From Candidatus Thiodiazotropha sp. CDECU1 (GTDB lineage: Bacteria; Pseudomonadota; Gammaproteobacteria; Chromatiales; Chromatiaceae), in contig NZ_OY734020.1 of the NCBI RefSeq assembly GCF_963455295.1, positions 1,426,001 through 1,490,000 of the forward strand: a DNA stretch of 64,000 bases, given 5' to 3'. Numbering within the stretch: the stretch's first letter is position 1; every line of letters starts with the position of its first letter. This document shows, one piece after another, positions 1-64,000 of this stretch. Below the pieces are notes generated by a model that saw only the letters and a list, made by a program, of their open reading frames with translations, was not told the origin of the DNA and did not search any database. The position numbers were made by a program, and so were the translations under genes.

Positions 1-1
1 G

Positions 2-1951
2 GTCCGATTCAATGACCTCTCAGTGCAGGCTCGAATCGAGGATAGCCTGTTGCAGCAGTTCCAGTTCGACACGGATAACTACAGCGGTGGTGTACAGCGG
101 TTGACATTGAAGGAGCAGGCAGCAGTGGTGGCCGCCCGCACGCTTACCGATATGCAGCTAACCGACCTGCAACAACAGAAGCTCGATACCCTGCACGCGA
201 TCAAGGCGTTACGAAAACGCGATGACGTGGACTATGCAGAGCCCAACTACATCGTACACCCCTCGGCCATACCAAATGACGAGCACTACACGCTGCAGTG
301 GCACTATCCGCAGATCAATCTTCCCCAGGCCTGGGATATCACGACAGGGGACACTGACGTGATCGTGGCGGTCATCGATACCGGGGTGCTGCTCACTCAT
401 CCGGAAATGAGCGGCCAGCTCACGGCGGGATATGATTTCATCTCCGATGCTGAGAGTGCCGGTGACGGAGATGGTATCGATAGCGACCCCAATGATGAAG
501 GGGATGCCCTGCAGGATGGTACCTCCTCATCCTTTCATGGTACCCATGTAGCCGGTACCGTGGCTGCCCGGAGTAATAACAGCCAGGGTGCTGCCGGTGT
601 TGCCTGGGAGAGCAGGATAATGCCGATCCGGGTGCTGGGTAAGGACGGTGGCAATTCACTGGATCTCGCGGAAGGGATACGTTATGCGGCCGGGCTTTCC
701 AATGCCTCAGGTACCACACCCGCCCAACCGGCCGATATCATCAATATGAGTCTCGGGGGAAATTCCGACAGCCAGACCACCCGGGAAGCGGTGGCGGCGG
801 CCCGTGCGGAAGGCGTGATCATTATTGCCGCGTCGGGTAACGAGAGCACATCCCAGCTCTCCTATCCTGCCTCCTATCCGGGGGTGGTCTCAGTAAGCGC
901 GGTGGACATCAATCGGGATCTCGCATTCTATTCCAACTTTGGCACCATGATCGACGTGGCAGCGCCCGGTGGTGATTTGCGTGTGGACCTGAATGGGGAC
1001 TCGAGGCCAGATGGCATATTGAGTGCGGGTGCAGACGATTCGTCCGACACACTCAGTTATCAGTTGGTGTTCTATAACGGCACCTCCATGGCGGCCCCCC
1101 ATATCGCCGGGGTGGCGGCGCTGATGAAAGCGGTATATCCCGCGATGACCCCTGCCGAGTTCGATTCCATGCTGGCTGCGGGAGAACTCACCACCGATCT
1201 TGGTGATACGGGAAGAGACAATCTCTATGGCCATGGCCTGATCGATGCTTTCAAGGCGGTGGACGCGGCACAACAGCGGGGAGGGGGCGGAGTGCCCGTG
1301 GATCCTGCATTGAGTGTCAATCCCCAGAGCCTGAACTTCTCCCATAATCTGCAGAGCACCACACTTTTCATTGAACAGATCGGTGGCGATCTGGGAAGCG
1401 TCCAGATCGCTGAAGACATAAGCTGGCTGACCCTGCAAGCCAGTCAGGTGGATGGCTCGGGTTACGGCAGTTATAACGCCATCATCGATCGTTCCGGACT
1501 GGCTGCCGGGACCTATTCGGATACTATTCAGATCAGCGCCGGGAGTGCAAGCGAGACGGTTCAGGTCATCATGCAGGTGCTGGACATCTCCATTTCCGGT
1601 GATGCGGGAATCCACTATGTGCTGCTGGTGAATAATGATACCGACCAGGTGTTGCAGCAGTTTCAGGTGGAAGCGGTTGGCGAGAGCGTCAGCTACAGTT
1701 TTAGCGAGGTGGCAGCGGGTGACTACCTGATCTTTGCCGGGTCAGACATGGATATGGATGGCATCATTTGTGATTCTGGTGAGTCTTGCGGCGCATATGC
1801 AACCGCTTCGCAACCCAGCATCATCACTATTGAATCGAGCGATATCGTTGATCTGGATTTCACCACCTCTTATGAATACCAGTCACCGAGTTCTCAATCC
1901 CTCGAAAATACAACCCGGTCACTGGTTTTAAGACGCCTGGATGTAGAGTAA
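2..1951 (+). CDS. Secreted S8 (subtilisin-like) serine protease, 5' end outside window
   Basis: A secreted endopeptidase of the subtilisin family. The reading frame is open from base 2, so signal peptide and start lie upstream; the first in-window start codon (GTG at 23) has no visible ribosome binding site. Numbering from that GTG: remnant of an I9-type propeptide to about residue 85, then the triad Asp119 (VIDTG), His172 (HGTHVAG) and Ser355 (GTSMAAPH), with oxyanion Asn273 (SGNES). After a Gly-rich linker near 425 come about 200 residues of likely beta-sandwich: a BACON-like part (SVNPQSLNFS) and a module with an acidic DMDMDG loop and a CDSGESC cysteine pair. All catalytic residues are present, so it should be active. 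The next gene encodes a PrcB-like lipoprotein. Confidence 0.92.
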   Translation, partial: VRFNDLSVQARIEDSLLQQFQFDTDNYSGGVQRLTLKEQAAVVAARTLTDMQLTDLQQQKLDTLHAIKALRKRDDVDYAEPNYIVHPSAIPNDEHYTLQWHYPQINLPQAWDITTGDTDVIVAVIDTGVLLTHPEMSGQLTAGYDFISDAESAGDGDGIDSDPNDEGDALQDGTSSSFHGTHVAGTVAARSNNSQGAAGVAWESRIMPIRVLGKDGGNSLDLAEGIRYAAGLSNASGTTPAQPADIINMSLGGNSDSQTTREAVAAARAEGVIIIAASGNESTSQLSYPASYPGVVSVSAVDINRDLAFYSNFGTMIDVAAPGGDLRVDLNGDSRPDGILSAGADDSSDTLSYQLVFYNGTSMAAPHIAGVAALMKAVYPAMTPAEFDSMLAAGELTTDLGDTGRDNLYGHGLIDAFKAVDAAQQRGGGGVPVDPALSVNPQSLNFSHNLQSTTLFIEQIGGDLGSVQIAEDISWLTLQASQVDGSGYGSYNAIIDRSGLAAGTYSDTIQISAGSASETVQVIMQVLDISISGDAGIHYVLLVNNDTDQVLQQFQVEAVGESVSYSFSEVAAGDYLIFAGSDMDMDGIICDSGESCGAYATASQPSIITIESSDIVDLDFTTSYEYQSPSSQSLENTTRSLVLRRLDVE

Positions 1952-2008
1952 ATCCAGAGCAGGCAAAGATGCGTAACTCCAATACTGTAATAACTGGGGA
2001 ATGGCAGG

Positions 2009-2512
2009 ATGATACGATACATGATGCGATACAATTGGCAGAGATGGGGCGGCTTTGGGCTGATGTTACTGGTTGTTTCAGGGTGTAATACACTGGCCTC
2101 TTCTGCAATCAGCGTGCTTGATAAGGGATATGTATGCAGTGTCAACCAACCTGCGGGCGTGCAACTGGTATCTGATAGTGACAGGCAAAAGAGTGACAGC
2201 GCCAGAATTGGCAACGCGCCACAACAAAGCGCTGACAGCAGTGCGGATCAGGATCAATTCTGGATAATCAGAGTCAATATGGGGCAGCAACCAAGCGGTG
2301 GATATGGGCTAAGGTTACTCTCCGACCGTCTGGAAATCTCGTCCAATAGAGCAAGGGTCACCCTGGAGTGGTTGCAGCCCAAGCCTGGTAGTGTGCAAAT
2401 GCAGGCGCTTACCTATCCCTGTCTCTATCTGAAGATTGCCAAGGGCGACTATTCACAGTTGGAAATCGTTGATCAGGATGGTGAGGTCAGGTTCGACCTG
2501 AATCTCAATTGA
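2009..2512 (+). CDS. Lipoprotein with PrcB C-terminal-like domain
   Basis: 167 residues. The N-terminus has a hydrophobic stretch ending in a lipobox (LLVVSGC), predicting a lipid-anchored envelope protein. The C-terminal 85 residues carry the pattern of the PrcB C-terminal domain: GQQPSGGYGLRL, a run of beta-strands, then ALTYPCLYLKI. In the family, PrcB is an accessory of the Treponema PrtP (S8) protease complex. Here it follows an S8 protease gene by 57 bases on the same strand, so a protease-accessory role is a reasonable inference from context. The start has a GGGGA sequence about 8 bases upstream. The domain call is by motif recognition only. Confidence 0.7.
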   Translation: MIRYMMRYNWQRWGGFGLMLLVVSGCNTLASSAISVLDKGYVCSVNQPAGVQLVSDSDRQKSDSARIGNAPQQSADSSADQDQFWIIRVNMGQQPSGGYGLRLLSDRLEISSNRARVTLEWLQPKPGSVQMQALTYPCLYLKIAKGDYSQLEIVDQDGEVRFDLNLN

Positions 2513-2689
2513 TTGCCATCATCTCACTCTTATACCCTGCTCATGTTGGAGCGTGGTGAGAAGCGATTGTCCGGACAGTGATATTTTGTAATATTTATAA
2601 ACTGTGTGAAAAAATACCAAGTAAATATTTTTAATCGGTCTAGCATAGTTGTTATGGGTATTACATTGGTTTCTTAAGGGTAACAAGTC

Positions 2690-3061
2690 GTGTTAGTGGA
2701 AAATGCAACTATTACATTCGATGCACCTCATCCGGCGGCTGTATGGGCTGAAGCCATCTCCCTGGATCCGCTTCAGGTGGACTGCGTTACCACGATCATG
2801 CTGACAATCCTCGACAATCAATGCGAAATGGGACTGGAAGAACAGATTGCACTGATGGCCATATACAGCGTTGTCAAGCATCGTGACGGTGTAGTGTTGG
2901 AAAAGGCGGTACACCAGGCAATCGAACGTGCCCAGGTGTCCTACGATCAGCAGATAACAGACGAGATCCATGAACTTCGTCTGCATGCCGAGCGGGCAAT
3001 CCCCCGGCAGATCATGCGCTATTTCAAGCGTTTTCTACATGATTCCCTGTATGGTTTCTGA
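2690..3061 (+). CDS. Small conserved-looking hypothetical protein
   Basis: 123 residues, not recognised. It is soluble and mostly helical with no signal peptide or membrane segment; the C-terminal third is rich in Arg and His (RLHAERAIPRQIMRYFKRF). The GTG start is preceded by AAGGG at suitable spacing. It has its own AT-rich upstream region (2580-2680) and is convergent with the next gene, so it is probably monocistronic. Codon use resembles its neighbours, which supports a real gene. Confidence 0.55.
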   Translation: MLVENATITFDAPHPAAVWAEAISLDPLQVDCVTTIMLTILDNQCEMGLEEQIALMAIYSVVKHRDGVVLEKAVHQAIERAQVSYDQQITDEIHELRLHAERAIPRQIMRYFKRFLHDSLYGF

Positions 3062-3071
3062 CAGCCAGGCC

Positions 3072-3635
3072 CTAGTTCGGGATGATGGAGAGGGAGAGCC
3101 AGAGTAACGCAGCCTCATCGTCCTCTTGCAACGAATCCTTGAGAATGACATTTCCAGAATCGGTAACCCAATGCAGTACGGATTCCATTCCCTGAATGGT
3201 TGGAATCTGGGGATTGCTGTTGGCCGGTGCACCGAGCTGTTGCCAAAGCTGTTGTTTCAATATTTCATGATACTGACCGCGATAACCGATCTTCACGCCA
3301 TTTATCCAGCGATCAAGGAAGAAAATGGTTACATAGTGAGCGGGGATATCGTTGAATATGCCGATGCGCGAGGCGCATAAGCGATTGCCGAAGTTACTCA
3401 ATTCATCCTCACATGTCCAGGTTATGTCGGGAAAGACCTGTTTCAAATCCTCTTCACTGACCTGATTGTCGAGTGCCTTTAGATTCAAGGCGATCTCATC
3501 TTCGCCCCACAGGGTCAGCAGAACGATGTCTGTGCGACGCTGGCCATCATCGGTGAAGACCAGCCAGAATATCGGTCCGATGACAACGAAGAATGCCAGG
3601 ATACGTTTATAGAAAGAGGGAATTTTGAAATTCAT
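3072..3635 (-). CDS. Hypothetical protein with one N-terminal membrane segment
   Basis: 187 residues, family not recognised. A basic N-terminus (MNFKIPSFYKR) is followed by one hydrophobic segment at about 11-27 (ILAFFVVIGPIFWLVF), so it is probably anchored in the inner membrane with a periplasmic domain. Three cysteines (TCEDE and NRLCAS contain two) and a Trp-rich tail are visible. No clear Shine-Dalgarno sequence precedes the ATG. It lies downstream of acs on the same strand, with a strong hairpin between them, so it may or may not be co-transcribed. Confidence 0.6.
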   Translation of the reverse strand: MNFKIPSFYKRILAFFVVIGPIFWLVFTDDGQRRTDIVLLTLWGEDEIALNLKALDNQVSEEDLKQVFPDITWTCEDELSNFGNRLCASRIGIFNDIPAHYVTIFFLDRWINGVKIGYRGQYHEILKQQLWQQLGAPANSNPQIPTIQGMESVLHWVTDSGNVILKDSLQEDDEAALLWLSLSIIPN

Positions 3636-3678
3636 GAAATCATTGATTCTTTTTTAGTGGCGACACCCGATTGAGAAT

Positions 3679-3713
3679 CGCCCCATTGGTATTCATTCGG
3701 TACCGATGGGGCG
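3679..3713. other. Strong hairpin between acs and the next gene
   Basis: CGCCCCATTGGTA and TACCGATGGGGCG form a 13-bp stem (12 Watson-Crick pairs and one G-T) around a 9-base loop. It sits just beyond the acs stop codon. There is no T-tract on either side, so it is not a textbook intrinsic terminator; an mRNA-stabilising 3' hairpin or attenuating structure for acs is more likely. Confidence 0.5.
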
Positions 3714-3749
3714 CTCCTGGTGAGGGGGTTGGACACCAGACTATAGGTG

Positions 3750-5696
<1,947 letters not shown>

Positions 5697-5784
5697 TGGA
5701 TTCTCCTCAACGGTGGTTATTCATTCTCAACAGCAGATATGTCTCTGTCTTTATATTCCCATATTTACACCATTCTATGGCCAG

Positions 5785-6477
5785 TCAGCGTGTAAGGAAA
5801 CGCTTGAGTTGGCACTGGCTGGGTTTCGGCACCATCTCAGATGCCATAGCTAAAAACAATTCAGCAGTGGCGACAGCGTCACTGAGTGCATTGTGTGCCT
5901 TGTAATTCGGTAAATTATAACGTGGGCGCAGGTTGAACAGGCGTAGATCCCCAGGCTGGATGGTGTGATTCCGGCGTTCGAAAATGCGTTGCCCGAGTAC
6001 CAGGGTATCGATTATCGGAATCACGAAGGGTGCGCCGAACAACTTTTGACATGCCGCGTTGATGAAGTTCTGTTCAATCGCGGAATAGTGCACCAGCATA
6101 ACCTTGCCGGCCATGCGTTGCAGGAGCTCCTGCAGGGCTTCCTGAATCGAAACCCCGGTCGCCGCTTGGTCATCGGTGATCTGGTGGATCACCGCAGACT
6201 CCTCCGGGATATCCTCGTCGACTGTGATCAACTGATGACGTGCCGTCTCGAGTTTGATGGTCATATGATGCATCTCAACCAGACCAAAACTGAGAATCTT
6301 GTCCTTTTTCGGATCGAGACCAGTGGTTTCAAGATCCAGGGAAACAATCGACAACTCCTCACATTGGGTTTTATTGGAGGTTAACGGAGTCGATAGATAG
6401 TCATGCAGAATCCCCGGTTCAGCTTGGGCCAAAGCCCTTTTTCTTAAGGAATCAAGACTGAGGAATTTTGTCAGCAT
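5785..6477 (-). CDS. DnaQ-like 3'-5' exonuclease (DEDD family)
   Basis: 230 residues with the RNase T/DnaQ exonuclease fold. Exo I motif SLDLETTGLDP gives metal ligands Asp48 and Glu50; Exo II lies near LVHYSAIEQNF; Exo III is HNALSDAVAT near residue 200, the DEDDh arrangement. The start codon is 2 bases beyond the stop of the DUF294 gene, so translation is probably coupled. This pair next to an acetate symporter and acs is a conserved gammaproteobacterial arrangement. The substrate (DNA repair or small-RNA trimming) is unknown; it is not the polymerase III epsilon subunit, which is normally next to rnhA. Confidence 0.88.
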   Translation of the reverse strand: MLTKFLSLDSLRKRALAQAEPGILHDYLSTPLTSNKTQCEELSIVSLDLETTGLDPKKDKILSFGLVEMHHMTIKLETARHQLITVDEDIPEESAVIHQITDDQAATGVSIQEALQELLQRMAGKVMLVHYSAIEQNFINAACQKLFGAPFVIPIIDTLVLGQRIFERRNHTIQPGDLRLFNLRPRYNLPNYKAHNALSDAVATAELFLAMASEMVPKPSQCQLKRFLTR

Positions 6478-6479
6478 AG

Positions 6480-8366
6480 CTATACGAAACGTCCGCCCTG
6501 GTAACGGTTTTCCATCGCATCCTGCATCTCCTGGATTACCCGGAAGGCATCCTTCAAGTGCCTGCGCTCCAGATCCGACAGCTCTTCTGGTGACAGATAG
6601 TTGTCGGGTTTGATGCCTTTGCGGATCTGTTCCGCCTGATGAAAGATGCGGATGCTGGCGATGAACTCCAATGCATCGACCAGGTTTTCTCCCATGTCGC
6701 GGCTGAGGACGGTGGTTTCCGCCGCTGCCTCCAATCGTTCTGTGGTATTCACCGGCGTGAGGCCCTGGTCGAGGGCGAACACACGCGCGATATCGGTGAT
6801 GGGGACGATACCCCGGTGTTTGATATCGAATGTGTCGTCATGTTTTCCACCATGTATCAGCACAAAGGTGCGGAAAAATCCGAGCGGTGGCCGGTGTTGC
6901 AGGGCGTTGGCCGCCATGAATGCGGTGAATATGCCGTGTCCGCGTGTTTTGTTGAGAACGTCGGATCGTAACTCGTTGAACAGCTCAACTTCGCCGTATA
7001 CCGGGCGTAGATCGAAAAAGATGCTCGACAGCATCAGTGCCATGGGTTCAGGCTTGTTGATCCAGGTATTGAAATATTTCCGCCAGATTTGCAGGGTCTG
7101 GCGCCATTTCGGATTCGTCGCCATGGCATTACCCGGGCAGTAGATGAAACCGCATGCATTAAGACCGTCGGAGACCCGCTTCGCCAAGGTCTCGAAGTAG
7201 TCGGCGTGTTCTGGTTTCATCTCATCCGATATGAGCAGGGCGTTGTCTTGATCGGAATGAGATGTCTGTTCACCGCGTGCCTGGGAACCGCCGCACAACC
7301 AGACATAGCGTACTGGCGGCGGTCCAAGTTCGGTCTCGGCCATCTCGATCAGGCGTGCCGTCAATGAATCCGTGATAGAGGAGATGGCCTCGCCAATATG
7401 CAGTGCCGAGGCATTGGAATTGGCGAGTTGGAACTGCAGGTCTGGCAGCCTTTCGCTCACCAGTGACAGGTCATCCACGCTGGCGGCCTTGCGGATATCG
7501 CTTGCCAGATAGGCCGAGTTCGTGGATTGATGGCGAGCCAGGTCGGTAGCGGTCAGCATGCCGACAACATCTTCACCCCGTTTCACCGGGAGATGATGCA
7601 CATGCAGTCGGGTCATGGTCATCAATGCCTGAATCGCCATGGTGCTTTCCTGAATGGTTTCCAGGTTTGTGGTCATGATTTGGCTCACCGGGCGATCCAC
7701 GGAGACGCCTGCCGCAATGCATCGTTTGCGCAGGTCCCGGTCGGTGATGATGCCGGCCAGCTGTGTCCCATCCATGATCATCACCGATGAGACATTCTTA
7801 TCGCTCATCAACTCCGCTGCCTGGCGGATTGTGCTGTTGATATCGATCGTGACCGGTCTCTTTTTGATCAGGTCGGAGACCTCGACTGTCATCTCGGCGA
7901 TGGGACTCTTCTCTTCTCCATAATCCTGCAGGGTACGGACCGCCTGTTTCAGGCGATCCCTGATCGATTCGGCAAAGTGACGGTCGAAGGCCGGTTCTGT
8001 TTTACGCAGCATCTTCAGCACGTCGCAGGAGAGTTGATAGATCAGGCTGTCCTCGACGGCCAGGCCGTGGGTGACCCGGCTGAAATCGATCAACTGGCAA
8101 TCCGTGGTGTAGAGGCCGCCCTCAGCCAGTTTCTCCACCAGGTTGTCTTCATCGTCGCGGAGTTCGATGGCGCCGCTACGCAGGATATAGATAAAGCCCT
8201 TGAGCGAATCAGCGGGAGGGAACAGGCTGCCTCTGCGCAGATAACGAATTTCAAGGGATTTGGGAAGTTGATTGAGTTGCTCTTCGGGCAGGGCATCGAA
8301 GGGGGGGCGTTGTGCCAGAAAATCGCGAATCTCGACCAGTTCGATTTCCATAGATGTGGCTCGCAT
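6480..8366 (-). CDS. DUF294 nucleotidyltransferase with cNMP-binding and CBS domains
   Basis: 628-residue cytoplasmic protein. Order: cyclic-nucleotide-binding-like beta-barrel about 20-130, two CBS repeats about 160-285 (ITDRDLRKRC and LTATDLAR motifs), DUF294 nucleotidyltransferase about 320-460 with the pol-beta-type core GSQARGEQTSHSDQDNALL (GS plus DQD), and the DUF294 C-terminal substrate-recognition domain. The architecture resembles GlnD-type uridylyltransferases, so it probably modifies a partner in response to adenine nucleotides. Its position beside the acetate symporter suggests it tunes acetate uptake or activation; this is inference. A second ATG at codon 6 (MEIELVEIRDF) is an equally plausible start. 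A terminator separates it from the symporter gene. Confidence 0.88.
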   Translation of the reverse strand: MRATSMEIELVEIRDFLAQRPPFDALPEEQLNQLPKSLEIRYLRRGSLFPPADSLKGFIYILRSGAIELRDDEDNLVEKLAEGGLYTTDCQLIDFSRVTHGLAVEDSLIYQLSCDVLKMLRKTEPAFDRHFAESIRDRLKQAVRTLQDYGEEKSPIAEMTVEVSDLIKKRPVTIDINSTIRQAAELMSDKNVSSVMIMDGTQLAGIITDRDLRKRCIAAGVSVDRPVSQIMTTNLETIQESTMAIQALMTMTRLHVHHLPVKRGEDVVGMLTATDLARHQSTNSAYLASDIRKAASVDDLSLVSERLPDLQFQLANSNASALHIGEAISSITDSLTARLIEMAETELGPPPVRYVWLCGGSQARGEQTSHSDQDNALLISDEMKPEHADYFETLAKRVSDGLNACGFIYCPGNAMATNPKWRQTLQIWRKYFNTWINKPEPMALMLSSIFFDLRPVYGEVELFNELRSDVLNKTRGHGIFTAFMAANALQHRPPLGFFRTFVLIHGGKHDDTFDIKHRGIVPITDIARVFALDQGLTPVNTTERLEAAAETTVLSRDMGENLVDALEFIASIRIFHQAEQIRKGIKPDNYLSPEELSDLERRHLKDAFRVIQEMQDAMENRYQGGRFV

Positions 8367-8480
8367 ACGACTGGAGTTGAAACCCAGTAGTATGGTGAAA
8401 AAAATTAACTTTGTAACTATTCAGCAGCCCTCTGGTGCTAGGCTGGTGGATAGTCACCACCAATGATGCTTTGCTGCAGT

Positions 8481-8505
8481 TAAAAAGGCCCCGCCGAAGC
8501 GGGGC
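8481..8505 (-). terminator. Rho-independent terminator of the symporter operon
   Basis: Read on the minus strand, the 7-bp perfect stem GCCCCGC/GCGGGGC with the tetraloop TTCG is followed directly by CTTTTTA. It lies 28 bases past the symporter stop codon and before the DUF294 gene, so it should end or attenuate transcription of the DUF4212-symporter unit. Confidence 0.88.
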
Positions 8506-8532
8506 ACTTGATTACAGCTTTATGTTTTTTTA

Positions 8533-10317
8533 TTAGTGATCGATTGCGCCTGCAGCGCCCTTGGGTACACGGATATCCTCCACCAGGTGCTGGATATGTT
8601 CCGGCGGTGGAGCGGTGACCTTGGAGACAATGATGGCGACGACGAAGTTCACCAGTGCGCCAACGGCACCGAAGGCGTTCGGCGAAATACCGAGGAACCA
8701 GCTTGGACCCAAGTCACCCAGGAACGAGGTACCCGGAATGAACATGATGCCCTTGTGCTGGAACACATACAGCATGGTGACACCGATACCGGAGATCATG
8801 CCCCAGATCGCACCCGCACGGTTCATCTTCTTGTAGAAGATACCCATCATCAGCACGGGGAAGATGGAGCTTGCCGCGAGACCGAAGGCGATGGCCACTG
8901 TACCGGCTGCGAAATCCGGTGGATGGAGACCGAAGTAACCGGCCAGACCGATCGCACCCGCCATGGCGATACGTCCCGCCATCAACTCATTCTTCTCTGA
9001 AATGTCAGGCACGAAGACACCCTTCAAGAGGTCATGAGAGATAGAGGAGGAGATCGCCAGCAACAGGCCGGCAGCGGTGGAGAGGGCGGCTGCGAGACCA
9101 CCGGCCACCACCAGGGCGACAACCCAGTTGGGCAGATTGGCGATTTCCGGATTGGCCAATACCATGATGTCACGGTCGACCTTGGTCATCTCATTACCCT
9201 TCCAACCAAAGCTCTCGGCCTTGGCAGCGAACTCCGCGTTCTTCTCGTTGTAGTACTGGATGCGGCCGTCGCCGTTCTTGTCTTCCCACTGCAACAGGCC
9301 GGTCTTCTGCCAGTTGGTCATCCACTGCGGCACCTTGGCGATTTCGATATTGCCTTCGGCGCTGCCGACTTCACCAGTCTGGATGGTGTTCATCAGGTTC
9401 AAGCGAGCCATGGAACCGACAGCAGGTGCTGTGGTGTAGAGAATGGCGATGAAGACCAGTGCCCAACCGGCTGAGGAACGGGCGTCCTTGACCTTGGGTA
9501 CAGTGAAGAATCGGATGATGACGTGGGGCAGGCCCGCGGTACCGATCATCAGGGAGAGGGTATAGACAAACATGTTCAGTTTGCTGCCCATCACCTGCGT
9601 CGTGTACTGATTGAAGCCAAGATCCGTTACCACCTGGTCCAGGCGATCCATCATGTAGGTACCTGAACCGTCCGCCATGGCGCTACCGATTCCCAGCTGG
9701 GGAATAGGGTTGCCGGTGATGTTCAGGGAGATGAAGATCGCAGGTACCGTGTAGGCGAAGATCAACACGCAGTACTGAGCAATCTGGGTGTAGGTGATAC
9801 CCTTCATGCCGCCCATAACCGCGTAGATGAATACTATGCCCATACCGATATAGAGGCCGGTGTCGTATTCAGTCTCGAGAAAGCGGGAGAAGGCAACGCC
9901 GATACCCTTCATCTGACCGATTACATAGGTGATCGAGGCGATGATCAGACAGATGACCGCTACGATACGCGCGGTACGCGAGTAGTAACGATCGCCGATG
10001 AACTCGGGTACGGTGAACTTGCCGAACTTACGCAGATAGGGGGCGAGCAGCAGTGCCAGAAGCACGTAGCCGCCGGTCCAACCCATCAGGAAGACAGAAG
10101 CACCATAGCCGTTGAACGCGATCAAACCGGCCATCGAGATAAAAGAAGCAGCGGACATCCAGTCAGCAGCGGTTGCCATACCGTTGGCGACGGGGTGTAC
10201 ACCCCGGCCAGCCGCATAGAACTCACCGGTGGTTCCCGCACGTGCCCAGAAGGCGATGCCGATGTAGAGGGCGAAGGTAGCGCCGACTACGACATAGGTT
10301 AATGTTTGCAGATCCAT
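8533..10317 (-). CDS. Sodium:solute symporter (ActP/VC2705-type, probable acetate permease)
   Basis: 594-residue inner-membrane transporter of the SSS family with about 13 hydrophobic segments. N-terminal segment, the signature GRGVHPVANGMATAADWMSA (sodium and substrate region, TM1-2), and AALSTAAGLLLAISSSISHD in the later half are family hallmarks. It contains a hydrophilic insert (around residues 330-390, ENKNGDGRIQYYNEKNAEF region) typical of the VC2705 subfamily. The adjacent 84-residue DUF4212 protein is the known small partner of this subfamily. With acs nearby, a role in acetate or related monocarboxylate uptake is likely; the exact substrate cannot be read from sequence. Confidence 0.9.
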   Translation of the reverse strand: MDLQTLTYVVVGATFALYIGIAFWARAGTTGEFYAAGRGVHPVANGMATAADWMSAASFISMAGLIAFNGYGASVFLMGWTGGYVLLALLLAPYLRKFGKFTVPEFIGDRYYSRTARIVAVICLIIASITYVIGQMKGIGVAFSRFLETEYDTGLYIGMGIVFIYAVMGGMKGITYTQIAQYCVLIFAYTVPAIFISLNITGNPIPQLGIGSAMADGSGTYMMDRLDQVVTDLGFNQYTTQVMGSKLNMFVYTLSLMIGTAGLPHVIIRFFTVPKVKDARSSAGWALVFIAILYTTAPAVGSMARLNLMNTIQTGEVGSAEGNIEIAKVPQWMTNWQKTGLLQWEDKNGDGRIQYYNEKNAEFAAKAESFGWKGNEMTKVDRDIMVLANPEIANLPNWVVALVVAGGLAAALSTAAGLLLAISSSISHDLLKGVFVPDISEKNELMAGRIAMAGAIGLAGYFGLHPPDFAAGTVAIAFGLAASSIFPVLMMGIFYKKMNRAGAIWGMISGIGVTMLYVFQHKGIMFIPGTSFLGDLGPSWFLGISPNAFGAVGALVNFVVAIIVSKVTAPPPEHIQHLVEDIRVPKGAAGAIDH

Positions 10318-10333
10318 GAGTCAGTTTCCCCCA

Positions 10334-10588
10334 TTAGTCCTCATGGACGTCGAATTCGACATCCAGAGCATTCATGCGTTTAGCGTAGACGTAGATCAGC
10401 ACCAGAAAGGTATAGATCGAGCCATTCTGAGCAAACCAGAATCCCAATCCGACGCCGCCAATCTTAATGGTATTGAGCGGTTCCACTAAGATGATGCCGA
10501 ATAGGAACGAGCAGATAAACCAAATCGCCAGCAAGATGCTTACTAGGCGAATATTGGCTTTCCAATACTGTTCAGCAGTTTTATTCAT
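10334..10588 (-). CDS. DUF4212 small subunit of SSS symporter
   Basis: 84-residue membrane protein with two hydrophobic segments (LVSILLAIWFICSFLFGIIL and IYTFLVLIYVYAKRM). The N-terminal YWKANIRL and GFWFAQNGS before the second segment are characteristic of DUF4212 (putative solute:sodium symporter small subunit). It is the first gene of the unit, 16 bases ahead of the symporter, and is probably needed for its function or assembly. A GGCGGAG ribosome binding site precedes the ATG. Confidence 0.92.
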   Translation of the reverse strand: MNKTAEQYWKANIRLVSILLAIWFICSFLFGIILVEPLNTIKIGGVGLGFWFAQNGSIYTFLVLIYVYAKRMNALDVEFDVHED

Positions 10589-10710
10589 GTCATGATCACT
10601 CCGCCATATAAATAAGTTCTGTCATAAGAGTGTTTGTCACTTGCTATGACTCCTGTCGGTTATCGAGTGAAGCGAGATGATCTATCCCTGAAGTGAACAA
10701 ACAATGCGTT

Positions 10711-10737
10711 GTGTTACCGCACAGATAGCGGTCACAC
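10711..10737. promoter_or_regulatory. Imperfect inverted repeat upstream of the symporter operon
   Basis: GTGTTACCGC and GCGGTCACAC form a 10-bp inverted repeat (one mismatch) separated by 7 bases. It contains the same TGTTACC half-site as the perfect palindrome at 10825-10843 and lies about 123 bases upstream of the DUF4212 start. Possible second binding site for the same regulator. Confidence 0.4.
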
Positions 10738-10824
10738 ACTGCACTATTTTGTGGCGCAAAGCATGATATTGTCAAATAAAACAATGGCTTAAGCATGGCG
10801 CAGGCATGTTGCATGGCAGCATTC

Positions 10825-10843
10825 ATGTTACCTTGGGTAACAT
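10825..10843. promoter_or_regulatory. Palindromic operator ATGTTACC-N3-GGTAACAT
   Basis: A perfect 8-bp inverted repeat with a TTG spacer, about 237 bases upstream of the DUF4212-symporter operon. The core TGTTACC-N3-GGTAACA recurs only once more in the window, at 17842-17860 in front of the kinase/regulator operon. The natural candidate to bind both is the NtrC-like regulator encoded at 13350-14687. The rest of the 10589-11117 gap holds GC-poor promoter-like sequence without a gene. Confidence 0.6.
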
Positions 10844-11117
10844 CTCTACAGGTGGGTTGTAACCTAAAGAATCGCTGTGCGTTTCCATCGGTAAGAAACT
10901 TTTTTTTTCCCGATGATTCGGGCGGGAGGGAAAAGGCACCCCAATCGATACCCTGAGATCAGGCACCGGGATGGATAGGGGATTGGGCCAAAGATGCTTT
11001 TAGCCACTCGTGATAGCATAATCCCCATCTGATCCTTGGCCTGCCTGGAGAGGGATGCAAGCAGTCAAAGAATTGTAAAACCAGGATCAGTCAGTGTGAG
11101 CTTTTTTGGATACCCCG

Positions 11118-11576
11118 ATGATCAAGGCAATCAAAGACTTCTTCGATAGTTATCTTATCCCGGACAGTGAGGAAAACAGAGAGCAGTTGCAGCAATCGAT
11201 TCAGTTGGCGGTCGTGGTATTGTTGATCGAGATTGCCGAGGCCGATTATGAAGATGCCCCTGCAGAGCGGCAAGCGATTCTGAATGCCATCCAGAAACAG
11301 TTTGGTTTAAACAGGGTATCGGCTGAACAGCTGATTGCATTGGCCAAACAGGAGCATGATGAGTCCACCGACTATTTTCAGTTTACCCGCCTGATCAATG
11401 AGCACTACTCGGCGGAACAGAAGGTCAAGGTGATGGAGGCATTCTGGCGGGTCGCCTTCGCCGACCAAGAGCTTCACCATTATGAAGAGCATGTCATTCG
11501 TAGGCTGGCAGATTTAATTCACGTGTCACATATGGATTTCATTGCGGCAAAACATAGAGTTATGAACTCTTCTTAA
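11118..11576 (+). CDS. TerB-like protein
   Basis: 152 residues from the ATG chosen here (an in-frame TTG lies 12 bases upstream). All-helical soluble protein. It shows the TerB duplication of acidic helices: LLIEIAEADYEDAPAERQAI and VAFADQELHHYEEHVIRRLA, each with the D/E-rich metal-binding-like turn. TerB-fold proteins bind divalent metals and act as adaptors at the membrane; the precise job is unknown. It is a single gene of the short stand-alone type with no ter operon nearby, so tellurite resistance should not be inferred. Confidence 0.78.
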   Translation: MIKAIKDFFDSYLIPDSEENREQLQQSIQLAVVVLLIEIAEADYEDAPAERQAILNAIQKQFGLNRVSAEQLIALAKQEHDESTDYFQFTRLINEHYSAEQKVKVMEAFWRVAFADQELHHYEEHVIRRLADLIHVSHMDFIAAKHRVMNSS

Positions 11577-11676
11577 AACTCAAATAATAAATTGATCTCT
11601 ATTGATGACTCCATTTCCTAATTGGCTCTGCCGGTTCATGATATATTCTAAATTGTGAACTGATGTTGGTTGTCCG

Positions 11677-13080
11677 ATGGAAGCAACACCCATGCAAAAA
11701 AAAGAAGATTCCAAGAAACCCAAGTCATCCCTTAAAGGACGCTTATTGATCGTCGATGACGAGCCCCGTCATGCGGACAGCCTGGCCATGATGGTGGCTA
11801 GTTGGGGATATGATGTCCACACCGCAGAAGATGGAGCCAAGGCAGCGGGTCTGTTGATTTCCAAGCCGTTCGATGTGGTATTGTTGGATCTGCACATGCC
11901 GGTGGCTGATGGCTATAAGGTGATGGATTTCATTCAGAAACGTGGCTTGAAGACACGTATCATCACCGTTTCCGGCGATCCCTCGATGGATGATGCGATC
12001 AAGTCCCTTAAGAAGGGGGCGGATAATTTCATTCGTAAGCCGGTGACACCGGTGGACTTGCTCAAGGCGATAGACGAGAGCCTGAGAAAGAAGGTGAAGG
12101 AAGAGCAGCTACAAGGGGTCAAGCGTAAGATCGAGATCAAAAGCAGCCTGCATCGCATGATGTTCGATGTGGCACCCAATATGCAGTTTCTGCTCGATAT
12201 CAAGGGTAACTTTCGCATGGTGAATACGGTCTTCACCAAGGTGACCGGCTATTCCAAGCAGGAGATATTGGGAAAGCACTGGAGTTCACTGGTCGAAGGG
12301 GACCAAATCGATCGCATGCATCATGTCTTTGAAGAGCGCCGCACCGCACCGGACAGGATTCCCGAGGTCGAGCTTAGGCTGCGCTGTAAAGAGTCCGAGC
12401 AAAAGCACCAGGGGAGGAAGCCGAGAACCATTCTGGTGGCCCTGCAATCCAGAAGGCTCTACACACATCAGGGGAAAAAACGGGTATTTTTCGGTACCTA
12501 TGGGGTTGCCCGGGATATCACCCAATACAACAAGATTGAAGAGCTTAACAAGTATCAGGAGTTTCATGACGACCTGACCGGATTACCCAATCGGGTGCTG
12601 TTCGAGGATTATCTCAGCTTTGCCCTGACACAGGCCAAACAGGAGAATACGCCTCTCTCTCTGTTACATGTGGTGTTGGTGGATTTAAAACAGATTAATG
12701 AACGCTACGGGCATGCGGTTGGTGATGAATGTCTGAAGACCATTTCGGCCAGACTCAAGCGCCAAGTCCGCAAGGGCGATATCCTTTCCCGCATTGACGG
12801 CAGTGAATTCGCACTCTTACTGCCCCATATTCAGGATGAAAAATCGGTCATTCATATTTCGGAGAAGCTGCGCATCGGACTCTCGAATCCGATCGAGGTC
12901 AACGGTAGGAATATAACCCTCGACCTGACCATCGGGTCGTCAGTCTTTCCGAAAGACGGTGAGAGCAGTGACGATCTGTTGCGTCATGCCCAGACCAGTC
13001 ATGGGTTTCACCCGCTTTCCAAGCAGCGACACCTGCTGCAGACATCGAACTGGATCAAACTGATAAAGACCCAGCACTGA
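11677..13080 (+). CDS. Response regulator with PAS and degenerate GGDEF domain
   Basis: 467 residues. Receiver domain about 20-140 with phosphoacceptor Asp71 (LLDLHMP) and conserved Lys in RKPVTP; PAS domain about 165-290 (LDIKGNFRMVNTVFTKVTGY); GGDEF-family domain from about 305 (FHDDLTGLPNRVLFEDYL). The signature is DGSEF at 374-378 in place of GG(D/E)EF: the first Gly and the catalytic acidic residue are both changed. It is therefore probably not a diguanylate cyclase, but could bind GTP or act as a receptor or partner. The tail after 440 is unusual and shorter than the normal GGDEF end. Start choice: ATG at 11677 or 11692. Confidence 0.85.
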   Translation: MEATPMQKKEDSKKPKSSLKGRLLIVDDEPRHADSLAMMVASWGYDVHTAEDGAKAAGLLISKPFDVVLLDLHMPVADGYKVMDFIQKRGLKTRIITVSGDPSMDDAIKSLKKGADNFIRKPVTPVDLLKAIDESLRKKVKEEQLQGVKRKIEIKSSLHRMMFDVAPNMQFLLDIKGNFRMVNTVFTKVTGYSKQEILGKHWSSLVEGDQIDRMHHVFEERRTAPDRIPEVELRLRCKESEQKHQGRKPRTILVALQSRRLYTHQGKKRVFFGTYGVARDITQYNKIEELNKYQEFHDDLTGLPNRVLFEDYLSFALTQAKQENTPLSLLHVVLVDLKQINERYGHAVGDECLKTISARLKRQVRKGDILSRIDGSEFALLLPHIQDEKSVIHISEKLRIGLSNPIEVNGRNITLDLTIGSSVFPKDGESSDDLLRHAQTSHGFHPLSKQRHLLQTSNWIKLIKTQH

Positions 13081-13111
13081 CTAATATTCATTGTTGCCTG
13101 TCCAGACAAGC

Positions 13112-13249
13112 GTAGGGTGCGGCTTGCCGCACCATTCAATGTACTCCCGGCAAACGTCTTATTTGTAGGGTGGGGCAGGGCCCCATCCTGCGCATTGTTT
13201 CAGCTCTCCTGCGTGGGAACGAATAACGGTGCGGCAAGCCGCACCCTAC
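13112..13249. repeat. Intergenic repeat with 22-bp perfect terminal inverted repeats
   Basis: GTAGGGTGCGGCTTGCCGCACC at 13112-13133 (given as 13112 onward; 22 bases, quoted in two parts: GTAGGGTGCGG and CTTGCCGCACC) reappears as its exact reverse complement at 13228-13249. Each arm is itself a hairpin (GTGCGGC/GCCGCAC). The interior carries GTAGGGTGGGGCAGGGCCCC at 13165-13184, the same motif as the repeat at 29098-29160. It lies between convergent genes, so it may also serve as a bidirectional terminator. Confidence 0.75.
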
Positions 13250-13272
13250 AAACACTCCATTGGAATTAACCA

Positions 13273-13303
13273 GTTGCGAAATTTGCGGTGATTTGCGGTT
13301 TGG
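13273..13303. repeat. 10-bp-phased ATTTGCG boxes, copy 1
   Basis: ATTTGCGGTG at 13281 and ATTTGCGGTT at 13291, preceded by TTGCGAA at 13274, give three boxes at roughly 10-base spacing. Equivalent arrays lie at 25720-25757 and 29229-29256. Confidence 0.55.
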
Positions 13304-13349
13304 TCTTAGCTCATTGCCAGACATCACGGGTGGAAACAGGTCTGGATCA

Positions 13350-14687
13350 TCAATTTTTCTTGCCCTTCTTCTCCCGCGGAATGCCAAACCTCTGGCGCCG
13401 TTCCCACAGGGCCTTGCGACTGATGCCCAGCTGCTTGGCCAGTTCTGTTTCAGTCATATGATCCTGGTTGTCCAGTACAAAGTGACGAAAGTACTCCTCG
13501 AGGGATAGGCTGTCGGTGGGATTGTCGCTGTTCAATCGCTTGGTGGTGATATGGTGGTCGATGGCCAGCAACTGCGGGGTGATGTGGTCGCCCTCGCAGA
13601 GGATGACCGCCCGCTCGATGGTGTTTGCCAACTCCCTGACATTGCCGGGCCAATGGTAGCGTCGAATGGCTTCGAGGGCGCTCCTGCTGAGGTTCAATGA
13701 GGGGCGATTGAGCTGGCGGCAGTACTTGGCCAGGAGAAACTTTGCCAATGATTTGATATCACTGCCCCGCTCCCGCAGCGGAGGCAAGGTCATTTCAACC
13801 ACCCGCAGGCGGAAATAGAGATCGCTTCTGAAGGTCTGTTGCTGGACCAGTTTGCGTACATCCCGGTGGGTGGCGGCGATAATCCGGATATTGGGGCCAC
13901 TGTTCGCCGTCTCCTGCTGGGTGTCATAGTCATCCCCCTGTAATACCCGTAGCAGGCGGGCTTGCGCTGCCATGGAGAGTTCGCCGACCTCATCCATAAA
14001 GAGGGTTCCACCGTGGGCCTTGGCAAGCAGTCCGGCACGCCTGTTTTCAGCCTCATTCTGGTGGCCGAACAACTCGATCTCCACCTGATTTTCCGGCACT
14101 GCGGCACAGTTGAAAACGATAAAAGGTGATTGGCTGCGTTGACTCTTTTCATGTAACGCCCGGGCCGCCAGCTCTTTGCCCGTGCCTGACTCCCCTAGGA
14201 TCAACACCGTTGCGTCTGTGGGTGCCACCTTGTCGATGCGTCTGAATACATCGATCATTGCCGGGCAGTCGCCAACCATGCCATGCACCGGATAACTCTT
14301 TTCCAGCTCCGATTTGAGAGACTCCTGCTGACGTTGCTGACGATCTTGCTTAATCACACGTTCCACGACCATCAGTAATTCGTCGTGGTCGAAGGGCTTC
14401 GCGATATAATCGATGGCCCCCAGTTTCATCGCATCCACCGCGGAGCGGATACTCGCATAGCTGGTCATTATCAGAACCGGTACTGGCGCGGCCGTCTCGA
14501 TGATCTGGGTGCCGGGCGCCCCGGGTAACCTGACATCACTGAGAATCAGATCGAAGGAGGTGAGGGGGCGTGATTGGGCCTCCTCAACCGAACCCGCTTC
14601 CGTGACTTGATAGCCGTTGCGTTCGAGCAGGCGCTTGACCGCTCGGCGGATGACTTCCTCGTCTTCAATGATGAGTATCTGATTCAT
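13350..14687 (-). CDS. NtrC-like response regulator lacking the GAFTGA motif
   Basis: 445 residues: receiver 1-120 with Asp51 (LSDVRLPG), AAA+ domain about 135-370 with Walker A GESGTGKE (165-172) and Walker B GGTLFMDE (226-233), and a Fis-type HTH at the end (ETELAKQLGISRKALWERR). The sigma-54 contact loop is missing: where the family has GHEKGAFTGA...RRPG, this protein has GHQNEAENRRAG (208-219), about four residues shorter. It therefore probably cannot remodel sigma-54 holoenzyme and may act on sigma-70 promoters or as a repressor, as known for other GAFTGA-less members such as HupR and TyrR. It overlaps the kinase gene by 4 bases (ATGA). Likely ligand: the TGTTACC palindromes. Confidence 0.92.
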   Translation of the reverse strand: MNQILIIEDEEVIRRAVKRLLERNGYQVTEAGSVEEAQSRPLTSFDLILSDVRLPGAPGTQIIETAAPVPVLIMTSYASIRSAVDAMKLGAIDYIAKPFDHDELLMVVERVIKQDRQQRQQESLKSELEKSYPVHGMVGDCPAMIDVFRRIDKVAPTDATVLILGESGTGKELAARALHEKSQRSQSPFIVFNCAAVPENQVEIELFGHQNEAENRRAGLLAKAHGGTLFMDEVGELSMAAQARLLRVLQGDDYDTQQETANSGPNIRIIAATHRDVRKLVQQQTFRSDLYFRLRVVEMTLPPLRERGSDIKSLAKFLLAKYCRQLNRPSLNLSRSALEAIRRYHWPGNVRELANTIERAVILCEGDHITPQLLAIDHHITTKRLNSDNPTDSLSLEEYFRHFVLDNQDHMTETELAKQLGISRKALWERRQRFGIPREKKGKKN

Positions 14688-17644
14688 GATGTCTCCGCAG
14701 TGATCGCGTTTAAGCCAGTCTTGGGTAGCTCGATGATCACCCTGGTACCCCTGCCCTTTTCAGAGTCTATGCTGATGGCCCCCTGGTGGTCTGAAACTAT
14801 TTTGTAGGCGATGGCCAGGCCGAGCCCGGTGCCATCCCCAGGTGCCTTGGTGGTGAAGAAGGGTTCAAAGATATAACTTAGATCCTGCTCCTCGATTCCT
14901 TCACCCTGATCCTGTACCTCGATTCTTACCTGATCATCGATTTCACGGGCGTGCAGCTCAACCCGGCTCCCGGGGGGTGAGGCATCACAGGCATTGGTCA
15001 GGATGTTGACCAGGATTTGGGATATGCCCTGGCGATCGGCTGTGATATTGAGATCGGATTGACACAGGTTTTCACATTGGACCTGGCGTCCGTGGCGGGT
15101 TAACTTCACCAGACGAATCGCCTCATCCGCCACATCCCGAATGGAGAAATCCCGTATATCGCCTCCAATGCCGCCGCCTCGGCTGAAGTTCATCAGAGTC
15201 TTTACGATCGTGGTGATACGCTGGGTCTGCTTGAGAATCTCTTCAATGCTCTCCCGCACCAACTCCTGATCATCCTCATGGCGTAGGTTTTGCGCCAGGG
15301 ATGCGATGCCGGTTACCGGATTGCCAATCTCATGTGCGACACCCGCTGCCAATCGACCGATGGAGGCGAGACGTTCGCTATGGGCCAACTCAGCCTCCAA
15401 TGTCTCCAGGTCGGTGAGATCTTCCATCAGTATGACCTGGCTGGTACGAGCCTCTTCCACAGGGTGATCAACCGGTAGTGGGGCAGGGATGGCTGCCTTG
15501 TGGAGATTGAACCAACGACTCTTGCCCTGGTGTGTGACTTCCAGATGGTGGATGTGCTCATCGGACGCGGAGGCAAAGCCTGCCAATAGATGTCCCCAGG
15601 GGGCTGGCAGTCGGTGTAACGAAACCCCGATGGCATCCCTGGCGGGCACGCCGGTCATCACCTCCATGGCAAGATTCCAGATGGTCACTGTGCGCAACCG
15701 GTCGATGGTACAGACGCCCAGTGGCAGGTCGAGCAGAATCTGTCGATGGTAACGGCGCAGATTGTCGAGGTCGGCACTGAGTCCGCGCAGTCGTGTTCGC
15801 GAGTGTTCCAGTTGATCCTCGATGAAGCGCATGGAATCAGCCAGGGCCGATTGGGTATGGATGTCCAGCTGCAGTCTTCGGTTGATTATCATATGCGCCA
15901 GCTGCGGACCCAGCAGACCGGACAGGTTTCGCTCGATGCGTTCGCGCAGCCGCCGCAGTTGTGCGGGACGTGTCTCGTTGACGTGGAGGCTGAGATCCCT
16001 GAGCGCCTGGTCCACCTCGCGATGGGCCGCTTCAGCACCCAGCATCTGTGACAGCTGCTTGGTGAATTGGGCGGTGGAGACGGCGTTGACCATGCCCCCC
16101 AGGGGTACCAGTGACTCGCTGCAACAGGCCTGTGCAGCCTCCCTTTCACCCAGACTCTGCTTACTCATCAGTGAGCCGAAGACAAACAAAAGGATGTTGA
16201 CAGTCAGTGTCCAGAAGGTAGCAAATTCCCACTTGTCCATGCCGGATGCTTGCAGCAAAGCGGGTATGTCGAACTCGGTTCGGACAAATCCTGAACTCTC
16301 AAGTAGTGGGATCAGCAAGGTCCCTGTCCAGCCGAGAATGCCGGCGATCAGACCCAGGATGAAACCAAATCGGGTAGCGCGACGCCAATACAGCAGCCCG
16401 ATGATGCCTGGCAGGAACTGGGCCACGGCGACAAAGGAGATCAAGCCCAGTTGCACCAGGCCCGTATGTTTTTCCAACAAAACATAGAATCCATACCCGG
16501 CCATGATGATCAGAGCGATCAACAGTCTGCGTCCCAACAGTAGCCAGCGATAGAGATTGACCTGTGGATCGGGAAAATTGGTAGGCAGCAGGATATGGTT
16601 CAAGGTCATCGATGACAGCGCCAGGGTGGTGATTATCATCATCGCACTGGCTGAGGATATACCGCCGATAAAGGCAAGAACCGGTAACCAGGAGGGTCCT
16701 TGATCGAGAGTGATGCCGAGGGCGAAATAGTCGGGAGGCAAGGTCAGTCCGAGGGCCTCTCCTCCCCAAAGAATCAGCGGTATGGGTAAATTGATAAGCA
16801 GCAGGAAGAGTGGGAAACCCCAAGTGGCGGTCTTCAGTGCCTTAGGCTCCAGATTCTCCGCGAACAGCATATGAAATTGTCGCGGTAGCAGAAACGCAGC
16901 TGCGAAAGCGAGCAACAACAGGGTCGACCAGGGTCCCTCTCGGACGGGTTGATAGAGTCGCTCGAGTACCTCTGGATGTGCCGCAAGCCATTGATTGAGA
17001 CCCGAAAATCCACCGAACACCCCATACAGGGTTACCAGGCCTACCACCAGTAAGGCCACCAGTTTGACTATCGATTCAAATGCTATCGCCAATACCAGGC
17101 CACGATGTTTTTCCCGACTCGTGCTGTGCCTGGCGCCGAACAGAATGGCGAACACAACCAGCGCGGAACAGAAGATCAAGGCCAGGATACGTGGTGCCAC
17201 GGTATGGCTGATCATCTGCAGGGAGTCGGTAACCGCACGGATCTGCAGGGCGATATAGGGCAAGGTCCCCACCAACATGAACAGGGTTACCAGGATGCCT
17301 GCCAATTGGCTGCGGTAGCGGAATGCGAACAGGTCTGCCAGGGAGGTGAGCTGATACTCCCGGGTGAGCCGAAGCAGGGGTTGAAACAGTATCGGTGTGA
17401 GGGCGAATGCCAGGGTGACGCCAAGATAGATGGTCAGAAAGAGATAGCCTTGGGTCTTGGCGAAGCCTACGCTGCCATAGTAGGTCCAGGATGTGGCGTA
17501 TACGCCCAAAGAAAGTACATAGATGAATGGGTGGCGTATCAGGCGCTCTGGGATACGTCCGCTGTCACCCGCATAGGCGATGACAAACAGCAACGCCAGG
17601 TAGAGAAAGCCTATGCCAAACAGTAACCAGAGATCATGGCTCAT
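14684..17644 (-). CDS. SSS-domain sensor histidine kinase (CbrA/CrbS-like)
   Basis: 986 residues. The first about 500 form a sodium:solute symporter-like domain with about 13 membrane segments, which in the CbrA/CrbS group couples solute flux to signalling. Then a coiled region, a PAS domain about 620-730, dimerisation/phosphoacceptor helix with His771 (GVAHEIGNPVTG) and a HATPase domain (N box NILTNACDA, G boxes DQGEGI and GTGLGLAI). No C-terminal receiver. Co-transcribed and translationally overlapped with its response regulator (4 bases) and with an upstream small membrane protein (11 bases). The proximity of an acetate symporter and acs suggests a carbon-source switch analogous to CrbSR, but with an NtrC-type rather than LuxR-type partner. 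Confidence 0.93.
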   Translation of the reverse strand: MSHDLWLLFGIGFLYLALLFVIAYAGDSGRIPERLIRHPFIYVLSLGVYATSWTYYGSVGFAKTQGYLFLTIYLGVTLAFALTPILFQPLLRLTREYQLTSLADLFAFRYRSQLAGILVTLFMLVGTLPYIALQIRAVTDSLQMISHTVAPRILALIFCSALVVFAILFGARHSTSREKHRGLVLAIAFESIVKLVALLVVGLVTLYGVFGGFSGLNQWLAAHPEVLERLYQPVREGPWSTLLLLAFAAAFLLPRQFHMLFAENLEPKALKTATWGFPLFLLLINLPIPLILWGGEALGLTLPPDYFALGITLDQGPSWLPVLAFIGGISSASAMMIITTLALSSMTLNHILLPTNFPDPQVNLYRWLLLGRRLLIALIIMAGYGFYVLLEKHTGLVQLGLISFVAVAQFLPGIIGLLYWRRATRFGFILGLIAGILGWTGTLLIPLLESSGFVRTEFDIPALLQASGMDKWEFATFWTLTVNILLFVFGSLMSKQSLGEREAAQACCSESLVPLGGMVNAVSTAQFTKQLSQMLGAEAAHREVDQALRDLSLHVNETRPAQLRRLRERIERNLSGLLGPQLAHMIINRRLQLDIHTQSALADSMRFIEDQLEHSRTRLRGLSADLDNLRRYHRQILLDLPLGVCTIDRLRTVTIWNLAMEVMTGVPARDAIGVSLHRLPAPWGHLLAGFASASDEHIHHLEVTHQGKSRWFNLHKAAIPAPLPVDHPVEEARTSQVILMEDLTDLETLEAELAHSERLASIGRLAAGVAHEIGNPVTGIASLAQNLRHEDDQELVRESIEEILKQTQRITTIVKTLMNFSRGGGIGGDIRDFSIRDVADEAIRLVKLTRHGRQVQCENLCQSDLNITADRQGISQILVNILTNACDASPPGSRVELHAREIDDQVRIEVQDQGEGIEEQDLSYIFEPFFTTKAPGDGTGLGLAIAYKIVSDHQGAISIDSEKGRGTRVIIELPKTGLNAITAETS

Positions 17645-17825
17645 GGCGTCTCAGATTGATCCAGGCGATGATGCAGATGACTACCATCCAGATGAGATAG
17701 GGGAGATACCAGGGGCTGTTGGGCGATGTCCACCAGTTCATGATGGGTGCTGAGAAGAGCAACAGGATCAGCAGGCCCAGGGCGACGGTGCGGTCGATAT
17801 GTCGATCGGGTGGTGGTTCTCGCAT
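17634..17825 (-). CDS. Small two-helix membrane protein upstream of the kinase (CbrX-like)
   Basis: 63 residues: a short polar N-terminus, two hydrophobic segments (TVALGLLILLLFSAPIMNWW and PYLIWMVVICIIAWI) and a basic tail. It overlaps the 5' end of the SSS-kinase gene by 11 bases, indicating translational coupling. A small two-helix protein in exactly this position precedes cbrA in pseudomonads (CbrX), so it is probably the equivalent accessory. The similarity to CbrX is positional and topological; sequence identity was not tested. Confidence 0.75.
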   Translation of the reverse strand: MREPPPDRHIDRTVALGLLILLLFSAPIMNWWTSPNSPWYLPYLIWMVVICIIAWINLRRHEP

Positions 17826-17840
17826 CCCTAGAGCCTAGCA

Positions 17841-17861
17841 GTTGTTACCTTCGGTAACAAC
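17841..17861. promoter_or_regulatory. Palindromic operator GTTGTTACC-N3-GGTAACAAC
   Basis: A perfect 9-bp inverted repeat with a TTC spacer, ending 16 bases before the start of the CbrX-like gene. It shares the core TGTTACC-N3-GGTAACA with the site at 10825-10843. The placement over the leader or promoter suggests autoregulation, possibly repression, of the kinase/regulator operon. Confidence 0.6.
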
Positions 17862-17945
17862 CCTTCGGGATGGCTGGAGATGGTTAATTGCAGCCAGTGT
17901 TGCAGGCGGATTACCTGGCTAACGCTGGCTGTTCATATGTCTAAA

Positions 17946-18914
17946 TCAGGACTGCTTCTGAGCATGAATGTTGTCGATTATTTCATGCAGCTTTCCTGAC
18001 AGCTCGGTGGGCTCAAATTTTGGTACATAGGCATCGGCGCCCACACCCTTGCCCAGGGCCATGTTGGCGTCCGCCGAGAGTGATGAATGCATGATAATGG
18101 GTATATCACTGAAGCGAGCGTCTTCCTTGATTTTCTTGGTCAGCACATAGCCATCCATCTCAGGCATCTCCACATCGGTGAGTATGATCTGGATAAAATC
18201 ACTGGGTTTGTGATCGGTCGCTTCGGCCCGCTGAGCAATCTCTCTCAATTTAGTCCAGGCCTCCGAGCCATTTTTTGTACCAATATATTTGATACCCATA
18301 TGCTCCATGGTGCGTATGATCTGATCACGAGCAACGGCTGAATCATCCGCAAACAGCAGGGTGATGTCACCCTCGCCAATCTGCTGGATGCCATCGAAGA
18401 GATCCGAGCCCAGGCCGAAGCCGGATGTTTGGCTGAGGACCATCTCAACATCCATGATCATGACCAGACGGCTATCCTTCAATTCCGTGACGGCGGTGAC
18501 CAGTCCGCCATGTTGTTGCGCCATCATGGATGGCGGCACCTTGACATCTTCCCAGGCCAGGCGTTCGATGGTATCCACCGCATGCACCAAAAAACCCTGC
18601 ACATTCTTGTTGTACTCGGTGACAATCAGAATGCTTGGTCGCTCTTCTGTCTGGATGCCGCAGAAATCGGGCAGATTGATCACAGGAATCATATTTCCAC
18701 GCAGGCTGACCATTCCCTCTACTGATGGAGGCATATCCGGAGCATGGGTGATCTCCGGTACCAGCATCACTTCGCGCACCTTGAAGACATTCACACCATA
18801 GGTCTCTTCACGGCCGGTTCTGAGATCTTTACCCAGGCTGAAAAGGAGGACCTCTAGGCGGTTCGTACCCGCTAAGCGCGTGCGGTCATCTACAGATTTA
18901 ATAAAATTAGACAT
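17946..18914 (-). CDS. cheV: Chemotaxis coupling protein CheV
   Basis: 322 residues: CheW-like domain about 15-165 (GVNVFKVREVM, MVSLRGNMIPVINLP) followed by a receiver domain about 180-315 with acidic pair Asp190/191, phosphoacceptor Asp247 (ILTDVEMPEMDG) and Lys in VPKFEP. CheV couples chemoreceptors to CheA and its phosphorylation modulates adaptation. It stands alone here, without other che genes. A sigma-28-like promoter lies upstream at 19000-19026. The gene is well conserved along its whole length. Confidence 0.95.
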   Translation of the reverse strand: MSNFIKSVDDRTRLAGTNRLEVLLFSLGKDLRTGREETYGVNVFKVREVMLVPEITHAPDMPPSVEGMVSLRGNMIPVINLPDFCGIQTEERPSILIVTEYNKNVQGFLVHAVDTIERLAWEDVKVPPSMMAQQHGGLVTAVTELKDSRLVMIMDVEMVLSQTSGFGLGSDLFDGIQQIGEGDITLLFADDSAVARDQIIRTMEHMGIKYIGTKNGSEAWTKLREIAQRAEATDHKPSDFIQIILTDVEMPEMDGYVLTKKIKEDARFSDIPIIMHSSLSADANMALGKGVGADAYVPKFEPTELSGKLHEIIDNIHAQKQS

Positions 18915-18999
18915 GGTTCTATTGCTCTGAAATAGAGGGTGTTTTCTATGTTAGGAAAAGAGCAGTCACTATGCCGATGCCCTTCTCCATATGCATTTT

Positions 19000-19026
19000 G
19001 TAGCGGTCGAATAGGAAAAAGCTTTA
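19000..19026 (-). promoter_or_regulatory. Candidate sigma-28 (FliA) promoter for cheV
   Basis: On the minus strand, TAAAGCTT is followed after 11 bases by ACCGCTAC. The -35 element matches 7 of 8 bases of the flagellar sigma consensus TAAAGTTT; the -10 element keeps CCG and TA of GCCGATAA. The start codon is about 85 bases downstream. No gene or other signal was recognised in the rest of 18915-19231. Confidence 0.4.
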
Positions 19027-19233
19027 GCTGAGAGGACTTAATCGGGCAGCAAATCCCGTTTCTGGCGCCTGAGAATCTGTGGTTGGGATATCCGGGATGC
19101 AACAGGCGAGGGTTTTGGCCATATTTAGCATGATTCGTTAGATAGGAAAGCGCTAAATAACTGGAAAAAAAGTGACTTTTACACCAAGATCTGAGGGATC
19201 GGCATTCTGCGGGCTAAATAGAGGAGAATCGGT

Positions 19234-19617
19234 GTGAATCCGGAGAAGGTGGTTTTTGGTTTTTTCATTGTACTTGCCTTGACCCTGAATTTTGGTTTTT
19301 TTGTGGGCGAACTGGACAATCCGGATCACCACCATGTGTATGAGCTATTTGCAGTCATCGTGGTCAACCTGATTGCTACCGTGCTCAAGTTCGGTGATCG
19401 CACCCAGATGGGTGCCGTGTTGCTGGCCACCAGTCTGGTGGCCCTTTTGCAGCTATTTGCTGCTGCCCTGGTATGGACGGTGGCCGTGCATGTTACCGAG
19501 ACAGGTCTGACCACGGTTACCATGGCCAGTATCGTCTCCCTATCCGGTGGTGCAATGCTGGCGAATGTGGTTTCCGTCGTGTTGTTGATCATCGAAACCG
19601 TGATGCTGCGCCGATAA
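19234..19617 (+). CDS. DUF6394 family membrane protein
   Basis: 127-residue inner-membrane protein with about four hydrophobic segments and a conserved-looking DNPDHHHVYELFAVIVVNLI region containing three adjacent histidines. The GTG start has a GAGGAG ribosome binding site 8 bases upstream. It is the first gene of a three-gene unit with a K+ channel and a hemerythrin, so it is likely a channel-associated subunit. The family name is by memory of this motif and context; no function is established. Confidence 0.72.
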   Translation: MNPEKVVFGFFIVLALTLNFGFFVGELDNPDHHHVYELFAVIVVNLIATVLKFGDRTQMGAVLLATSLVALLQLFAAALVWTVAVHVTETGLTTVTMASIVSLSGGAMLANVVSVVLLIIETVMLRR

Positions 19618-19646
19618 TCCCAGCCGGGCTTGGTGCTGTTGCATAC

Positions 19647-21350
19647 ATGAACAATATCTTCTTTCTGATCTTCAGGCGCATGCGGGCGCCGTTGCTGACC
19701 CTGGTCATGACCTATTCCATCGCCGTGCTGGGCCTGGTACTGATTCCCGGCAAGGATCCCGACGGCAATGTCTGGCACATGGACTTTTTTCATGCCTTCT
19801 ACTTTGTCAGTTTCATGTCCAGTACCATCGGCTTTGGGGAGATACCCTACGCCTTCACGGCAGGGCAGCGATTGTGGGTCAGTTTTTCTATCTTCTTTAC
19901 CGTTGTGGTATGGCTCTATTCCATAGGTACGGTGTTGGCATTGCTCAAGGATGAAACCTTTCAAAATGCTTTAACTGAGAGAAGATTTACTAAACAAATC
20001 AATAGAATGCGTGAGGAATTTTATCTTGTTTGCGGGTATGGCCAGACCGGTGAGGCACTGGTCAAGGCATTGACCGATAGAAATCAGCATGCGGTGGTGA
20101 TCGATATTCTCGAAGATCGCGTGAATATGCTCAAGCTGGAAAATCTGCGTGAATATGTCCCCGGTCTCTGCGGTGATGCCAGTCTGCCAGCCCATCTCCT
20201 GGAAGCCGGCCTGAACCATCCACTGTGCGAGGGGGTGGTGGCCCTGACCAACGCCAACGAGGTCAATCTAAAGATCGCCATAACCGCAAAATTGTTGCAT
20301 CCCGAGATCGGGGTAATCTGTCGTGCCGACTCCCATGACGTGGAAAAAAATATGGCCTCCTTCGGCACCGATTTCATTATCGATCCGTTTGATGCCTTCG
20401 CCTTGCATCTGGCGACCGCTATCCAGGCGCCCTGCCTCAGTCTGTTGCAGGATTGGCTCTCCCTGGGGCGACGGGATATGCTCAACGATCCCGTCTATCC
20501 TCCCGCGAAAGGGCTCTGGGTGATTTGTGGCTATGGCCGTTTCGGCAAGGCCGTTTATGAAAAGCTTGTGCGCGAGGGATTGGAGGTAATCGTGGTGGAA
20601 GCGGAACCCGACACCACAGGCACCCCGTCATCACCTTATATAGAGGGTCGCGGCACCGAGGCGGATACCCTGCAGCAAGCGGAGATAGAGCGGGCGGTCG
20701 GTCTGGTGGCGGGCACCGATAACGATGCCAACAATCTCTCCATCATCATGACTGCACGGGCCATGAATAGTGATCTGTTCGTGATTCTACGCCAGAATCT
20801 CAAACACAACGATGCGGTAATAGCAGCCGTCGGGGCGGACATGGTGATGCTTCCCAGCGATATCATTGCCAACCGCATTCGGGTATTGTTGGGTGCTCCG
20901 ATGCAGCATCAGTTCGTGAAGCTTGTGTTACACCAGGATGATGAGTGGGCCTGTCAGCTGATCAGCAGGATATCCGCCCTGGTGACCCACCACGCACCGG
21001 AGGTGTGGGAGGTGGCTTTTTCGGAGTACGATTCCCATGCGGTGTGTGCCCATGTTCAACGGGGGAACCATCTGACCCTGGGGGATCTGATGACGGACCC
21101 CCGGGATAGAGACAGTCAACTGTCCTGTATTCCCCTGATGCTCTATCGCCATAATGACTACTTATTGCTACCTGAAATGGACCTCAAGGTGCAAAAGGAT
21201 GACCATTTACTCTTTTGCGGATCTGTTTATGCCAAAAACCGTATGGACTGGACCCTGCAAAATGAAAACGCCCTGAACTATATTTTAACCGGGGAGGCCA
21301 GACCGGAGGGTTGGGTCTGGCGGCGCTTGAGAAAAAGAGAGGTACTATGA
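19647..21350 (+). CDS. Two-TM potassium channel with two RCK/TrkA-N domains
   Basis: 567 residues from the ATG chosen here; the frame is open further upstream but that would overlap the DUF6394 gene. Two membrane helices flank a pore with selectivity filter TIGFGE (60-65), a variant of TVGYGD. Two cytoplasmic Rossmann-type RCK modules follow: GYGQTGEA near 130 and GYGRFGKA near 296, each with the usual TrkA-N fold, then TrkA-C-like sequence. Such channels conduct K+ and are gated by nucleotides or cations. Its stop overlaps the hemerythrin start (ATGA). The Glu in place of Asp at the end of the filter is a mild deviation. Confidence 0.9.
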   Translation: MNNIFFLIFRRMRAPLLTLVMTYSIAVLGLVLIPGKDPDGNVWHMDFFHAFYFVSFMSSTIGFGEIPYAFTAGQRLWVSFSIFFTVVVWLYSIGTVLALLKDETFQNALTERRFTKQINRMREEFYLVCGYGQTGEALVKALTDRNQHAVVIDILEDRVNMLKLENLREYVPGLCGDASLPAHLLEAGLNHPLCEGVVALTNANEVNLKIAITAKLLHPEIGVICRADSHDVEKNMASFGTDFIIDPFDAFALHLATAIQAPCLSLLQDWLSLGRRDMLNDPVYPPAKGLWVICGYGRFGKAVYEKLVREGLEVIVVEAEPDTTGTPSSPYIEGRGTEADTLQQAEIERAVGLVAGTDNDANNLSIIMTARAMNSDLFVILRQNLKHNDAVIAAVGADMVMLPSDIIANRIRVLLGAPMQHQFVKLVLHQDDEWACQLISRISALVTHHAPEVWEVAFSEYDSHAVCAHVQRGNHLTLGDLMTDPRDRDSQLSCIPLMLYRHNDYLLLPEMDLKVQKDDHLLFCGSVYAKNRMDWTLQNENALNYILTGEARPEGWVWRRLRKREVL

Positions 21351-21904
21351 GACCGCTACTGGAAAAACTCCATAAAGACCATATCAATCTGGCTCGCCTG
21401 CTCGATCTGATGAGTAGCGAATTGGATGCCCTGAATGCCGGTCATGAAGCAAACTTCGATCTCAAGATCGAAATGCTGGACTACGTCGAGCACTATGCCG
21501 AACAATCGCACCATCCCACCGAAGATCAGATCAATAAGGTTGCATTTCGCAAGAAATCGATGCAACAGCACAAGGCGCTCTACGAACGGATATGCAAGGA
21601 GCATGTGGAGCTGATTGGATTGGCGCGCAACTACAGAAAGACCCTGGAGGGGGCCATGCAGGGTGAGGTGCTGCTGAGAGAGGAGGTAGAGACACGGGGC
21701 AGGGAGTTTGTCGCCTTGCAGCGTCAACATATCGACCTGGAGGAGCATGAGGTCTTTCCTCTGCTGGAAAAAGTGCTCAACGACAAGGATTGGCAGAAAC
21801 TGGAGCAGGAGATTTCCCATGGAGAGGATCCCCTGTTTCACCGCCAGGACTTCAATCGCTTTCGCAGTCTTATCGACTATCTGAAGGCGCACGAAAACGA
21901 ATAG
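21347..21904 (+). CDS. Hemerythrin-like (HHE) protein
   Basis: 185 residues from the ATG overlapping the channel stop by 4 bases. Four-helix hemerythrin-type fold with the iron-ligand pattern: His9 and His12 (LHKDHINL), His49 (YVEHYAEQSHHPTED, with His55/56 and Glu59), His86 (KEHVEL) and His128/His134 (HIDLEEHEVFP). It should bind a di-iron centre and O2 or NO. Its tight coupling to a K+ channel hints at oxygen- or redox-dependent control of ion flux; that is inference. Soluble, cytoplasmic. Confidence 0.9.
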   Translation: MRPLLEKLHKDHINLARLLDLMSSELDALNAGHEANFDLKIEMLDYVEHYAEQSHHPTEDQINKVAFRKKSMQQHKALYERICKEHVELIGLARNYRKTLEGAMQGEVLLREEVETRGREFVALQRQHIDLEEHEVFPLLEKVLNDKDWQKLEQEISHGEDPLFHRQDFNRFRSLIDYLKAHENE

Positions 21905-21982
21905 CATCTGACTCAGAACTACCTTCAATATCCTTCTTCAATACAGAATTTACATAGTTCTTGTCCATAACAACGGGTCTGA

Positions 21983-22003
21983 AGGGTGGGGTCCAGCCCC
22001 ACC
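21983..22003. repeat. Hairpin related to the GTAGGGTGGGGC repeat
   Basis: AGGGTGGGGTCCAGCCCCACC holds the perfect stem GTGGGG/CCCCAC... read as GGTGGGG-TCCA-GCCCCACC minus one base. It matches the arms of the 29098-29160 repeat (GGTGGGGC...GCCCCACC). It lies 80 bases past the hemerythrin stop codon and could act as a terminator for that operon. Confidence 0.5.
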
Positions 22004-22119
22004 AGTCATGGCTGAATCGGTTCTTCCACAACCAATTTAAGCAATCAGGTGAGCGCCAGGTTAAGGATAGATATCGACTGGCCGATAAGCTCTCCAGAGT
22101 CGTTGGTTATTAAGTCGAT

Positions 22120-23037
22120 ATGGTTATGATGCTTTCGGATTGCCGGCAAAACATCTCCCTGTTCACTACGCTCATAAAGCGCCTGCTGGTAGTGGCGATG
22201 CTCATACCTGCCAGTCTCAACGGCGCTGCACTGGAGGACCAGCTCTACATGGCGGGCATCCATGAGTCTGTTTGGGTGTTTTCCGGATCGGGTTACAGCT
22301 GTGAACTGAAACATGAGATACCCCAGTTCGGTGAGGCCCGATTCAGGCGCATCGCGGGTGAGAATCTGCATTTTTTCATCGATAGCTTCCAGCCCGTGCC
22401 AGAGTCTGTGGCGGGGTTTGTAAGAGAGCTCTCCCCTGCTTGGGAACATACCCCGCCGGATACCATGCAGCAGAGCATACTGATACAAACCGGGATGCGC
22501 CCCATGGCGTTAAAGCGGAAGCAGGCCGGGTGGCTGCTGACCTCCTTGACCAAGGGGCAGATTGGCAGCTTTTCATTTGCCGATTGGGATGACAATCGCA
22601 GACAGGTCAGGGTGCAGTTGTCACCGGTGAATTTTCAAAAACCCTATCGGGAATTCAAGCGCTGTCTACGTCAACTGCCGGCGAGTGGGGGATTTGCCGG
22701 TTTGCAGCACTCGACGGTTCATTTCGCCCTGGATGTGGACTCCCTCGATAGCAAAGAAGAGCAGCAGCTTGCCCAGTTGGCCGCCTATGTTGTGGCCGAT
22801 GAGAAGATCAAGCGTATCACCATCGAGGGGCACGCGGACGATCAAGGTTCAACCAGCTACAACAAGCGCCTTTCGGCCAGACGCGCGGCAGGTGTCTACA
22901 AATATCTCTCCGGCAAGGGGATCAAGGGAGGGATGATGAGCCAAAGGCACTACGGTGAGTCACGACCCAAGATAGCAAAACGCACTGAGCGCGCCAGGGC
23001 GGCCAACCGACGGGTTGAAATCAAGTTACAGCGATAG
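22120..23037 (+). CDS. motY: MotY-like flagellar T-ring protein (OmpA domain)
   Basis: 305 residues. Signal peptide near 20-37 (LLVVAMLIPASLNGAA); N-terminal MotY-type beta domain (GYSCELKHEIPQFGEARF, which includes the conserved ECxLxHxIPxFGxAxF-like pattern); C-terminal OmpA/peptidoglycan-binding domain (ITIEGHADDQGSTSYNKRLS, ANRRVEI). MotY anchors the stator of sodium-driven polar flagella. ATGs at 22126 and 22129 are alternative starts. It is an isolated gene, as motY often is. A general OmpA-family protein is the fallback identification. Confidence 0.82.
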   Translation: MVMMLSDCRQNISLFTTLIKRLLVVAMLIPASLNGAALEDQLYMAGIHESVWVFSGSGYSCELKHEIPQFGEARFRRIAGENLHFFIDSFQPVPESVAGFVRELSPAWEHTPPDTMQQSILIQTGMRPMALKRKQAGWLLTSLTKGQIGSFSFADWDDNRRQVRVQLSPVNFQKPYREFKRCLRQLPASGGFAGLQHSTVHFALDVDSLDSKEEQQLAQLAAYVVADEKIKRITIEGHADDQGSTSYNKRLSARRAAGVYKYLSGKGIKGGMMSQRHYGESRPKIAKRTERARAANRRVEIKLQR

Positions 23038-23134
23038 ATCCATCCAAAGCCATCCATCTCAGGCAATACCCTTAAGCCATAGTCCCTGATCCCTCTGCTT
23101 CATGGAAGCATGCCGTGGTATGCTTTGAAGCATC

Positions 23135-24508
23135 ATGGATAGTCAACCCATATCAGATGCTGATGCAGGCCGATTGACATGGTTTGAAAAAACCTGGCAG
23201 GGCTTCTGTCGGCTTGTGGTCAGGGTGTTTTATCGTCGATTCGAGGTTGTGGGCAGGGAAAACCTGCCGGCGGGGCAGGGGACAATCCTGTGTGCCAATC
23301 ATGTCAACGCCCTGGCGGACGCGGTGGTACTTCAGGCGGCCACCACAAAGGCGATTCGGCCGCTGGCGCGTAGCGGCCTGTTCGATAATCCCGTGCTCAA
23401 GCCTATCCTGGGTTTGATCGGTGCGGTCCCAATCTACCGGCGCGGTGATCCGGGGGCTGATGTCAGCAACAACAAAGATACTTTTTCACGCTGTTATGAA
23501 CTGCTCGCTGAAGGAGAGACCCTGATTATATTCCCCGAGGGTCAGAGTCATGACGTGCCTCGCCTGATGACATTGAAGACCGGCGCCGCACGTCTGGCCC
23601 TGGAGACGACCAGGGTGACTGGCAGGCAGCCGGCGCTTATCCCGGTGGGACTGACCTTTCCCGAGAAGGGCCAGTTCCGCAGTTCAGTGTTGGTGCAGTT
23701 CGGCAAACCGATTGAGTTCGCCCACTCTGGAGAGGAGGCGGATGAACAACGTGTAATCGAATTGACCGAACGGATTCGTAAAGGACTGGAAGCCTTGACA
23801 CTGAATGCCGAGAGTTGGGAGGAGGTCAACCTGATTACCAGGCTGGAGCGATTTTTCGCCTTTCGTCACGGCAAGTATCGGCAGCGCAACCTGCAACAAC
23901 GCCTGCGCGCCCAGCAACGCCTGATAGATGCGCAACGCCTGTTGAGAGAGTACGAACCCGATCGGGTGCGGGCATTGATGATCCAATTGAAGCAGTTTGA
24001 GAAGATCTGCCGTTACTGCGGGGTGAAGGATTACCAGCTCAATATCGAGTACAAACCAACCCTGATCGTGCTCTATATTCTGCGTGCGATCTGGATGACC
24101 CTGGTGGTCTTTCCCGTGGTTATGTGGGGTGTGATCAACAGCTATCTTCCCTATCAATTGACTAAACGGCTGGCAGGCAATTTTGCCAAGGGGACGAATC
24201 AGTCAGACACTGCCAACATGGTCTTGGGGCTGCTCTTTTTCAGCATCTTCTGGTTGTTGCAGAGCTATCTGGTTTATCACTATTTCGGTTTGATGTGGAT
24301 GACTCTGTATATTCTCACTCTCATAGCTAGCAGTGTGGTCGCCCTCATGGTGCGTGGTGAGTTGCGGCGAATCCGCGAGAATGCCCGGGTGTTCCTGCTG
24401 TTTCTGCGTCGACGGGACCTCAAGACCTATTTGCGACAGAAGCGTCAGGAGCTGGAACAGGAGTTGGCGCGCATGGTTCGCATCGCCAATCGTCTCTCCC
24501 ATCACTAA
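23135..24508 (+). CDS. PlsC-like 1-acyl-glycerol-phosphate acyltransferase
   Basis: 457 residues. Acyltransferase domain about 40-210 with His56 and Asp62 in NHVNALAD (the five-residue-spaced variant of the HX4D motif) and FPEGQSH (133-139). The C-terminal half is a helical, basic segment followed by several membrane spans (about 310-410) and an Arg-rich tail. It should transfer acyl chains to a lysophospholipid at the inner membrane. This long type with extra C-terminal membrane segments is distinct from the essential plsC. It is followed within 20 bases by a lipase gene, which suggests linked lipid turnover. Confidence 0.85.
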   Translation: MDSQPISDADAGRLTWFEKTWQGFCRLVVRVFYRRFEVVGRENLPAGQGTILCANHVNALADAVVLQAATTKAIRPLARSGLFDNPVLKPILGLIGAVPIYRRGDPGADVSNNKDTFSRCYELLAEGETLIIFPEGQSHDVPRLMTLKTGAARLALETTRVTGRQPALIPVGLTFPEKGQFRSSVLVQFGKPIEFAHSGEEADEQRVIELTERIRKGLEALTLNAESWEEVNLITRLERFFAFRHGKYRQRNLQQRLRAQQRLIDAQRLLREYEPDRVRALMIQLKQFEKICRYCGVKDYQLNIEYKPTLIVLYILRAIWMTLVVFPVVMWGVINSYLPYQLTKRLAGNFAKGTNQSDTANMVLGLLFFSIFWLLQSYLVYHYFGLMWMTLYILTLIASSVVALMVRGELRRIRENARVFLLFLRRRDLKTYLRQKRQELEQELARMVRIANRLSHH

Positions 24509-24525
24509 AGCCCGGTTTGTATGCC

Positions 24526-25272
24526 ATGAAATTTGCGATCCATATGATTCTGTACGCCATGCTTCTGCCGACCCTGTCCCTGGCGGCACAATCGGACTGC
24601 GTGATTCTGTTGCATGGCATGGGGCGCTCCGCCTTTTCCATGGGTGCGATCGAAGTGTCATTGGCGAAGCAGCATTATCATGTGTGGAATAAGAGCTATC
24701 CCGGTCTGAGCCAAAGTGTGGAGGAGCTATCCGCTCCCGCCATCGAGGCAGGCCTGGACTACTGTCGCAGCAAACAGGCGGAGAGCATCCATTTTGTCAC
24801 CCACTCCCTGGGGGGGATTCTTGTCAGATACTATCTGCAGGACCATCGGATAGTTGAACTGGGCCGCATCGTCATGTTGGCGCCACCCAATCGGGGCAGC
24901 GAGGTGGCCGATGAGATGAAGGATGGCTTTTTCTACCAGACCATTATGGGACCTGCCGCTCAAGAGCTGGGTACAGATGCGAAGAGCCTGCCCAACAGGC
25001 TAAAGCCCATCGCCGGTGAGATCGGGATAATCGCGGGCAGGACCGACGGCGAGCCCTGGTTTCTACCCGGGATACCCGGTGAGGATGACGGCAAGGTTGC
25101 GGTGGAGCGCACCAAGCTTGCCGAGATGAAGGACTTTCTGCTGGTGAACGTGGGGCATACCTTCATCATGGATGATGATGAAGTAATCCGCCAGATAGCC
25201 TATTTCCTGAAACACGGTGTGTTTGACCAGTCAAGGCTGTTGCAGGGCGATGATGGCAATGGTGTGGAGTGA
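24526..25272 (+). CDS. Secreted alpha/beta-hydrolase, lipase-like
   Basis: 248 residues from the ATG chosen here (an in-frame TTG lies 9 bases earlier). Signal peptide to about residue 21 (MILYAMLLPTLSLAAQS). Oxyanion-hole motif LLHGMGRS at 28-35, nucleophile Ser94 in THSLGG, probable acid Asp in PGEDDG and His in NVGHTF. Resembles PGAP1-like/triacylglycerol lipase-type hydrolases acting in the periplasm. It is 17 bases downstream of the acyltransferase gene and probably co-transcribed. Confidence 0.85.
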   Translation: MKFAIHMILYAMLLPTLSLAAQSDCVILLHGMGRSAFSMGAIEVSLAKQHYHVWNKSYPGLSQSVEELSAPAIEAGLDYCRSKQAESIHFVTHSLGGILVRYYLQDHRIVELGRIVMLAPPNRGSEVADEMKDGFFYQTIMGPAAQELGTDAKSLPNRLKPIAGEIGIIAGRTDGEPWFLPGIPGEDDGKVAVERTKLAEMKDFLLVNVGHTFIMDDDEVIRQIAYFLKHGVFDQSRLLQGDDGNGVE

Positions 25273-25299
25273 CCGTTGCTGGATCTATTAAAGAAATGA

Positions 25300-25375
25300 T
25301 GGTGGGCGCAACAGGGATCGAACCTGTGACCTCTGCAATGTGACTGCAGCGCTCTCCCAGCTGAGCTATGCGCCC
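25300..25375 (-). tRNA. tRNA-Val (CAC)
   Basis: A complete 76-base cloverleaf with encoded CCA. Acceptor stem GGGCGCA/TGCGCCC, D-arm TAGCTCAGCTGGGAGAGC, anticodon stem CTGCA/TGCAG around loop GTCACAT (U33, anticodon CAC, A37), and T-arm ACAGGTTCGATCCCTGT. The CAC anticodon reads GUG valine codons. Confidence 0.95.
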
Positions 25376-25393
25376 GAATACGGCGAGAGAGGC

Positions 25394-25422
25394 ATTCTAA
25401 AGAGCTAATCGGGGTGGGTCAA
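25394..25422 (-). promoter_or_regulatory. Sigma-70 promoter of tRNA-Val
   Basis: On the minus strand TTGACC is followed after exactly 17 bases by TAGAAT, with a GC-rich stretch (GCCTCTCTCGCC) before the mature 5' end about 19 bases downstream. A near-consensus stable-RNA promoter. Confidence 0.75.
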
Positions 25423-25493
25423 ACGAGTGCTTTTATAATTCTCTATGCAGATTGCTTAGTGTTCGACAAGAAAAAGTGCATTGATCTACTCTC

Positions 25494-25625
25494 GGCGCCT
25501 GACGGTTCTCTTTCTCCGACGCCCCAACAGCACATCCCTGCGCCCGAAGGAAGTGCCCTTGGGGTGTGCTGATGGGGCTAGCGCGGCATCCCAGCCGCTT
25601 CTACGAAAGACAACCGTCAGCCGCC
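25494..25625. repeat. Terminal-inverted-repeat element, copy A (MITE-like)
   Basis: The left end GGCGCCTGACGGTTCTCTTT and the right end (GAAAGACAACCGTCAG + CCGCC) match as inverted repeats in 19 of 21 positions. The interior holds GCGGCATCCCAGCCGC and a GCCCC/GGGGC pair. The same ends and inner blocks recur at 57251-57356. No transposase frame is inside, so it is a non-autonomous repeat or a structured-RNA element. Confidence 0.75.
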
Positions 25626-25670
25626 TACCTGGGTTCTGCACGAACACCCGTCAAGGGATAGCCAAATAAA

Positions 25671-25757
25671 TGCGAATCACCGAAAATGAACGCAAACAGT
25701 GGCTACAATGCCGACATGGATTTGCGGTAATTCACGGTGATTTGCGACCATTTGCGG
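25671..25757. repeat. Inverted and 10-bp-phased ATTTGCG boxes, copy 2
   Basis: On the plus strand, ATTTGCG occurs at 25720, 25740 and 25750. An inverted relative (GCGAATCACCGAAAATGAAC, then GCAAAC) occupies 25671-25697, so the whole forms an imperfect palindrome about 87 bases long. It lies just upstream of the gltX promoter. Confidence 0.55.
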
Positions 25758-25777
25758 CTTCCGAATCGCAACGGGTC

Positions 25778-25786
25778 TGTTAGAAT
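25778..25786 (+). promoter_or_regulatory. Extended -10 promoter candidate for gltX
   Basis: TGTTAGAAT fits an extended -10 box (TG-N-TAGAAT) about 36 bases ahead of the gltX start codon. No good -35 hexamer is seen at the right distance, as expected for extended -10 promoters. Confidence 0.45.
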
Positions 25787-25821
25787 CGCGGTTTTGCAAT
25801 AACCGGATTATCTGCCTGACC

Positions 25822-27234
25822 ATGACCGTCCGTACCCGATTCGCGCCCAGCCCCACCGGCTATCTCCACGTGGGAGGTGCCCGTACCGCCCTCTTTTCCT
25901 GGCTCTACGCCCGCAAGCACGGGGGTAAATTCGTGCTGCGCATAGAGGATACCGACCTTGAGCGCTCCACCATGGAATCGGTGAATGCCATTCTCGAGGG
26001 TATGACCTGGCTCGGCCTGGAGTATGACGAAGGCCCCTTCTACCAGACCAAACGCTTCGACCGCTACGATGAGGTGATTGAGGATCTGCTGGCCCGGGGG
26101 CTGGCCTATCGCTGCAACTGCAGCCGTGAGCGGCTCGACCGGCTGCGCGATGAGGCGATGAAGAATAAGCAAAAGCCCCGTTACGACGGCCATTGCAGGG
26201 CACAGGCGGTGAGTCCCGACGAACCCCATGTGATCCGTTTTCGTAATCCCGATAGCGGGATCGTGGTGGTGGATGACCTGATTCGGGGCAGGGTCAGCTT
26301 TAACAATGAGGAGTTGGATGACCTGATCATCCGCCGCACCGACGGTTCGCCCACCTACAATCTGACCGTGGTGGTGGATGATCTGGATATGCAGATCAGC
26401 CATGTCATCCGTGGTGATGACCATCTCAACAACACCCCGAGGCAGGTCAATATTCTGCAGGCACTGGGTGCAACCCCGCCCAAGTACGGGCATGTACCGA
26501 TGATCCTGGGCGATGACGGCTCACGCTTGTCGAAGCGCCATGGCGCGGTGAGTGTGATGCAGTATCGGGAGGCGGGTTTTCTCCCCGAGGCGCTGCTCAA
26601 CTACCTGGTGCGTCTGGGTTGGTCCCATGGGGATCAGGAGATCTTCAGTATCGATGAGATGATCGAGCTGTTCGATATCGATGCGGTAAACAAGGCTGCC
26701 TCCAGCTTCAACACAGACAAGCTTTTGTGGTTGAATCAGCACTATATCAAGCAGGAGAGTGCAAAGCGTATTGCCCACCTGTTGAGTCCGCATATGGGGG
26801 ATCTCGACATCGATCCCTCCCAGGGTCCCGATCTGGTGGCCGTGGCAGAGGCCCATCAGGAGCGTGCCAACACCCTGGTCGAGATGGCCGAGATGAGTGC
26901 CTTCTGTTACCGGGATTTCGAGACCTTTGAGGAGAAGGCCGCCAAGAAACATCTGCGACCCGCTGCCAGGGAACCCCTGCAGCGCATGCGAGAGGCGTTG
27001 GCCAGTTTGGGTGATTGGACAGGGGAGACCCTGCATCGGGCAGTGGATCTGGTTGCTGCGGAACTGGATGTGAAGATGGGCAAGGTGGCCCAACCGCTGC
27101 GTGTGGCCCTGGTGGGGCGCGCCGCATCTCCCGGGATCGATGTGACCCTCTATCTGGTAGGGAAGGAGGCCAGTCTGCGGCGCATCGACAAGGCCCTTGA
27201 ATATATCGATCAGCGTGAAGCGAATGCGGGCTGA
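25822..27234 (+). CDS. gltX: Glutamyl-tRNA synthetase
   Basis: Cytoplasmic class I aminoacyl-tRNA synthetase charging tRNA-Glu. 470 residues, the usual bacterial length. HIGH-type motif YLHVGG (14-19), KMSKS-type motif LSKRH (236-240), and zinc-site cysteines Cys98, Cys100 and Cys125 at the positions known from E. coli (the fourth ligand position is Ala127 here). C-terminal helical anticodon-binding domain. The glnS gene follows 38 bases later on the same strand. Confidence 0.98.
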
Positions 27235-27272
27235 TGGCGTTATGGACATAACCGAGACAAGAAGCAGAGACC

Positions 27273-28967
27273 ATGAGTAAACCCCAATCCAGCACACCGA
27301 CCAATTTTATCCGCCAGATCATCGATCAGGATCTGCAGACGGGTAAGCACGATGGACGGGTGCATACCCGCTTTCCCCCCGAACCCAATGGCTATCTGCA
27401 CATCGGTCATGCCAAGTCGATCGTACTCAATTTCGGTGTCGCTGAGGACTATCAGGGCCTGTGTAATCTGCGTTTCGACGATACCAATCCCCACAAGGAG
27501 AATATCGAGTTCGTGGAGAGTATCCAGGCGGATGTGCGCTGGCTCGGATATGATTGGGATGACCGTCTTTTCTATGCCTCCGACTACTTTCAACAGCTCT
27601 ACGACTTTGCAGTAGAGCTGATCCGGGCCGACAAGGCCTTCGTCTGTGATCTGGATGGGGAGCAGATGCGTGCCTATCGCGGTACCCTGACCGAGCCTGG
27701 CCAGGAGAGTCCCTATCGCAGCCGTTCCGTGGAGGAGAATCTGGATCTCTTCGCGCGCATGAAGGCGGGCGAATTCGAAGACGGTGCGCGGGTGTTGCGG
27801 GCCAAGATCGATATGGCGTCGCCGAATATGAACATGCGTGACCCGACCCTCTATCGCATCCGCCACGGGGTGATCCATCATCAGACCGGCGAGGCCTGGT
27901 GTATCTATCCCATGTACGACTATACCCATCCGGTCTCGGATGCCCTGGAGGGGATCACCCACTCCCTCTGCACCCTGGAATTCGAGGATCACCGCCCCCT
28001 CTACGACTGGGTGCTGGATAACATCTCGATTCCCAATCACCCGCAACAGATCGAGTTTTCCCGGCTCAATCTCGAGTACACCATTGTCAGCAAGCGCAAG
28101 CTCACCCAGCTGGTTGACGATGGATTCGTGGAGGGTTGGGACGACCCGCGCATGCCGACCCTGGCGGGGATGCGGCGGCGCGGCTACACGGCCGCATCGA
28201 TCCGTGAATTCTGCCAGCGTATCGGCGTCACCAAGGCGGATGGCCTGGTGGAGATGGGTATGCTGGAGAACTGTATCCGCGAGGATCTCGATGCCCATGC
28301 GCCCAGACGCATGGCGGTGATGCACCCTTTGAAGCTGGTGATCGAAAACTATCCAGAGGATCAGAGCGAAACCCTGCAGGCGCCAAATCACCCCAAGGAT
28401 GAGACCATGGGGGTACGCGAAATCGAGTTCTGTGGTGAGATCTATATCGACCAGGCCGATTTTCGTGAACAGGCGAATAAGAAATACAAGCGTTTGGTGA
28501 CTGGCGGGGAGGTGCGCCTGCGCAATGCCTACGTCATCAAATGTGAAGAGGTGGTGAAGAACAACCAGGGTGAAATCATCGAGCTACGTTGTAGCTACGA
28601 TCCTGAGACCCTTGGAAAAAACCCGGAAGGGCGCAAGGTCAGGGGGGTTGTCCACTGGGTGTCCGCGAGGCATGGCATCAAGGGCGAGGTGCGTCTCTAT
28701 GACCGCCTCTTCAATACGGCCGATGCCGACAGGGTCGAGGAGGGAGGCAGTTTTACCGATAACCTCAATCCCGACTCCCTGCGCACCCTGACGGATTGCT
28801 ACTTCGAGCCGGCATTGGGGAGTGCCGCGGCGGGCGAGCAGTATCAGTTCGAGCGGGAAGGCTATTTCATCCTCGACAGCCGCGAGGCCAGCAGGGAGGA
28901 GCCGGTCTTCAACCGCATCATCACCCTGCGCGACTCCTGGGCCAAGATCGACAAGCCTGGGGGATGA
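27273..28967 (+). CDS. glnS: Glutaminyl-tRNA synthetase
   Basis: Class I synthetase charging tRNA-Gln directly. 564 residues, typical. HIGH motif YLHIGHAKS (41-49), KMSKS-type VSKRK (272-276), and a two-barrel C-terminal anticodon-binding region ending DSWAKID. Placed directly after gltX, its closest paralogue; the two are likely one transcription unit. Presence of glnS means Gln-tRNA need not be made by the amidotransferase route. Confidence 0.98.
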
Positions 28968-28987
28968 AGAGATAAGTCGGATTCAGT

Positions 28988-29014
28988 CCGCAAATGAACG
29001 CTAATAAAGGCAAA
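28988..29014. repeat. Inverted ATTTGCG-type box downstream of glnS
   Basis: CCGCAAATGAACGCTAATAA followed by AGGCAAATG is the reverse-complement form of the GCGTYCATTTGCGG unit found at 29244-29256. Together the two bracket the other repeats in the glnS to tRNA-Ala interval. Confidence 0.45.
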
Positions 29015-29052
29015 TGTTCGTTGGATTGCAAAAACCAGATGATCGCTGTTAG

Positions 29053-29076
29053 CTGCCTGACGGTTGTTTTTCGCAG
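29053..29076. repeat. Solo end of the terminal-inverted-repeat element (fragment C)
   Basis: CTGCCTGACGGTTGTTTTTC followed by GCAG matches the outer end of copies at 25494 and 57251 (GCGCCTGACGGTTGTCTTTC) with two differences. No second end is nearby, so this is a remnant. Confidence 0.55.
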
Positions 29077-29097
29077 CTCAGGATTTCAAGCGCATTA

Positions 29098-29160
29098 TGG
29101 TGGGGCAGGGCCCCACCCTACACCCTGATCGGACGAGTAGGGTGGGGCCCTGCCCCACCA
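29098..29160. repeat. 24-bp perfect inverted repeat with 15-base spacer
   Basis: TGGTGGGGCAGGGCCCCACC plus CTAC (29098-29121) is repeated exactly in reverse complement at 29137-29160. The very GC-rich arms form a long cruciform or RNA hairpin. Related motifs lie at 13165-13184 and 21983-22003, so it is a dispersed REP-like element. Confidence 0.8.
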
Positions 29161-29228
29161 ATCACCGCGAATATACGTAATAAAGCTATTTTAAAAAGCT
29201 AGGCTGAGACCTAATACTATCTGCGCAA

Positions 29229-29256
29229 ATTGGCGGTGATTGGCGTCCATTTGCGG
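29229..29256. repeat. 10-bp-phased ATTGGCG/ATTTGCG boxes, copy 3
   Basis: ATTGGCG at 29229 and 29239 and ATTTGCG at 29249 form an exact 10-base periodic array. The unit ends GCGTCCATTTGCGG, close to GCGACCATTTGCGG at 25744. Confidence 0.55.
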
Positions 29257-29313
29257 TTAGATTCTTTCTTGCGCAAACCTCTATAATAACCAGAGAAGCG
29301 GGAAAAAAAGCAG

Positions 29314-29342
29314 TGGACAAAAGTGTCATAATCCCCTAATAT
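29314..29342 (+). promoter_or_regulatory. Sigma-70 promoter of tRNA-Ala
   Basis: TGGACA and TAATAT are separated by exactly 17 bases and are followed by a GC-rich discriminator (TCGCGGC). The mature tRNA starts 13 bases after the -10 box. The layout is that of a growth-rate-controlled stable-RNA promoter. Confidence 0.65.
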
Positions 29343-29354
29343 TCGCGGCTTTCC

Positions 29355-29430
29355 GGGGCCATAGCTCAGCTGGGAGAGCGCAACACTGGCAGTGTTGAGG
29401 TCGGCGGTTCGATCCCGCCTGGCTCCACCA
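29355..29430 (+). tRNA. tRNA-Ala (GGC)
   Basis: A complete 76-base cloverleaf with encoded CCA. Acceptor GGGGCCA/TGGCTCC, D-arm TAGCTCAGCTGGGAGAGC, anticodon stem CAACA/TGTTG around loop CTGGCAG (anticodon GGC), T-arm GGCGGTTCGATCCCGCC. The GGC anticodon reads GCC and GCU alanine codons. Confidence 0.96.
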
Positions 29431-29529
29431 ATTTCTTGTGCAGCAGGCGCTGATTCATTAGACCTGGGTATCCACATCCATTATGTCCCTGGAACCCCCC
29501 TTAAAGCGATCACTCGACAGGCTGGATTT

Positions 29530-30018
29530 ATGCTCTGGATCGATATACTGATCATCGCAATCATCGCCCTCTCGGCAATAATCAGTCTGATTCGCGGTTT
29601 CGTACAGGAGGCCGTCTCTCTCGCCACCTGGATTGCTGCCTTTACCCTGGCCTGGTTGTTTTTCAGACCCCTGGCGGTCGAGCTGGAATCCTGGATCGAT
29701 GTGCAGTCGATCCGGCTGGGCGTGGCGTACGGCATCATTTTAATAGTGGTGCTGATCCTTGGTGCGCTGGTCAACCATTTCATGAAGGTTCTGGTCAATA
29801 CCACCGGGCTAACGGGTACTGACCGTTTAATCGGGATCTTCTTCGGTGCTGCACGGGGCGCTGTGGTGGTGGCAGTTCTCATCCTGTTGGCAGGTTTAAC
29901 CCCGTTTCCGAACGACAACTGGTGGCAAGCGTCACAGTTGATCCCCTATTTTAAGGAGATAGCGCTTTGGCTGCAGGGCTATCTGCCTGATGATATTGCT
30001 GCAAACTTCCACTACTGA
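29530..30018 (+). CDS. cvpA: CvpA family membrane protein
   Basis: 162 residues from the ATG chosen here (the frame is open further upstream into the tRNA). Four hydrophobic segments with the CvpA signature near the N-terminus (SLIRGFVQEAVSLATWI) and GTDRLIGIFFGAARGAV in the middle. CvpA is an inner-membrane protein first linked to colicin V production and widely paired with purF. It lies 16 bases before purF, and 100 bases after the tRNA-Ala gene, whose promoter may also serve it. Confidence 0.93.
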   Translation: MLWIDILIIAIIALSAIISLIRGFVQEAVSLATWIAAFTLAWLFFRPLAVELESWIDVQSIRLGVAYGIILIVVLILGALVNHFMKVLVNTTGLTGTDRLIGIFFGAARGAVVVAVLILLAGLTPFPNDNWWQASQLIPYFKEIALWLQGYLPDDIAANFHY

Positions 30019-30034
30019 TCCGGAGAATTGAAGC

Positions 30035-31549
30035 ATGTGCGGTATTGTGGGAATTGTAGGTAAGACACCGGTAAACCAGTCACTCTACGATGCACTTTTG
30101 GTGTTGCAGCATCGGGGGCAGGACGCGGCCGGCATCGTCACCTGCGAAAAGGGCAAGCTCTTCCTGCGCAAGGCCAACGGCCTCGCCAGAGATGTCTTCC
30201 ATACACGCCACATGTTGCGCCTGAAAGGCAACATGGGAATCGGCCATGCCCGCTATCCCACCGCCGGTTGCGCATCCTCTGCGGAGGCGCAGCCGTTTTA
30301 TGTCAATTCACCCTACGGTATAACCCTGGCGCACAACGGTAATCTGACCAATACCAAAGAGTTGACCAGGGATCTGTTTGTCGAAGACCTGCGCCATATC
30401 AACACCTCATCCGATTCTGAGATATTGCTTAATGTCTTTGCCCATGAGTTGCAGATGCAGAATAAGCTGCGGATTGCCCCTGAGGATATCTTCAAGGCGG
30501 TCGCTGGTGTGCATCGCCGCTGTCGCGGCGCCTATGCGGCGGTAGCCATGATACCGGGCGTCGGGTTGTTGGGTTTTCGTGACCCCTATGCCATCCGCCC
30601 CATTGTCTTTGGCAAGCGTGAGACCGATCAGGGGACGGAATACATGATTGCCTCCGAGAGTGTTGCCCTGGATGCCATAGGGTTCGAACGGGTACGTGAC
30701 CTGGAGCCGGGTGAGGCGATTTTCATTAGTAAGAAAGGTGTACTGCATTCTCAGATGTGTGCTGCCCACACCCTAAAATCCCCCTGTATCTTTGAATTTG
30801 TCTACTTTGCCCGTCCCGACTCCATCATCGACAATGTCTTCGTACATAAGGCCCGTTCCAGGATGGGGAAGAAGCTGGCAAAAAAGATTATGCGGGAGTG
30901 GCCGGATCACGATATCGATGTGGTGATTCCGATACCGGATACCAGCCGAACCGCGGCACTGACCCTGGCCAATGAACTGAAACTGCGTTACACGGAGGGG
31001 TTCATAAAAAACCGTTATATCGGTCGTACCTTCATCATGCCGGGACAGACGGTACGCAAGAAATCCGTAAGACAGAAACTCAATGCCATCGATCTGGAAT
31101 TCAAAGGCAAGAATGTACTGCTGGTGGATGACTCCGTGGTCAGAGGGACCACTTCTCAGCAGATAGTACAAATGGCGCGGGAATCGGGTGCCAAGAAGGT
31201 CTATTTTGCTTCAGCCGCTCCGCCGGTGATCTACCCCAATGTTTACGGTATCGATATGCCTGCTGCCAGTGAGTTGGTGGCGCACAACAGAAGCGTGGAA
31301 GATGTGAAGAGTATTATCGGTGCGGACCGCATGATCTATCAGGATCTTAAAGATCTGATCGATGCAGTACAAAAAAAGGGCAAGACCGACATCGATCGCT
31401 TTGATACCAGCGTATTCAATGGCGACTATGTTACCGGTGATGTCAGTGAAACCTATCTGGAACAGCTGGAACTGTTGCGCAACGACGGAGCCAAGAGCAA
31501 GGATGAGGCGGCAGATAAGAATATCCTAGACCTGCACAACGATATGTAA
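30035..31549 (+). CDS. purF: Amidophosphoribosyltransferase
   Basis: First committed enzyme of purine synthesis: PRPP and glutamine give 5-phosphoribosylamine. 504 residues. The N-terminal Ntn glutaminase domain starts MCGIVGIVG, with Cys2 as nucleophile after Met removal and no propeptide. The C-terminal phosphoribosyltransferase domain has the PRPP loop [14 protein letters not shown] in its later part. A CGGAGAA ribosome binding site precedes the ATG. Convergent with the dioxygenase gene, only 5 bases apart. Confidence 0.98.
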
Positions 31550-31554
31550 GCAGG

Positions 31555-32445
31555 TTATTGACGGATTCGGTCGTAGTAACGCGCGCGGTAGAGTAGACGG
31601 GCCTGTTCACCATCCGTGAAACCGCTGCGGGTATGTAAGACATTATTGCAGATCAGACCCTGACCCGCTTGCAGCTTTGCGTGATATTGCCAACGTGAAG
31701 GGTTGTGCAGTAGCGATTTCAGATAAGCGACCGCCTCTTTCAGAAGTGGGTCATCCAGCCACTCGATACTACGGCTCCTATCGGTATATCGCATGTGTAA
31801 ATGGCCATCCGGGTAGACGGCAAAAACCGGGCCGGTGCGAGCAGGCCTTAGCTCTTCGCCATCCACAATATTGGCTGGAATGGTCATGGCCTGAGGATGC
31901 ATCAGGGCGCGAATATAGTCTGGATTCCGGTCCATGATCTGTATGAACAGGATTTCATGATCGAGCAGATCGTTCTCACCCCCCTGTTCCGCGGGATAGA
32001 CGCAATGCAATAACAGCCCGTGTATCTGCTCCTCGGGGAGGTTGTAATAGCCATCGGTGTGCCAGGCTATAGGGCGGTTTGAATAGGGGATATAGCCGTT
32101 ACGCAAGGCATCCGATTGCACCGTCAGCGAGGAGATGGCGTCGTTGTCTGCGCACATATTGTGATCCAGGCGGCTGAGACCGAAAGCCAAACCCAGCTCC
32201 CCGATAATGCTTTTGTCCGCATCATGTCCGGAGAGCCCCGCCCATATCGCCATATTGGTTTTCCGGCACAAGGCAAGGATTTTGTCATGTTCCGATGTGG
32301 AGAGCTGGCGTGGGTCGCGAATTTCGACTACCAGTTGTCCTACCGAATCAGGGTATTTGTCGAGCTTTGTTTCACGCCATCTCGCATATGCGTCCTGATT
32401 GTCAGGCAGGAAAGGTGATCGTTGGTAATCGGACATGCCAGCCAT
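31555..32445 (-). CDS. TauD/TfdA-family Fe(II)/2-oxoglutarate dioxygenase
   Basis: 296 residues. Double-stranded beta-helix oxygenase with the facial triad His129-Thr-Asp131 (AWHTDGYYN) and distal His271 (NNVLHTRSGF); Arg287 (LYRARY) would hold 2-oxoglutarate. The GLLLHCVYPAEQGGENDLLD block is typical of the family. Substrate unknown; homologues oxidise taurine, clavaminate-type or trimethyllysine-type compounds. A second ATG at codon 4 is an alternative start. It shares an intergenic region with the divergent ubiT gene, but no functional link is evident. Confidence 0.85.
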   Translation of the reverse strand: MAGMSDYQRSPFLPDNQDAYARWRETKLDKYPDSVGQLVVEIRDPRQLSTSEHDKILALCRKTNMAIWAGLSGHDADKSIIGELGLAFGLSRLDHNMCADNDAISSLTVQSDALRNGYIPYSNRPIAWHTDGYYNLPEEQIHGLLLHCVYPAEQGGENDLLDHEILFIQIMDRNPDYIRALMHPQAMTIPANIVDGEELRPARTGPVFAVYPDGHLHMRYTDRSRSIEWLDDPLLKEAVAYLKSLLHNPSRWQYHAKLQAGQGLICNNVLHTRSGFTDGEQARLLYRARYYDRIRQ

Positions 32446-32568
32446 TTTCGCAGATTTCGTCGAGTGTTGGTATGATACCCCTAACAGGGCAGCCGGAAAA
32501 ACAAGAGTGTTTTACCTGGCAGCATCCAAAATGGGAGTTCAGAAAGTTAATCTTTGAGGCGCACAACC

Positions 32569-33063
32569 ATGCATGCAGTCAAGCAACGTCCGAAATTACC
32601 CAGGCCTTTGGGCTTGCCATTGCGACTGATACCCAAAAGAGCGCATGGCCTGATCCTGAGCTCTATTCTGAACAAAGTGTTTCGCAATGAACTTGTGGAT
32701 GGTGAATTGGATTTTCTCGAGGGGCGGGTTGTAGATATCAAGGTGAGTGATCTCGGTCTTGATTACAACCTGACATTGAATAACGGCGCAATTTCAGAAG
32801 CTGGTAGCGGGAAATCAGATCTTCGTATTACCGGATCAGTTTATGATTACCTGTTGTTGATCAGTGGCAAGGAAGATCCTGATACCCTGTTTTTTCAAAG
32901 GCACTTGATTATGGATGGTGATACTGGATTGGGTGTTCATCTTAAGAATGTGTTGTCCGCAATCGAGATGGATCAATTACCCCTACCAGCCGATATTCGG
33001 CCCTATATCGAACGTTTTATCCGGGTATACGAGAATCTGCCCTATCTAACTGCCCGCACATAA
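32569..33063 (+). CDS. ubiT: UbiT: SCP2-domain accessory protein of anaerobic ubiquinone synthesis
   Basis: 164 residues from the ATG chosen here. SCP2 sterol-carrier-like domain: helix LPRPLGLPLRLIPKRAHGLI at the N-terminus, then the lipid-binding beta-sheet with SDLRITGSVYDYLLLISGKE and DPDTLFFQRHLIMDGDTGLG, the last being the UbiT signature. UbiT binds hydrophobic quinone precursors and works with UbiU and UbiV, both encoded at 40111-42008. An extended -10 box (TGGTATGAT at 32468-32476) lies upstream. Confidence 0.9.
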   Translation: MHAVKQRPKLPRPLGLPLRLIPKRAHGLILSSILNKVFRNELVDGELDFLEGRVVDIKVSDLGLDYNLTLNNGAISEAGSGKSDLRITGSVYDYLLLISGKEDPDTLFFQRHLIMDGDTGLGVHLKNVLSAIEMDQLPLPADIRPYIERFIRVYENLPYLTART

Positions 33064-33085
33064 CCGGCTTTCACCTGGGATCACC

Positions 33086-33889
33086 TCAATCCGGTATGGG
33101 TAACTGATTGACGATACTGTGATTAGCTTGTATTTTCGCGATTAAATCCCGGGTATTTTCTGCTGGACCGCTACACCAATAACGCTCTTCACCCGGTTGT
33201 GTGTTGGATGACAATAGCGCTTCATCTGACAACCTTCGTTGCAACTGATTGGCGACAGCCTGGCCGGTATCGATGATGGTCACCGAAGACCCGGCTATAT
33301 TTTCGATGATCTCCTTCAGGAAAGGGTAATGGGTACAACCCAAAACCAGGGTATCCACACCCTTTTCAAGCACCGGTATCAGTGATTGCTCTACCAGGTC
33401 AACTGTTTTAGCGTGGCTTGGCCCATTATTTTCAATCGCCTCTACCCAACCATGGCAAGGTGAATAGAATATATCAGCACCATTCGCATGCTGCTCAACC
33501 AAGTTCTGAAACTTCCCGCTAACCAGTGTTCCTTCAGTGGCTAGAACACCGATCAGGCCATTACGGCTTTTCACGGTTGCCGGTTTTACCCCAGGTTCCA
33601 TGCCGATAATAGGCAGAGAGAATTTGTCACGTAAATGAGCAACCGCGATTGCGGTTGCAGTGTTACAGGCGATGACGATTGCCTTGACATTTTGCTGTAT
33701 CAGAAAGTTTACGATGTATTCACTGCGATCGAGGATAAAGCTGCTGGCCTTGTTTCCATAAGGGAGATGGGCTCTGTCAGAAACATACATCAGGTCTTCA
33801 GCTGGCATCAGATCGCGAATATGGCGTAGCACAGAGAGTCCGCCAATACCCGAGTCGAAAATACCGACAGGTGAATTAGACGACGTCAT
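33086..33889 (-). CDS. murI: Glutamate racemase
   Basis: Cofactor-independent enzyme interconverting L- and D-glutamate for peptidoglycan. 267 residues. The catalytic cysteine pair is Cys75 (ACNTATA) and Cys185 (GCTHYPFL); Asp12 in FDSGIGG and the HLPYGNK loop are also conserved. Its start overlaps the end of the hybrid-kinase gene by 14 bases, so it is read from the same message, an unusual partner for a housekeeping gene. Confidence 0.96.
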
Positions 33890-36617
33890 TGGTTTCCCTG
33901 GCCTTCAACATCCTTTCGAGTTCCTTCTCCACTGATTTGAACTTTTCAACTAGTATTTCAGACTGTTTAAATATAGTGGCTTGCTCAAGTCTATGCACTG
34001 AGAAGTCCAGTGCTGGTACACCGCATGAGGATGTCGAACCGCGTATCTTATGCACAATTTCCTGCAAATTAACCCAGTCCTGTTCCTGTATGTATTTTTC
34101 GATATCCTCAAGTTGTTGCGGTAATTCACTACACAGTTGATTGAACATCTCCTTTGCCAGGGCCTGGTCGCCACCGGTAATACTGAGTATTTTTTTGTTA
34201 TCTATGATAAGAAGATCGTTTGCATTATATACACTATACTCGTCGCCCGGTTGTGATTCGTAATAACCAAGGGGTGTCTGTTTGTCAAAAATATTCTTGA
34301 TTACAGACCACATTTGCCTTTCGTCAATGGGTTTTAGCAGGTAGCCGTCCATACCGGATTCTTTTATCTGAATCCGAGTGGCTGGAACAACGTCAGCGGT
34401 CAAGGCAATGATTGGTGTGTGTTTGTTATTGCCTTCGTTATGTCGAATCACCTCAGCAGCTTTTGTACCTTTCATTTTCGGCATATGAATATCCATCAAT
34501 ATCAGGTCAAAATCCTGGAGTAATGTCTGCGAGATTGCGCTTAATCCATCACAGGCTTCCGTGACGTTGGCACCGTTGTTGCGCATAATTGTACTAATAA
34601 GTTTGAGATTGATGTCATTGTCATCTACAACGAGGATATTGTAATTATCCAGACCGGGATCGGTTAAATTTTTACTCTGATCTGAGATGCTCTTTGAACT
34701 ACGATGAGTTCCAGAGATGATTCTGTCAAGTGTGTCAGCCAATTTGGTTGTGCTGAATGGTTTGGATAGGTAAATGTCATCACTGATTGTCTGAAATTTT
34801 TCTATTATAATTCGCTCAGAGGCACTGAGTAGCACCAGGAAAGGTATATTACAGAGGGCACGTAATCTGCGAATTTCTTTTTCGGCATATCCGGATTCTA
34901 TTTCACTGTTCTCGAATCCCATGACAATCACATCATAATGATCGTCAAGCTCAACCGGAAACTCGCAAACTGAGGTTGAAATGTCTAAGGATTCCAAGAT
35001 ATGTTTAATTGCAAGAAATGATAATTTATGATTATCACAAATAAGTGCCTGTTTGCCACTGATATAGGGAGTGTGAGGTTGAGTGAGGCTCAGTGAAGGT
35101 TTGTTCAGTGGTATTGTTACAATAAAATTAGATCCTTTACCAGGACTGCTGATAAGCTCAATATCACCGTTCATCGACTGGGCAAGTTTTTTGCAAATAC
35201 TTAAACCGAGACCTGTTCCACCGTATACTCGGCTTGTTGATGAATCCGCCTGTTGGAAAGATTCGAACAAGGTTTCCTGGGTTTTCTTCTCGATGCCAAT
35301 ACCTGTGTCGGTGACCGAAAACTTCAGCATGCATCTGGTTTTACTTTCATCATCGATCATCACTCGAATAATGACATCACCCTGATGGGTGAACTTTATG
35401 GCATTGCTGATTAAATTAACCAATATTTGTCGAATACGAGTCTCATCGCCGATGAGTGTGTTTGGAACATCAGAGTAAACAAGAAGGATGAGTTCAAGCC
35501 CTTTGTCGTGAGCGGAAGGTGACAGTAATACAGTAGGCTCTTCAAAACACTCATGTACTTGAAACGGTGTGGTTTCAGGCTCGAGTTTGCCATATTCGAG
35601 CTTTGAATAGTCAAGAATCTCATTGATTATTTCCAGCAGGTTGCTGGCGGATTTTGAGATGGTGTTGACTAGATCGCGCTGTTGTCTTGTCAGGTTGGTC
35701 TTTAGTAACAAATTGGTAAACCCCAACACTCCATTCATAGGGGTGCGGATTTCATGACTCATGTTAGCAAGGAATTCTGATTTGGCCTTGCTCGCTGACA
35801 ATGCACGCTTTTTTGCCAGATCCAGCTCTACATTCTGAATTTCCAGTGCTTCCATCGTTTCAGTGAGCTCTGAGGTTGCCTGGTCGATCTGTTGCTGCAT
35901 GGTTTCGTGAGAGCGAAGTATCTGGCTGGTCATGGCATTAAAGCCTTCTTCAAGGCTTCGTATCTCACCCTTGGATACTTCTGGTACACGCGCAGTCAGG
36001 TCGCCATCGCGCATACGAGAGACGGCTTGGGTTAATCTGTCTATAGGCCTGATGACGGATCGACTCAAGGCTAATGAAAAGATAGCAGTACTTATCAGAC
36101 CGCCAACCAGCATCAAGAACGAGTTACGAATAATTCTTAGCCTATTGTTGGCGAGGCGCGTTTTACTCAGGGTCAGTGTGACCATTCCCATGCTGCGATT
36201 TACGTTATCTCGATTGTTTAAATCCTGATCCGGGTAGTCGAGAATATCGATGTCTTCAATTACGTATATTGCGGGTGCGGAAAATTCGGCAAGATTTTTT
36301 GAACTTTCACTATACTGCTTTGTCATGCTGGACAGGAGAAGGCCGGAAGCATCATATACTTCAATACTGTAGACGTCGTTTTGCAGGAATACGGGTCTCA
36401 GGCTCATCTCTAATATAGACTTGTCGCGGGTGAATATGCCGTAGACGCTAATGGAAGCAGATTGGTTGGCTATCGACACACCTCTTTCATTAAATGACTC
36501 ATTCAATCTGTCGAGCTGACTGCTGATCAAATAGACTGTCAATATGAAGGCAAGGATAAAGGCTGGTAATAAGCCAATCATCAATGCTTGAAAGCGTAAT
36601 GATTTTAATTTAATCAT
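33876..36617 (-). CDS. BarA/GacS-type hybrid sensor histidine kinase with pseudo-receiver
   Basis: 913 residues. TM1 about 12-31, periplasmic region to 165, TM2 about 166-185, HAMP about 186-240, phosphoacceptor His288 ([13 protein letters not shown]), HATPase about 390-505 ([12 protein letters not shown]), a receiver-like domain about 520-636 in which the acceptor Asp is Gly567 (DVIVMG), a true receiver about 658-775 with Asp709 (LILMDIHMP), and an HPt domain with His856 (VHKIRGS). The order matches GacS/BarA plus an extra inactive receiver. The phosphorelay target is not encoded here. It overlaps the upstream binding-protein gene by 8 bases. Confidence 0.9.
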
Positions 36618-37650
36618 GCTCGTTTATGGATTTCTTGTTCATTGTGCTTTCCAATTCAGATACGGAAGTATTAGGAAAATCCAACGATCTTGCTACTTCA
36701 GTATTTAACAAAATTGAAAAATACTTCGCCATCTGCTCTCTATCTTCAATTCTCCCATCCAAATATAGTTCGACTATATTGTCCCTGACGTGGAAGGCGA
36801 TGTCCTCAGGAGAGGAGTAGACGGCAGCCAAGGCGCCTGCTTTAACGTAAGCAGATGAAAAGCCAACAAGTGGTGTGCGCTTTCTATAGGCCGAAATCAG
36901 AATGTTGGAAACAGTGGATTTGTTATGTATTTTTGTATCTGGTACTGCCAATAGAATATCAGCATTATATAGCAGTCGATTAAGGGACGCGCCTATTTGA
37001 TCAGCGCTTTCGACCATTTCAATATTCAGACTAAGATCTAGCTCGGAGGCAGACTTGGTCAATATATTTTTTGTCACTGCATCATGCTTACTGATCATGA
37101 CTCCGATATTTTTGAAACTATCGGACAGTGCGCTTATTAGAAGCATGCTTCTGACTAACGGTTGGTCTAAAAACAAAAAGTGTTGATTAGGATGGATGCT
37201 GCCACTGGTTTCTAATGCTTCACTATTTTTTGGAATGAGCGCTGAAAAGATAATCTTATTGTTAAGATGCATTTTTGCATAAACAGCGGCTTTAATTCCC
37301 AATGTTACAATTACTTTATGATTGTGAGGATGTTCGTAATTCAGTGAAGATATTTGGCTGATCTCGAAATTTGTATCCTGGCAATCAAGATCTCGATTTC
37401 TGCACATCTTGATGGTGGCATTGGCGATTGTCGTTGCTACATCAAGGTAGACGTCGTCATTGTCACTAAGAAGGATGAGTATATTACTGTCAACTGCGAT
37501 TGCGTTAACCGTATGGGTGAGTAGGCAGAAAAGTACAAATAGACATAGGTATATTTTACTGCGGACGAAGCGAAGTCCTGATGCACCATCATTGGTGAAG
37601 TCACTATGAGAGTGACATACAGTCAAGTGATTGCCGTCAAGTCGTCGCAT
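36610..37650 (-). CDS. Periplasmic ABC-type substrate-binding-like protein
   Basis: 346 residues. A long N-terminal leader (about 30 residues) precedes a hydrophobic signal ([18 protein letters not shown]). The body resembles the ABC_sub_bind family (tryptophan/tyrosine-type binding proteins): [26 protein letters not shown] and [20 protein letters not shown], the last close to the family's hallmark. No permease or ATPase is nearby, so it probably hands a ligand signal to the hybrid kinase whose gene overlaps it. The exact start is uncertain. Confidence 0.75.
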
Positions 37651-37662
37651 GGTAGTAGTATT

Positions 37663-39861
37663 CTAGAAAGAAGCTTTTCCTTGAAGATAGATGCGCCGTT
37701 CCCATACGTTATGGGCAGCGATGCGATCATTATGATAAAAGTCGAAGTTTTCGTTATGCAGGTTTTGCAAAATCAAGGAAATGTCGATGTTGCCTCTTGG
37801 GATGGTGATGTGTTTATTCAGCTTTAAATCAAGACGGCTGAAGTTGGGAACGGCATCGCCTTCACCAGGCCATTCCATTTCGTCGATAAAGTAGTAGGCG
37901 CTACTTGCAGAAAATCCATCGTCAAAGCTGTGGCTGGCAATAAGGCTGAATGTTCTTTTCGGGATCTTCTCGGCGGCATTTTCACGAAAACTGGGAACGC
38001 CATCCTTGATCCTTTTTAATTCGTTGCCACTAATATCCAGATAACTGAGACCCATATATATCAAGTCTCTGTTTGTCGGACGAAAGTCGATCTCAAATTC
38101 GATACCTTTAATTTCAACTTCGCCGAAGTTTGTATAGGTAAACGCACCACGTTGATATAGGCGGTTCAGTTGATCCAGTACTTCGAGAGCTAATTCATCC
38201 GTGATGCCTCGATCAGGATCAGCAATATCAAAGTGAATGTATTGATCGATAATATTGGAATATTTCTCATGAAATAGGCATAAATCAAAGTTGACTCCAT
38301 ACTCTGTGAAGTTTCCAAAATATCCAAGTTCAACGCGTTCTATCTGTTGTGGGTCGAGCTCTTCAGTGTTTATAACCCAGGTGTTAAGTTCGTCATCCTG
38401 TGAGCCAAGATATACGGAGAGATGAGCATTGTCCTCATAGATGGTCGGCATGCGAAAGGCTCTGGAGCCGCTTATTCTGAAGGTGCTCGTAGGTGATAAG
38501 TGATAGTTAACGCCCAATCTAGGAGAGAAGACATTGTCTTTACCCTCAAACTTCTCAAGCATGCCTCCGGCATTGATAACCGTGGAAGGGGAAGCATAAA
38601 ATTCAGCATTCAGAAACAATCTGTAAAGATCTCTTGAGATTGGTTCATCCTCCTGGAGCAGAAAATAGCTTTCACCACGATCGTGTCTTGCACCAACTCC
38701 CCAGGCAACTCTCAAGTTGTCTATTGGTTCTGAGGTGTGCTCGAATTCCAGATCATAACGATGGGATTTCAGTCCGATCCATGAAAAAAGCATAGGTGAG
38801 TCGGTTAGGTTCAAGGCGCTTAACAATGCATCAAAATCGTAAACGCCACCAGATAGCGCGGCGGCGAAGAGATCTGCTCTGATCGATTCATCAAAACCTT
38901 GCAAATCATCGAGGGAATTGATCTGATCAGACAGGCGTGGCAGGTGATTCAGGTCATCGACAGAGTAGTAGTTGTGATAGAATTGCAGGCTTACCTTGCT
39001 TTTTTCAGATAATACTCGATTCCACTCGATGAACTGATAGTTGTACTGATTGTCGAGCTCGCGTTCCGTCTGTAGCAGGCTAGGCAGGCCTTCATCATAA
39101 TTACCGTAAGCAGCACCTACGGTGGTACGAATCGAATTGTTTATATCGATATTATAGTCACTGTCCAGCTTAAGCCACTTGGCTCGTGATGAGTCGTCCC
39201 TATTGTCGAAACCTTCACCCTCTTTGTAACTCGTCGAAAGCCGGTAATCCAATTTGCCGACACTGTCTGAATAGGCCGCCTCCACATATCGGGTTTTTTC
39301 ATATCCTGTTGTGACCGATAGCATCGTACCGGGAAGATCGGCTGGGTGTTCGGTTACAATATTGATGACACCTGCATAGGAGTTCGAACCGTAAGCCGCG
39401 GCATTCGGACCGCGGATGACCTCGATGCGCAGTATTTCATCCAGGCTTAAATATATTTCAGTCCAAGGGATGCCGCCAAACAGGGGATCGTATATTGACC
39501 TTCCGTCAATTAGAACCTGCATGTCTCTGGCATATTCATCCGCATGCCCATGGTAGCTGACTGTAGTACTGGTGCCCGAAAAAAAACCGACCGTGAATCC
39601 GGGGACCAACCTGAGCAGATCTGGCAGGTTCAAAGCAGCGCTGGCCTGAATCATTTTTCGGTCTATGACAGTCATTGCGGTCGGGGTATCGGATTGTGCC
39701 TGAGAAAGTCTGGACGCCGAGAGTACGACCGGTAAATCATCATAGAAATAGCTTTCAGTGAAAGCCAGGTTGTCATCACTACTGTTGGCGGTGCTATAAA
39801 AGATGACAAATATCAATCCAAACGGGATCAGTTGAAATTTGCGGTATATAGAATGAGACAT
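37663..39861 (-). CDS. TonB-dependent outer-membrane receptor
   Basis: 732 residues. Signal peptide to about 27, plug domain about 45-165 (DTPTAMTVIDRKMIQ, LVPGFTV, DMQVLIDGRSIYDPLFGG, IEVIRGPNAAAYGSNSYAGV), then a 22-strand-type beta-barrel ending with a terminal Phe (IYLQGKASF). No obvious TonB box. Most like receptors of the FepA/colicin I-type group; ligand unknown. First gene of an operon with the binding protein and hybrid kinase (12-base gap), and strikingly AT-rich compared with the rest of the window. Confidence 0.92.
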   Translation of the reverse strand: MSHSIYRKFQLIPFGLIFVIFYSTANSSDDNLAFTESYFYDDLPVVLSASRLSQAQSDTPTAMTVIDRKMIQASAALNLPDLLRLVPGFTVGFFSGTSTTVSYHGHADEYARDMQVLIDGRSIYDPLFGGIPWTEIYLSLDEILRIEVIRGPNAAAYGSNSYAGVINIVTEHPADLPGTMLSVTTGYEKTRYVEAAYSDSVGKLDYRLSTSYKEGEGFDNRDDSSRAKWLKLDSDYNIDINNSIRTTVGAAYGNYDEGLPSLLQTERELDNQYNYQFIEWNRVLSEKSKVSLQFYHNYYSVDDLNHLPRLSDQINSLDDLQGFDESIRADLFAAALSGGVYDFDALLSALNLTDSPMLFSWIGLKSHRYDLEFEHTSEPIDNLRVAWGVGARHDRGESYFLLQEDEPISRDLYRLFLNAEFYASPSTVINAGGMLEKFEGKDNVFSPRLGVNYHLSPTSTFRISGSRAFRMPTIYEDNAHLSVYLGSQDDELNTWVINTEELDPQQIERVELGYFGNFTEYGVNFDLCLFHEKYSNIIDQYIHFDIADPDRGITDELALEVLDQLNRLYQRGAFTYTNFGEVEIKGIEFEIDFRPTNRDLIYMGLSYLDISGNELKRIKDGVPSFRENAAEKIPKRTFSLIASHSFDDGFSASSAYYFIDEMEWPGEGDAVPNFSRLDLKLNKHITIPRGNIDISLILQNLHNENFDFYHNDRIAAHNVWERRIYLQGKASF

Positions 39862-39977
39862 ACGCGAACCTTGTGATGTATGAAAATTCTTAGCAATTCA
39901 GAGGTTTTGTCAGCCAGTTCGCATAGGTTGCGAAGTAGCGTCCCCCGACTTCTGTTGTCTTCATTGATTATGATACA

Positions 39978-39991
39978 CCACACGCGTGTGG
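39978..39991. promoter_or_regulatory. 14-bp perfect palindrome upstream of the TonB-receptor operon
   Basis: CCACACGCGTGTGG lies 117 bases upstream of the receptor start codon. It is a likely operator or at least a symmetric binding site; no matching site was seen elsewhere in the window. Confidence 0.45.
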
Positions 39992-39994
39992 GCG

Positions 39995-40017
39995 TTATAT
40001 CCCTATGCGGGAGATAA
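39995..40017. promoter_or_regulatory. Inverted repeat upstream of the TonB-receptor operon
   Basis: TTATATCCC and GGGAGATAA form a 9-bp inverted repeat with one mismatch and a 5-base spacer. It is immediately beside the 14-bp palindrome. A third palindrome, GGTCAGCTGACC, is at 40035-40046. Confidence 0.35.
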
Positions 40018-40110
40018 TCCGGATACACCTGCAAGGTCAGCTGACCAGCACCAGCGTTTGGAGTTATGGGTAAACCTCAGGATGGCGGTTTGCAGGTATG
40101 ATTTTGAGAT

Positions 40111-41004
40111 TTAGTCGGGGGAATTAAATTCATCTTGGCCGCTCGTTCCGTGCCAATATCCGTTACATGCCCCGAGTGGCATATATCTACTGAGATCAGT
40201 CAGGCTTTCATGATTAATGGCGTTGTGGAAGGCGACCACAATTTTTTCAGTAAATCTGGATTGCGGGCTAATCCTCAGAACATCGACCTCTAACTGCTTG
40301 AGTAAAGGTAGCTCAGTGAGTAGATTGCAGGTCTTTGCCGAAACGGTCTGGATGCCGTTTAATGCAAGAAAGGGCTCATTCTCCTGAGTGGAAAGCAAAC
40401 GACCATCGGGATAGTCGATACATTTGTATTGGCAATCATCTTTCGGAAGATTGTGGGAGCGAGCGGTAAAACATCTGGCCGATAGGGTCAATGGCATACG
40501 TCCATAGGAGAAGACTTCGGTTTCGACCCCGTCTGCTCGAATCGAGTGGATCTGTTGCAGTGTCCGATTTGAGAGTTCTACCGGTAGTACCCAGCGTTTC
40601 AGTCCCTTCGATGCCAATAGATTGAGCGTCGCCGCATTATAGATGTTGACGCTGGGACCGGTTACAAAAGGGAGCCCTTTTTTACTCATGATCTGAACAG
40701 CACCGATATCGTTGGCCTCGATCATGAAACGCCCGTTGTCACATAGTCTTCTGAGGGTCTTGAGTTCCGACTCCGCCTCAATCAAGGCAAGCGAAGAGAG
40801 TACAATCTCCTTATCGCTTTGTTCGCTCAATTTATTCGCCAGGTCGAGCCAGTCACTGCTGCTAAGACTGCGTCTTTTGGAGCAGACAGTCTCACCCAGA
40901 TAGATGATATCCACCGGCATTTGTGCGACTTGGTCATAGAAATCAAATAGTGTATCCCTCGACCAATAATACAGTACCGGGCCGAGTGAGAGTTTCGGAT
41001 TCAT
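40111..41004 (-). CDS. ubiV: UbiV: U32-family subunit of anaerobic ubiquinone hydroxylase
   Basis: 297 residues from the ATG chosen to match homologues that begin close to a GPVLYYWS motif; an in-frame ATG 6 bases earlier also exists. U32 peptidase-like barrel with four cysteines Cys41 (ETVCSKRR), Cys178 (RCFTARS), Cys191 and Cys195 (CQYKC), matching the [4Fe-4S] ligands of E. coli UbiV. With UbiU it hydroxylates quinone precursors without O2, using prephenate. It follows ubiU by a few bases. Confidence 0.92.
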   Translation of the reverse strand: MNPKLSLGPVLYYWSRDTLFDFYDQVAQMPVDIIYLGETVCSKRRSLSSSDWLDLANKLSEQSDKEIVLSSLALIEAESELKTLRRLCDNGRFMIEANDIGAVQIMSKKGLPFVTGPSVNIYNAATLNLLASKGLKRWVLPVELSNRTLQQIHSIRADGVETEVFSYGRMPLTLSARCFTARSHNLPKDDCQYKCIDYPDGRLLSTQENEPFLALNGIQTVSAKTCNLLTELPLLKQLEVDVLRISPQSRFTEKIVVAFHNAINHESLTDLSRYMPLGACNGYWHGTSGQDEFNSPD

Positions 41005-41012
41005 ACGCATCT

Positions 41013-42008
41013 TTATTGCCAAGGCCGGTAGTATGGGCCCAATGTTGTACTCGCCCCTTCCGAGACCCGGTCGAGAATATCGTTCCAAGCAGAAGTTGCT
41101 TCGAACCTGTCGGGATCCTGCAAACAGTGGTCTATCGCTTCACGCCAGACTTTGGTCACCTGAGCCACATACGCCGGGGTACGCTGGCGGCCCTCGATCT
41201 TGATTGCCTTGATGCCGGAATGTAACAGCTCCGGAAGCAGTGCCAGGGTATTCAGTGAGGTGGGTTCCTCAATGGCGTAGTAGGTGTTGTCGCCTACTGC
41301 AAACCTTCCCTTGCAGATCGTCGGATAACCGGCTGTTTCATGCTTTTGGTATCGGTCAGTCAATAGACCACCCAGGCGTGACTCCAGACCCCTCGGCGTC
41401 TCCCGGTATTCAACGAACTGAGCCGGTGAACAGGCGCCGTGGGTGTTGGGTGATTCACCTGTGACATAGGATGAGAGGATGCAGCGTCCTTCCACCATCA
41501 CACACAGGCTGCCGAAGCCGAAGACTTCTATTTCAACCGGGGTATTTTCTACCACATGCTTTACCTGGCTGAGTGACAGTACACGTGGCAACACTGCGCG
41601 TTTGATGCCGAATGATTCGTGATAGAAGGCGAGCGCCTCATAGTTGGTGCTCGATGCCTGCACCGAGAGATGCAGGTTGAGGTCGGGCCAGTGCCGGCTG
41701 GCATAGTCCAGTACGCCTATGTCAGCGCAGATCAGAGCATCAACCGACAACCCAGCGGCGCTGTCCACTGCTTTACGCCAGCGTTCCCAGCCGTCAGGCC
41801 GAGGGTAGGTGTTGATCGCCATGAAAACACGTTTGCCACGGGATTTGGCATAGGCGATACCCTCCCGTGCGCGTTTTTCATTGAAATTCAATCCGGGAAA
41901 ATGGCGCGCATTGGTATCGTTGCGCAGACCGAAGTAGACTGCGTCCGCGCCACCATCCACGGCAGCCTTCAGCGAGGGTAGGTTACCTGCAGGACAAACC
42001 AGTTCCAT
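41013..42008 (-). CDS. ubiU: UbiU: U32-family subunit of anaerobic ubiquinone hydroxylase
   Basis: 331 residues from the ATG at MELVCPAGN (another ATG lies 6 bases earlier), the same length as the E. coli protein. U32 fold with DAVYFGLRNDTNARHF at the N-terminus and the four [4Fe-4S] cysteines Cys169, Cys176, Cys193 and Cys232, identical in position to E. coli UbiU. Partner of UbiV and UbiT. Third gene of an operon that begins with a radical SAM gene at 43551. Confidence 0.95.
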   Translation of the reverse strand: MELVCPAGNLPSLKAAVDGGADAVYFGLRNDTNARHFPGLNFNEKRAREGIAYAKSRGKRVFMAINTYPRPDGWERWRKAVDSAAGLSVDALICADIGVLDYASRHWPDLNLHLSVQASSTNYEALAFYHESFGIKRAVLPRVLSLSQVKHVVENTPVEIEVFGFGSLCVMVEGRCILSSYVTGESPNTHGACSPAQFVEYRETPRGLESRLGGLLTDRYQKHETAGYPTICKGRFAVGDNTYYAIEEPTSLNTLALLPELLHSGIKAIKIEGRQRTPAYVAQVTKVWREAIDHCLQDPDRFEATSAWNDILDRVSEGASTTLGPYYRPWQ

Positions 42009-42024
42009 AATCATTCATACCCGT

Positions 42025-42942
42025 TCAGGCGACCTGTCGGCACGCTGCGCGTCGTCGATGCAGTTCGGTGGTTATAGCATTCAGGACAAGCCATTTCCTG
42101 GCACACCAGAGAGGGGCCAGCAGGATTGCTTCTGCAGCGGTGCCGGTAAGACGGTGCCAGACCACGTTCGAGGGGGTCTGTTCCACCAGGTCCGCTGCAA
42201 TATTGACATAGGCCTCAAGGGTGAGAGGCTGATACTCTCCCTGACGCCAGGCATTGGCCAGCTGGGTTCCTTTGACGACATGCAGGGGGTGGAGTTTCAA
42301 TCCGTCCGTGCCCAGCTCCAATACCCTGTGCAGTGTTTCTGTGACATGATATGCAGTCTCCCCGGGGAGCCCGGCGATCAGGTGGGTGCAGACCTTGAGT
42401 CCTCGGTCTCTTGTGCGATAGACGCTATCGGCATATTCGGCGAATCCGTGTCCCCGGTTGACCTTTGCCAGGGTTTCGTCGAAGGCTGATTGCAGACCGA
42501 GTTCCAGCCACACCTCATAGCCCTGGTCCTGATAACCCGCCAGCAGATCGATGACCCCATCCGGCAGGCAGTCTGGACGGGTGCCGATGGAGAGACCGAT
42601 GACATCCTCATCAGCCAATGCCTCGTCATACAGGGCAGACAGGTGCTCAATTTCATCATAGGTATTGGTATAGGCCTGGAAATAGGCAAGATACTTACGC
42701 GCACCGGTGCGTTTGCGGATCACCCGCCGGCCCGATGCCAACTGTTCCTTGATGGGCCTGGGTTGGCGTCCGTTTGGGCTGAATGAGACGTTATTGCAGA
42801 AAGTGCAGCCACCGAGTCCCTTGCTGCCATCCCGGTTGGGGCAGGTGAATGCAGCATCGAGTGCGATTTTATGCACACGCTCACCATGACGTTTCAGCAG
42901 GTATTGTCCAAATGTGGGTACTTGTTCCGACAGGGTTGTCAT
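42025..42942 (-). CDS. YhcC-type (TIGR01212) radical SAM protein
   Basis: 305 residues. Radical SAM cysteines Cys34, Cys46 and Cys49 (CPNRDGSKGLGGCTFC), the long-spaced arrangement of the TIGR01212 family; GTRPDCLP and LELGLQSAFDETL follow as in relatives. Function is not established. The operon position between ubiU and another radical SAM gene suggests an iron-sulfur, low-oxygen role. The stop lies 16 bases before the ubiU start. Confidence 0.9.
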   Translation of the reverse strand: MTTLSEQVPTFGQYLLKRHGERVHKIALDAAFTCPNRDGSKGLGGCTFCNNVSFSPNGRQPRPIKEQLASGRRVIRKRTGARKYLAYFQAYTNTYDEIEHLSALYDEALADEDVIGLSIGTRPDCLPDGVIDLLAGYQDQGYEVWLELGLQSAFDETLAKVNRGHGFAEYADSVYRTRDRGLKVCTHLIAGLPGETAYHVTETLHRVLELGTDGLKLHPLHVVKGTQLANAWRQGEYQPLTLEAYVNIAADLVEQTPSNVVWHRLTGTAAEAILLAPLWCARKWLVLNAITTELHRRRAACRQVA

Positions 42943-42951
42943 TGCGATCCG

Positions 42952-43551
42952 CTAACCGACCTCGTTCAGGATACGCCGCCGGAAATTTACCTGCATCGAT
43001 TTTGCTATCACTTCGCATTCGGCTATGTCGACTCCCTCCAGGCCATCGATTGCTGTAGCTGTTACATCGGCAACATATTCCGGGGCCCGGCGCAGAAATT
43101 CCAGCATCGCCTCATAGGAGCCAGGCAGATTTGGTCTGCAGTGGAGGTCATAGATCTCCTTGTTCTGGGCATTCAACGAGATCGATAGTGCATCCACGCA
43201 CTCCCCGAGATCGGGCAGGGTGTCATGTTTGTGTATCAAGTTGCACAGGCCATCGGTGTTCAGGCGCACCCGGCCACCCTGCTGTTTGATATATCTGGCT
43301 ACCTCGAGGAGCAGATTTAATCTCAGAGTAGGTTCACCATAGCCGCAAAATACCACCTCGTCATAACGGGCCGGGTCATCAATCGAGGCAATAATCTCTT
43401 CTGCTGTAGGGCGATGATCAAAGGTGAGGTCATATCCTTTTACTTTCATGTCACCGTAGGTCTTTGGACAAAACTCACACTCCAATGTGCAGCGATCAGT
43501 AATACTGAGATAGAGGTTGTTGCCAATTTGATAACTTATCTGCTGTTGCAC
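42952..43551 (-). CDS. TatD-associated radical SAM protein
   Basis: 199 residues, short for the superfamily. Cluster motif CTLECEFC (Cys21, Cys25, Cys28), then GYGEPTLRL and LNTDGLCNLIHKHD. The size and motifs match TIGR04038, the radical SAM family found next to tatD in many bacteria; no tatD is present here. First gene of the radical SAM/yhcC/ubiU/ubiV operon; 9 bases before yhcC. Confidence 0.82.
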   Translation of the reverse strand: MQQQISYQIGNNLYLSITDRCTLECEFCPKTYGDMKVKGYDLTFDHRPTAEEIIASIDDPARYDEVVFCGYGEPTLRLNLLLEVARYIKQQGGRVRLNTDGLCNLIHKHDTLPDLGECVDALSISLNAQNKEIYDLHCRPNLPGSYEAMLEFLRRAPEYVADVTATAIDGLEGVDIAECEVIAKSMQVNFRRRILNEVG

Positions 43552-43610
43552 TTTCTACCCTGGGCATATAAATAGGAAGTGACATCCTAGCGTTTGAAGT
43601 GGCTGAAACA

Positions 43611-43624
43611 ATGACTTTGGTCAA
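43611..43624 (-). promoter_or_regulatory. FNR-family binding site candidate
   Basis: ATGAC-TTTG-GTCAA matches 9 of 10 defined bases of TTGAC-N4-GTCAA, within the FNR/ANR consensus TTGAY-N4-RTCAA. It sits 60 bases upstream of the start codon of the operon that ends in ubiU and ubiV. FNR activation of ubiUV is established in E. coli, which makes the site credible. Confidence 0.5.
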
Positions 43625-43647
43625 AGCAATCGGGCTGGGAAATCGAT

Positions 43648-43664
43648 TGTCACTAAGTGTGACA
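43648..43664. promoter_or_regulatory. TGTCAC-N5-GTGACA inverted repeat
   Basis: A perfect 6-bp inverted repeat with a 5-base spacer, 25 bases upstream of the FNR-like site. It lies between the radical SAM operon and the HDOD gene, whose 3' end is at 43725. Possible binding site for an additional regulator. Confidence 0.3.
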
Positions 43665-43724
43665 TTTGTGCAGGGCAATCAATCAGCAGCTTCTTATGAT
43701 AACAGGGGCTGGCATCGAATCCTG

Positions 43725-45185
43725 TCAGGGAGCGATCGATTGCACCGTTTTCTGGCAGATTACCTTGAAATTATCGTATTGCTGGCGAGTCACACCAGGA
43801 CCACTGATGCCGTTATCGGCATAGAAGAGCCCCACGGGTTTGCCCCGGATAAAGACCGACATGGAGACGAATCCGCTGTTGTTGATCTGTTCCAAGGCGG
43901 ATTGCGGAATCATCGGAAGGTATTTCTCCGCATTATCTTTGTGCAGTGAGATTGCTTGTGGTTTGTTCATTAAGGTTTTGAATAAATTGGGTTTATTCAT
44001 ATTCATCATGAAGCCTTTCAGGGAGAGTTGCTGTTCCGACTCCACCACGAACCGAGCCCTGAGGGCGCTTTTGTCCGGGCTGAGCATGGCAAACATTGCC
44101 CGGCTTAAACCCAGCTCTTCATGCATCTGTTGTAAGGCGTTGTTGAGCAACTCCTGTAACGGATTGGCACGCTTCTTGGGTGGGGGTTGAGCGGGCTCTG
44201 GCCTGGTCTCTTTGGGCGCTTGTGGTGTCGGTTTCGCAGCGGCTGGAGTCTCGGAGGTATGAGTCACCTTCGGCTGGGCCGCATCGGCTCGATCTGTAAC
44301 ATCCACTGCCTGGGTCTGCTGGGGTTCCGTATCCGCCGGGATGAGATAGAAGGCTGGCAAGGGTAGGGGCAGCCCGCACAGATCCCGTGCCGCTTTCGAT
44401 GACAGGCGGTGCAGATAGGCAGTGGCATCATCATGGGATATATCAAGAAACTCCGCCAACAACTCTATATCAGTAGCCAATTTGCCGCGATACCAGCCTA
44501 AACAGCTCTCTCTGGCCAGCACGGAGGCCAGTATCACGGAGAGAGGCTTTGGCTGGTAACTGTTGGAGGCCCCCTGGGAATCTTGAATAAGTTCCGGCAG
44601 CTGCCAGGTTAGACTCAACTCCGCACTGAGCTCTTCCAGGGTGACACCCAGTGTCTCCCGCGCCACGCTCTCGCGGGCGGCTCCTTGGCTGATTTTAGTG
44701 TGGATCGCCCGCATCTGATCCGGTGCCATTGCCCATAAGGCCATCTCCCCAATGTCGTGGAGCATTGCTGCGGTATAGAGTGAATCGGCCTCCTGCCACC
44801 CCCGTCGCTCAGCAATGCTGCGGGCGTAAATGGCGGCATGGGCAGCGCGGCTGTAGCAATCGATCAAACCGCGCCTGGGTGGACCTTTGAGTTTTCCCTC
44901 GAGAGATGGCAGGGTCCGACTCGCACGTTCAATGGCATCCATACCCAGTAGGGGTATGGCCAGGGATATCTTGGTGACGGGCTCTTTCGGCGGGCTCGGC
45001 AGGTTGTTCAGCTGCTGCATGAGATGCAGGCTGAAACCGGGGTCCCGGGAGATGACTTCTGATAACCTGCTATGGTTGACACTCGATTGTTGCAGCAGGT
45101 CCTTGACCTGAGTCAGGGTCCTTTGCATGACAAAGAGTGGCTCAGCAGAGAGCATGCGGGTCCATTCTTGGACAGTCTGGGTCAT
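43725..45185 (-). CDS. HDOD-domain signalling protein with GAF-like C-terminus
   Basis: 486 residues, cytoplasmic. HDOD domain about 20-270 (ISRDPGFSLHLMQQLN, AAMLHDIGEMALWAM). A Pro/Ala/Thr-rich linker at about 290-340 (PQAPKETRPEPAQPPPKKR) joins a C-terminal domain resembling GAF (SRAMFAMLSPDKSALRARF, SMSVFIRGKPVGLFYADNG). HDOD proteins act as non-catalytic adaptors in signalling. Transcribed away from yebC. Confidence 0.82.
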   Translation of the reverse strand: MTQTVQEWTRMLSAEPLFVMQRTLTQVKDLLQQSSVNHSRLSEVISRDPGFSLHLMQQLNNLPSPPKEPVTKISLAIPLLGMDAIERASRTLPSLEGKLKGPPRRGLIDCYSRAAHAAIYARSIAERRGWQEADSLYTAAMLHDIGEMALWAMAPDQMRAIHTKISQGAARESVARETLGVTLEELSAELSLTWQLPELIQDSQGASNSYQPKPLSVILASVLARESCLGWYRGKLATDIELLAEFLDISHDDATAYLHRLSSKAARDLCGLPLPLPAFYLIPADTEPQQTQAVDVTDRADAAQPKVTHTSETPAAAKPTPQAPKETRPEPAQPPPKKRANPLQELLNNALQQMHEELGLSRAMFAMLSPDKSALRARFVVESEQQLSLKGFMMNMNKPNLFKTLMNKPQAISLHKDNAEKYLPMIPQSALEQINNSGFVSMSVFIRGKPVGLFYADNGISGPGVTRQQYDNFKVICQKTVQSIAP

Positions 45186-45380
45186 CGGGGACTGCTCATT
45201 GAAACGATAATTGTTGCCAAATCAGTTTTGCCTTTGCGTACCACCCGGAGGCAACAGGCGCCGGTTCCCTAAGCTGAAACGGACGCCTGTTTGATACCAT
45301 CGAATTGTACTCAACAGATCGGCATTTTACAGTGAATCTTAAGCTGTCATTATTCCTCTGTTTCTGCGAGATCGGGTGGA

Positions 45381-45389
45381 TGCTAAAAT
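45381..45389 (+). promoter_or_regulatory. Extended -10 promoter candidate for yebC-ruvC
   Basis: TGCTAAAAT is an extended -10 box (TG-N-TAAAAT) about 35 bases before the yebC start. A -35 hexamer at 17 bases is weak. It probably drives the yebC-ruvC-ruvA-ruvB run. Confidence 0.45.
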
Positions 45390-45423
45390 GCGATATTTGA
45401 ATTTACAGTTTTGAGAGGTTTGT

Positions 45424-46170
45424 ATGGCAGGACACAGTAAGTGGGCCAATATCAAGCATAAGAAAGCCGCCAATGACAAAAAGCGCGGAAAGATTTGGAC
45501 CAAACTGATACGGGAGATTACCGTGGCTGCCCGCATAGGAGGGGGTGAAATCAATGCCAATCCGCGTCTGCGGCTGGCTGTTGACAAAGGGCTTGGTGCA
45601 AATATGCCCAAGGATACCATTGAACGTGCCATCAAGCGGGGTGCGGGAGGCGCCGAGGGAGATAACTATGACGAGATCCGTTATGAAGGCTATGGTCCGG
45701 GCGGTACGGCGGTCATGGTCGACTGTATGACCGATAATCGTAATCGTACCGCCTCCGAGGTGCGCCACGCTTTCAGCAAGTTGGGGGGTAATTTGGGTAC
45801 AGATGGCTCTGTCTCCTACCTGTTCAACAAGCAGGGAATGATCAGTTACAACCCGGGCGTCGATGAGGATGCCTTGATGGAGGCGGCCCTGGAGGCGGGT
45901 GCCGAGGATGTGGTCAGCAACGATGATGGTTCAGTCGATGTCATAGCAAGTCCCGAGGATTTCTCCCAAGTCAAGGATGCCCTGGTTGCCGCCGGTTTGA
46001 ATCCCGATACCGATGAAATCACCTATAATGCCTCAACCAACGCAGCCCTTGATCAGAACGATGCGGAGAAGCTGCTGCGAATGGTCGACATGCTGGAGGA
46101 CCTGGACGACGTGCAGAACGTCTACACCAATGCCGAGATTTCCGATGAGATCTTGGATGCCATTGATTGA
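45424..46170 (+). CDS. yebC: YebC/TACO1-family protein
   Basis: 248 residues, standard length. N-terminal [20 protein letters not shown] is the family hallmark, with [20 protein letters not shown] following. YebC-type proteins relieve ribosome stalling or act as DNA-binding regulators; both roles have been reported for family members. Its stop is immediately followed by the ruvC start, the usual gammaproteobacterial order. Confidence 0.97.
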
Positions 46171-46665
46171 ATGCGCATCATCGGCATCGATCCCGGCTCG
46201 CGTCTCACAGGTTATGGCCTGATCGACTCCGACGGCATGCATTCGGTCTATCTGTCCCACGGTGTAATAAAACTGAGCGGTGAACCCCTGCCTCCCAGGC
46301 TCGGGGAGATATTCGCCTCGATAACTGCTTTGATTCATGAACACAGGCCGGATGTGATGGCCATCGAACAGGTCTTCGTCGCCAAGAATCCCTCCTCAGC
46401 CCTCAAACTGGGGCAGGCCAGAGGCGCAGCCATCTGTGCAGCGGTACATGGGGGATTGAGTGTGGCTGAATATACCCCCACCCTTATCAAAAAGGCGGTG
46501 GTGGGTACGGGGCGCGCAGATAAGGCGCAGATTCAGCATATGGTGCAGATGATCTTGGGACTGGGTGAGAAACCTCAGTCTGATGCCGCGGATGCCTTGG
46601 CAGTGGCCCTGAGCCATGCCCACACCCATACCACCCTTATGCACCAGTCCGGCCGCGGAAAATGA
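46171..46665 (+). CDS. ruvC: Holliday junction endonuclease RuvC
   Basis: 164 residues. Resolvase fold with metal-ligand Asp7 (IIGIDPGS), Glu in MAIEQVFV and the paired Asp residues of SDAADALAVALSHAH. Cleaves Holliday junctions symmetrically after RuvAB branch migration. Starts directly at the yebC stop codon. Confidence 0.98.
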   Translation: MRIIGIDPGSRLTGYGLIDSDGMHSVYLSHGVIKLSGEPLPPRLGEIFASITALIHEHRPDVMAIEQVFVAKNPSSALKLGQARGAAICAAVHGGLSVAEYTPTLIKKAVVGTGRADKAQIQHMVQMILGLGEKPQSDAADALAVALSHAHTHTTLMHQSGRGK

Positions 46666-46729
46666 GGATCACAGTGTCCCATCCATGTAATAATCACGGC
46701 TTGAATCGTCAACCGGATAACAACCCAGG

Positions 46730-47338
46730 ATGATAGGCCGTTTAAAGGGGGAGCTTGTGCACAAGCAGGCGCCCCACCTCCTGATCGATGTCAATGGTGT
46801 GGGCTATGAGCTTGAAGCGCCGCTCTCGACATTCTTTACCCTGCCGGAGTCCGGCCAGGGGGTAATCCTTTTCACTCATCTTGCGATACGCGAGGATGCC
46901 CATGTCCTGTATGCCTTCGCCACAGAATCGGAGCGGGCCCTGTTTCGCAGCCTGCTGAAGGTCAGTGGTGTCGGAGCCAAGATGGCGTTGGCGATACTCT
47001 CCGGCATGAGTGCCGAGGAGTTCAGTCGCTGCGTGGAGGTCGAGGATGTGGCGTCACTGGTACGCTTGCCGGGAATCGGCCGCAAGACGGCACAGCGACT
47101 GATTGTGGAAATGCGTGACAGATTGGCTAAGCTGGACGATTTGACGCCGGCTCTCGCTCCGCAGCAAAGCACTCAGGCCAAAAGCCGCGGTGGCGCTACA
47201 ACCGATGCCGTGGCCGCACTGGTGGCCCTGGGCTATAAACCTCAGGAGGCCGGCAGTATGGTTAAGGCAGTGGCGGAGGACGGGATGGACAGCGAGGCCC
47301 TGATACGGGCTGCACTGCAAAGCGCGGTGCAGCAATAG
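46730..47338 (+). CDS. ruvA: Holliday junction DNA helicase subunit RuvA
   Basis: 202 residues. Three-domain RuvA: N-terminal OB-fold (MIGRLKGELVHK), tandem helix-hairpin-helix region (LLKVSGVGAKMALAILSG, LVRLPGIGRKTAQRLIVEM) that grips the junction, and the flexible C-terminal RuvB-binding domain (DAVAALVALGYKPQEA). Confidence 0.98.
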   Translation: MIGRLKGELVHKQAPHLLIDVNGVGYELEAPLSTFFTLPESGQGVILFTHLAIREDAHVLYAFATESERALFRSLLKVSGVGAKMALAILSGMSAEEFSRCVEVEDVASLVRLPGIGRKTAQRLIVEMRDRLAKLDDLTPALAPQQSTQAKSRGGATTDAVAALVALGYKPQEAGSMVKAVAEDGMDSEALIRAALQSAVQQ

Positions 47339-47378
47339 TGGGGCTGTTGAGCGTGGATAATTCTGACCGGATCGGGCA

Positions 47379-48425
47379 ATGAATAGCGAACCCAGACTGA
47401 TCAATGGCGATGCCACAGGCGAAGACGCCGCCCTGGACCGGGCAATCCGGCCCAAGCGCTTGCGTGACTATGTAGGGCAGCCCGCAGTTTGCGAGCAGAT
47501 GGAGATCTTCATCCCGGCGGCCAAGGCGCGGGGCGAGGCCCTGGATCACGTCCTGATCTTCGGTCCTCCCGGGTTGGGTAAGACCACCTTGGCCCATATC
47601 ATCGCCAATGAGATGGAGGTCAATCTGCGGCAGACCTCAGGTCCGGTGCTGGAAAAGCCGGGGGATCTGGCGGCGTTGCTGACCAACCTGGAACCCCATG
47701 ATGTGCTATTTGTGGATGAGATCCATCGTCTGAGCCCGGTGGTGGAGGAGGTGCTCTACCCGGCAATGGAGGATTTTCAGCTCGATATCATGATCGGTGA
47801 AGGGCCGGCCGCCCGTTCGATCAAGCTGGAACTGCCGCCCTTTACCCTGGTTGGGGCCACCACCCGCGCCGGTCTTCTGACCTCTCCTCTGAGGGACCGC
47901 TTCGGTATCGTGCAGCGGTTGGAGTTCTATAACAGCAAGGATCTGGCCCGGATAGTCACCCGTTCAGCGGAGATACTCAACATCGGTATGGATGCGGATG
48001 GGGCCGCAGAGATCGCGCGCCGCTCCAGGGGTACGCCGAGGATTGCCAACCGGCTGCTGAGGCGGGTGCGCGACTACGCCCAGGTCAAACAGGATGGCCA
48101 TGTCAGCCAGGCGGTCGCCGACAGCGCCTTGGGCATGCTCAAGGTCGATGGCAACGGTTTTGACAATATGGATCGGCGTCTGTTGCTGGCAGTCATCGAA
48201 AAGTTCGAAGGCGGGCCTGTGGGGGTCGATAATCTGGCTGCGGCGATCGGTGAAGAGAAGGGTACCATCGAGGATGTCCTGGAGCCCTTTCTGATCCAGC
48301 AGGGATTTCTGATGCGCACACCACGGGGCAGAGTGGCGACCCAGGCTGCCTATCTGCACTTTGGTTTGTCACCGAAACCGGGCGAACACGTGCCGACAGA
48401 GGATGATCTGTTCCGTGAGGAGTAG
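47379..48425 (+). CDS. ruvB: Holliday junction DNA helicase subunit RuvB
   Basis: 348 residues. AAA+ motor with Walker [13 protein letters not shown] (61-72), Walker [11 protein letters not shown], sensor [10 protein letters not shown] and arginine finger in LRDRFG; C-terminal winged helix ends [16 protein letters not shown]. Powers branch migration with RuvA. It ends a four-gene run; the following 295 bases (48426-48720) hold no recognisable gene. Confidence 0.98.
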
Positions 48426-48720
48426 GTGACAGAGGGTCTCTTCCTGAATTCGGATAATCTGGCCCCTCTGCTCTCTTCGAGCCCGATCAGTTTTACTCCA
48501 GCTTGAGTTCACGGCTCGCCAGCATGGATGTCAAATTCTGAGAGCTTCAACCAGGCCATTCCGGGAACTCCTCTCAAATCACACACTCATAGATTGGGAT
48601 TCATGCAGGGGATTGTGTATTTTCACTACCATCGGTATACGAAGCTAAGTATGATTACTCGATTATTTGTATGCCACATCATGATGTTAGCGGAACAGTG
48701 ATTCGGAGCTGGATAGAGGT

Positions 48721-49143
48721 ATGAACGACGAGTCGCCGAGTTTTGTCTGGCCGGTCAGGATCTATTACGAGGATACTGATAGCGGTGGTGTTGTCTACTA
48801 TGCCAACTACTTGAAATTTATGGAACGGGCACGCACCGAGTGGTTACGTTCTCTGGGCTTCGAGCAGGATCTGCTGCTACAACAGGACGGGATCATCTTC
48901 GCAGTTCGCCATGTGGAAGTGGGTTACCATCAGCCAGCCCGTTTTAATGATCTCCTCGAGATCCATGTCAGGCTGGCGAAGCGAGGACGTGCCAGTCTCA
49001 CCCTGTATCAAGAGGTTGTAAAAGCGTCGGATTCTCAGCTGCTGTGCAGGGGAAATGTAAAGATTGCTTGCGTGGATATGAAAACAATGAGCCCCACCCC
49101 CATTCCAAAGAAAATATTGATGGAGATACCGGATGTCGACTGA
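48721..49143 (+). CDS. ybgC: YbgC-type acyl-CoA thioesterase
   Basis: 140 residues, 4HBT hotdog fold: IYYEDTDSGGVVYYANYLKF with catalytic Asp20 and the FMERARTEWL helix. Tol-pal-associated thioesterase first gene of the cluster. The usual His in VVYHANY is Tyr27 here, a substitution that also occurs in other family members as far as I recall. Its stop overlaps the tolQ start by 11 bases. Confidence 0.93.
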   Translation: MNDESPSFVWPVRIYYEDTDSGGVVYYANYLKFMERARTEWLRSLGFEQDLLLQQDGIIFAVRHVEVGYHQPARFNDLLEIHVRLAKRGRASLTLYQEVVKASDSQLLCRGNVKIACVDMKTMSPTPIPKKILMEIPDVD

Positions 49144-49807
49144 CCTGACCATTACCCATCTGATTCTGAATGCCAGTCCGGTGGTTCAGTTTGTGATTGC
49201 CCTGTTGGTATTCGCATCCCTCAGCTCATGGAGCATGATCTTCGATCGCATGCGCACCCTCAAGAGTGCCGGGCGCGCAGCGGATGACTTTGAGGGTCGA
49301 TTCTGGTCAGGCGGCGATTTGGCGGAACTCTACCGTCAGATCGAAAGGGAGACCGATGATGAGTCGGGCATGGCAGCGATTTTCCGTGCCGGATTTCGCG
49401 AATTTGCCCGCTTGCGCACCAAGGGGCATAAAGATCCCATGGCAATGGTGCAGGGGGCACAGCGCTCCATGCGGGTCTCTCTCAATCGCGAGGTCGATTT
49501 CCTGGAACACCATCTCTCAACCCTGGCCACGATTGGCTCCACCAGCCCCTATGTTGGACTGTTCGGTACCGTGTGGGGGATTATGAATTCATTCACCGCC
49601 CTGGGAAATGTGAAGCAGGCGACCCTGGCGCTGGTTGCCCCGGGAATCGCCGAGGCGTTGATAGCCACGGCAATCGGTCTGTTTGCCGCGATACCCGCGG
49701 TTGTCGCCTACAATCGCTACTCCCACGATGTGGAGCGGTTAAACAACCGCTACGACGACTTCGTCGAGGAGTTTGCCACCATCCTGCAACGTCAGGCTGT
49801 CAGCTAA
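49133..49807 (+). CDS. tolQ: TolQ proton-channel subunit
   Basis: 224 residues with three membrane helices (about 12-35, 130-155 and 165-190), TolQ/ExbB/MotA family; the STSPYVGLFGTVWGIMNSF region is the channel helix signature. With TolR it uses the proton gradient to energise TolA for outer-membrane constriction at division. Starts inside the end of ybgC. Confidence 0.97.
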   Translation: MSTDLTITHLILNASPVVQFVIALLVFASLSSWSMIFDRMRTLKSAGRAADDFEGRFWSGGDLAELYRQIERETDDESGMAAIFRAGFREFARLRTKGHKDPMAMVQGAQRSMRVSLNREVDFLEHHLSTLATIGSTSPYVGLFGTVWGIMNSFTALGNVKQATLALVAPGIAEALIATAIGLFAAIPAVVAYNRYSHDVERLNNRYDDFVEEFATILQRQAVS

Positions 49808-49821
49808 ACCGGCGGATTGCG

Positions 49822-50247
49822 ATGAGTCGTCAGAAAAACCGCCGCCGTCCCATGTCGGAGATCAATGTCGTACCCTATATCGACGTGATGCTGGTGCTGT
49901 TGGTGATTTTCATGATCACCGCGCCACTCCTGACCCAGGGGGTCAAGGTGGAACTGCCACAGGCCGATGCGGAGCCGTTGCCGAAAGAGGCGGATGAACC
50001 GCTGGTGGTGACGGTCAATCGAGCGGGTGAGATGTTCATCGATATCGGTCAGGGCAAGGATCAGCCGATTGAACCCGATACCCTGGTCAAAAGGGTGCAG
50101 GCTGTCCTCAAACATAAACCGAAGACCCCGATTATGGTGCGCGGTGATGCGGGGGTTGCCTATGGACGAGTGGTGGAGGCGATGGTGCTATTGCAGGCCG
50201 GTGGTGCGCCCAGTGTTGGCCTGATTACCGAATCGCCGGAGTCTTAG
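49822..50247 (+). CDS. tolR: TolR proton-channel subunit
   Basis: 141 residues from the ATG chosen here (a longer open frame overlaps tolQ). One membrane helix with catalytic Asp21 in YIDVMLVLLVIFM and the cytoplasmic RRRPMSEINVVPY lead-in; the periplasmic domain ends GGAPSVGLITESP. Partner of TolQ, 14 bases downstream of it. Confidence 0.96.
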   Translation: MSRQKNRRRPMSEINVVPYIDVMLVLLVIFMITAPLLTQGVKVELPQADAEPLPKEADEPLVVTVNRAGEMFIDIGQGKDQPIEPDTLVKRVQAVLKHKPKTPIMVRGDAGVAYGRVVEAMVLLQAGGAPSVGLITESPES

Positions 50248-50249
50248 CG

Positions 50250-51092
50250 TTGTTCTCAGTTCTTAAAAGAAATCCGGTTTCAGTCGTATTGGCACTTCTG
50301 CTGCATGTGTTGATCGTGGTATTTCTGATATTCGGCTATGACTGGTCGAAAGTGCACAAACCCGCTACGCCTAATGCGAATGTGGTGAAGGCGCATACCG
50401 TGGATGCCAAGCAGCTCGATCAGGCCAAGGAGAAAGAGAAAGCCGCATCGCGGGAGAAGCAGCGCGAACAGGAGCTAAAGCAAAAGCAGGCGGAAGAGAA
50501 AAAGCGCCAGCAGCAACTGGAACAGAAACGCATCGCCAAGGAGAAGGCGGAAAAGCAGAAGCTCGAGGTTGAGCGCAAGCGCCAGGCCAAATTGAAAAAG
50601 GAGCGGGAGGCGAAAGAGGCCAAGCGCAAGGCCGAAGCCAAACGGTTGGCGGCGCTGGAAACCAAACGCAAGGCTGAACTGGAGAAGAAGCGCAAGGCGG
50701 AGTTAGCAGCCAAAAGGAAGGCAGAAGCGAAGCGAAAAGCGGAAGCCGCAGCCCAGGCCGAGCGTGAACGTGCCTTGCAAGAGCAGTTGGCGGCGGAGCA
50801 GAATAGTCGCGAAATCGATCGCTATGTGGCGGTGATCAAGCAGCAGATCGAACGCAACTGGCTGAAACCGGGACAGGCAGGCAAGGATTTCTCCTGTGTT
50901 GTTCAGGTACGCCTGATACCGGGGGGGGATGTGGTGCCTGGTGGCGTAAGTATCGTCAGGAGCAGCGGTAACTCGGCATTTGATCGATCGGTGGAGTCGG
51001 CCGTGTATAAAGCCGCGCCACTGCAGGTGCCGAGTGGACCCTTGTTCGAGTCCTTCCGTACCTTGAAACTGAATTTTAAGCCGAGTAGCTGA
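50250..51092 (+). CDS. tolA: TolA energy-transducing envelope protein
   Basis: 280 residues. N-terminal membrane anchor about 10-30 (VVLALLLHVLIVVFLIFGYD), a long Lys/Glu/Ala-rich coiled coil about 50-185 (repeats of KRKAEAKR type), and a C-terminal TonB-like domain (IDRYVAVIKQQIERNWLKPG, FDRSVESAVYKAAPLQVP). TTG start with GGAG 9 bases upstream, overlapping no other gene. Bridges the inner membrane to TolB and Pal. Confidence 0.95.
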   Translation: MFSVLKRNPVSVVLALLLHVLIVVFLIFGYDWSKVHKPATPNANVVKAHTVDAKQLDQAKEKEKAASREKQREQELKQKQAEEKKRQQQLEQKRIAKEKAEKQKLEVERKRQAKLKKEREAKEAKRKAEAKRLAALETKRKAELEKKRKAELAAKRKAEAKRKAEAAAQAERERALQEQLAAEQNSREIDRYVAVIKQQIERNWLKPGQAGKDFSCVVQVRLIPGGDVVPGGVSIVRSSGNSAFDRSVESAVYKAAPLQVPSGPLFESFRTLKLNFKPSS

Positions 51093-51104
51093 ATAGTCGT
51101 CATT

Positions 51105-52397
51105 ATGAAAAACAATCTACTTATCCTGGTTTTGTTACTGTGTTGGCAACCGGCGCTCTATGCCGAGTTGACCATTGAGATCACCGAAGGTGTCGAGGGG
51201 GCACTGCCCATCGCTGTGGTACCTTTCAGCTGGCAGGGCAAGGGAACCCCTCCAGAGGATATTGCCGCCGTGATCAACGGTGACCTGCAACGCAGCGGTC
51301 GTTTCAAGACACTGCCACGGGAGGATATGCTGGCCAGGCCAACATCGGTGGATGGGGTTGAATTCAAGGACTGGCGGGCCCTGGGCATCGAAAATCTGGT
51401 AATCGGCCAAGTACAGGCCCATGGTGCCGGTGGCTACCAGATACAGTTTCAGTTACTCGATGTCTTTCGGGGTGAGCAGCTGACCGGTTACAGTATCCCC
51501 ACCACGGCGCCGAATCTACGCAGTACCGCCCACCGGATTGCTGACCTGATCTATGAGAAACTGCTGGGCGTTCCGGGTGCCTTCGCTACCCGGGTGGCCT
51601 ATATCACCTCCACCAAGCAGGCCGACGGCGAGATGAAGATCAAACTGAATATCGCCGATGCGGATGGTTATAATTCGGAGACCATCGTCACTTCCACCGA
51701 GCCATTGATGTCCCCCGCCTGGTCGCCAGACGGTCGCCAGATAGCCTACGTCTCTTTCGAGGAGGGGCAGTCTGCTATCTATGTGCAGGGGGTCTATACC
51801 GGCACGCGCAAGAAGGTCACCTCATACAAGGGCATCAATGGGGCGCCCGCCTGGTCGCCGGATGGGCGTAAACTCGCCCTGACCCTGTCGAAAGGGGGTA
51901 ATCCCGATATTTATGTTTATGACTTGACTACACGCAAGCTCAAGACCATCACCCGCCACTATGCCATCGATACGGAGCCGGCCTGGTCACCGGACGGGCG
52001 CTCTATCGTCTTCACCTCGGATCGTGGGGGCAGACCACAGATCTACCGGGTTTCGGCCCACGGCGGCAAGGCGCAACGGGTAACATTCCAAAATAGCTAC
52101 AACGCTCGAGCCTCCTTTTCACCCGATGGAAAGCTGCTGGCCCTGGTTACCCGGGAAGAGGGGAAGTATCGCATTGCGGTTCAGGATCTCGAGTCCGGTG
52201 TGATGCAGGTGCTCAGCCAAGGGAGTCTGGACGAGTCGCCCAGTTTCGCGCCCAATGGGAGCATGGTAATTTATGCATCCAAGGCGGGTCATCGTGGTGT
52301 TTTGGCAGCGGTCTCGGTTGATGGCCGTGTACGACAACGCCTCGCCCTGCAGGAGGGTGATGTGCGTGAACCGGTCTGGTCACCTTTCAACAATTAA
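51105..52397 (+). CDS. tolB: TolB periplasmic beta-propeller
   Basis: 430 residues. Signal peptide to about 21 (LILVLLLCWQPALYA), N-terminal domain about 22-160, then a six-bladed propeller with WD-like repeats PAWSPDGRQIAYVSF, APAWSPDGRKLALTL, PAWSPDGRSIVFTS and PSFAPNGSMVIYAS. Binds Pal and TolA in the periplasm. Confidence 0.98.
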   Translation: MKNNLLILVLLLCWQPALYAELTIEITEGVEGALPIAVVPFSWQGKGTPPEDIAAVINGDLQRSGRFKTLPREDMLARPTSVDGVEFKDWRALGIENLVIGQVQAHGAGGYQIQFQLLDVFRGEQLTGYSIPTTAPNLRSTAHRIADLIYEKLLGVPGAFATRVAYITSTKQADGEMKIKLNIADADGYNSETIVTSTEPLMSPAWSPDGRQIAYVSFEEGQSAIYVQGVYTGTRKKVTSYKGINGAPAWSPDGRKLALTLSKGGNPDIYVYDLTTRKLKTITRHYAIDTEPAWSPDGRSIVFTSDRGGRPQIYRVSAHGGKAQRVTFQNSYNARASFSPDGKLLALVTREEGKYRIAVQDLESGVMQVLSQGSLDESPSFAPNGSMVIYASKAGHRGVLAAVSVDGRVRQRLALQEGDVREPVWSPFNN

Positions 52398-52423
52398 TTA
52401 CACCGCTGCTAAGGAGATATGCA

Positions 52424-52960
52424 ATGAAAAAAGTACTAGTCCTCTGGGTTCCAATTTTACTCTCGCTGTTGCTGGTCGTCGGCTGTTCATCCACGCCGAC
52501 CCTCGAAGGTGAAGGTGCGGATGTTTCCGAGCAATCCACCGGTGCCGAGGGTAGCCAAGCGGGTACATCCACTTCCGCCGCCAGCGAGGGGGGTGAGTGG
52601 CTGGGCGATCCCTTGGAGAACCCCAACAGTCTTCTGGCGACCCGCGTGATCTATTTCGATTTTGATCAGAGCGCGGTGCGTGCGGAGTATCTGGACGTGA
52701 TTCAGGCCCATGCCGACTATCTGGCAGCCAATCCTCAGGTGGTCGTGCGTCTGGAGGGTCATGCGGATGAGAAGGGCACACGGGAGTACAACCTGGGACT
52801 GGGTGAAAACCGCGCCAACTCGGTGCGTAGTCTGATGCTGGCTCAGGGTGTGTCGGACAACCAGCTGGTGGTTGTGAGTTACGGGGAAGAGAGACCTGCG
52901 ACATTCGAACACAATGAAGAGTCCTGGGCACTTAACCGACGGGTTGAACTGGTCTACTGA
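52424..52960 (+). CDS. pal: Peptidoglycan-associated lipoprotein Pal
   Basis: 178 residues. Lipobox LLVVGCSS with Cys21 as the lipidated residue, a low-complexity Ser/Glu/Gly linker, and an OmpA-like peptidoglycan-binding domain (IYFDFDQSAVRAEYLDV, LEGHADEKGTREYNLGLGE, NRRVELVY). Anchors the outer membrane to murein. Confidence 0.98.
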   Translation: MKKVLVLWVPILLSLLLVVGCSSTPTLEGEGADVSEQSTGAEGSQAGTSTSAASEGGEWLGDPLENPNSLLATRVIYFDFDQSAVRAEYLDVIQAHADYLAANPQVVVRLEGHADEKGTREYNLGLGENRANSVRSLMLAQGVSDNQLVVVSYGEERPATFEHNEESWALNRRVELVY

Positions 52961-52974
52961 TACGGGAGAGAGTG

Positions 52975-53814
52975 ATGAGGTTGATCATCGAAAGGGTCTT
53001 GCTCTGTACCTTGATGGGGCTCTGTGTCATGAGTCCGGTATTCGCTGCGAATGGCGCTAAGCTTAGCCTGGAACAGCGGCTGCAGCGGATCGAGCGCATC
53101 ATGCAGAATCAGAGTCTTGCCGACCTGGTACTGCAGGTACAACAGCTGCGACAGGAGGTGCAGCAGATTCGTGGCGATCTGGAGGAGCAAAAGCACAATA
53201 TGGATGCCATGAGCCGGCGCCAACGTGATCTCTATCTGGATATCGATCAGAGACTCTCTCGATTTCAGCCTGGTGGTGCGGCACCGCCCTCGCCACAACC
53301 CATATCACCCCCGATGACACCACCCTCTGCAGCGGCCCCGGTACGCCAGCCGGTTACCCCACCCACGACACCGTCCCCCGGGTTCGGGGCATCGGCGCAG
53401 GTCGCGACTACCGCACCCCCCGATCCGAAAATGGAGTCGGATGCCTACCAGGCCGCCTTCAATCTGCTGAAGCAGGGGCGCTACGGGGAATCCATCACCG
53501 CCTTCTCCGATTTCCTGAGGGACTACCCCGGGGGGGATTACGAGGATAATGCCCAGTATTGGTTGGCAGAGGCCAGCTACGTCAATCGGGATTTCGATAC
53601 CGCCCTGGGAGAGTTCACCAAGATACCGGAAAAGTATCCATCCAGTCCCAAGATTCCGGGTGCGATGTTAAAGATGGGCTATATCCACTACGAAAAGAAG
53701 AACTGGACGGATGCCAGAAATATCCTGAATGAGTTGATAAACAACTACCCCACCACGACCGAATCGCGCCTGGCGCAGAAGCGCCTGCAACGACTCACCA
53801 AAGAGGGGCATTGA
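52975..53814 (+). CDS. cpoB: CpoB (YbgF) cell-division coordinator
   Basis: 279 residues from the ATG chosen (an in-frame GTG precedes it directly). Signal peptide to about 24 (LCTLMGLCVMSPVFAAN), a coiled-coil trimerisation segment about 30-85 (LEQRLQRIERIMQNQ), a Pro-rich linker about 100-145, and C-terminal TPR repeats (AYQAAFNLLKQGRYGESITA). GGGAGAG ribosome binding site. Couples Tol-Pal to septal peptidoglycan synthesis; last gene of the tol cluster. Confidence 0.95.
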   Translation: MRLIIERVLLCTLMGLCVMSPVFAANGAKLSLEQRLQRIERIMQNQSLADLVLQVQQLRQEVQQIRGDLEEQKHNMDAMSRRQRDLYLDIDQRLSRFQPGGAAPPSPQPISPPMTPPSAAAPVRQPVTPPTTPSPGFGASAQVATTAPPDPKMESDAYQAAFNLLKQGRYGESITAFSDFLRDYPGGDYEDNAQYWLAEASYVNRDFDTALGEFTKIPEKYPSSPKIPGAMLKMGYIHYEKKNWTDARNILNELINNYPTTTESRLAQKRLQRLTKEGH

Positions 53815-53845
53815 GCGGAGACGCTAGCGTTTCCCGTATCTGAGT

Positions 53846-54487
53846 ATGTCTCGACTTCGAATAACCGAGATCTTCCTCTCCCTGCAGGGGGAGGGGAGGA
53901 GTGCAGGATTCCCCACCGTTTTCGTTCGCCTGACCGGCTGCCCATTGCGTTGCCACTACTGCGATACTGCCTATGCCTTCAGTGGCGGTGAGTGGCACTC
54001 CATCGATGAGATCCTGCAGCAGGTCGCTGACTTCCATGTGGATCATGTCTGCGTGACCGGTGGTGAACCGCTGGCACAGGCAGATTGCCTGCCCCTGTTG
54101 AGCGCCCTGTGCAATGCGGGTTATAAGGTTTCCCTTGAGACCAGCGGTGCCCTCGATATCAGCGACGTGGACCCGCGGGTTAGCAGGGTAATGGATCTGA
54201 AGACGCCGGGTTCGGGGGAGATGACCCGCAACAGGATGTTGAATCTCGATTCCCTGAGAGTCCGAGATCAGGTCAAGTTTGTTATCAACGACCGGGCCGA
54301 TTACGAATGGAGTTGTGAGCAATTGGAGCAGTTCCGGATCATGGATCGGTGTGAAGTACTCTTCTCTCCTGCCCAGGATCAGATGAATCCCACCCAACTG
54401 GCAGACTGGATGGTGGAGGATCGGGTGCTGGCCAGGATGCAGTTGCAGCTGCACAAACTGTTGTGGGGCAACCAGCCGGGAAGATGA
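53846..54487 (+). CDS. queE: 7-carboxy-7-deazaguanine synthase QueE
   Basis: 213 residues. Radical SAM enzyme with cluster cysteines Cys32, Cys36 and Cys39 (GCPLRCHYCDT), the N-terminal LSLQGEG motif and VTGGEPLAQ. Makes the deazaguanine ring in queuosine synthesis. 31 bases after cpoB; queC follows in 3 bases. The two form the queuosine end of the tol cluster. Confidence 0.96.
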   Translation: MSRLRITEIFLSLQGEGRSAGFPTVFVRLTGCPLRCHYCDTAYAFSGGEWHSIDEILQQVADFHVDHVCVTGGEPLAQADCLPLLSALCNAGYKVSLETSGALDISDVDPRVSRVMDLKTPGSGEMTRNRMLNLDSLRVRDQVKFVINDRADYEWSCEQLEQFRIMDRCEVLFSPAQDQMNPTQLADWMVEDRVLARMQLQLHKLLWGNQPGR

Positions 54488-54490
54488 ACA

Positions 54491-55171
54491 ATGAGTAGAC
54501 GCGCGGTGGTGTTGCTATCGGGGGGGCTGGATTCGGCAACGGTGTTGGCGCTCGCCAGCAGCCAGGGTTATGCCTGCCATGCCCTCAGCATGGCCTATGG
54601 TCAGCGCCACGCTGCTGAACTGGCGGCCGCATCACGGGTAGCCGCATCGCTTAAGGCAGAGGCCCACAAAGTGGTGCATATCGGGCTCGATGACATCGGG
54701 GGTTCTGCATTGACGGACCGTTCCATACAGGTCCCGGAAGAGATGGGCAATGGCATTCCAGTGACCTATGTACCGGCGAGAAACACGGTATTTCTCTCCC
54801 TGGCCCTGGGGTGGGCCGAGGTTCTGGATGCCCAGGATATCTTCATCGGCGTCAACGCGGTGGACTACTCAGGTTACCCTGACTGTCGACCGCAATTCAT
54901 CGAGGCCTTTCAAAACCTCGCCAATCTGGCCACCAAGGCGGCTGATGAGGGCGGCACCTATAAAATACATACACCGCTGATCAATCTGACCAAGGCGGAA
55001 ATCATCCGACGAGGAGTGGAGCTGGGCGTGGACTACAGTATGACTGTCTCATGTTATCAGGCCAGCGAAGCGGGAGAGGCCTGCGGTGTCTGCGACTCCT
55101 GCCGTCTGCGTGCAAAAGGCTTTAGCGACGCCGGAATTGTCGATCCTACCCGCTACCTGAATTTAGATTGA
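54491..55171 (+). CDS. queC: 7-cyano-7-deazaguanine synthase QueC
   Basis: 226 residues. ATP pyrophosphatase P-loop [15 protein letters not shown] at the N-terminus, [14 protein letters not shown] mid-domain and C-terminal zinc cysteines ([20 protein letters not shown], four Cys). Converts CDG to preQ0 using ATP and ammonia. Directly after queE. Confidence 0.98.
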
Positions 55172-55237
55172 TGGCAACAACTCGGTCTCCATTGGATGGG
55201 TTACTGCAAGGGAATGTTGCTGAGTGGAGTGGTTGAC

Positions 55238-56044
55238 ATGGACAGGGATGAATACAAGAAGGGTGTTGAGGCAACATTCAATGATGTTTCACATCGCTAT
55301 GATGAAAACAGATTCTTTGCCATCTCTGCAGCGAAAATGGCAGAGCTGGTCCCGCCAGCTGAAAGTTTGAGCATACTTGATCTCTCGACTGGTACTGGGG
55401 CCGTTGCTCTTGAAGTTGTCGACAAACACCCGAGTGCCCACATACATGCCATCGACCTGTCCCAGGGGATGCTGGAGATAGCCATATCAAAGGCACGGGA
55501 GAAAGGGATATCCAACATAGAGTTCATACAGTGCGATGTGGATTCTATCGCATACGACAAGCATACTTTTGATATCGTTACTTGTGGCTACGGCCTCTTC
55601 TTCTATCCAGATATGGAGGCGACTTACCAGGCGATTTGTAAAACCATCAAACCTGGTGGCAGGTTTTTATTTTCATCATTTACCGAGCAAGCCTTCAATC
55701 CCCATGCCGAACTATTTCTGCGACGACTGGAGCATGGTTACAGTGTTGAACCGCCATCACGATTGAGAGAGAGACTCAAGACGAAACAGCAGATCGAGGC
55801 GTTAGTGGCCGGCAGTGAATTTCGCGCAGTCGATGTGATACATGAGCCGATTCGATATCCTATCAGCATTAACGATTGGTGGGCTTTATTAAACAGTGCT
55901 GGATTTAAATCACTGCTTGATAAATTGGATAAAAAAAGCCTCGAACGATTCAAGCAAGAGCACCTTGCAGAGATTCAGGCGTTATCTGATGATCCTGGTC
56001 TCGAACTGAATGCCGATACCCTATACGCGGTGGTGACTTTTTAA
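55238..56044 (+). CDS. SAM-dependent methyltransferase (UbiE/class I type)
   Basis: 268 residues from an ATG with GGAG 8 bases upstream; an in-frame ATG at 55196 would add 14 residues. Motif I is ILDLSTGTGAVALE, post-I IDLSQGMLEIA and motif III FKPGGRFLF-like (KPGGRFLFSSF). Substrate unknown; similar proteins methylate small molecules or quinones. Lower GC than queC before it, and no cofactor-biosynthesis partner nearby. Monocistronic. Confidence 0.8.
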   Translation: MDRDEYKKGVEATFNDVSHRYDENRFFAISAAKMAELVPPAESLSILDLSTGTGAVALEVVDKHPSAHIHAIDLSQGMLEIAISKAREKGISNIEFIQCDVDSIAYDKHTFDIVTCGYGLFFYPDMEATYQAICKTIKPGGRFLFSSFTEQAFNPHAELFLRRLEHGYSVEPPSRLRERLKTKQQIEALVAGSEFRAVDVIHEPIRYPISINDWWALLNSAGFKSLLDKLDKKSLERFKQEHLAEIQALSDDPGLELNADTLYAVVTF

Positions 56045-56215
56045 TTGACTTACGCGATGTATAGGAATTATCTGTAAACGATCTATGAGCGGAGGATCTC
56101 GTTTCCCGGTTTCACCAGATAGTAAACAGCAGGAATCGAAGTTCCGGGTCCGGTTGCGAGCTCTCATTTGTCTGATTGCCTAACTGCAGTGACTTGGTTT
56201 TTTAACGACCCAAAC

Positions 56216-57082
56216 TTAGTGATAGAGCAACTCCGCCCAACGACCTAATTCAACCAAGTCGCTTTTGGCTTTGTCCCATGCATCTGCCGAGCCGAATGTC
56301 TCGGCCATTACTTTGTCAAATACCTCGGCAGCCTTATCCTGGCCGGCCAGATAGATATAGGTGTTGGGATCGCGTATCAGACGGGCGCACTCATCGATAT
56401 GGGCTTGCAGACTCTCCTGCAGGCCCTGTTCGGCACCGGTGAGGGGGCGGTCTGTCAATACACTGAAGGCCTTGAAGGTCTGATCGTCGTAGAATTGGGT
56501 CAGGTCTTTCTGCTGATCATTCATATACAGCAGGTTCATGCCCCCGCGATCGCCGTAGAATAGTCTGACATCCCCTTTCCAGCCGGCATGCTGATCGTAG
56601 ATCTGACGCACGAAGGCACGAAAGGGAGCGATACCGGTACCGGTACCGATCATCAGCAGATTGCTGGAGGTGTCGGTCGGTATCTTGAAGGGACTCTTGT
56701 AGGGGCCGGTGATCTTGATCTTGTCACCCACCTTGGCATCACACAGGTAGTTTGAAGCGATGCCCGGGTATTGCTCCCCTGAGATCTCGTCCAGATAGAA
56801 ACAGCGTCTTACCAGCAGTTCCAACTCCACGTTCTGGCTGGCGCCGGTTTCCACCGGATTGGCTATCGAGTAGCGACGATGGTGAAACTCGTTGCCGAAC
56901 TGATGAGGGCCGGGTACCAGGACACCGATCGACTGACCGGCGGCATAGCGGAAAGAGGGCTCATCGATCTGCAGTATCAGTTGGCGTACCTCGTCCGTTG
57001 TCTCCGGTGTGATGCGTGTGGTTGATTTGAGCGTGGCAACACAACTGCTCTCTAGAAGGATTTCGTCAGCGCTGTCAGACAT
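56216..57082 (-). CDS. Ferredoxin/flavodoxin-NADP+ reductase-type flavoprotein
   Basis: 288 residues. FAD domain with RRYSIANP (RxYS motif) and GIASNYLCD; NAD(P) domain with GTGTGIAPFRAF and LFYGDRGGMNLLY; C-terminal ELLYH carries the stacking Tyr seen in plant-type FNRs. It would shuttle electrons between NADPH and ferredoxin. Electron partner not determinable. Preceded by an AT-rich leader. Confidence 0.85.
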   Translation of the reverse strand: MSDSADEILLESSCVATLKSTTRITPETTDEVRQLILQIDEPSFRYAAGQSIGVLVPGPHQFGNEFHHRRYSIANPVETGASQNVELELLVRRCFYLDEISGEQYPGIASNYLCDAKVGDKIKITGPYKSPFKIPTDTSSNLLMIGTGTGIAPFRAFVRQIYDQHAGWKGDVRLFYGDRGGMNLLYMNDQQKDLTQFYDDQTFKAFSVLTDRPLTGAEQGLQESLQAHIDECARLIRDPNTYIYLAGQDKAAEVFDKVMAETFGSADAWDKAKSDLVELGRWAELLYH

Positions 57083-57250
57083 GGTAAATTCCCATTAATT
57101 CTTTTAATAACAATTAATTATAATGTTTGTTCGGTGCAGCATGGATGCATTATAAAGAGAAATTCTGCAACGCTCCAGTCGCAATAGATATACCAAGTTA
57201 CTTGCTGACACCTAATGTCGGTGCAGAGAAAAAGCCTATTTCCAACCCTC

Positions 57251-57356
57251 GGCGCCTGACGGTCGTCTTTCTCCGACGCCCCGACACGACTTCCCTGTCG
57301 TGAAGGGGCTTACGCGGCATCCGTGCCGCTACTGCGAAAGACAACCGTCAGGCGCC
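57251..57356. repeat. Terminal-inverted-repeat element, copy B (MITE-like)
   Basis: Left end GGCGCCTGACGGTCGTCTTT and right end AAAGACAACCGTCAGGCGCC pair over 21 positions with one mismatch. Inside are CACGAC/GTCGTG, GCCCC/GGGGC and GCGGCA/TGCCGC hairpins, so the whole can fold as a branched cruciform. It is a 106-base relative of copy A at 25494; the central 40 bases differ. The rest of the 57083-57493 gap has an AT-rich promoter-like part near 57090-57130 and nothing else recognisable. Confidence 0.78.
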
Positions 57357-57493
57357 TACCCGCGTCTCTAGCGTTTCTTGACTGACGCTATCAGGTGCTG
57401 TCATAAACCGAATTCTTGGTGGGTGGATCCAGAGATACCACTAAGCTGAAATGAAATGTGACTAACAATGGGCAGATCGGCGAGAATGCTCTC

Positions 57494-58474
57494 ATGTCTA
57501 TTGATAAAGCCGAAAATATCGTTGCAGTTACCGTCACCTACAACGTGGATAGGGGATTTGAGGACGCCTTGCAGAGCTATTTGGATCAGGTCGCACAGGT
57601 CATCATTGTCGATAACAGCACTGATCCAAACAGCAGGGAGTGGCTGGCTGAGATTGTCTATTCCGCAGGCGAACGGGTGAAGCTGATACAAAACGGGCAA
57701 AACCTGGGGCTTGGCAAGGCACAGAATATAGGTATACGTGCAGCCCTGGATGGGGGGGCGACCTGGCTGCTGCTGATGGACGACGACAGCCGGGCCGCAC
57801 CGGACATGGTGTCAGAACTGTTACGGACTGCTCTGCAACAAGAACCGGATGTTGCTATTTTCGCACCCCGGTACGATGAGCAGGGCGTCACCAGGGATGC
57901 GCGCTATGTGACCGCACCCCAGGGTGCCTATGGCAGCCCGCGTTTCACGATTCAGGACTTCTCCAACGCATCAACGCTCTCTCATCTGTTATTCGCCATC
58001 AGCTCCGGCAGTCTGATCAGGGCATCACTGTTCCGTGAGATAGGCCTGATCCGCGAATCCTTCAGCATCGATTACCTCGATGTGGACTTCAGCCTGCGTG
58101 CCCTGCGCGGGGGGTACCGGATCATGGCGGTGGCCGATGCGGTGCTCTACCATCAGTTGGGAGCGCAGTCGGAACACCGCCTGTTCGGCCGTCGATTCCT
58201 GGCATGGAATCACTCCCCCAGGCGCCGCTACACCATCTATCGCAACCGCACCCGCATCTGGCGGGAAAATCTGTTCAGCTTTCCCGGGTTTGTCATCTAC
58301 GATTTTCTCGCCAGCCTGCACGATCTGTTTCGTATCCTGATGTTCGAAGAGTCGAAGACGGGTAAGCTCTGGGCGGCGGTGAAGGGGATAGGCGTAGGTC
58401 TATTGGGTGGTGGGTTGATTGGCTATCCAGTCTATTTGGATGACCTATCCATGGCCACCCACAGCAGGAGATGA
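57494..58474 (+). CDS. Family 2 glycosyltransferase (rhamnosyltransferase-like)
   Basis: 326 residues from the ATG chosen (in-frame GTG at 57458 has no Shine-Dalgarno). GT-A fold: VAVTVTYN at the N-terminus, IIVDNSTD, NLGLGKAQNIGI, the DXD-type LLMDDDSR, and SIDYLDVDFSLRAL in the acceptor region. The later part (YRNRTRIWREN) and hydrophobic end match rhamnosyltransferases of O-antigen type. Isolated gene, so not part of a polysaccharide cluster here. Confidence 0.87.
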   Translation: MSIDKAENIVAVTVTYNVDRGFEDALQSYLDQVAQVIIVDNSTDPNSREWLAEIVYSAGERVKLIQNGQNLGLGKAQNIGIRAALDGGATWLLLMDDDSRAAPDMVSELLRTALQQEPDVAIFAPRYDEQGVTRDARYVTAPQGAYGSPRFTIQDFSNASTLSHLLFAISSGSLIRASLFREIGLIRESFSIDYLDVDFSLRALRGGYRIMAVADAVLYHQLGAQSEHRLFGRRFLAWNHSPRRRYTIYRNRTRIWRENLFSFPGFVIYDFLASLHDLFRILMFEESKTGKLWAAVKGIGVGLLGGGLIGYPVYLDDLSMATHSRR

Positions 58475-58485
58475 ATCAAATTCAC

Positions 58486-59727
58486 CTACTGCCCAACTAA
58501 CTGTAAACGATAGAAACCCTCTCCCAATCTCGGCAGCGACAATTCTTTTTGATGGTACCTTACCACTAGATTTGAGATCGGGGTGTAGGGCCCGATCGGG
58601 CTGAGTGCATGGGTCAGTTGGTAGTTGCCAGGCTTCAGGTTGCGTGTCCGCACTTTAGTCTGTCGAGCTTCATGAATGATCTCCACATGGTCGAAGGGTG
58701 CAGCCAATGGATCACCGATGAAGATCCCTTCGCCCGGTTGTTGCACGCTTTTCCAATAGGCCTCGATGAGGGTGCTGCCGCTGCCGTAGTGCTCCATCAC
58801 CAGGGATGGGCTGGGGAACTTGCCTCTATGGTTGCAGGGCTCGACCACGGTGCCATAGCTGCCGCTGGCGCCTGCTTTGAGCCACTCCATGGCGCTCATC
58901 TGCCGGCTTCCCGACAACTGGCCTCCGGCTGAAGTGAGATGGTCCGCGATCGCACCGGGTCGAAATTTCAGTGTATCCAGACCACTGACCTGGGATCTGC
59001 CGGTGAAGTAGAACAGCACATCGTTGCGCTGGCGCAGGCTGTCATGACGCAGGATCGCTGTATCTATCCAGCCACGCATCCGGTTTATGATGCGGGGAAA
59101 TTCTATCGCCCGTACATTTCTCTGTTTATCGCTGGTGCTCAATAGATAGGCGGTGCCCTGGGGCAGGCTGTTGTCTGCCAGCAGACCTCTGTCGATCAAT
59201 TGTTTGGCATCAGCGAAGTTCTCGGCAGCGATGCTGATGGAGGGACGCAGGGAGAGATCCTTAAGGGGATCAGCGCCCGGGTAGTTGTAATAGGGGCTGT
59301 GTCGGGTGGTGGCGCAGCGCCGTTGTGAGCACCAGGTCTTGTCAAAGCCAAAGGTTATGGCTGAGGTCATGGACATGCAGCCGACGCGATAGGGCTGGAG
59401 CCAGGTCAGGACATAGGCCTGGGTATGGGTCGGGGTTTGTTTCAGCAATGCCTCGCGGAGCGAGTTGAATTCATCTACCGGGAGTGATGTTGCATGGGGA
59501 TTGAAAGAGTGATGCAGCAGGTTCTCCCGCGGTAGCATACGCACCTGCATATAGTATTCGCCGATCCTGACACTGAGTGGGTCCCGGTCATTCACCACTA
59601 CCGCCAGTTCGTCCGGCTGTATTCGATATTTCGGCAGAGAGAGATGGACTTCCGCCGCAACAGTGGTTGAAGGCAATAGCAGACTGAGGAGTAGTAACCT
59701 GAGATAGACTCGACAGTGGATGTTCAC
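58486..59727 (-). CDS. TIGR03790-family secreted protein
   Basis: 413 residues. Signal peptide to about 24 (LLLLSLLLPSTTVAAEV). Family hallmarks: VRMLPRENLL, YVLTWLQPYRVGCMSMTSAI, and SGSYGTVVEPCNHRGKFP plus EAYWKSVQQPGEGIFIGDPL in the C-terminal half. Function unknown; known in deltaproteobacteria and various other environmental bacteria. 19 bases downstream of the M1 peptidase gene on the same strand, so probably co-transcribed. Confidence 0.8.
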   Translation of the reverse strand: MNIHCRVYLRLLLLSLLLPSTTVAAEVHLSLPKYRIQPDELAVVVNDRDPLSVRIGEYYMQVRMLPRENLLHHSFNPHATSLPVDEFNSLREALLKQTPTHTQAYVLTWLQPYRVGCMSMTSAITFGFDKTWCSQRRCATTRHSPYYNYPGADPLKDLSLRPSISIAAENFADAKQLIDRGLLADNSLPQGTAYLLSTSDKQRNVRAIEFPRIINRMRGWIDTAILRHDSLRQRNDVLFYFTGRSQVSGLDTLKFRPGAIADHLTSAGGQLSGSRQMSAMEWLKAGASGSYGTVVEPCNHRGKFPSPSLVMEHYGSGSTLIEAYWKSVQQPGEGIFIGDPLAAPFDHVEIIHEARQTKVRTRNLKPGNYQLTHALSPIGPYTPISNLVVRYHQKELSLPRLGEGFYRLQLVGQ

Positions 59728-59746
59728 AGAACAACAGCGGCCATAA

Positions 59747-61930
59747 TCACTCGGGCATTGAAATAAGTGGTCCGGGTTCAGCTATTTCGGTTAGCTTCCC
59801 ATCCTTGGAAAAGCTGAACTGCAGCGGTGATTGGGTGATTGGCCATTCCCCCTTGAGTAGGTTCTGTGCCTTGTCTCCCTCGAATACAAGATAACTGTAT
59901 TTCCCGTAGTGGGGAAGTTTTCTCGCCAGTCGCGTTATAGCTGCCGCTGAGTTGCCGACGACCCATGCCATAGTTTGATCTTTGTTTAGATTGTGCTGGC
60001 TAAGTACAAAACTATTCTCGCCGGTTGAATAACGGCTGTCAGCCAGGCTGATGCCATCAGGCTCCAGGGAAAAGGGCAGGCCGGATAGTTGTGTCACTAA
60101 TCCAGGGTGGAAGCGATTATTCCAGCCAAGCAGCCAGATTGGACGATCCTGTGGCAGCCGTTCCAGTTCGCTGTCGAGACGGATCTCCGCATCATCATAG
60201 CCACTGCTCCACTGTTGAGCCAATGCGCGATAAGCCTGCAGCATCCCTTTGTCGGTTCTGGCTGGGAGTACGATCAATACCCGCTGGCTGCCAAACAGAC
60301 GGCTCAGGGTCGCCGGGGTTTCCGCCTGATCGAGTTGTCTGAAAAGATCGAACCAGGGATCGATTGCCAGCTGTTGCGGTTCCCTGTCCAGCTTGAGTTG
60401 GAAGGGGGTCTCTCTCTCATGGGAGGTGAGGGTTGTCTGGGAAACACTTCCATCCGTCAAGCGAGTGAGCATGGGGATCTCCAAGGGGAAGGGTGCGTCT
60501 CGCTGGGTCTGCTGCAGGGTACCACGGATGTGGAAACCGTCACCCACCTGTTCCACGGCAAGATCGCTGACCTTCAGCCGTGGGGCGCCGTTTCTCCCGG
60601 TCCATTGTTGAAACAAGTTATCCAGAGTCTTGCCACCGGCCTTCTCGAAGGCCAGCTTCAGATCGGCATACCCGGCTGTTTTGAAACGGTTCTCCCGGAA
60701 GAAGATCTGCAGGCCCTCGATGAAGGCCTGATCACCCAGGTGGCGCCTCAGCATATGAAAAAACATCAGGCTCTTGTCATAGCCTACAGCCTGGCTGGCG
60801 GTTGTATGGCGGGCCCTGAAACCTGTCAGTGGAAAGTCGTTTTCACTGCGCACGAAATCCCCATAGCGTTTCAGTGCCGTGCGCCGGTGATTGGCGCCCC
60901 GTCCCCGCTGTTCGGCCAGGAGATGGTCGGCCAGATAGCTGGTCAGTCCCTCCGCCCAGTTGCCGCTCTGGTAGTCGATGTAGACGCTGTTTCCCCACCA
61001 GTTGTGAAGGATCTCATGGGGGTAGGATGTGTGCAGAATAAAGGGCAGGCGCAACACACGGGGTCCCAGCAGGGTGAAGGAGGGCATGCCGTAACCGCTC
61101 TCCCAGAAGTTCTCGACCAAGGCGAACTTGGCATAGGGATAGGGCCCAATCAGGGATTGATAGAGCGCCAGATAGTGCTCGGTTGCCTGTATATATCGTT
61201 CCGCTATGGCGGGATCCTGCTGGCGTAGAAACACCTGTGCCTCGATGCCATCCAAGGATTTACGGGTGAGGTGGTAGGGGGCGGCGACCAGATATATATC
61301 ATCCTGCGGTGATGTTTCATGCCAACGGATGATGTTTCTCTCTTGCTCCTGCTGGATCTCCGGACCTTCACCCTGACTCACTGCCAGCCAGGTTGCGGGA
61401 AGCTCCACCTGCAGGTCAAAGGTGCGCAGTGCATCGGGAAAGTAGGGATACCAGCCGGTGCTGGCATCCAGATAGACTCCCTTCTCCGATATGGTTCCCC
61501 TCAGGCGTTCACTGACACGCCCCGGACTCTCACTCAGTGTGGTCAGCCGATGCGCGATCTTCCCGCCATACTTCAGGGTGAAATGGTGCTGATCTTCAGG
61601 CATGCTGAGCTGGTATTCGATCAACGGTCCAGTGTCGCTGATAGGCCCGATCTCTTTCAGGGATACACCCCTGGTGATACTTTGTGGACTGAGGTCGCGA
61701 TGCAGTAGAAATCGCAACCGACCCTGATGATCGTTGGCAGGCTGCGTGGCATCAACTTGCTGCCGGGAGGCGAGGTCGATCCGGTCTGTCACCTGCAGCT
61801 TTTGACCGCTTGGATCGAGTGAGACCTGCAGTGCATGGTGGACCCTGGGGACGGCAAAGAGTGGTTTGCAAAATAGTGCCAGCCCCAGCAGGATGTAACA
61901 GATCGTGGATTTATTGGTCATAAGGCGCAT
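59747..61930 (-). CDS. M1-family (aminopeptidase N-like) metallopeptidase
   Basis: 727 residues. N-terminal hydrophobic segment about 8-26; zinc site HEILH (305-309) with Glu327 18 residues on (NWAEGL) and an ENFWESGYGMP loop (exopeptidase-like variant). Signal peptide, so periplasmic or surface-exposed. An ATG at codon 4 is an alternative start; no clear ribosome binding site. Its start is only 26 bases from the divergent ChaN-like gene. Confidence 0.85.
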   Translation of the reverse strand: MRLMTNKSTICYILLGLALFCKPLFAVPRVHHALQVSLDPSGQKLQVTDRIDLASRQQVDATQPANDHQGRLRFLLHRDLSPQSITRGVSLKEIGPISDTGPLIEYQLSMPEDQHHFTLKYGGKIAHRLTTLSESPGRVSERLRGTISEKGVYLDASTGWYPYFPDALRTFDLQVELPATWLAVSQGEGPEIQQEQERNIIRWHETSPQDDIYLVAAPYHLTRKSLDGIEAQVFLRQQDPAIAERYIQATEHYLALYQSLIGPYPYAKFALVENFWESGYGMPSFTLLGPRVLRLPFILHTSYPHEILHNWWGNSVYIDYQSGNWAEGLTSYLADHLLAEQRGRGANHRRTALKRYGDFVRSENDFPLTGFRARHTTASQAVGYDKSLMFFHMLRRHLGDQAFIEGLQIFFRENRFKTAGYADLKLAFEKAGGKTLDNLFQQWTGRNGAPRLKVSDLAVEQVGDGFHIRGTLQQTQRDAPFPLEIPMLTRLTDGSVSQTTLTSHERETPFQLKLDREPQQLAIDPWFDLFRQLDQAETPATLSRLFGSQRVLIVLPARTDKGMLQAYRALAQQWSSGYDDAEIRLDSELERLPQDRPIWLLGWNNRFHPGLVTQLSGLPFSLEPDGISLADSRYSTGENSFVLSQHNLNKDQTMAWVVGNSAAAITRLARKLPHYGKYSYLVFEGDKAQNLLKGEWPITQSPLQFSFSKDGKLTEIAEPGPLISMPE

Positions 61931-61956
61931 TGGGTCAATGGTAATGGGAGAATGTA

Positions 61957-63072
61957 GTGCTCTATTTTCGTTTGCTGTTTTTCATCTTGGTCTGCGCGAC
62001 GACAGGCGCCCGGGCTCATGAACTCGCGCCTGATCCTGTGATCGACCTGGCAGCGATGATGGATGTATCGAGCCTGATTGAGAAGGTCTCCGACCGCCAG
62101 GTGGTGTTCGTCGGCGAAACCCATGATCAGTATCAACACCATCTCAATCAACTGGCCATCATCAAGGGACTGCATGCCAAGCACTCAGACCTGGGAATCG
62201 GGCTGGAGTTCTTTTTTCAGCCCTACCAGGATGTCCTCGATCGCTATGTCGCCGGAGAGATCGATGAAGCCGACCTGATTCGACAGTCGGAGTACTTCAG
62301 TCGCTGGCGCTTCGATTATCGGCTCTACCGGCCCATTTTCCAATACGCCAGGGAGCATGGAATTCCATTGATTGCCCTCAACCTGGAGAGTGAGATCACC
62401 CGCCAGGTGGGAAAGGAAGGCATCGAGAGTCTCTCCGAGGAGCTGAAACAGAGACTGCCCGATGAGATAGACAGGGATAACCAGGGTTACCGTCAACGCC
62501 TGCAGTCGATCTTCGATGCCCATCCCCATAAGGATGGGAGGAGTTTCGAGAACTTCCTTGAGGCCCAGCTGCTTTGGGACGAGGGAATGGCACAGCGGGC
62601 AGCGGAGTGGATGCAGCGCAATCCCGAATCCCATCTGGTGATTCTGGCGGGGGTCGGCCATCTCATGTATGGCGATGGGATTCCCAAGCGGCTGTCGCGG
62701 CGTATCGACGCGAGCCAGGCAATCATCCTCAATGTGGATACGGCCGCGGAGTTGGATCAGAAGATGGCTGACTATTTGATTCTGGCTGAGAAGCATGACC
62801 TGCCAGCCGCCGGTAAGCTTGGGGTTCTGCTCGACACCACCAGTTCACCACCCAGTATCACCGGTTTTGTAAATAACAGCGGGGCCAGGGAGGCGGGGGT
62901 TGAGAAATCGGATCGACTGCTCGCCATCGACGGTCAGCCGATCGAGAGCTATGCCGACATCCGTATCGCCCTGATGGATAGGGAGGTTGGGGACAAGGTC
63001 GATCTGCAGGTGGAGAGAGAGCGTCTGCTTCTTGGTACCATTACGGAGACCCTGCAGGTCACCCTGCGCTGA
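61957..63072 (+). CDS. ChaN-like haem-binding-family protein with PDZ domain
   Basis: 371 residues. Signal peptide to about 20 (LLFFILVCATTGARAH). ChaN/DUF399 domain about 30-270 with FVGETHDQYQHH and VILAGVGHLMYGDGIP; a PDZ domain about 285-371 (GAREAGVEKSDRLLAIDGQP). The GTG start follows GGGAG. ChaN-fold proteins bind haem or act on peptides; the PDZ fusion suggests protein-protein or protein-substrate recognition. Confidence 0.85.
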   Translation: MLYFRLLFFILVCATTGARAHELAPDPVIDLAAMMDVSSLIEKVSDRQVVFVGETHDQYQHHLNQLAIIKGLHAKHSDLGIGLEFFFQPYQDVLDRYVAGEIDEADLIRQSEYFSRWRFDYRLYRPIFQYAREHGIPLIALNLESEITRQVGKEGIESLSEELKQRLPDEIDRDNQGYRQRLQSIFDAHPHKDGRSFENFLEAQLLWDEGMAQRAAEWMQRNPESHLVILAGVGHLMYGDGIPKRLSRRIDASQAIILNVDTAAELDQKMADYLILAEKHDLPAAGKLGVLLDTTSSPPSITGFVNNSGAREAGVEKSDRLLAIDGQPIESYADIRIALMDREVGDKVDLQVERERLLLGTITETLQVTLR

Positions 63073-63086
63073 TTTCGATAGAGAGT

Positions 63087-64000
63087 ATGAAACCACCGGA
63101 ACTTCTTTCACCTGCGGGTACCTTGAAAAATGCCCGTTACGCCTTCGCTTATGGCGCCGATGCCGTCTATGCTGGTCTGCCTCGCTATAGTCTGCGGGTC
63201 AGGAACAATGACTTTATGCAGGATAATCTGGCGATCGGCATCGCCGAGGCGCATAGCCTGGGACGCCACTTCTATCTCGCCTGTAATGTGATGCCCCATA
63301 ATGCCAAGCTGAAGACCTTTATCAAGGATCTCGAGCCGATTGTCGCCATGGGGCCGGATGCCTTGATCATGTCCGATCCGGGATTGATCCTGATGGTTAG
63401 GGAGGCCTGGCCGGAGATGCCGATCCACCTCTCGGTGCAGGCCAATACGGTAAACGCGGAAGCGGTGCGATTTTGGCAGCGGCAGGGATTGAGCCGGGTG
63501 ATCCTCTCCCGTGAACTCTCCCTGGAAGAGGTGGAGGAGGTCAGGCAGGCCGTCCCGGATATGGAGCTGGAGGTGTTTATCCACGGTGCGCTCTGTATTG
63601 CCTACTCGGGCCGTTGTCTGCTGTCGGGTTACTTCAACCATCGGGATGCCAATCAGGGTACCTGTACCAACAGCTGCCGCTGGGACTACAAGGTGTCACA
63701 AGCGGTGCAGCCGCCGACAGTCAACCTGGGGCCAGCGGGGGTGGCACGCCACGACGAGGCCGACCAGACCTACTATATCGAGGAGCGGGGCAGGCCCGGT
63801 GAGCCGATGCCGATGTTCGAGGATGAACATGGCACCTATATCATGAACTCCAGGGATCTGCGGGCGGTGGAGCATGTGGCCCGGCTGGTGAATGTCGGGG
63901 TGGATTGCCTGAAGATCGAGGGCCGTACCAAGTCCCACTACTATACCGCCCGCACCACCCAGGTCTATCGGCAGGCGATCGATGATGCCGTTGCCGGACG
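63087..64000 (+). CDS. trhP: TrhP (YegQ)-like U32 tRNA hydroxylation protein, 3' end outside window
   Basis: The first 304 residues of a U32-family protein; the frame runs off the right edge without a stop. MKPPELLSPAGTLKNARYAF at the start, HLSVQANTVNAEAV, and the four-cysteine block ALCIAYSGRCLLSGYF with TCTNSCRWDY. TrhP forms 5-hydroxyuridine in certain tRNAs. Distinguished from UbiU/UbiV by length and by the SGYFNHRDANQGTCTNSC motif. 14 bases after the ChaN-PDZ gene. Confidence 0.9.
   Translation, partial: MKPPELLSPAGTLKNARYAFAYGADAVYAGLPRYSLRVRNNDFMQDNLAIGIAEAHSLGRHFYLACNVMPHNAKLKTFIKDLEPIVAMGPDALIMSDPGLILMVREAWPEMPIHLSVQANTVNAEAVRFWQRQGLSRVILSRELSLEEVEEVRQAVPDMELEVFIHGALCIAYSGRCLLSGYFNHRDANQGTCTNSCRWDYKVSQAVQPPTVNLGPAGVARHDEADQTYYIEERGRPGEPMPMFEDEHGTYIMNSRDLRAVEHVARLVNVGVDCLKIEGRTKSHYYTARTTQVYRQAIDDAVAG

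Follow-up and report, generated by a model that had tools for sequence, protein, structure and literature searches.

A conserved FNR-like site precedes a radical SAM–mnmL–ubiU–ubiV operon in Candidatus Thiodiazotropha and its relatives

Does the FNR-like sequence in front of the radical SAM–ubiUV genes of Candidatus Thiodiazotropha sp. CDECU1 serve as an oxygen-control site, and if so, which regulator would use it? We analysed a 64,000-nucleotide stretch (the window) of this 4.46-Mb genome. Four closely packed genes lie there on the minus strand, encoding, in order, a TatD-associated radical SAM protein (rSAM; TIGR04038; 42952–43551, with a GTG start at 43551), the radical SAM protein MnmL/YtqA (TIGR01212; 42025–42942), UbiU (41013–42014; NF047963, 551 bits against a cut-off of 440) and UbiV (40111–41010; NF047965, 387 bits, cut-off 275). 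The start codon of ubiV, chosen by inspection, is probably the ATG at 41010 or the one at 41004, adjoining the end of ubiU. All four genes belong to families that we take to be known for Fe-S clusters, and the best matches to this UbiU come from Candidatus Thiodiazotropha and other lucinid symbionts. The 173-base intergenic region 5’ of rSAM contains both the FNR-like site and a palindrome. Upstream of the operon promoter lies a minus-strand gene (43725–45185) with no NCBIfam match; at 11 of the 80 named loci a homologue of it is found before the operon, and one further locus (L146) gave a weak match of 22% identity.

The FNR consensus is a 14-bp inverted repeat, TTGAY-N4-RTCAA, with the strict form TTGAT-N4-ATCAA. 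The first-pass annotation of this DNA had reported a near-consensus FNR/ANR site at 43611–43624, some 60 bases 5’ of the first gene, and the site is present exactly there, with 59 bases between it and the GTG start. On the minus strand it reads TTGACCAAAGTCAT (plus strand, ATGACTTTGGTCAA), which departs from the degenerate consensus at one position and from the strict one at three of ten. A scan of the window with the strict consensus, allowing up to two mismatches, returned 57 matches that did not include this site. When the intergenic region was shuffled 2000 times with dinucleotides kept, 69 shuffles did at least as well against the degenerate form. Judged by its letters alone, the site is thus only mildly distinguished from chance. 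What makes it convincing is its conservation in all 19 genomes of the genus in which it could be read.

The first-pass annotation had suggested seeking the site before the ubiUV operons of relatives, and we searched 21 genus genomes for the locus. Two of them lacked an rSAM match (G009, whose contig stops just beyond ubiU, and G015); the alignment has 19 rows, made up of this genome and 18 other species. The site with its flanking TTGT, TTGAYCAAAGTCATTGT, was found in every row, with 16 of 17 columns invariant and either T or C at position 5. Mean pairwise identity over these rows was 0.96 in the site, 0.49 before it, 0.60 from the site to the -10-like element and 0.45 beyond that element, and in each of the 19 genomes the site is conserved above the surrounding DNA. 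In one of the loci (L059) the first gene has two stop codons, yet the site upstream is intact. A second genome of the same species (G056) carries the site as well (L215). Three Lamellibrachia symbionts have TTGATTCAGATCATTGT at equal spacing to a TAGGAT, the site differing only at degenerate positions. Outside the genus we scanned seven rSAM loci, having left out four weaker matches (L068–L071) and three without a locus, which by score are other radical SAM proteins; three of the seven (L062, L065 and L066) have a site with 0–1 mismatch 56–68 bases before the gene, and the remaining four have no such site there. Judged from the relatives, TTGACCAAAGTCAT is almost certainly functional.

The spacing of the site from other promoter elements suggests how it might work. 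A probable -10 element, TAGGAT, lies on the minus strand at 43584–43589, 21 bases after the site (31 bases from centre to centre), and TANGAT is found at constant distance from the site in 19/19 genus genomes. Taking TAGGAT as the -10 puts the predicted start near 43577 and the centre of the site at about -40.5; in class II FNR promoters the site is centred near -41.5. The hexamer TTGTTT (43606–43611, minus strand), which overlaps the last base of the site and is kept as TTGTNT in all 19 genomes, reads as a weak -35. A sigma-70 promoter search over the region 5’ of the operon gave no promoter-like sites at consensus level, as would be expected if the promoter depends on an activator. The central CAAA of the site and the TTGT that follows (43608–43624) were invariant throughout the 19 genomes. 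This exceeds what FNR alone should need; the TTGT part may be held as the -35.

We consider it likely, from sequence and comparison, that TTGACCAAAGTCAT is the FNR binding site of the rSAM–mnmL–ubiU–ubiV operon, in a promoter of class II that depends on an activator. When oxygen drops, FNR would retain its [4Fe-4S] cluster and dimerise, and the dimer would sit on the site, centred 40–41 bases 5’ of the predicted start. From there it would recruit RNA polymerase to a promoter whose -10 is usable but whose -35 is poor, and the four genes would be transcribed, allowing ubiquinone synthesis without O2. For this scheme we infer FNR binding, activation, the start site and a single transcript for the operon. 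Several features count against it. The site matches the strict consensus only modestly, CAAA and TTGT are over-conserved, and many of the related loci headed by mnmL or ubiU have no such site close to the head gene (counts below). In addition, several regulators in the genome share the E-x2-SR motif, so that more than one could be a candidate for this site.

The proteins of CRP/FNR type encoded in the genome are CRP (L005), a canonical FNR (L003) with one paralogue (L001), and L004 and L006, both of which we would read as DNR/NNR-type. The first-pass annotation had made its proposal depend on an FNR homologue being encoded, and L003 is a four-cysteine FNR: it scores 285.6 bits against the Fnr model (cut-off 228) and has C-x2-C-x5-C, a later fourth cysteine and an E-x2-SR recognition helix. 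In an alignment with the solved FNR-type regulator 9qll, the C-x2-C-x5-C motif, the fourth cysteine and the ETVSR/ETISR segment correspond; these are presumably the residues that matter, as cluster cysteines and recognition segment. FNR was above the cut-off in 22/22 genus genomes. Furthermore, exact TTGAYN4RTCAA sites are enriched in this genome (40, versus 6 for a reversed control pattern); 11 of the 40 are spanned by open reading frames of more than 150 amino acids. One such site precedes fnr itself. Ten of the 56 candidate reading frames downstream of exact sites, picked as recognisable-looking, were scanned for domains and gave a nitrous-oxide-reductase (nos) propeller, COX1, COX3, anaerobic NRDD, CCP_MauG, ferredoxin, hemerythrin, multihaem cytochrome, cytochrome c and ODP. 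What we observe, and what the FNR reading builds on, is the site, its conservation, its spacing, the FNR gene and this enrichment. Elsewhere in the genome, nine exact FNR/DNR-type sites fall within about 37 kb (G000:C1:2253785-2290751), near genes with nos-propeller, cytochrome c and COX3 domains and a DNR-like gene, in what is a probable denitrification cluster.

Could a nitric-oxide-responding regulator of the DNR/NNR type use the site in place of FNR, tying ubiquinone synthesis to denitrification? Both L004 and L006 have the same E-x2-SR motif, and two TTGAY-N4-RTCAA sites precede L006 itself. However, G017 (99% complete) lacks both proteins at E<1e-20, yet has FNR and the site (L060), which favours FNR, on the evidence of one genome. 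As far as the available text of PMC10247376 goes, ubiUVT transcription in P. aeruginosa is likewise governed by the FNR homologue Anr, active at low oxygen. We regard a DNR/NNR-type regulator as quite improbable here. The paralogue L001 seems to us a shade less probable still as the regulator at this promoter: it scores 142.6 bits against the Fnr model, below the cut-off, and has an ETVSR motif and a C-x2-C-x5-C of its own. Many congeners, G017 among them, likewise have a second Fnr-like match, at about 140–170 bits, but nothing singles the paralogue out over the canonical FNR found above cut-off throughout the genus.

Independently of the FNR question, the palindrome might be an operator for another regulator, as the first-pass annotation implied in describing a second inverted site. 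The inverted repeat itself is real: TGTCACTAAGTGTGACA is an exact TGTCAC-N5-GTGACA (6+5+6) at 43648–43664, 23 bases from the FNR site, and it is shared with the same-species genome (L215). Its regulatory role did not hold up. It is missing from 18/18 other species of the genus (best 3–5 mismatches) and is not recurrent in this genome, with one exact copy and 14 places within one mismatch versus 24 for a reversed control pattern, and in 487 of 2000 shuffles at least one perfect inverted repeat of 6 bases arose around a spacer of 3–10 bases. Species-specific, unenriched and at chance level, it was rejected as a second operator, a role to which we give a very small probability. That TTGACC is a mere sigma-70 -35 box, with the FNR likeness accidental, is barely credible and was rejected: it agrees with TTGACA at 5/6 positions, but no -10 lies 16–18 bases from it (0 promoter-like sites), the genus has T or C at position 5 against an invariant second half site, and in the Lamellibrachia symbionts both half sites are retained around different central bases.

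FNR as the preferred regulator also agrees with what is known of the pathway elsewhere. The E. coli precedent invoked in the first pass is in print: FNR control of ubiUV has been published (PMC10470549, PMC11707229, each available to us in part). In the accessible text of PMC10470549, the E. coli F1 site lies 36 nucleotides 5’ of the ubiUV start, its mutation abolishes UbiV production without O2, and UbiU and UbiV are undetected in air. As at F1, an FNR-type site stands here just 5’ of the ubiUV unit, in what would be an activating position relative to a start that is only predicted; unlike in E. coli, the unit opens with two radical SAM genes, and ubiT, some 7 kb distant, lacks an FNR-like site. 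A survey across Pseudomonadota (PMC11707229), as far as its available text goes, searched 450 bp before ubiT, ubiU and ubiV and found FNR sites for 1362 of 1566 ubiTUV triplets. The present locus shares their regulator class and pathway and corresponds to architecture 4 (ubiT apart), but about 1.6 kb separate its site from ubiU, which would put it beyond the 450-bp scan. The link between an FNR-type regulator and the ubiUV pathway at low oxygen is common to P. aeruginosa as well, where, by the portion of PMC10247376 available, the small RNA SicX adds post-transcriptional control; here Rfam matched no family in 39500–46000, and a riboswitch or known small RNA near the operon was dropped from consideration.

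We asked whether the site keeps to whichever gene comes first in the operon, using 80 named loci picked by similarity to this UbiU; many are close relatives, so the counts are not independent. A site with 0–1 mismatch lies no more than 200 bases before the head gene in 11/11 loci headed by rSAM and mnmL, in 0/1 headed by rSAM only and in 18 of 27 scannable loci headed by mnmL (of 30 in all; the other 9 of the 27 have none). Taken together, rSAM- and/or mnmL-headed loci have it before the head gene in 29 of 39 cases, and only one of these 39 has a site within 450 bases of ubiU. Loci with neither gene upstream of ubiU have the site in 12 of 34 scannable cases (of 38) and lack it in 22; part of these misses may be displaced sites, since other upstream genes were not traced there. 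When 200-base windows were drawn at random from these loci, with the sites left in, 380 of 8000 contained a 0–1 mismatch site. What is new here is that in rSAM- and/or mnmL-headed operons the site precedes the head gene, outside the published 450-bp ubiU window. Directly 5’ of ubiU, on the same strand and with a gap of at most 250 bases, mnmL occurs in 41/80 loci, which suggests a functional tie. The main text of PMC11707229, in the form available, makes no mention of yhcC, radical SAM or Thiodiazotropha, and the retrieved part of a lucinid-symbiont transcriptome paper (PMC12172469) contains no FNR, radical SAM or U32 and mentions ubiquinone once. Our literature search returned no paper joining TatD-associated radical SAM genes with ubiquinone operons, and none on MnmL as a radical SAM protein.

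The sequence comparisons offer good support for reading this locus as an ordinary FNR site in a known role, standing before the first gene of an extended operon and out of reach of scans anchored on ubiU. The published FNR–ubiUV link would thereby extend to chemosynthetic symbionts. Where rSAM or mnmL heads the operon, the site will escape surveys restricted to the DNA before ubiU or ubiT. The two radical SAM genes become probable members of an oxygen-controlled unit, which is a testable lead on their role. A broader proposal, that MnmL and the TatD-associated rSAM participate in O2-independent ubiquinone synthesis or are coupled to it, and also that FNR control has been undercounted across this large bacterial group because the site precedes an accessory head gene, we think unlikely as a whole; if it were true, these proteins might act, for example, in electron supply or in a tRNA modification needed under anoxia.

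The O2-independent ubiquinone pathway is represented by ubiU, ubiV and ubiT, all above curated cut-offs. Some 7 kb from ubiV, the ubiT gene is on the plus strand at 32569–33063 (NF047962, 126 bits against a cut-off of 46.9). No FNR-like site with 0–1 mismatch turned up over the 250 bases 5’ of ubiT in any of 21 genus loci, one of which (L179) has an unresolved start that voids its region; L184 and L185 reach two mismatches. A -10-like TGNTATGAT precedes ubiT in 17/21 loci. E. coli ubiT has a second, constitutive promoter, according to the available text of PMC10470549, and the lack of an FNR-like site together with the conserved TGNTATGAT fits ubiT being made in air here too. The congener G015 (2.6 Mb, 93% complete) has no rSAM, only a 21.5-bit match to ubiT and only a 122-bit, paralogue-level match to ubiU, with FNR kept; by these matches the O2-independent pathway seems to have been lost there. 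The window itself also encodes a UbiU paralogue on the plus strand (63099–63992; 33% identity, 128 bits), probably TrhP, a guess from the second NCBIfam match of the UbiU protein.
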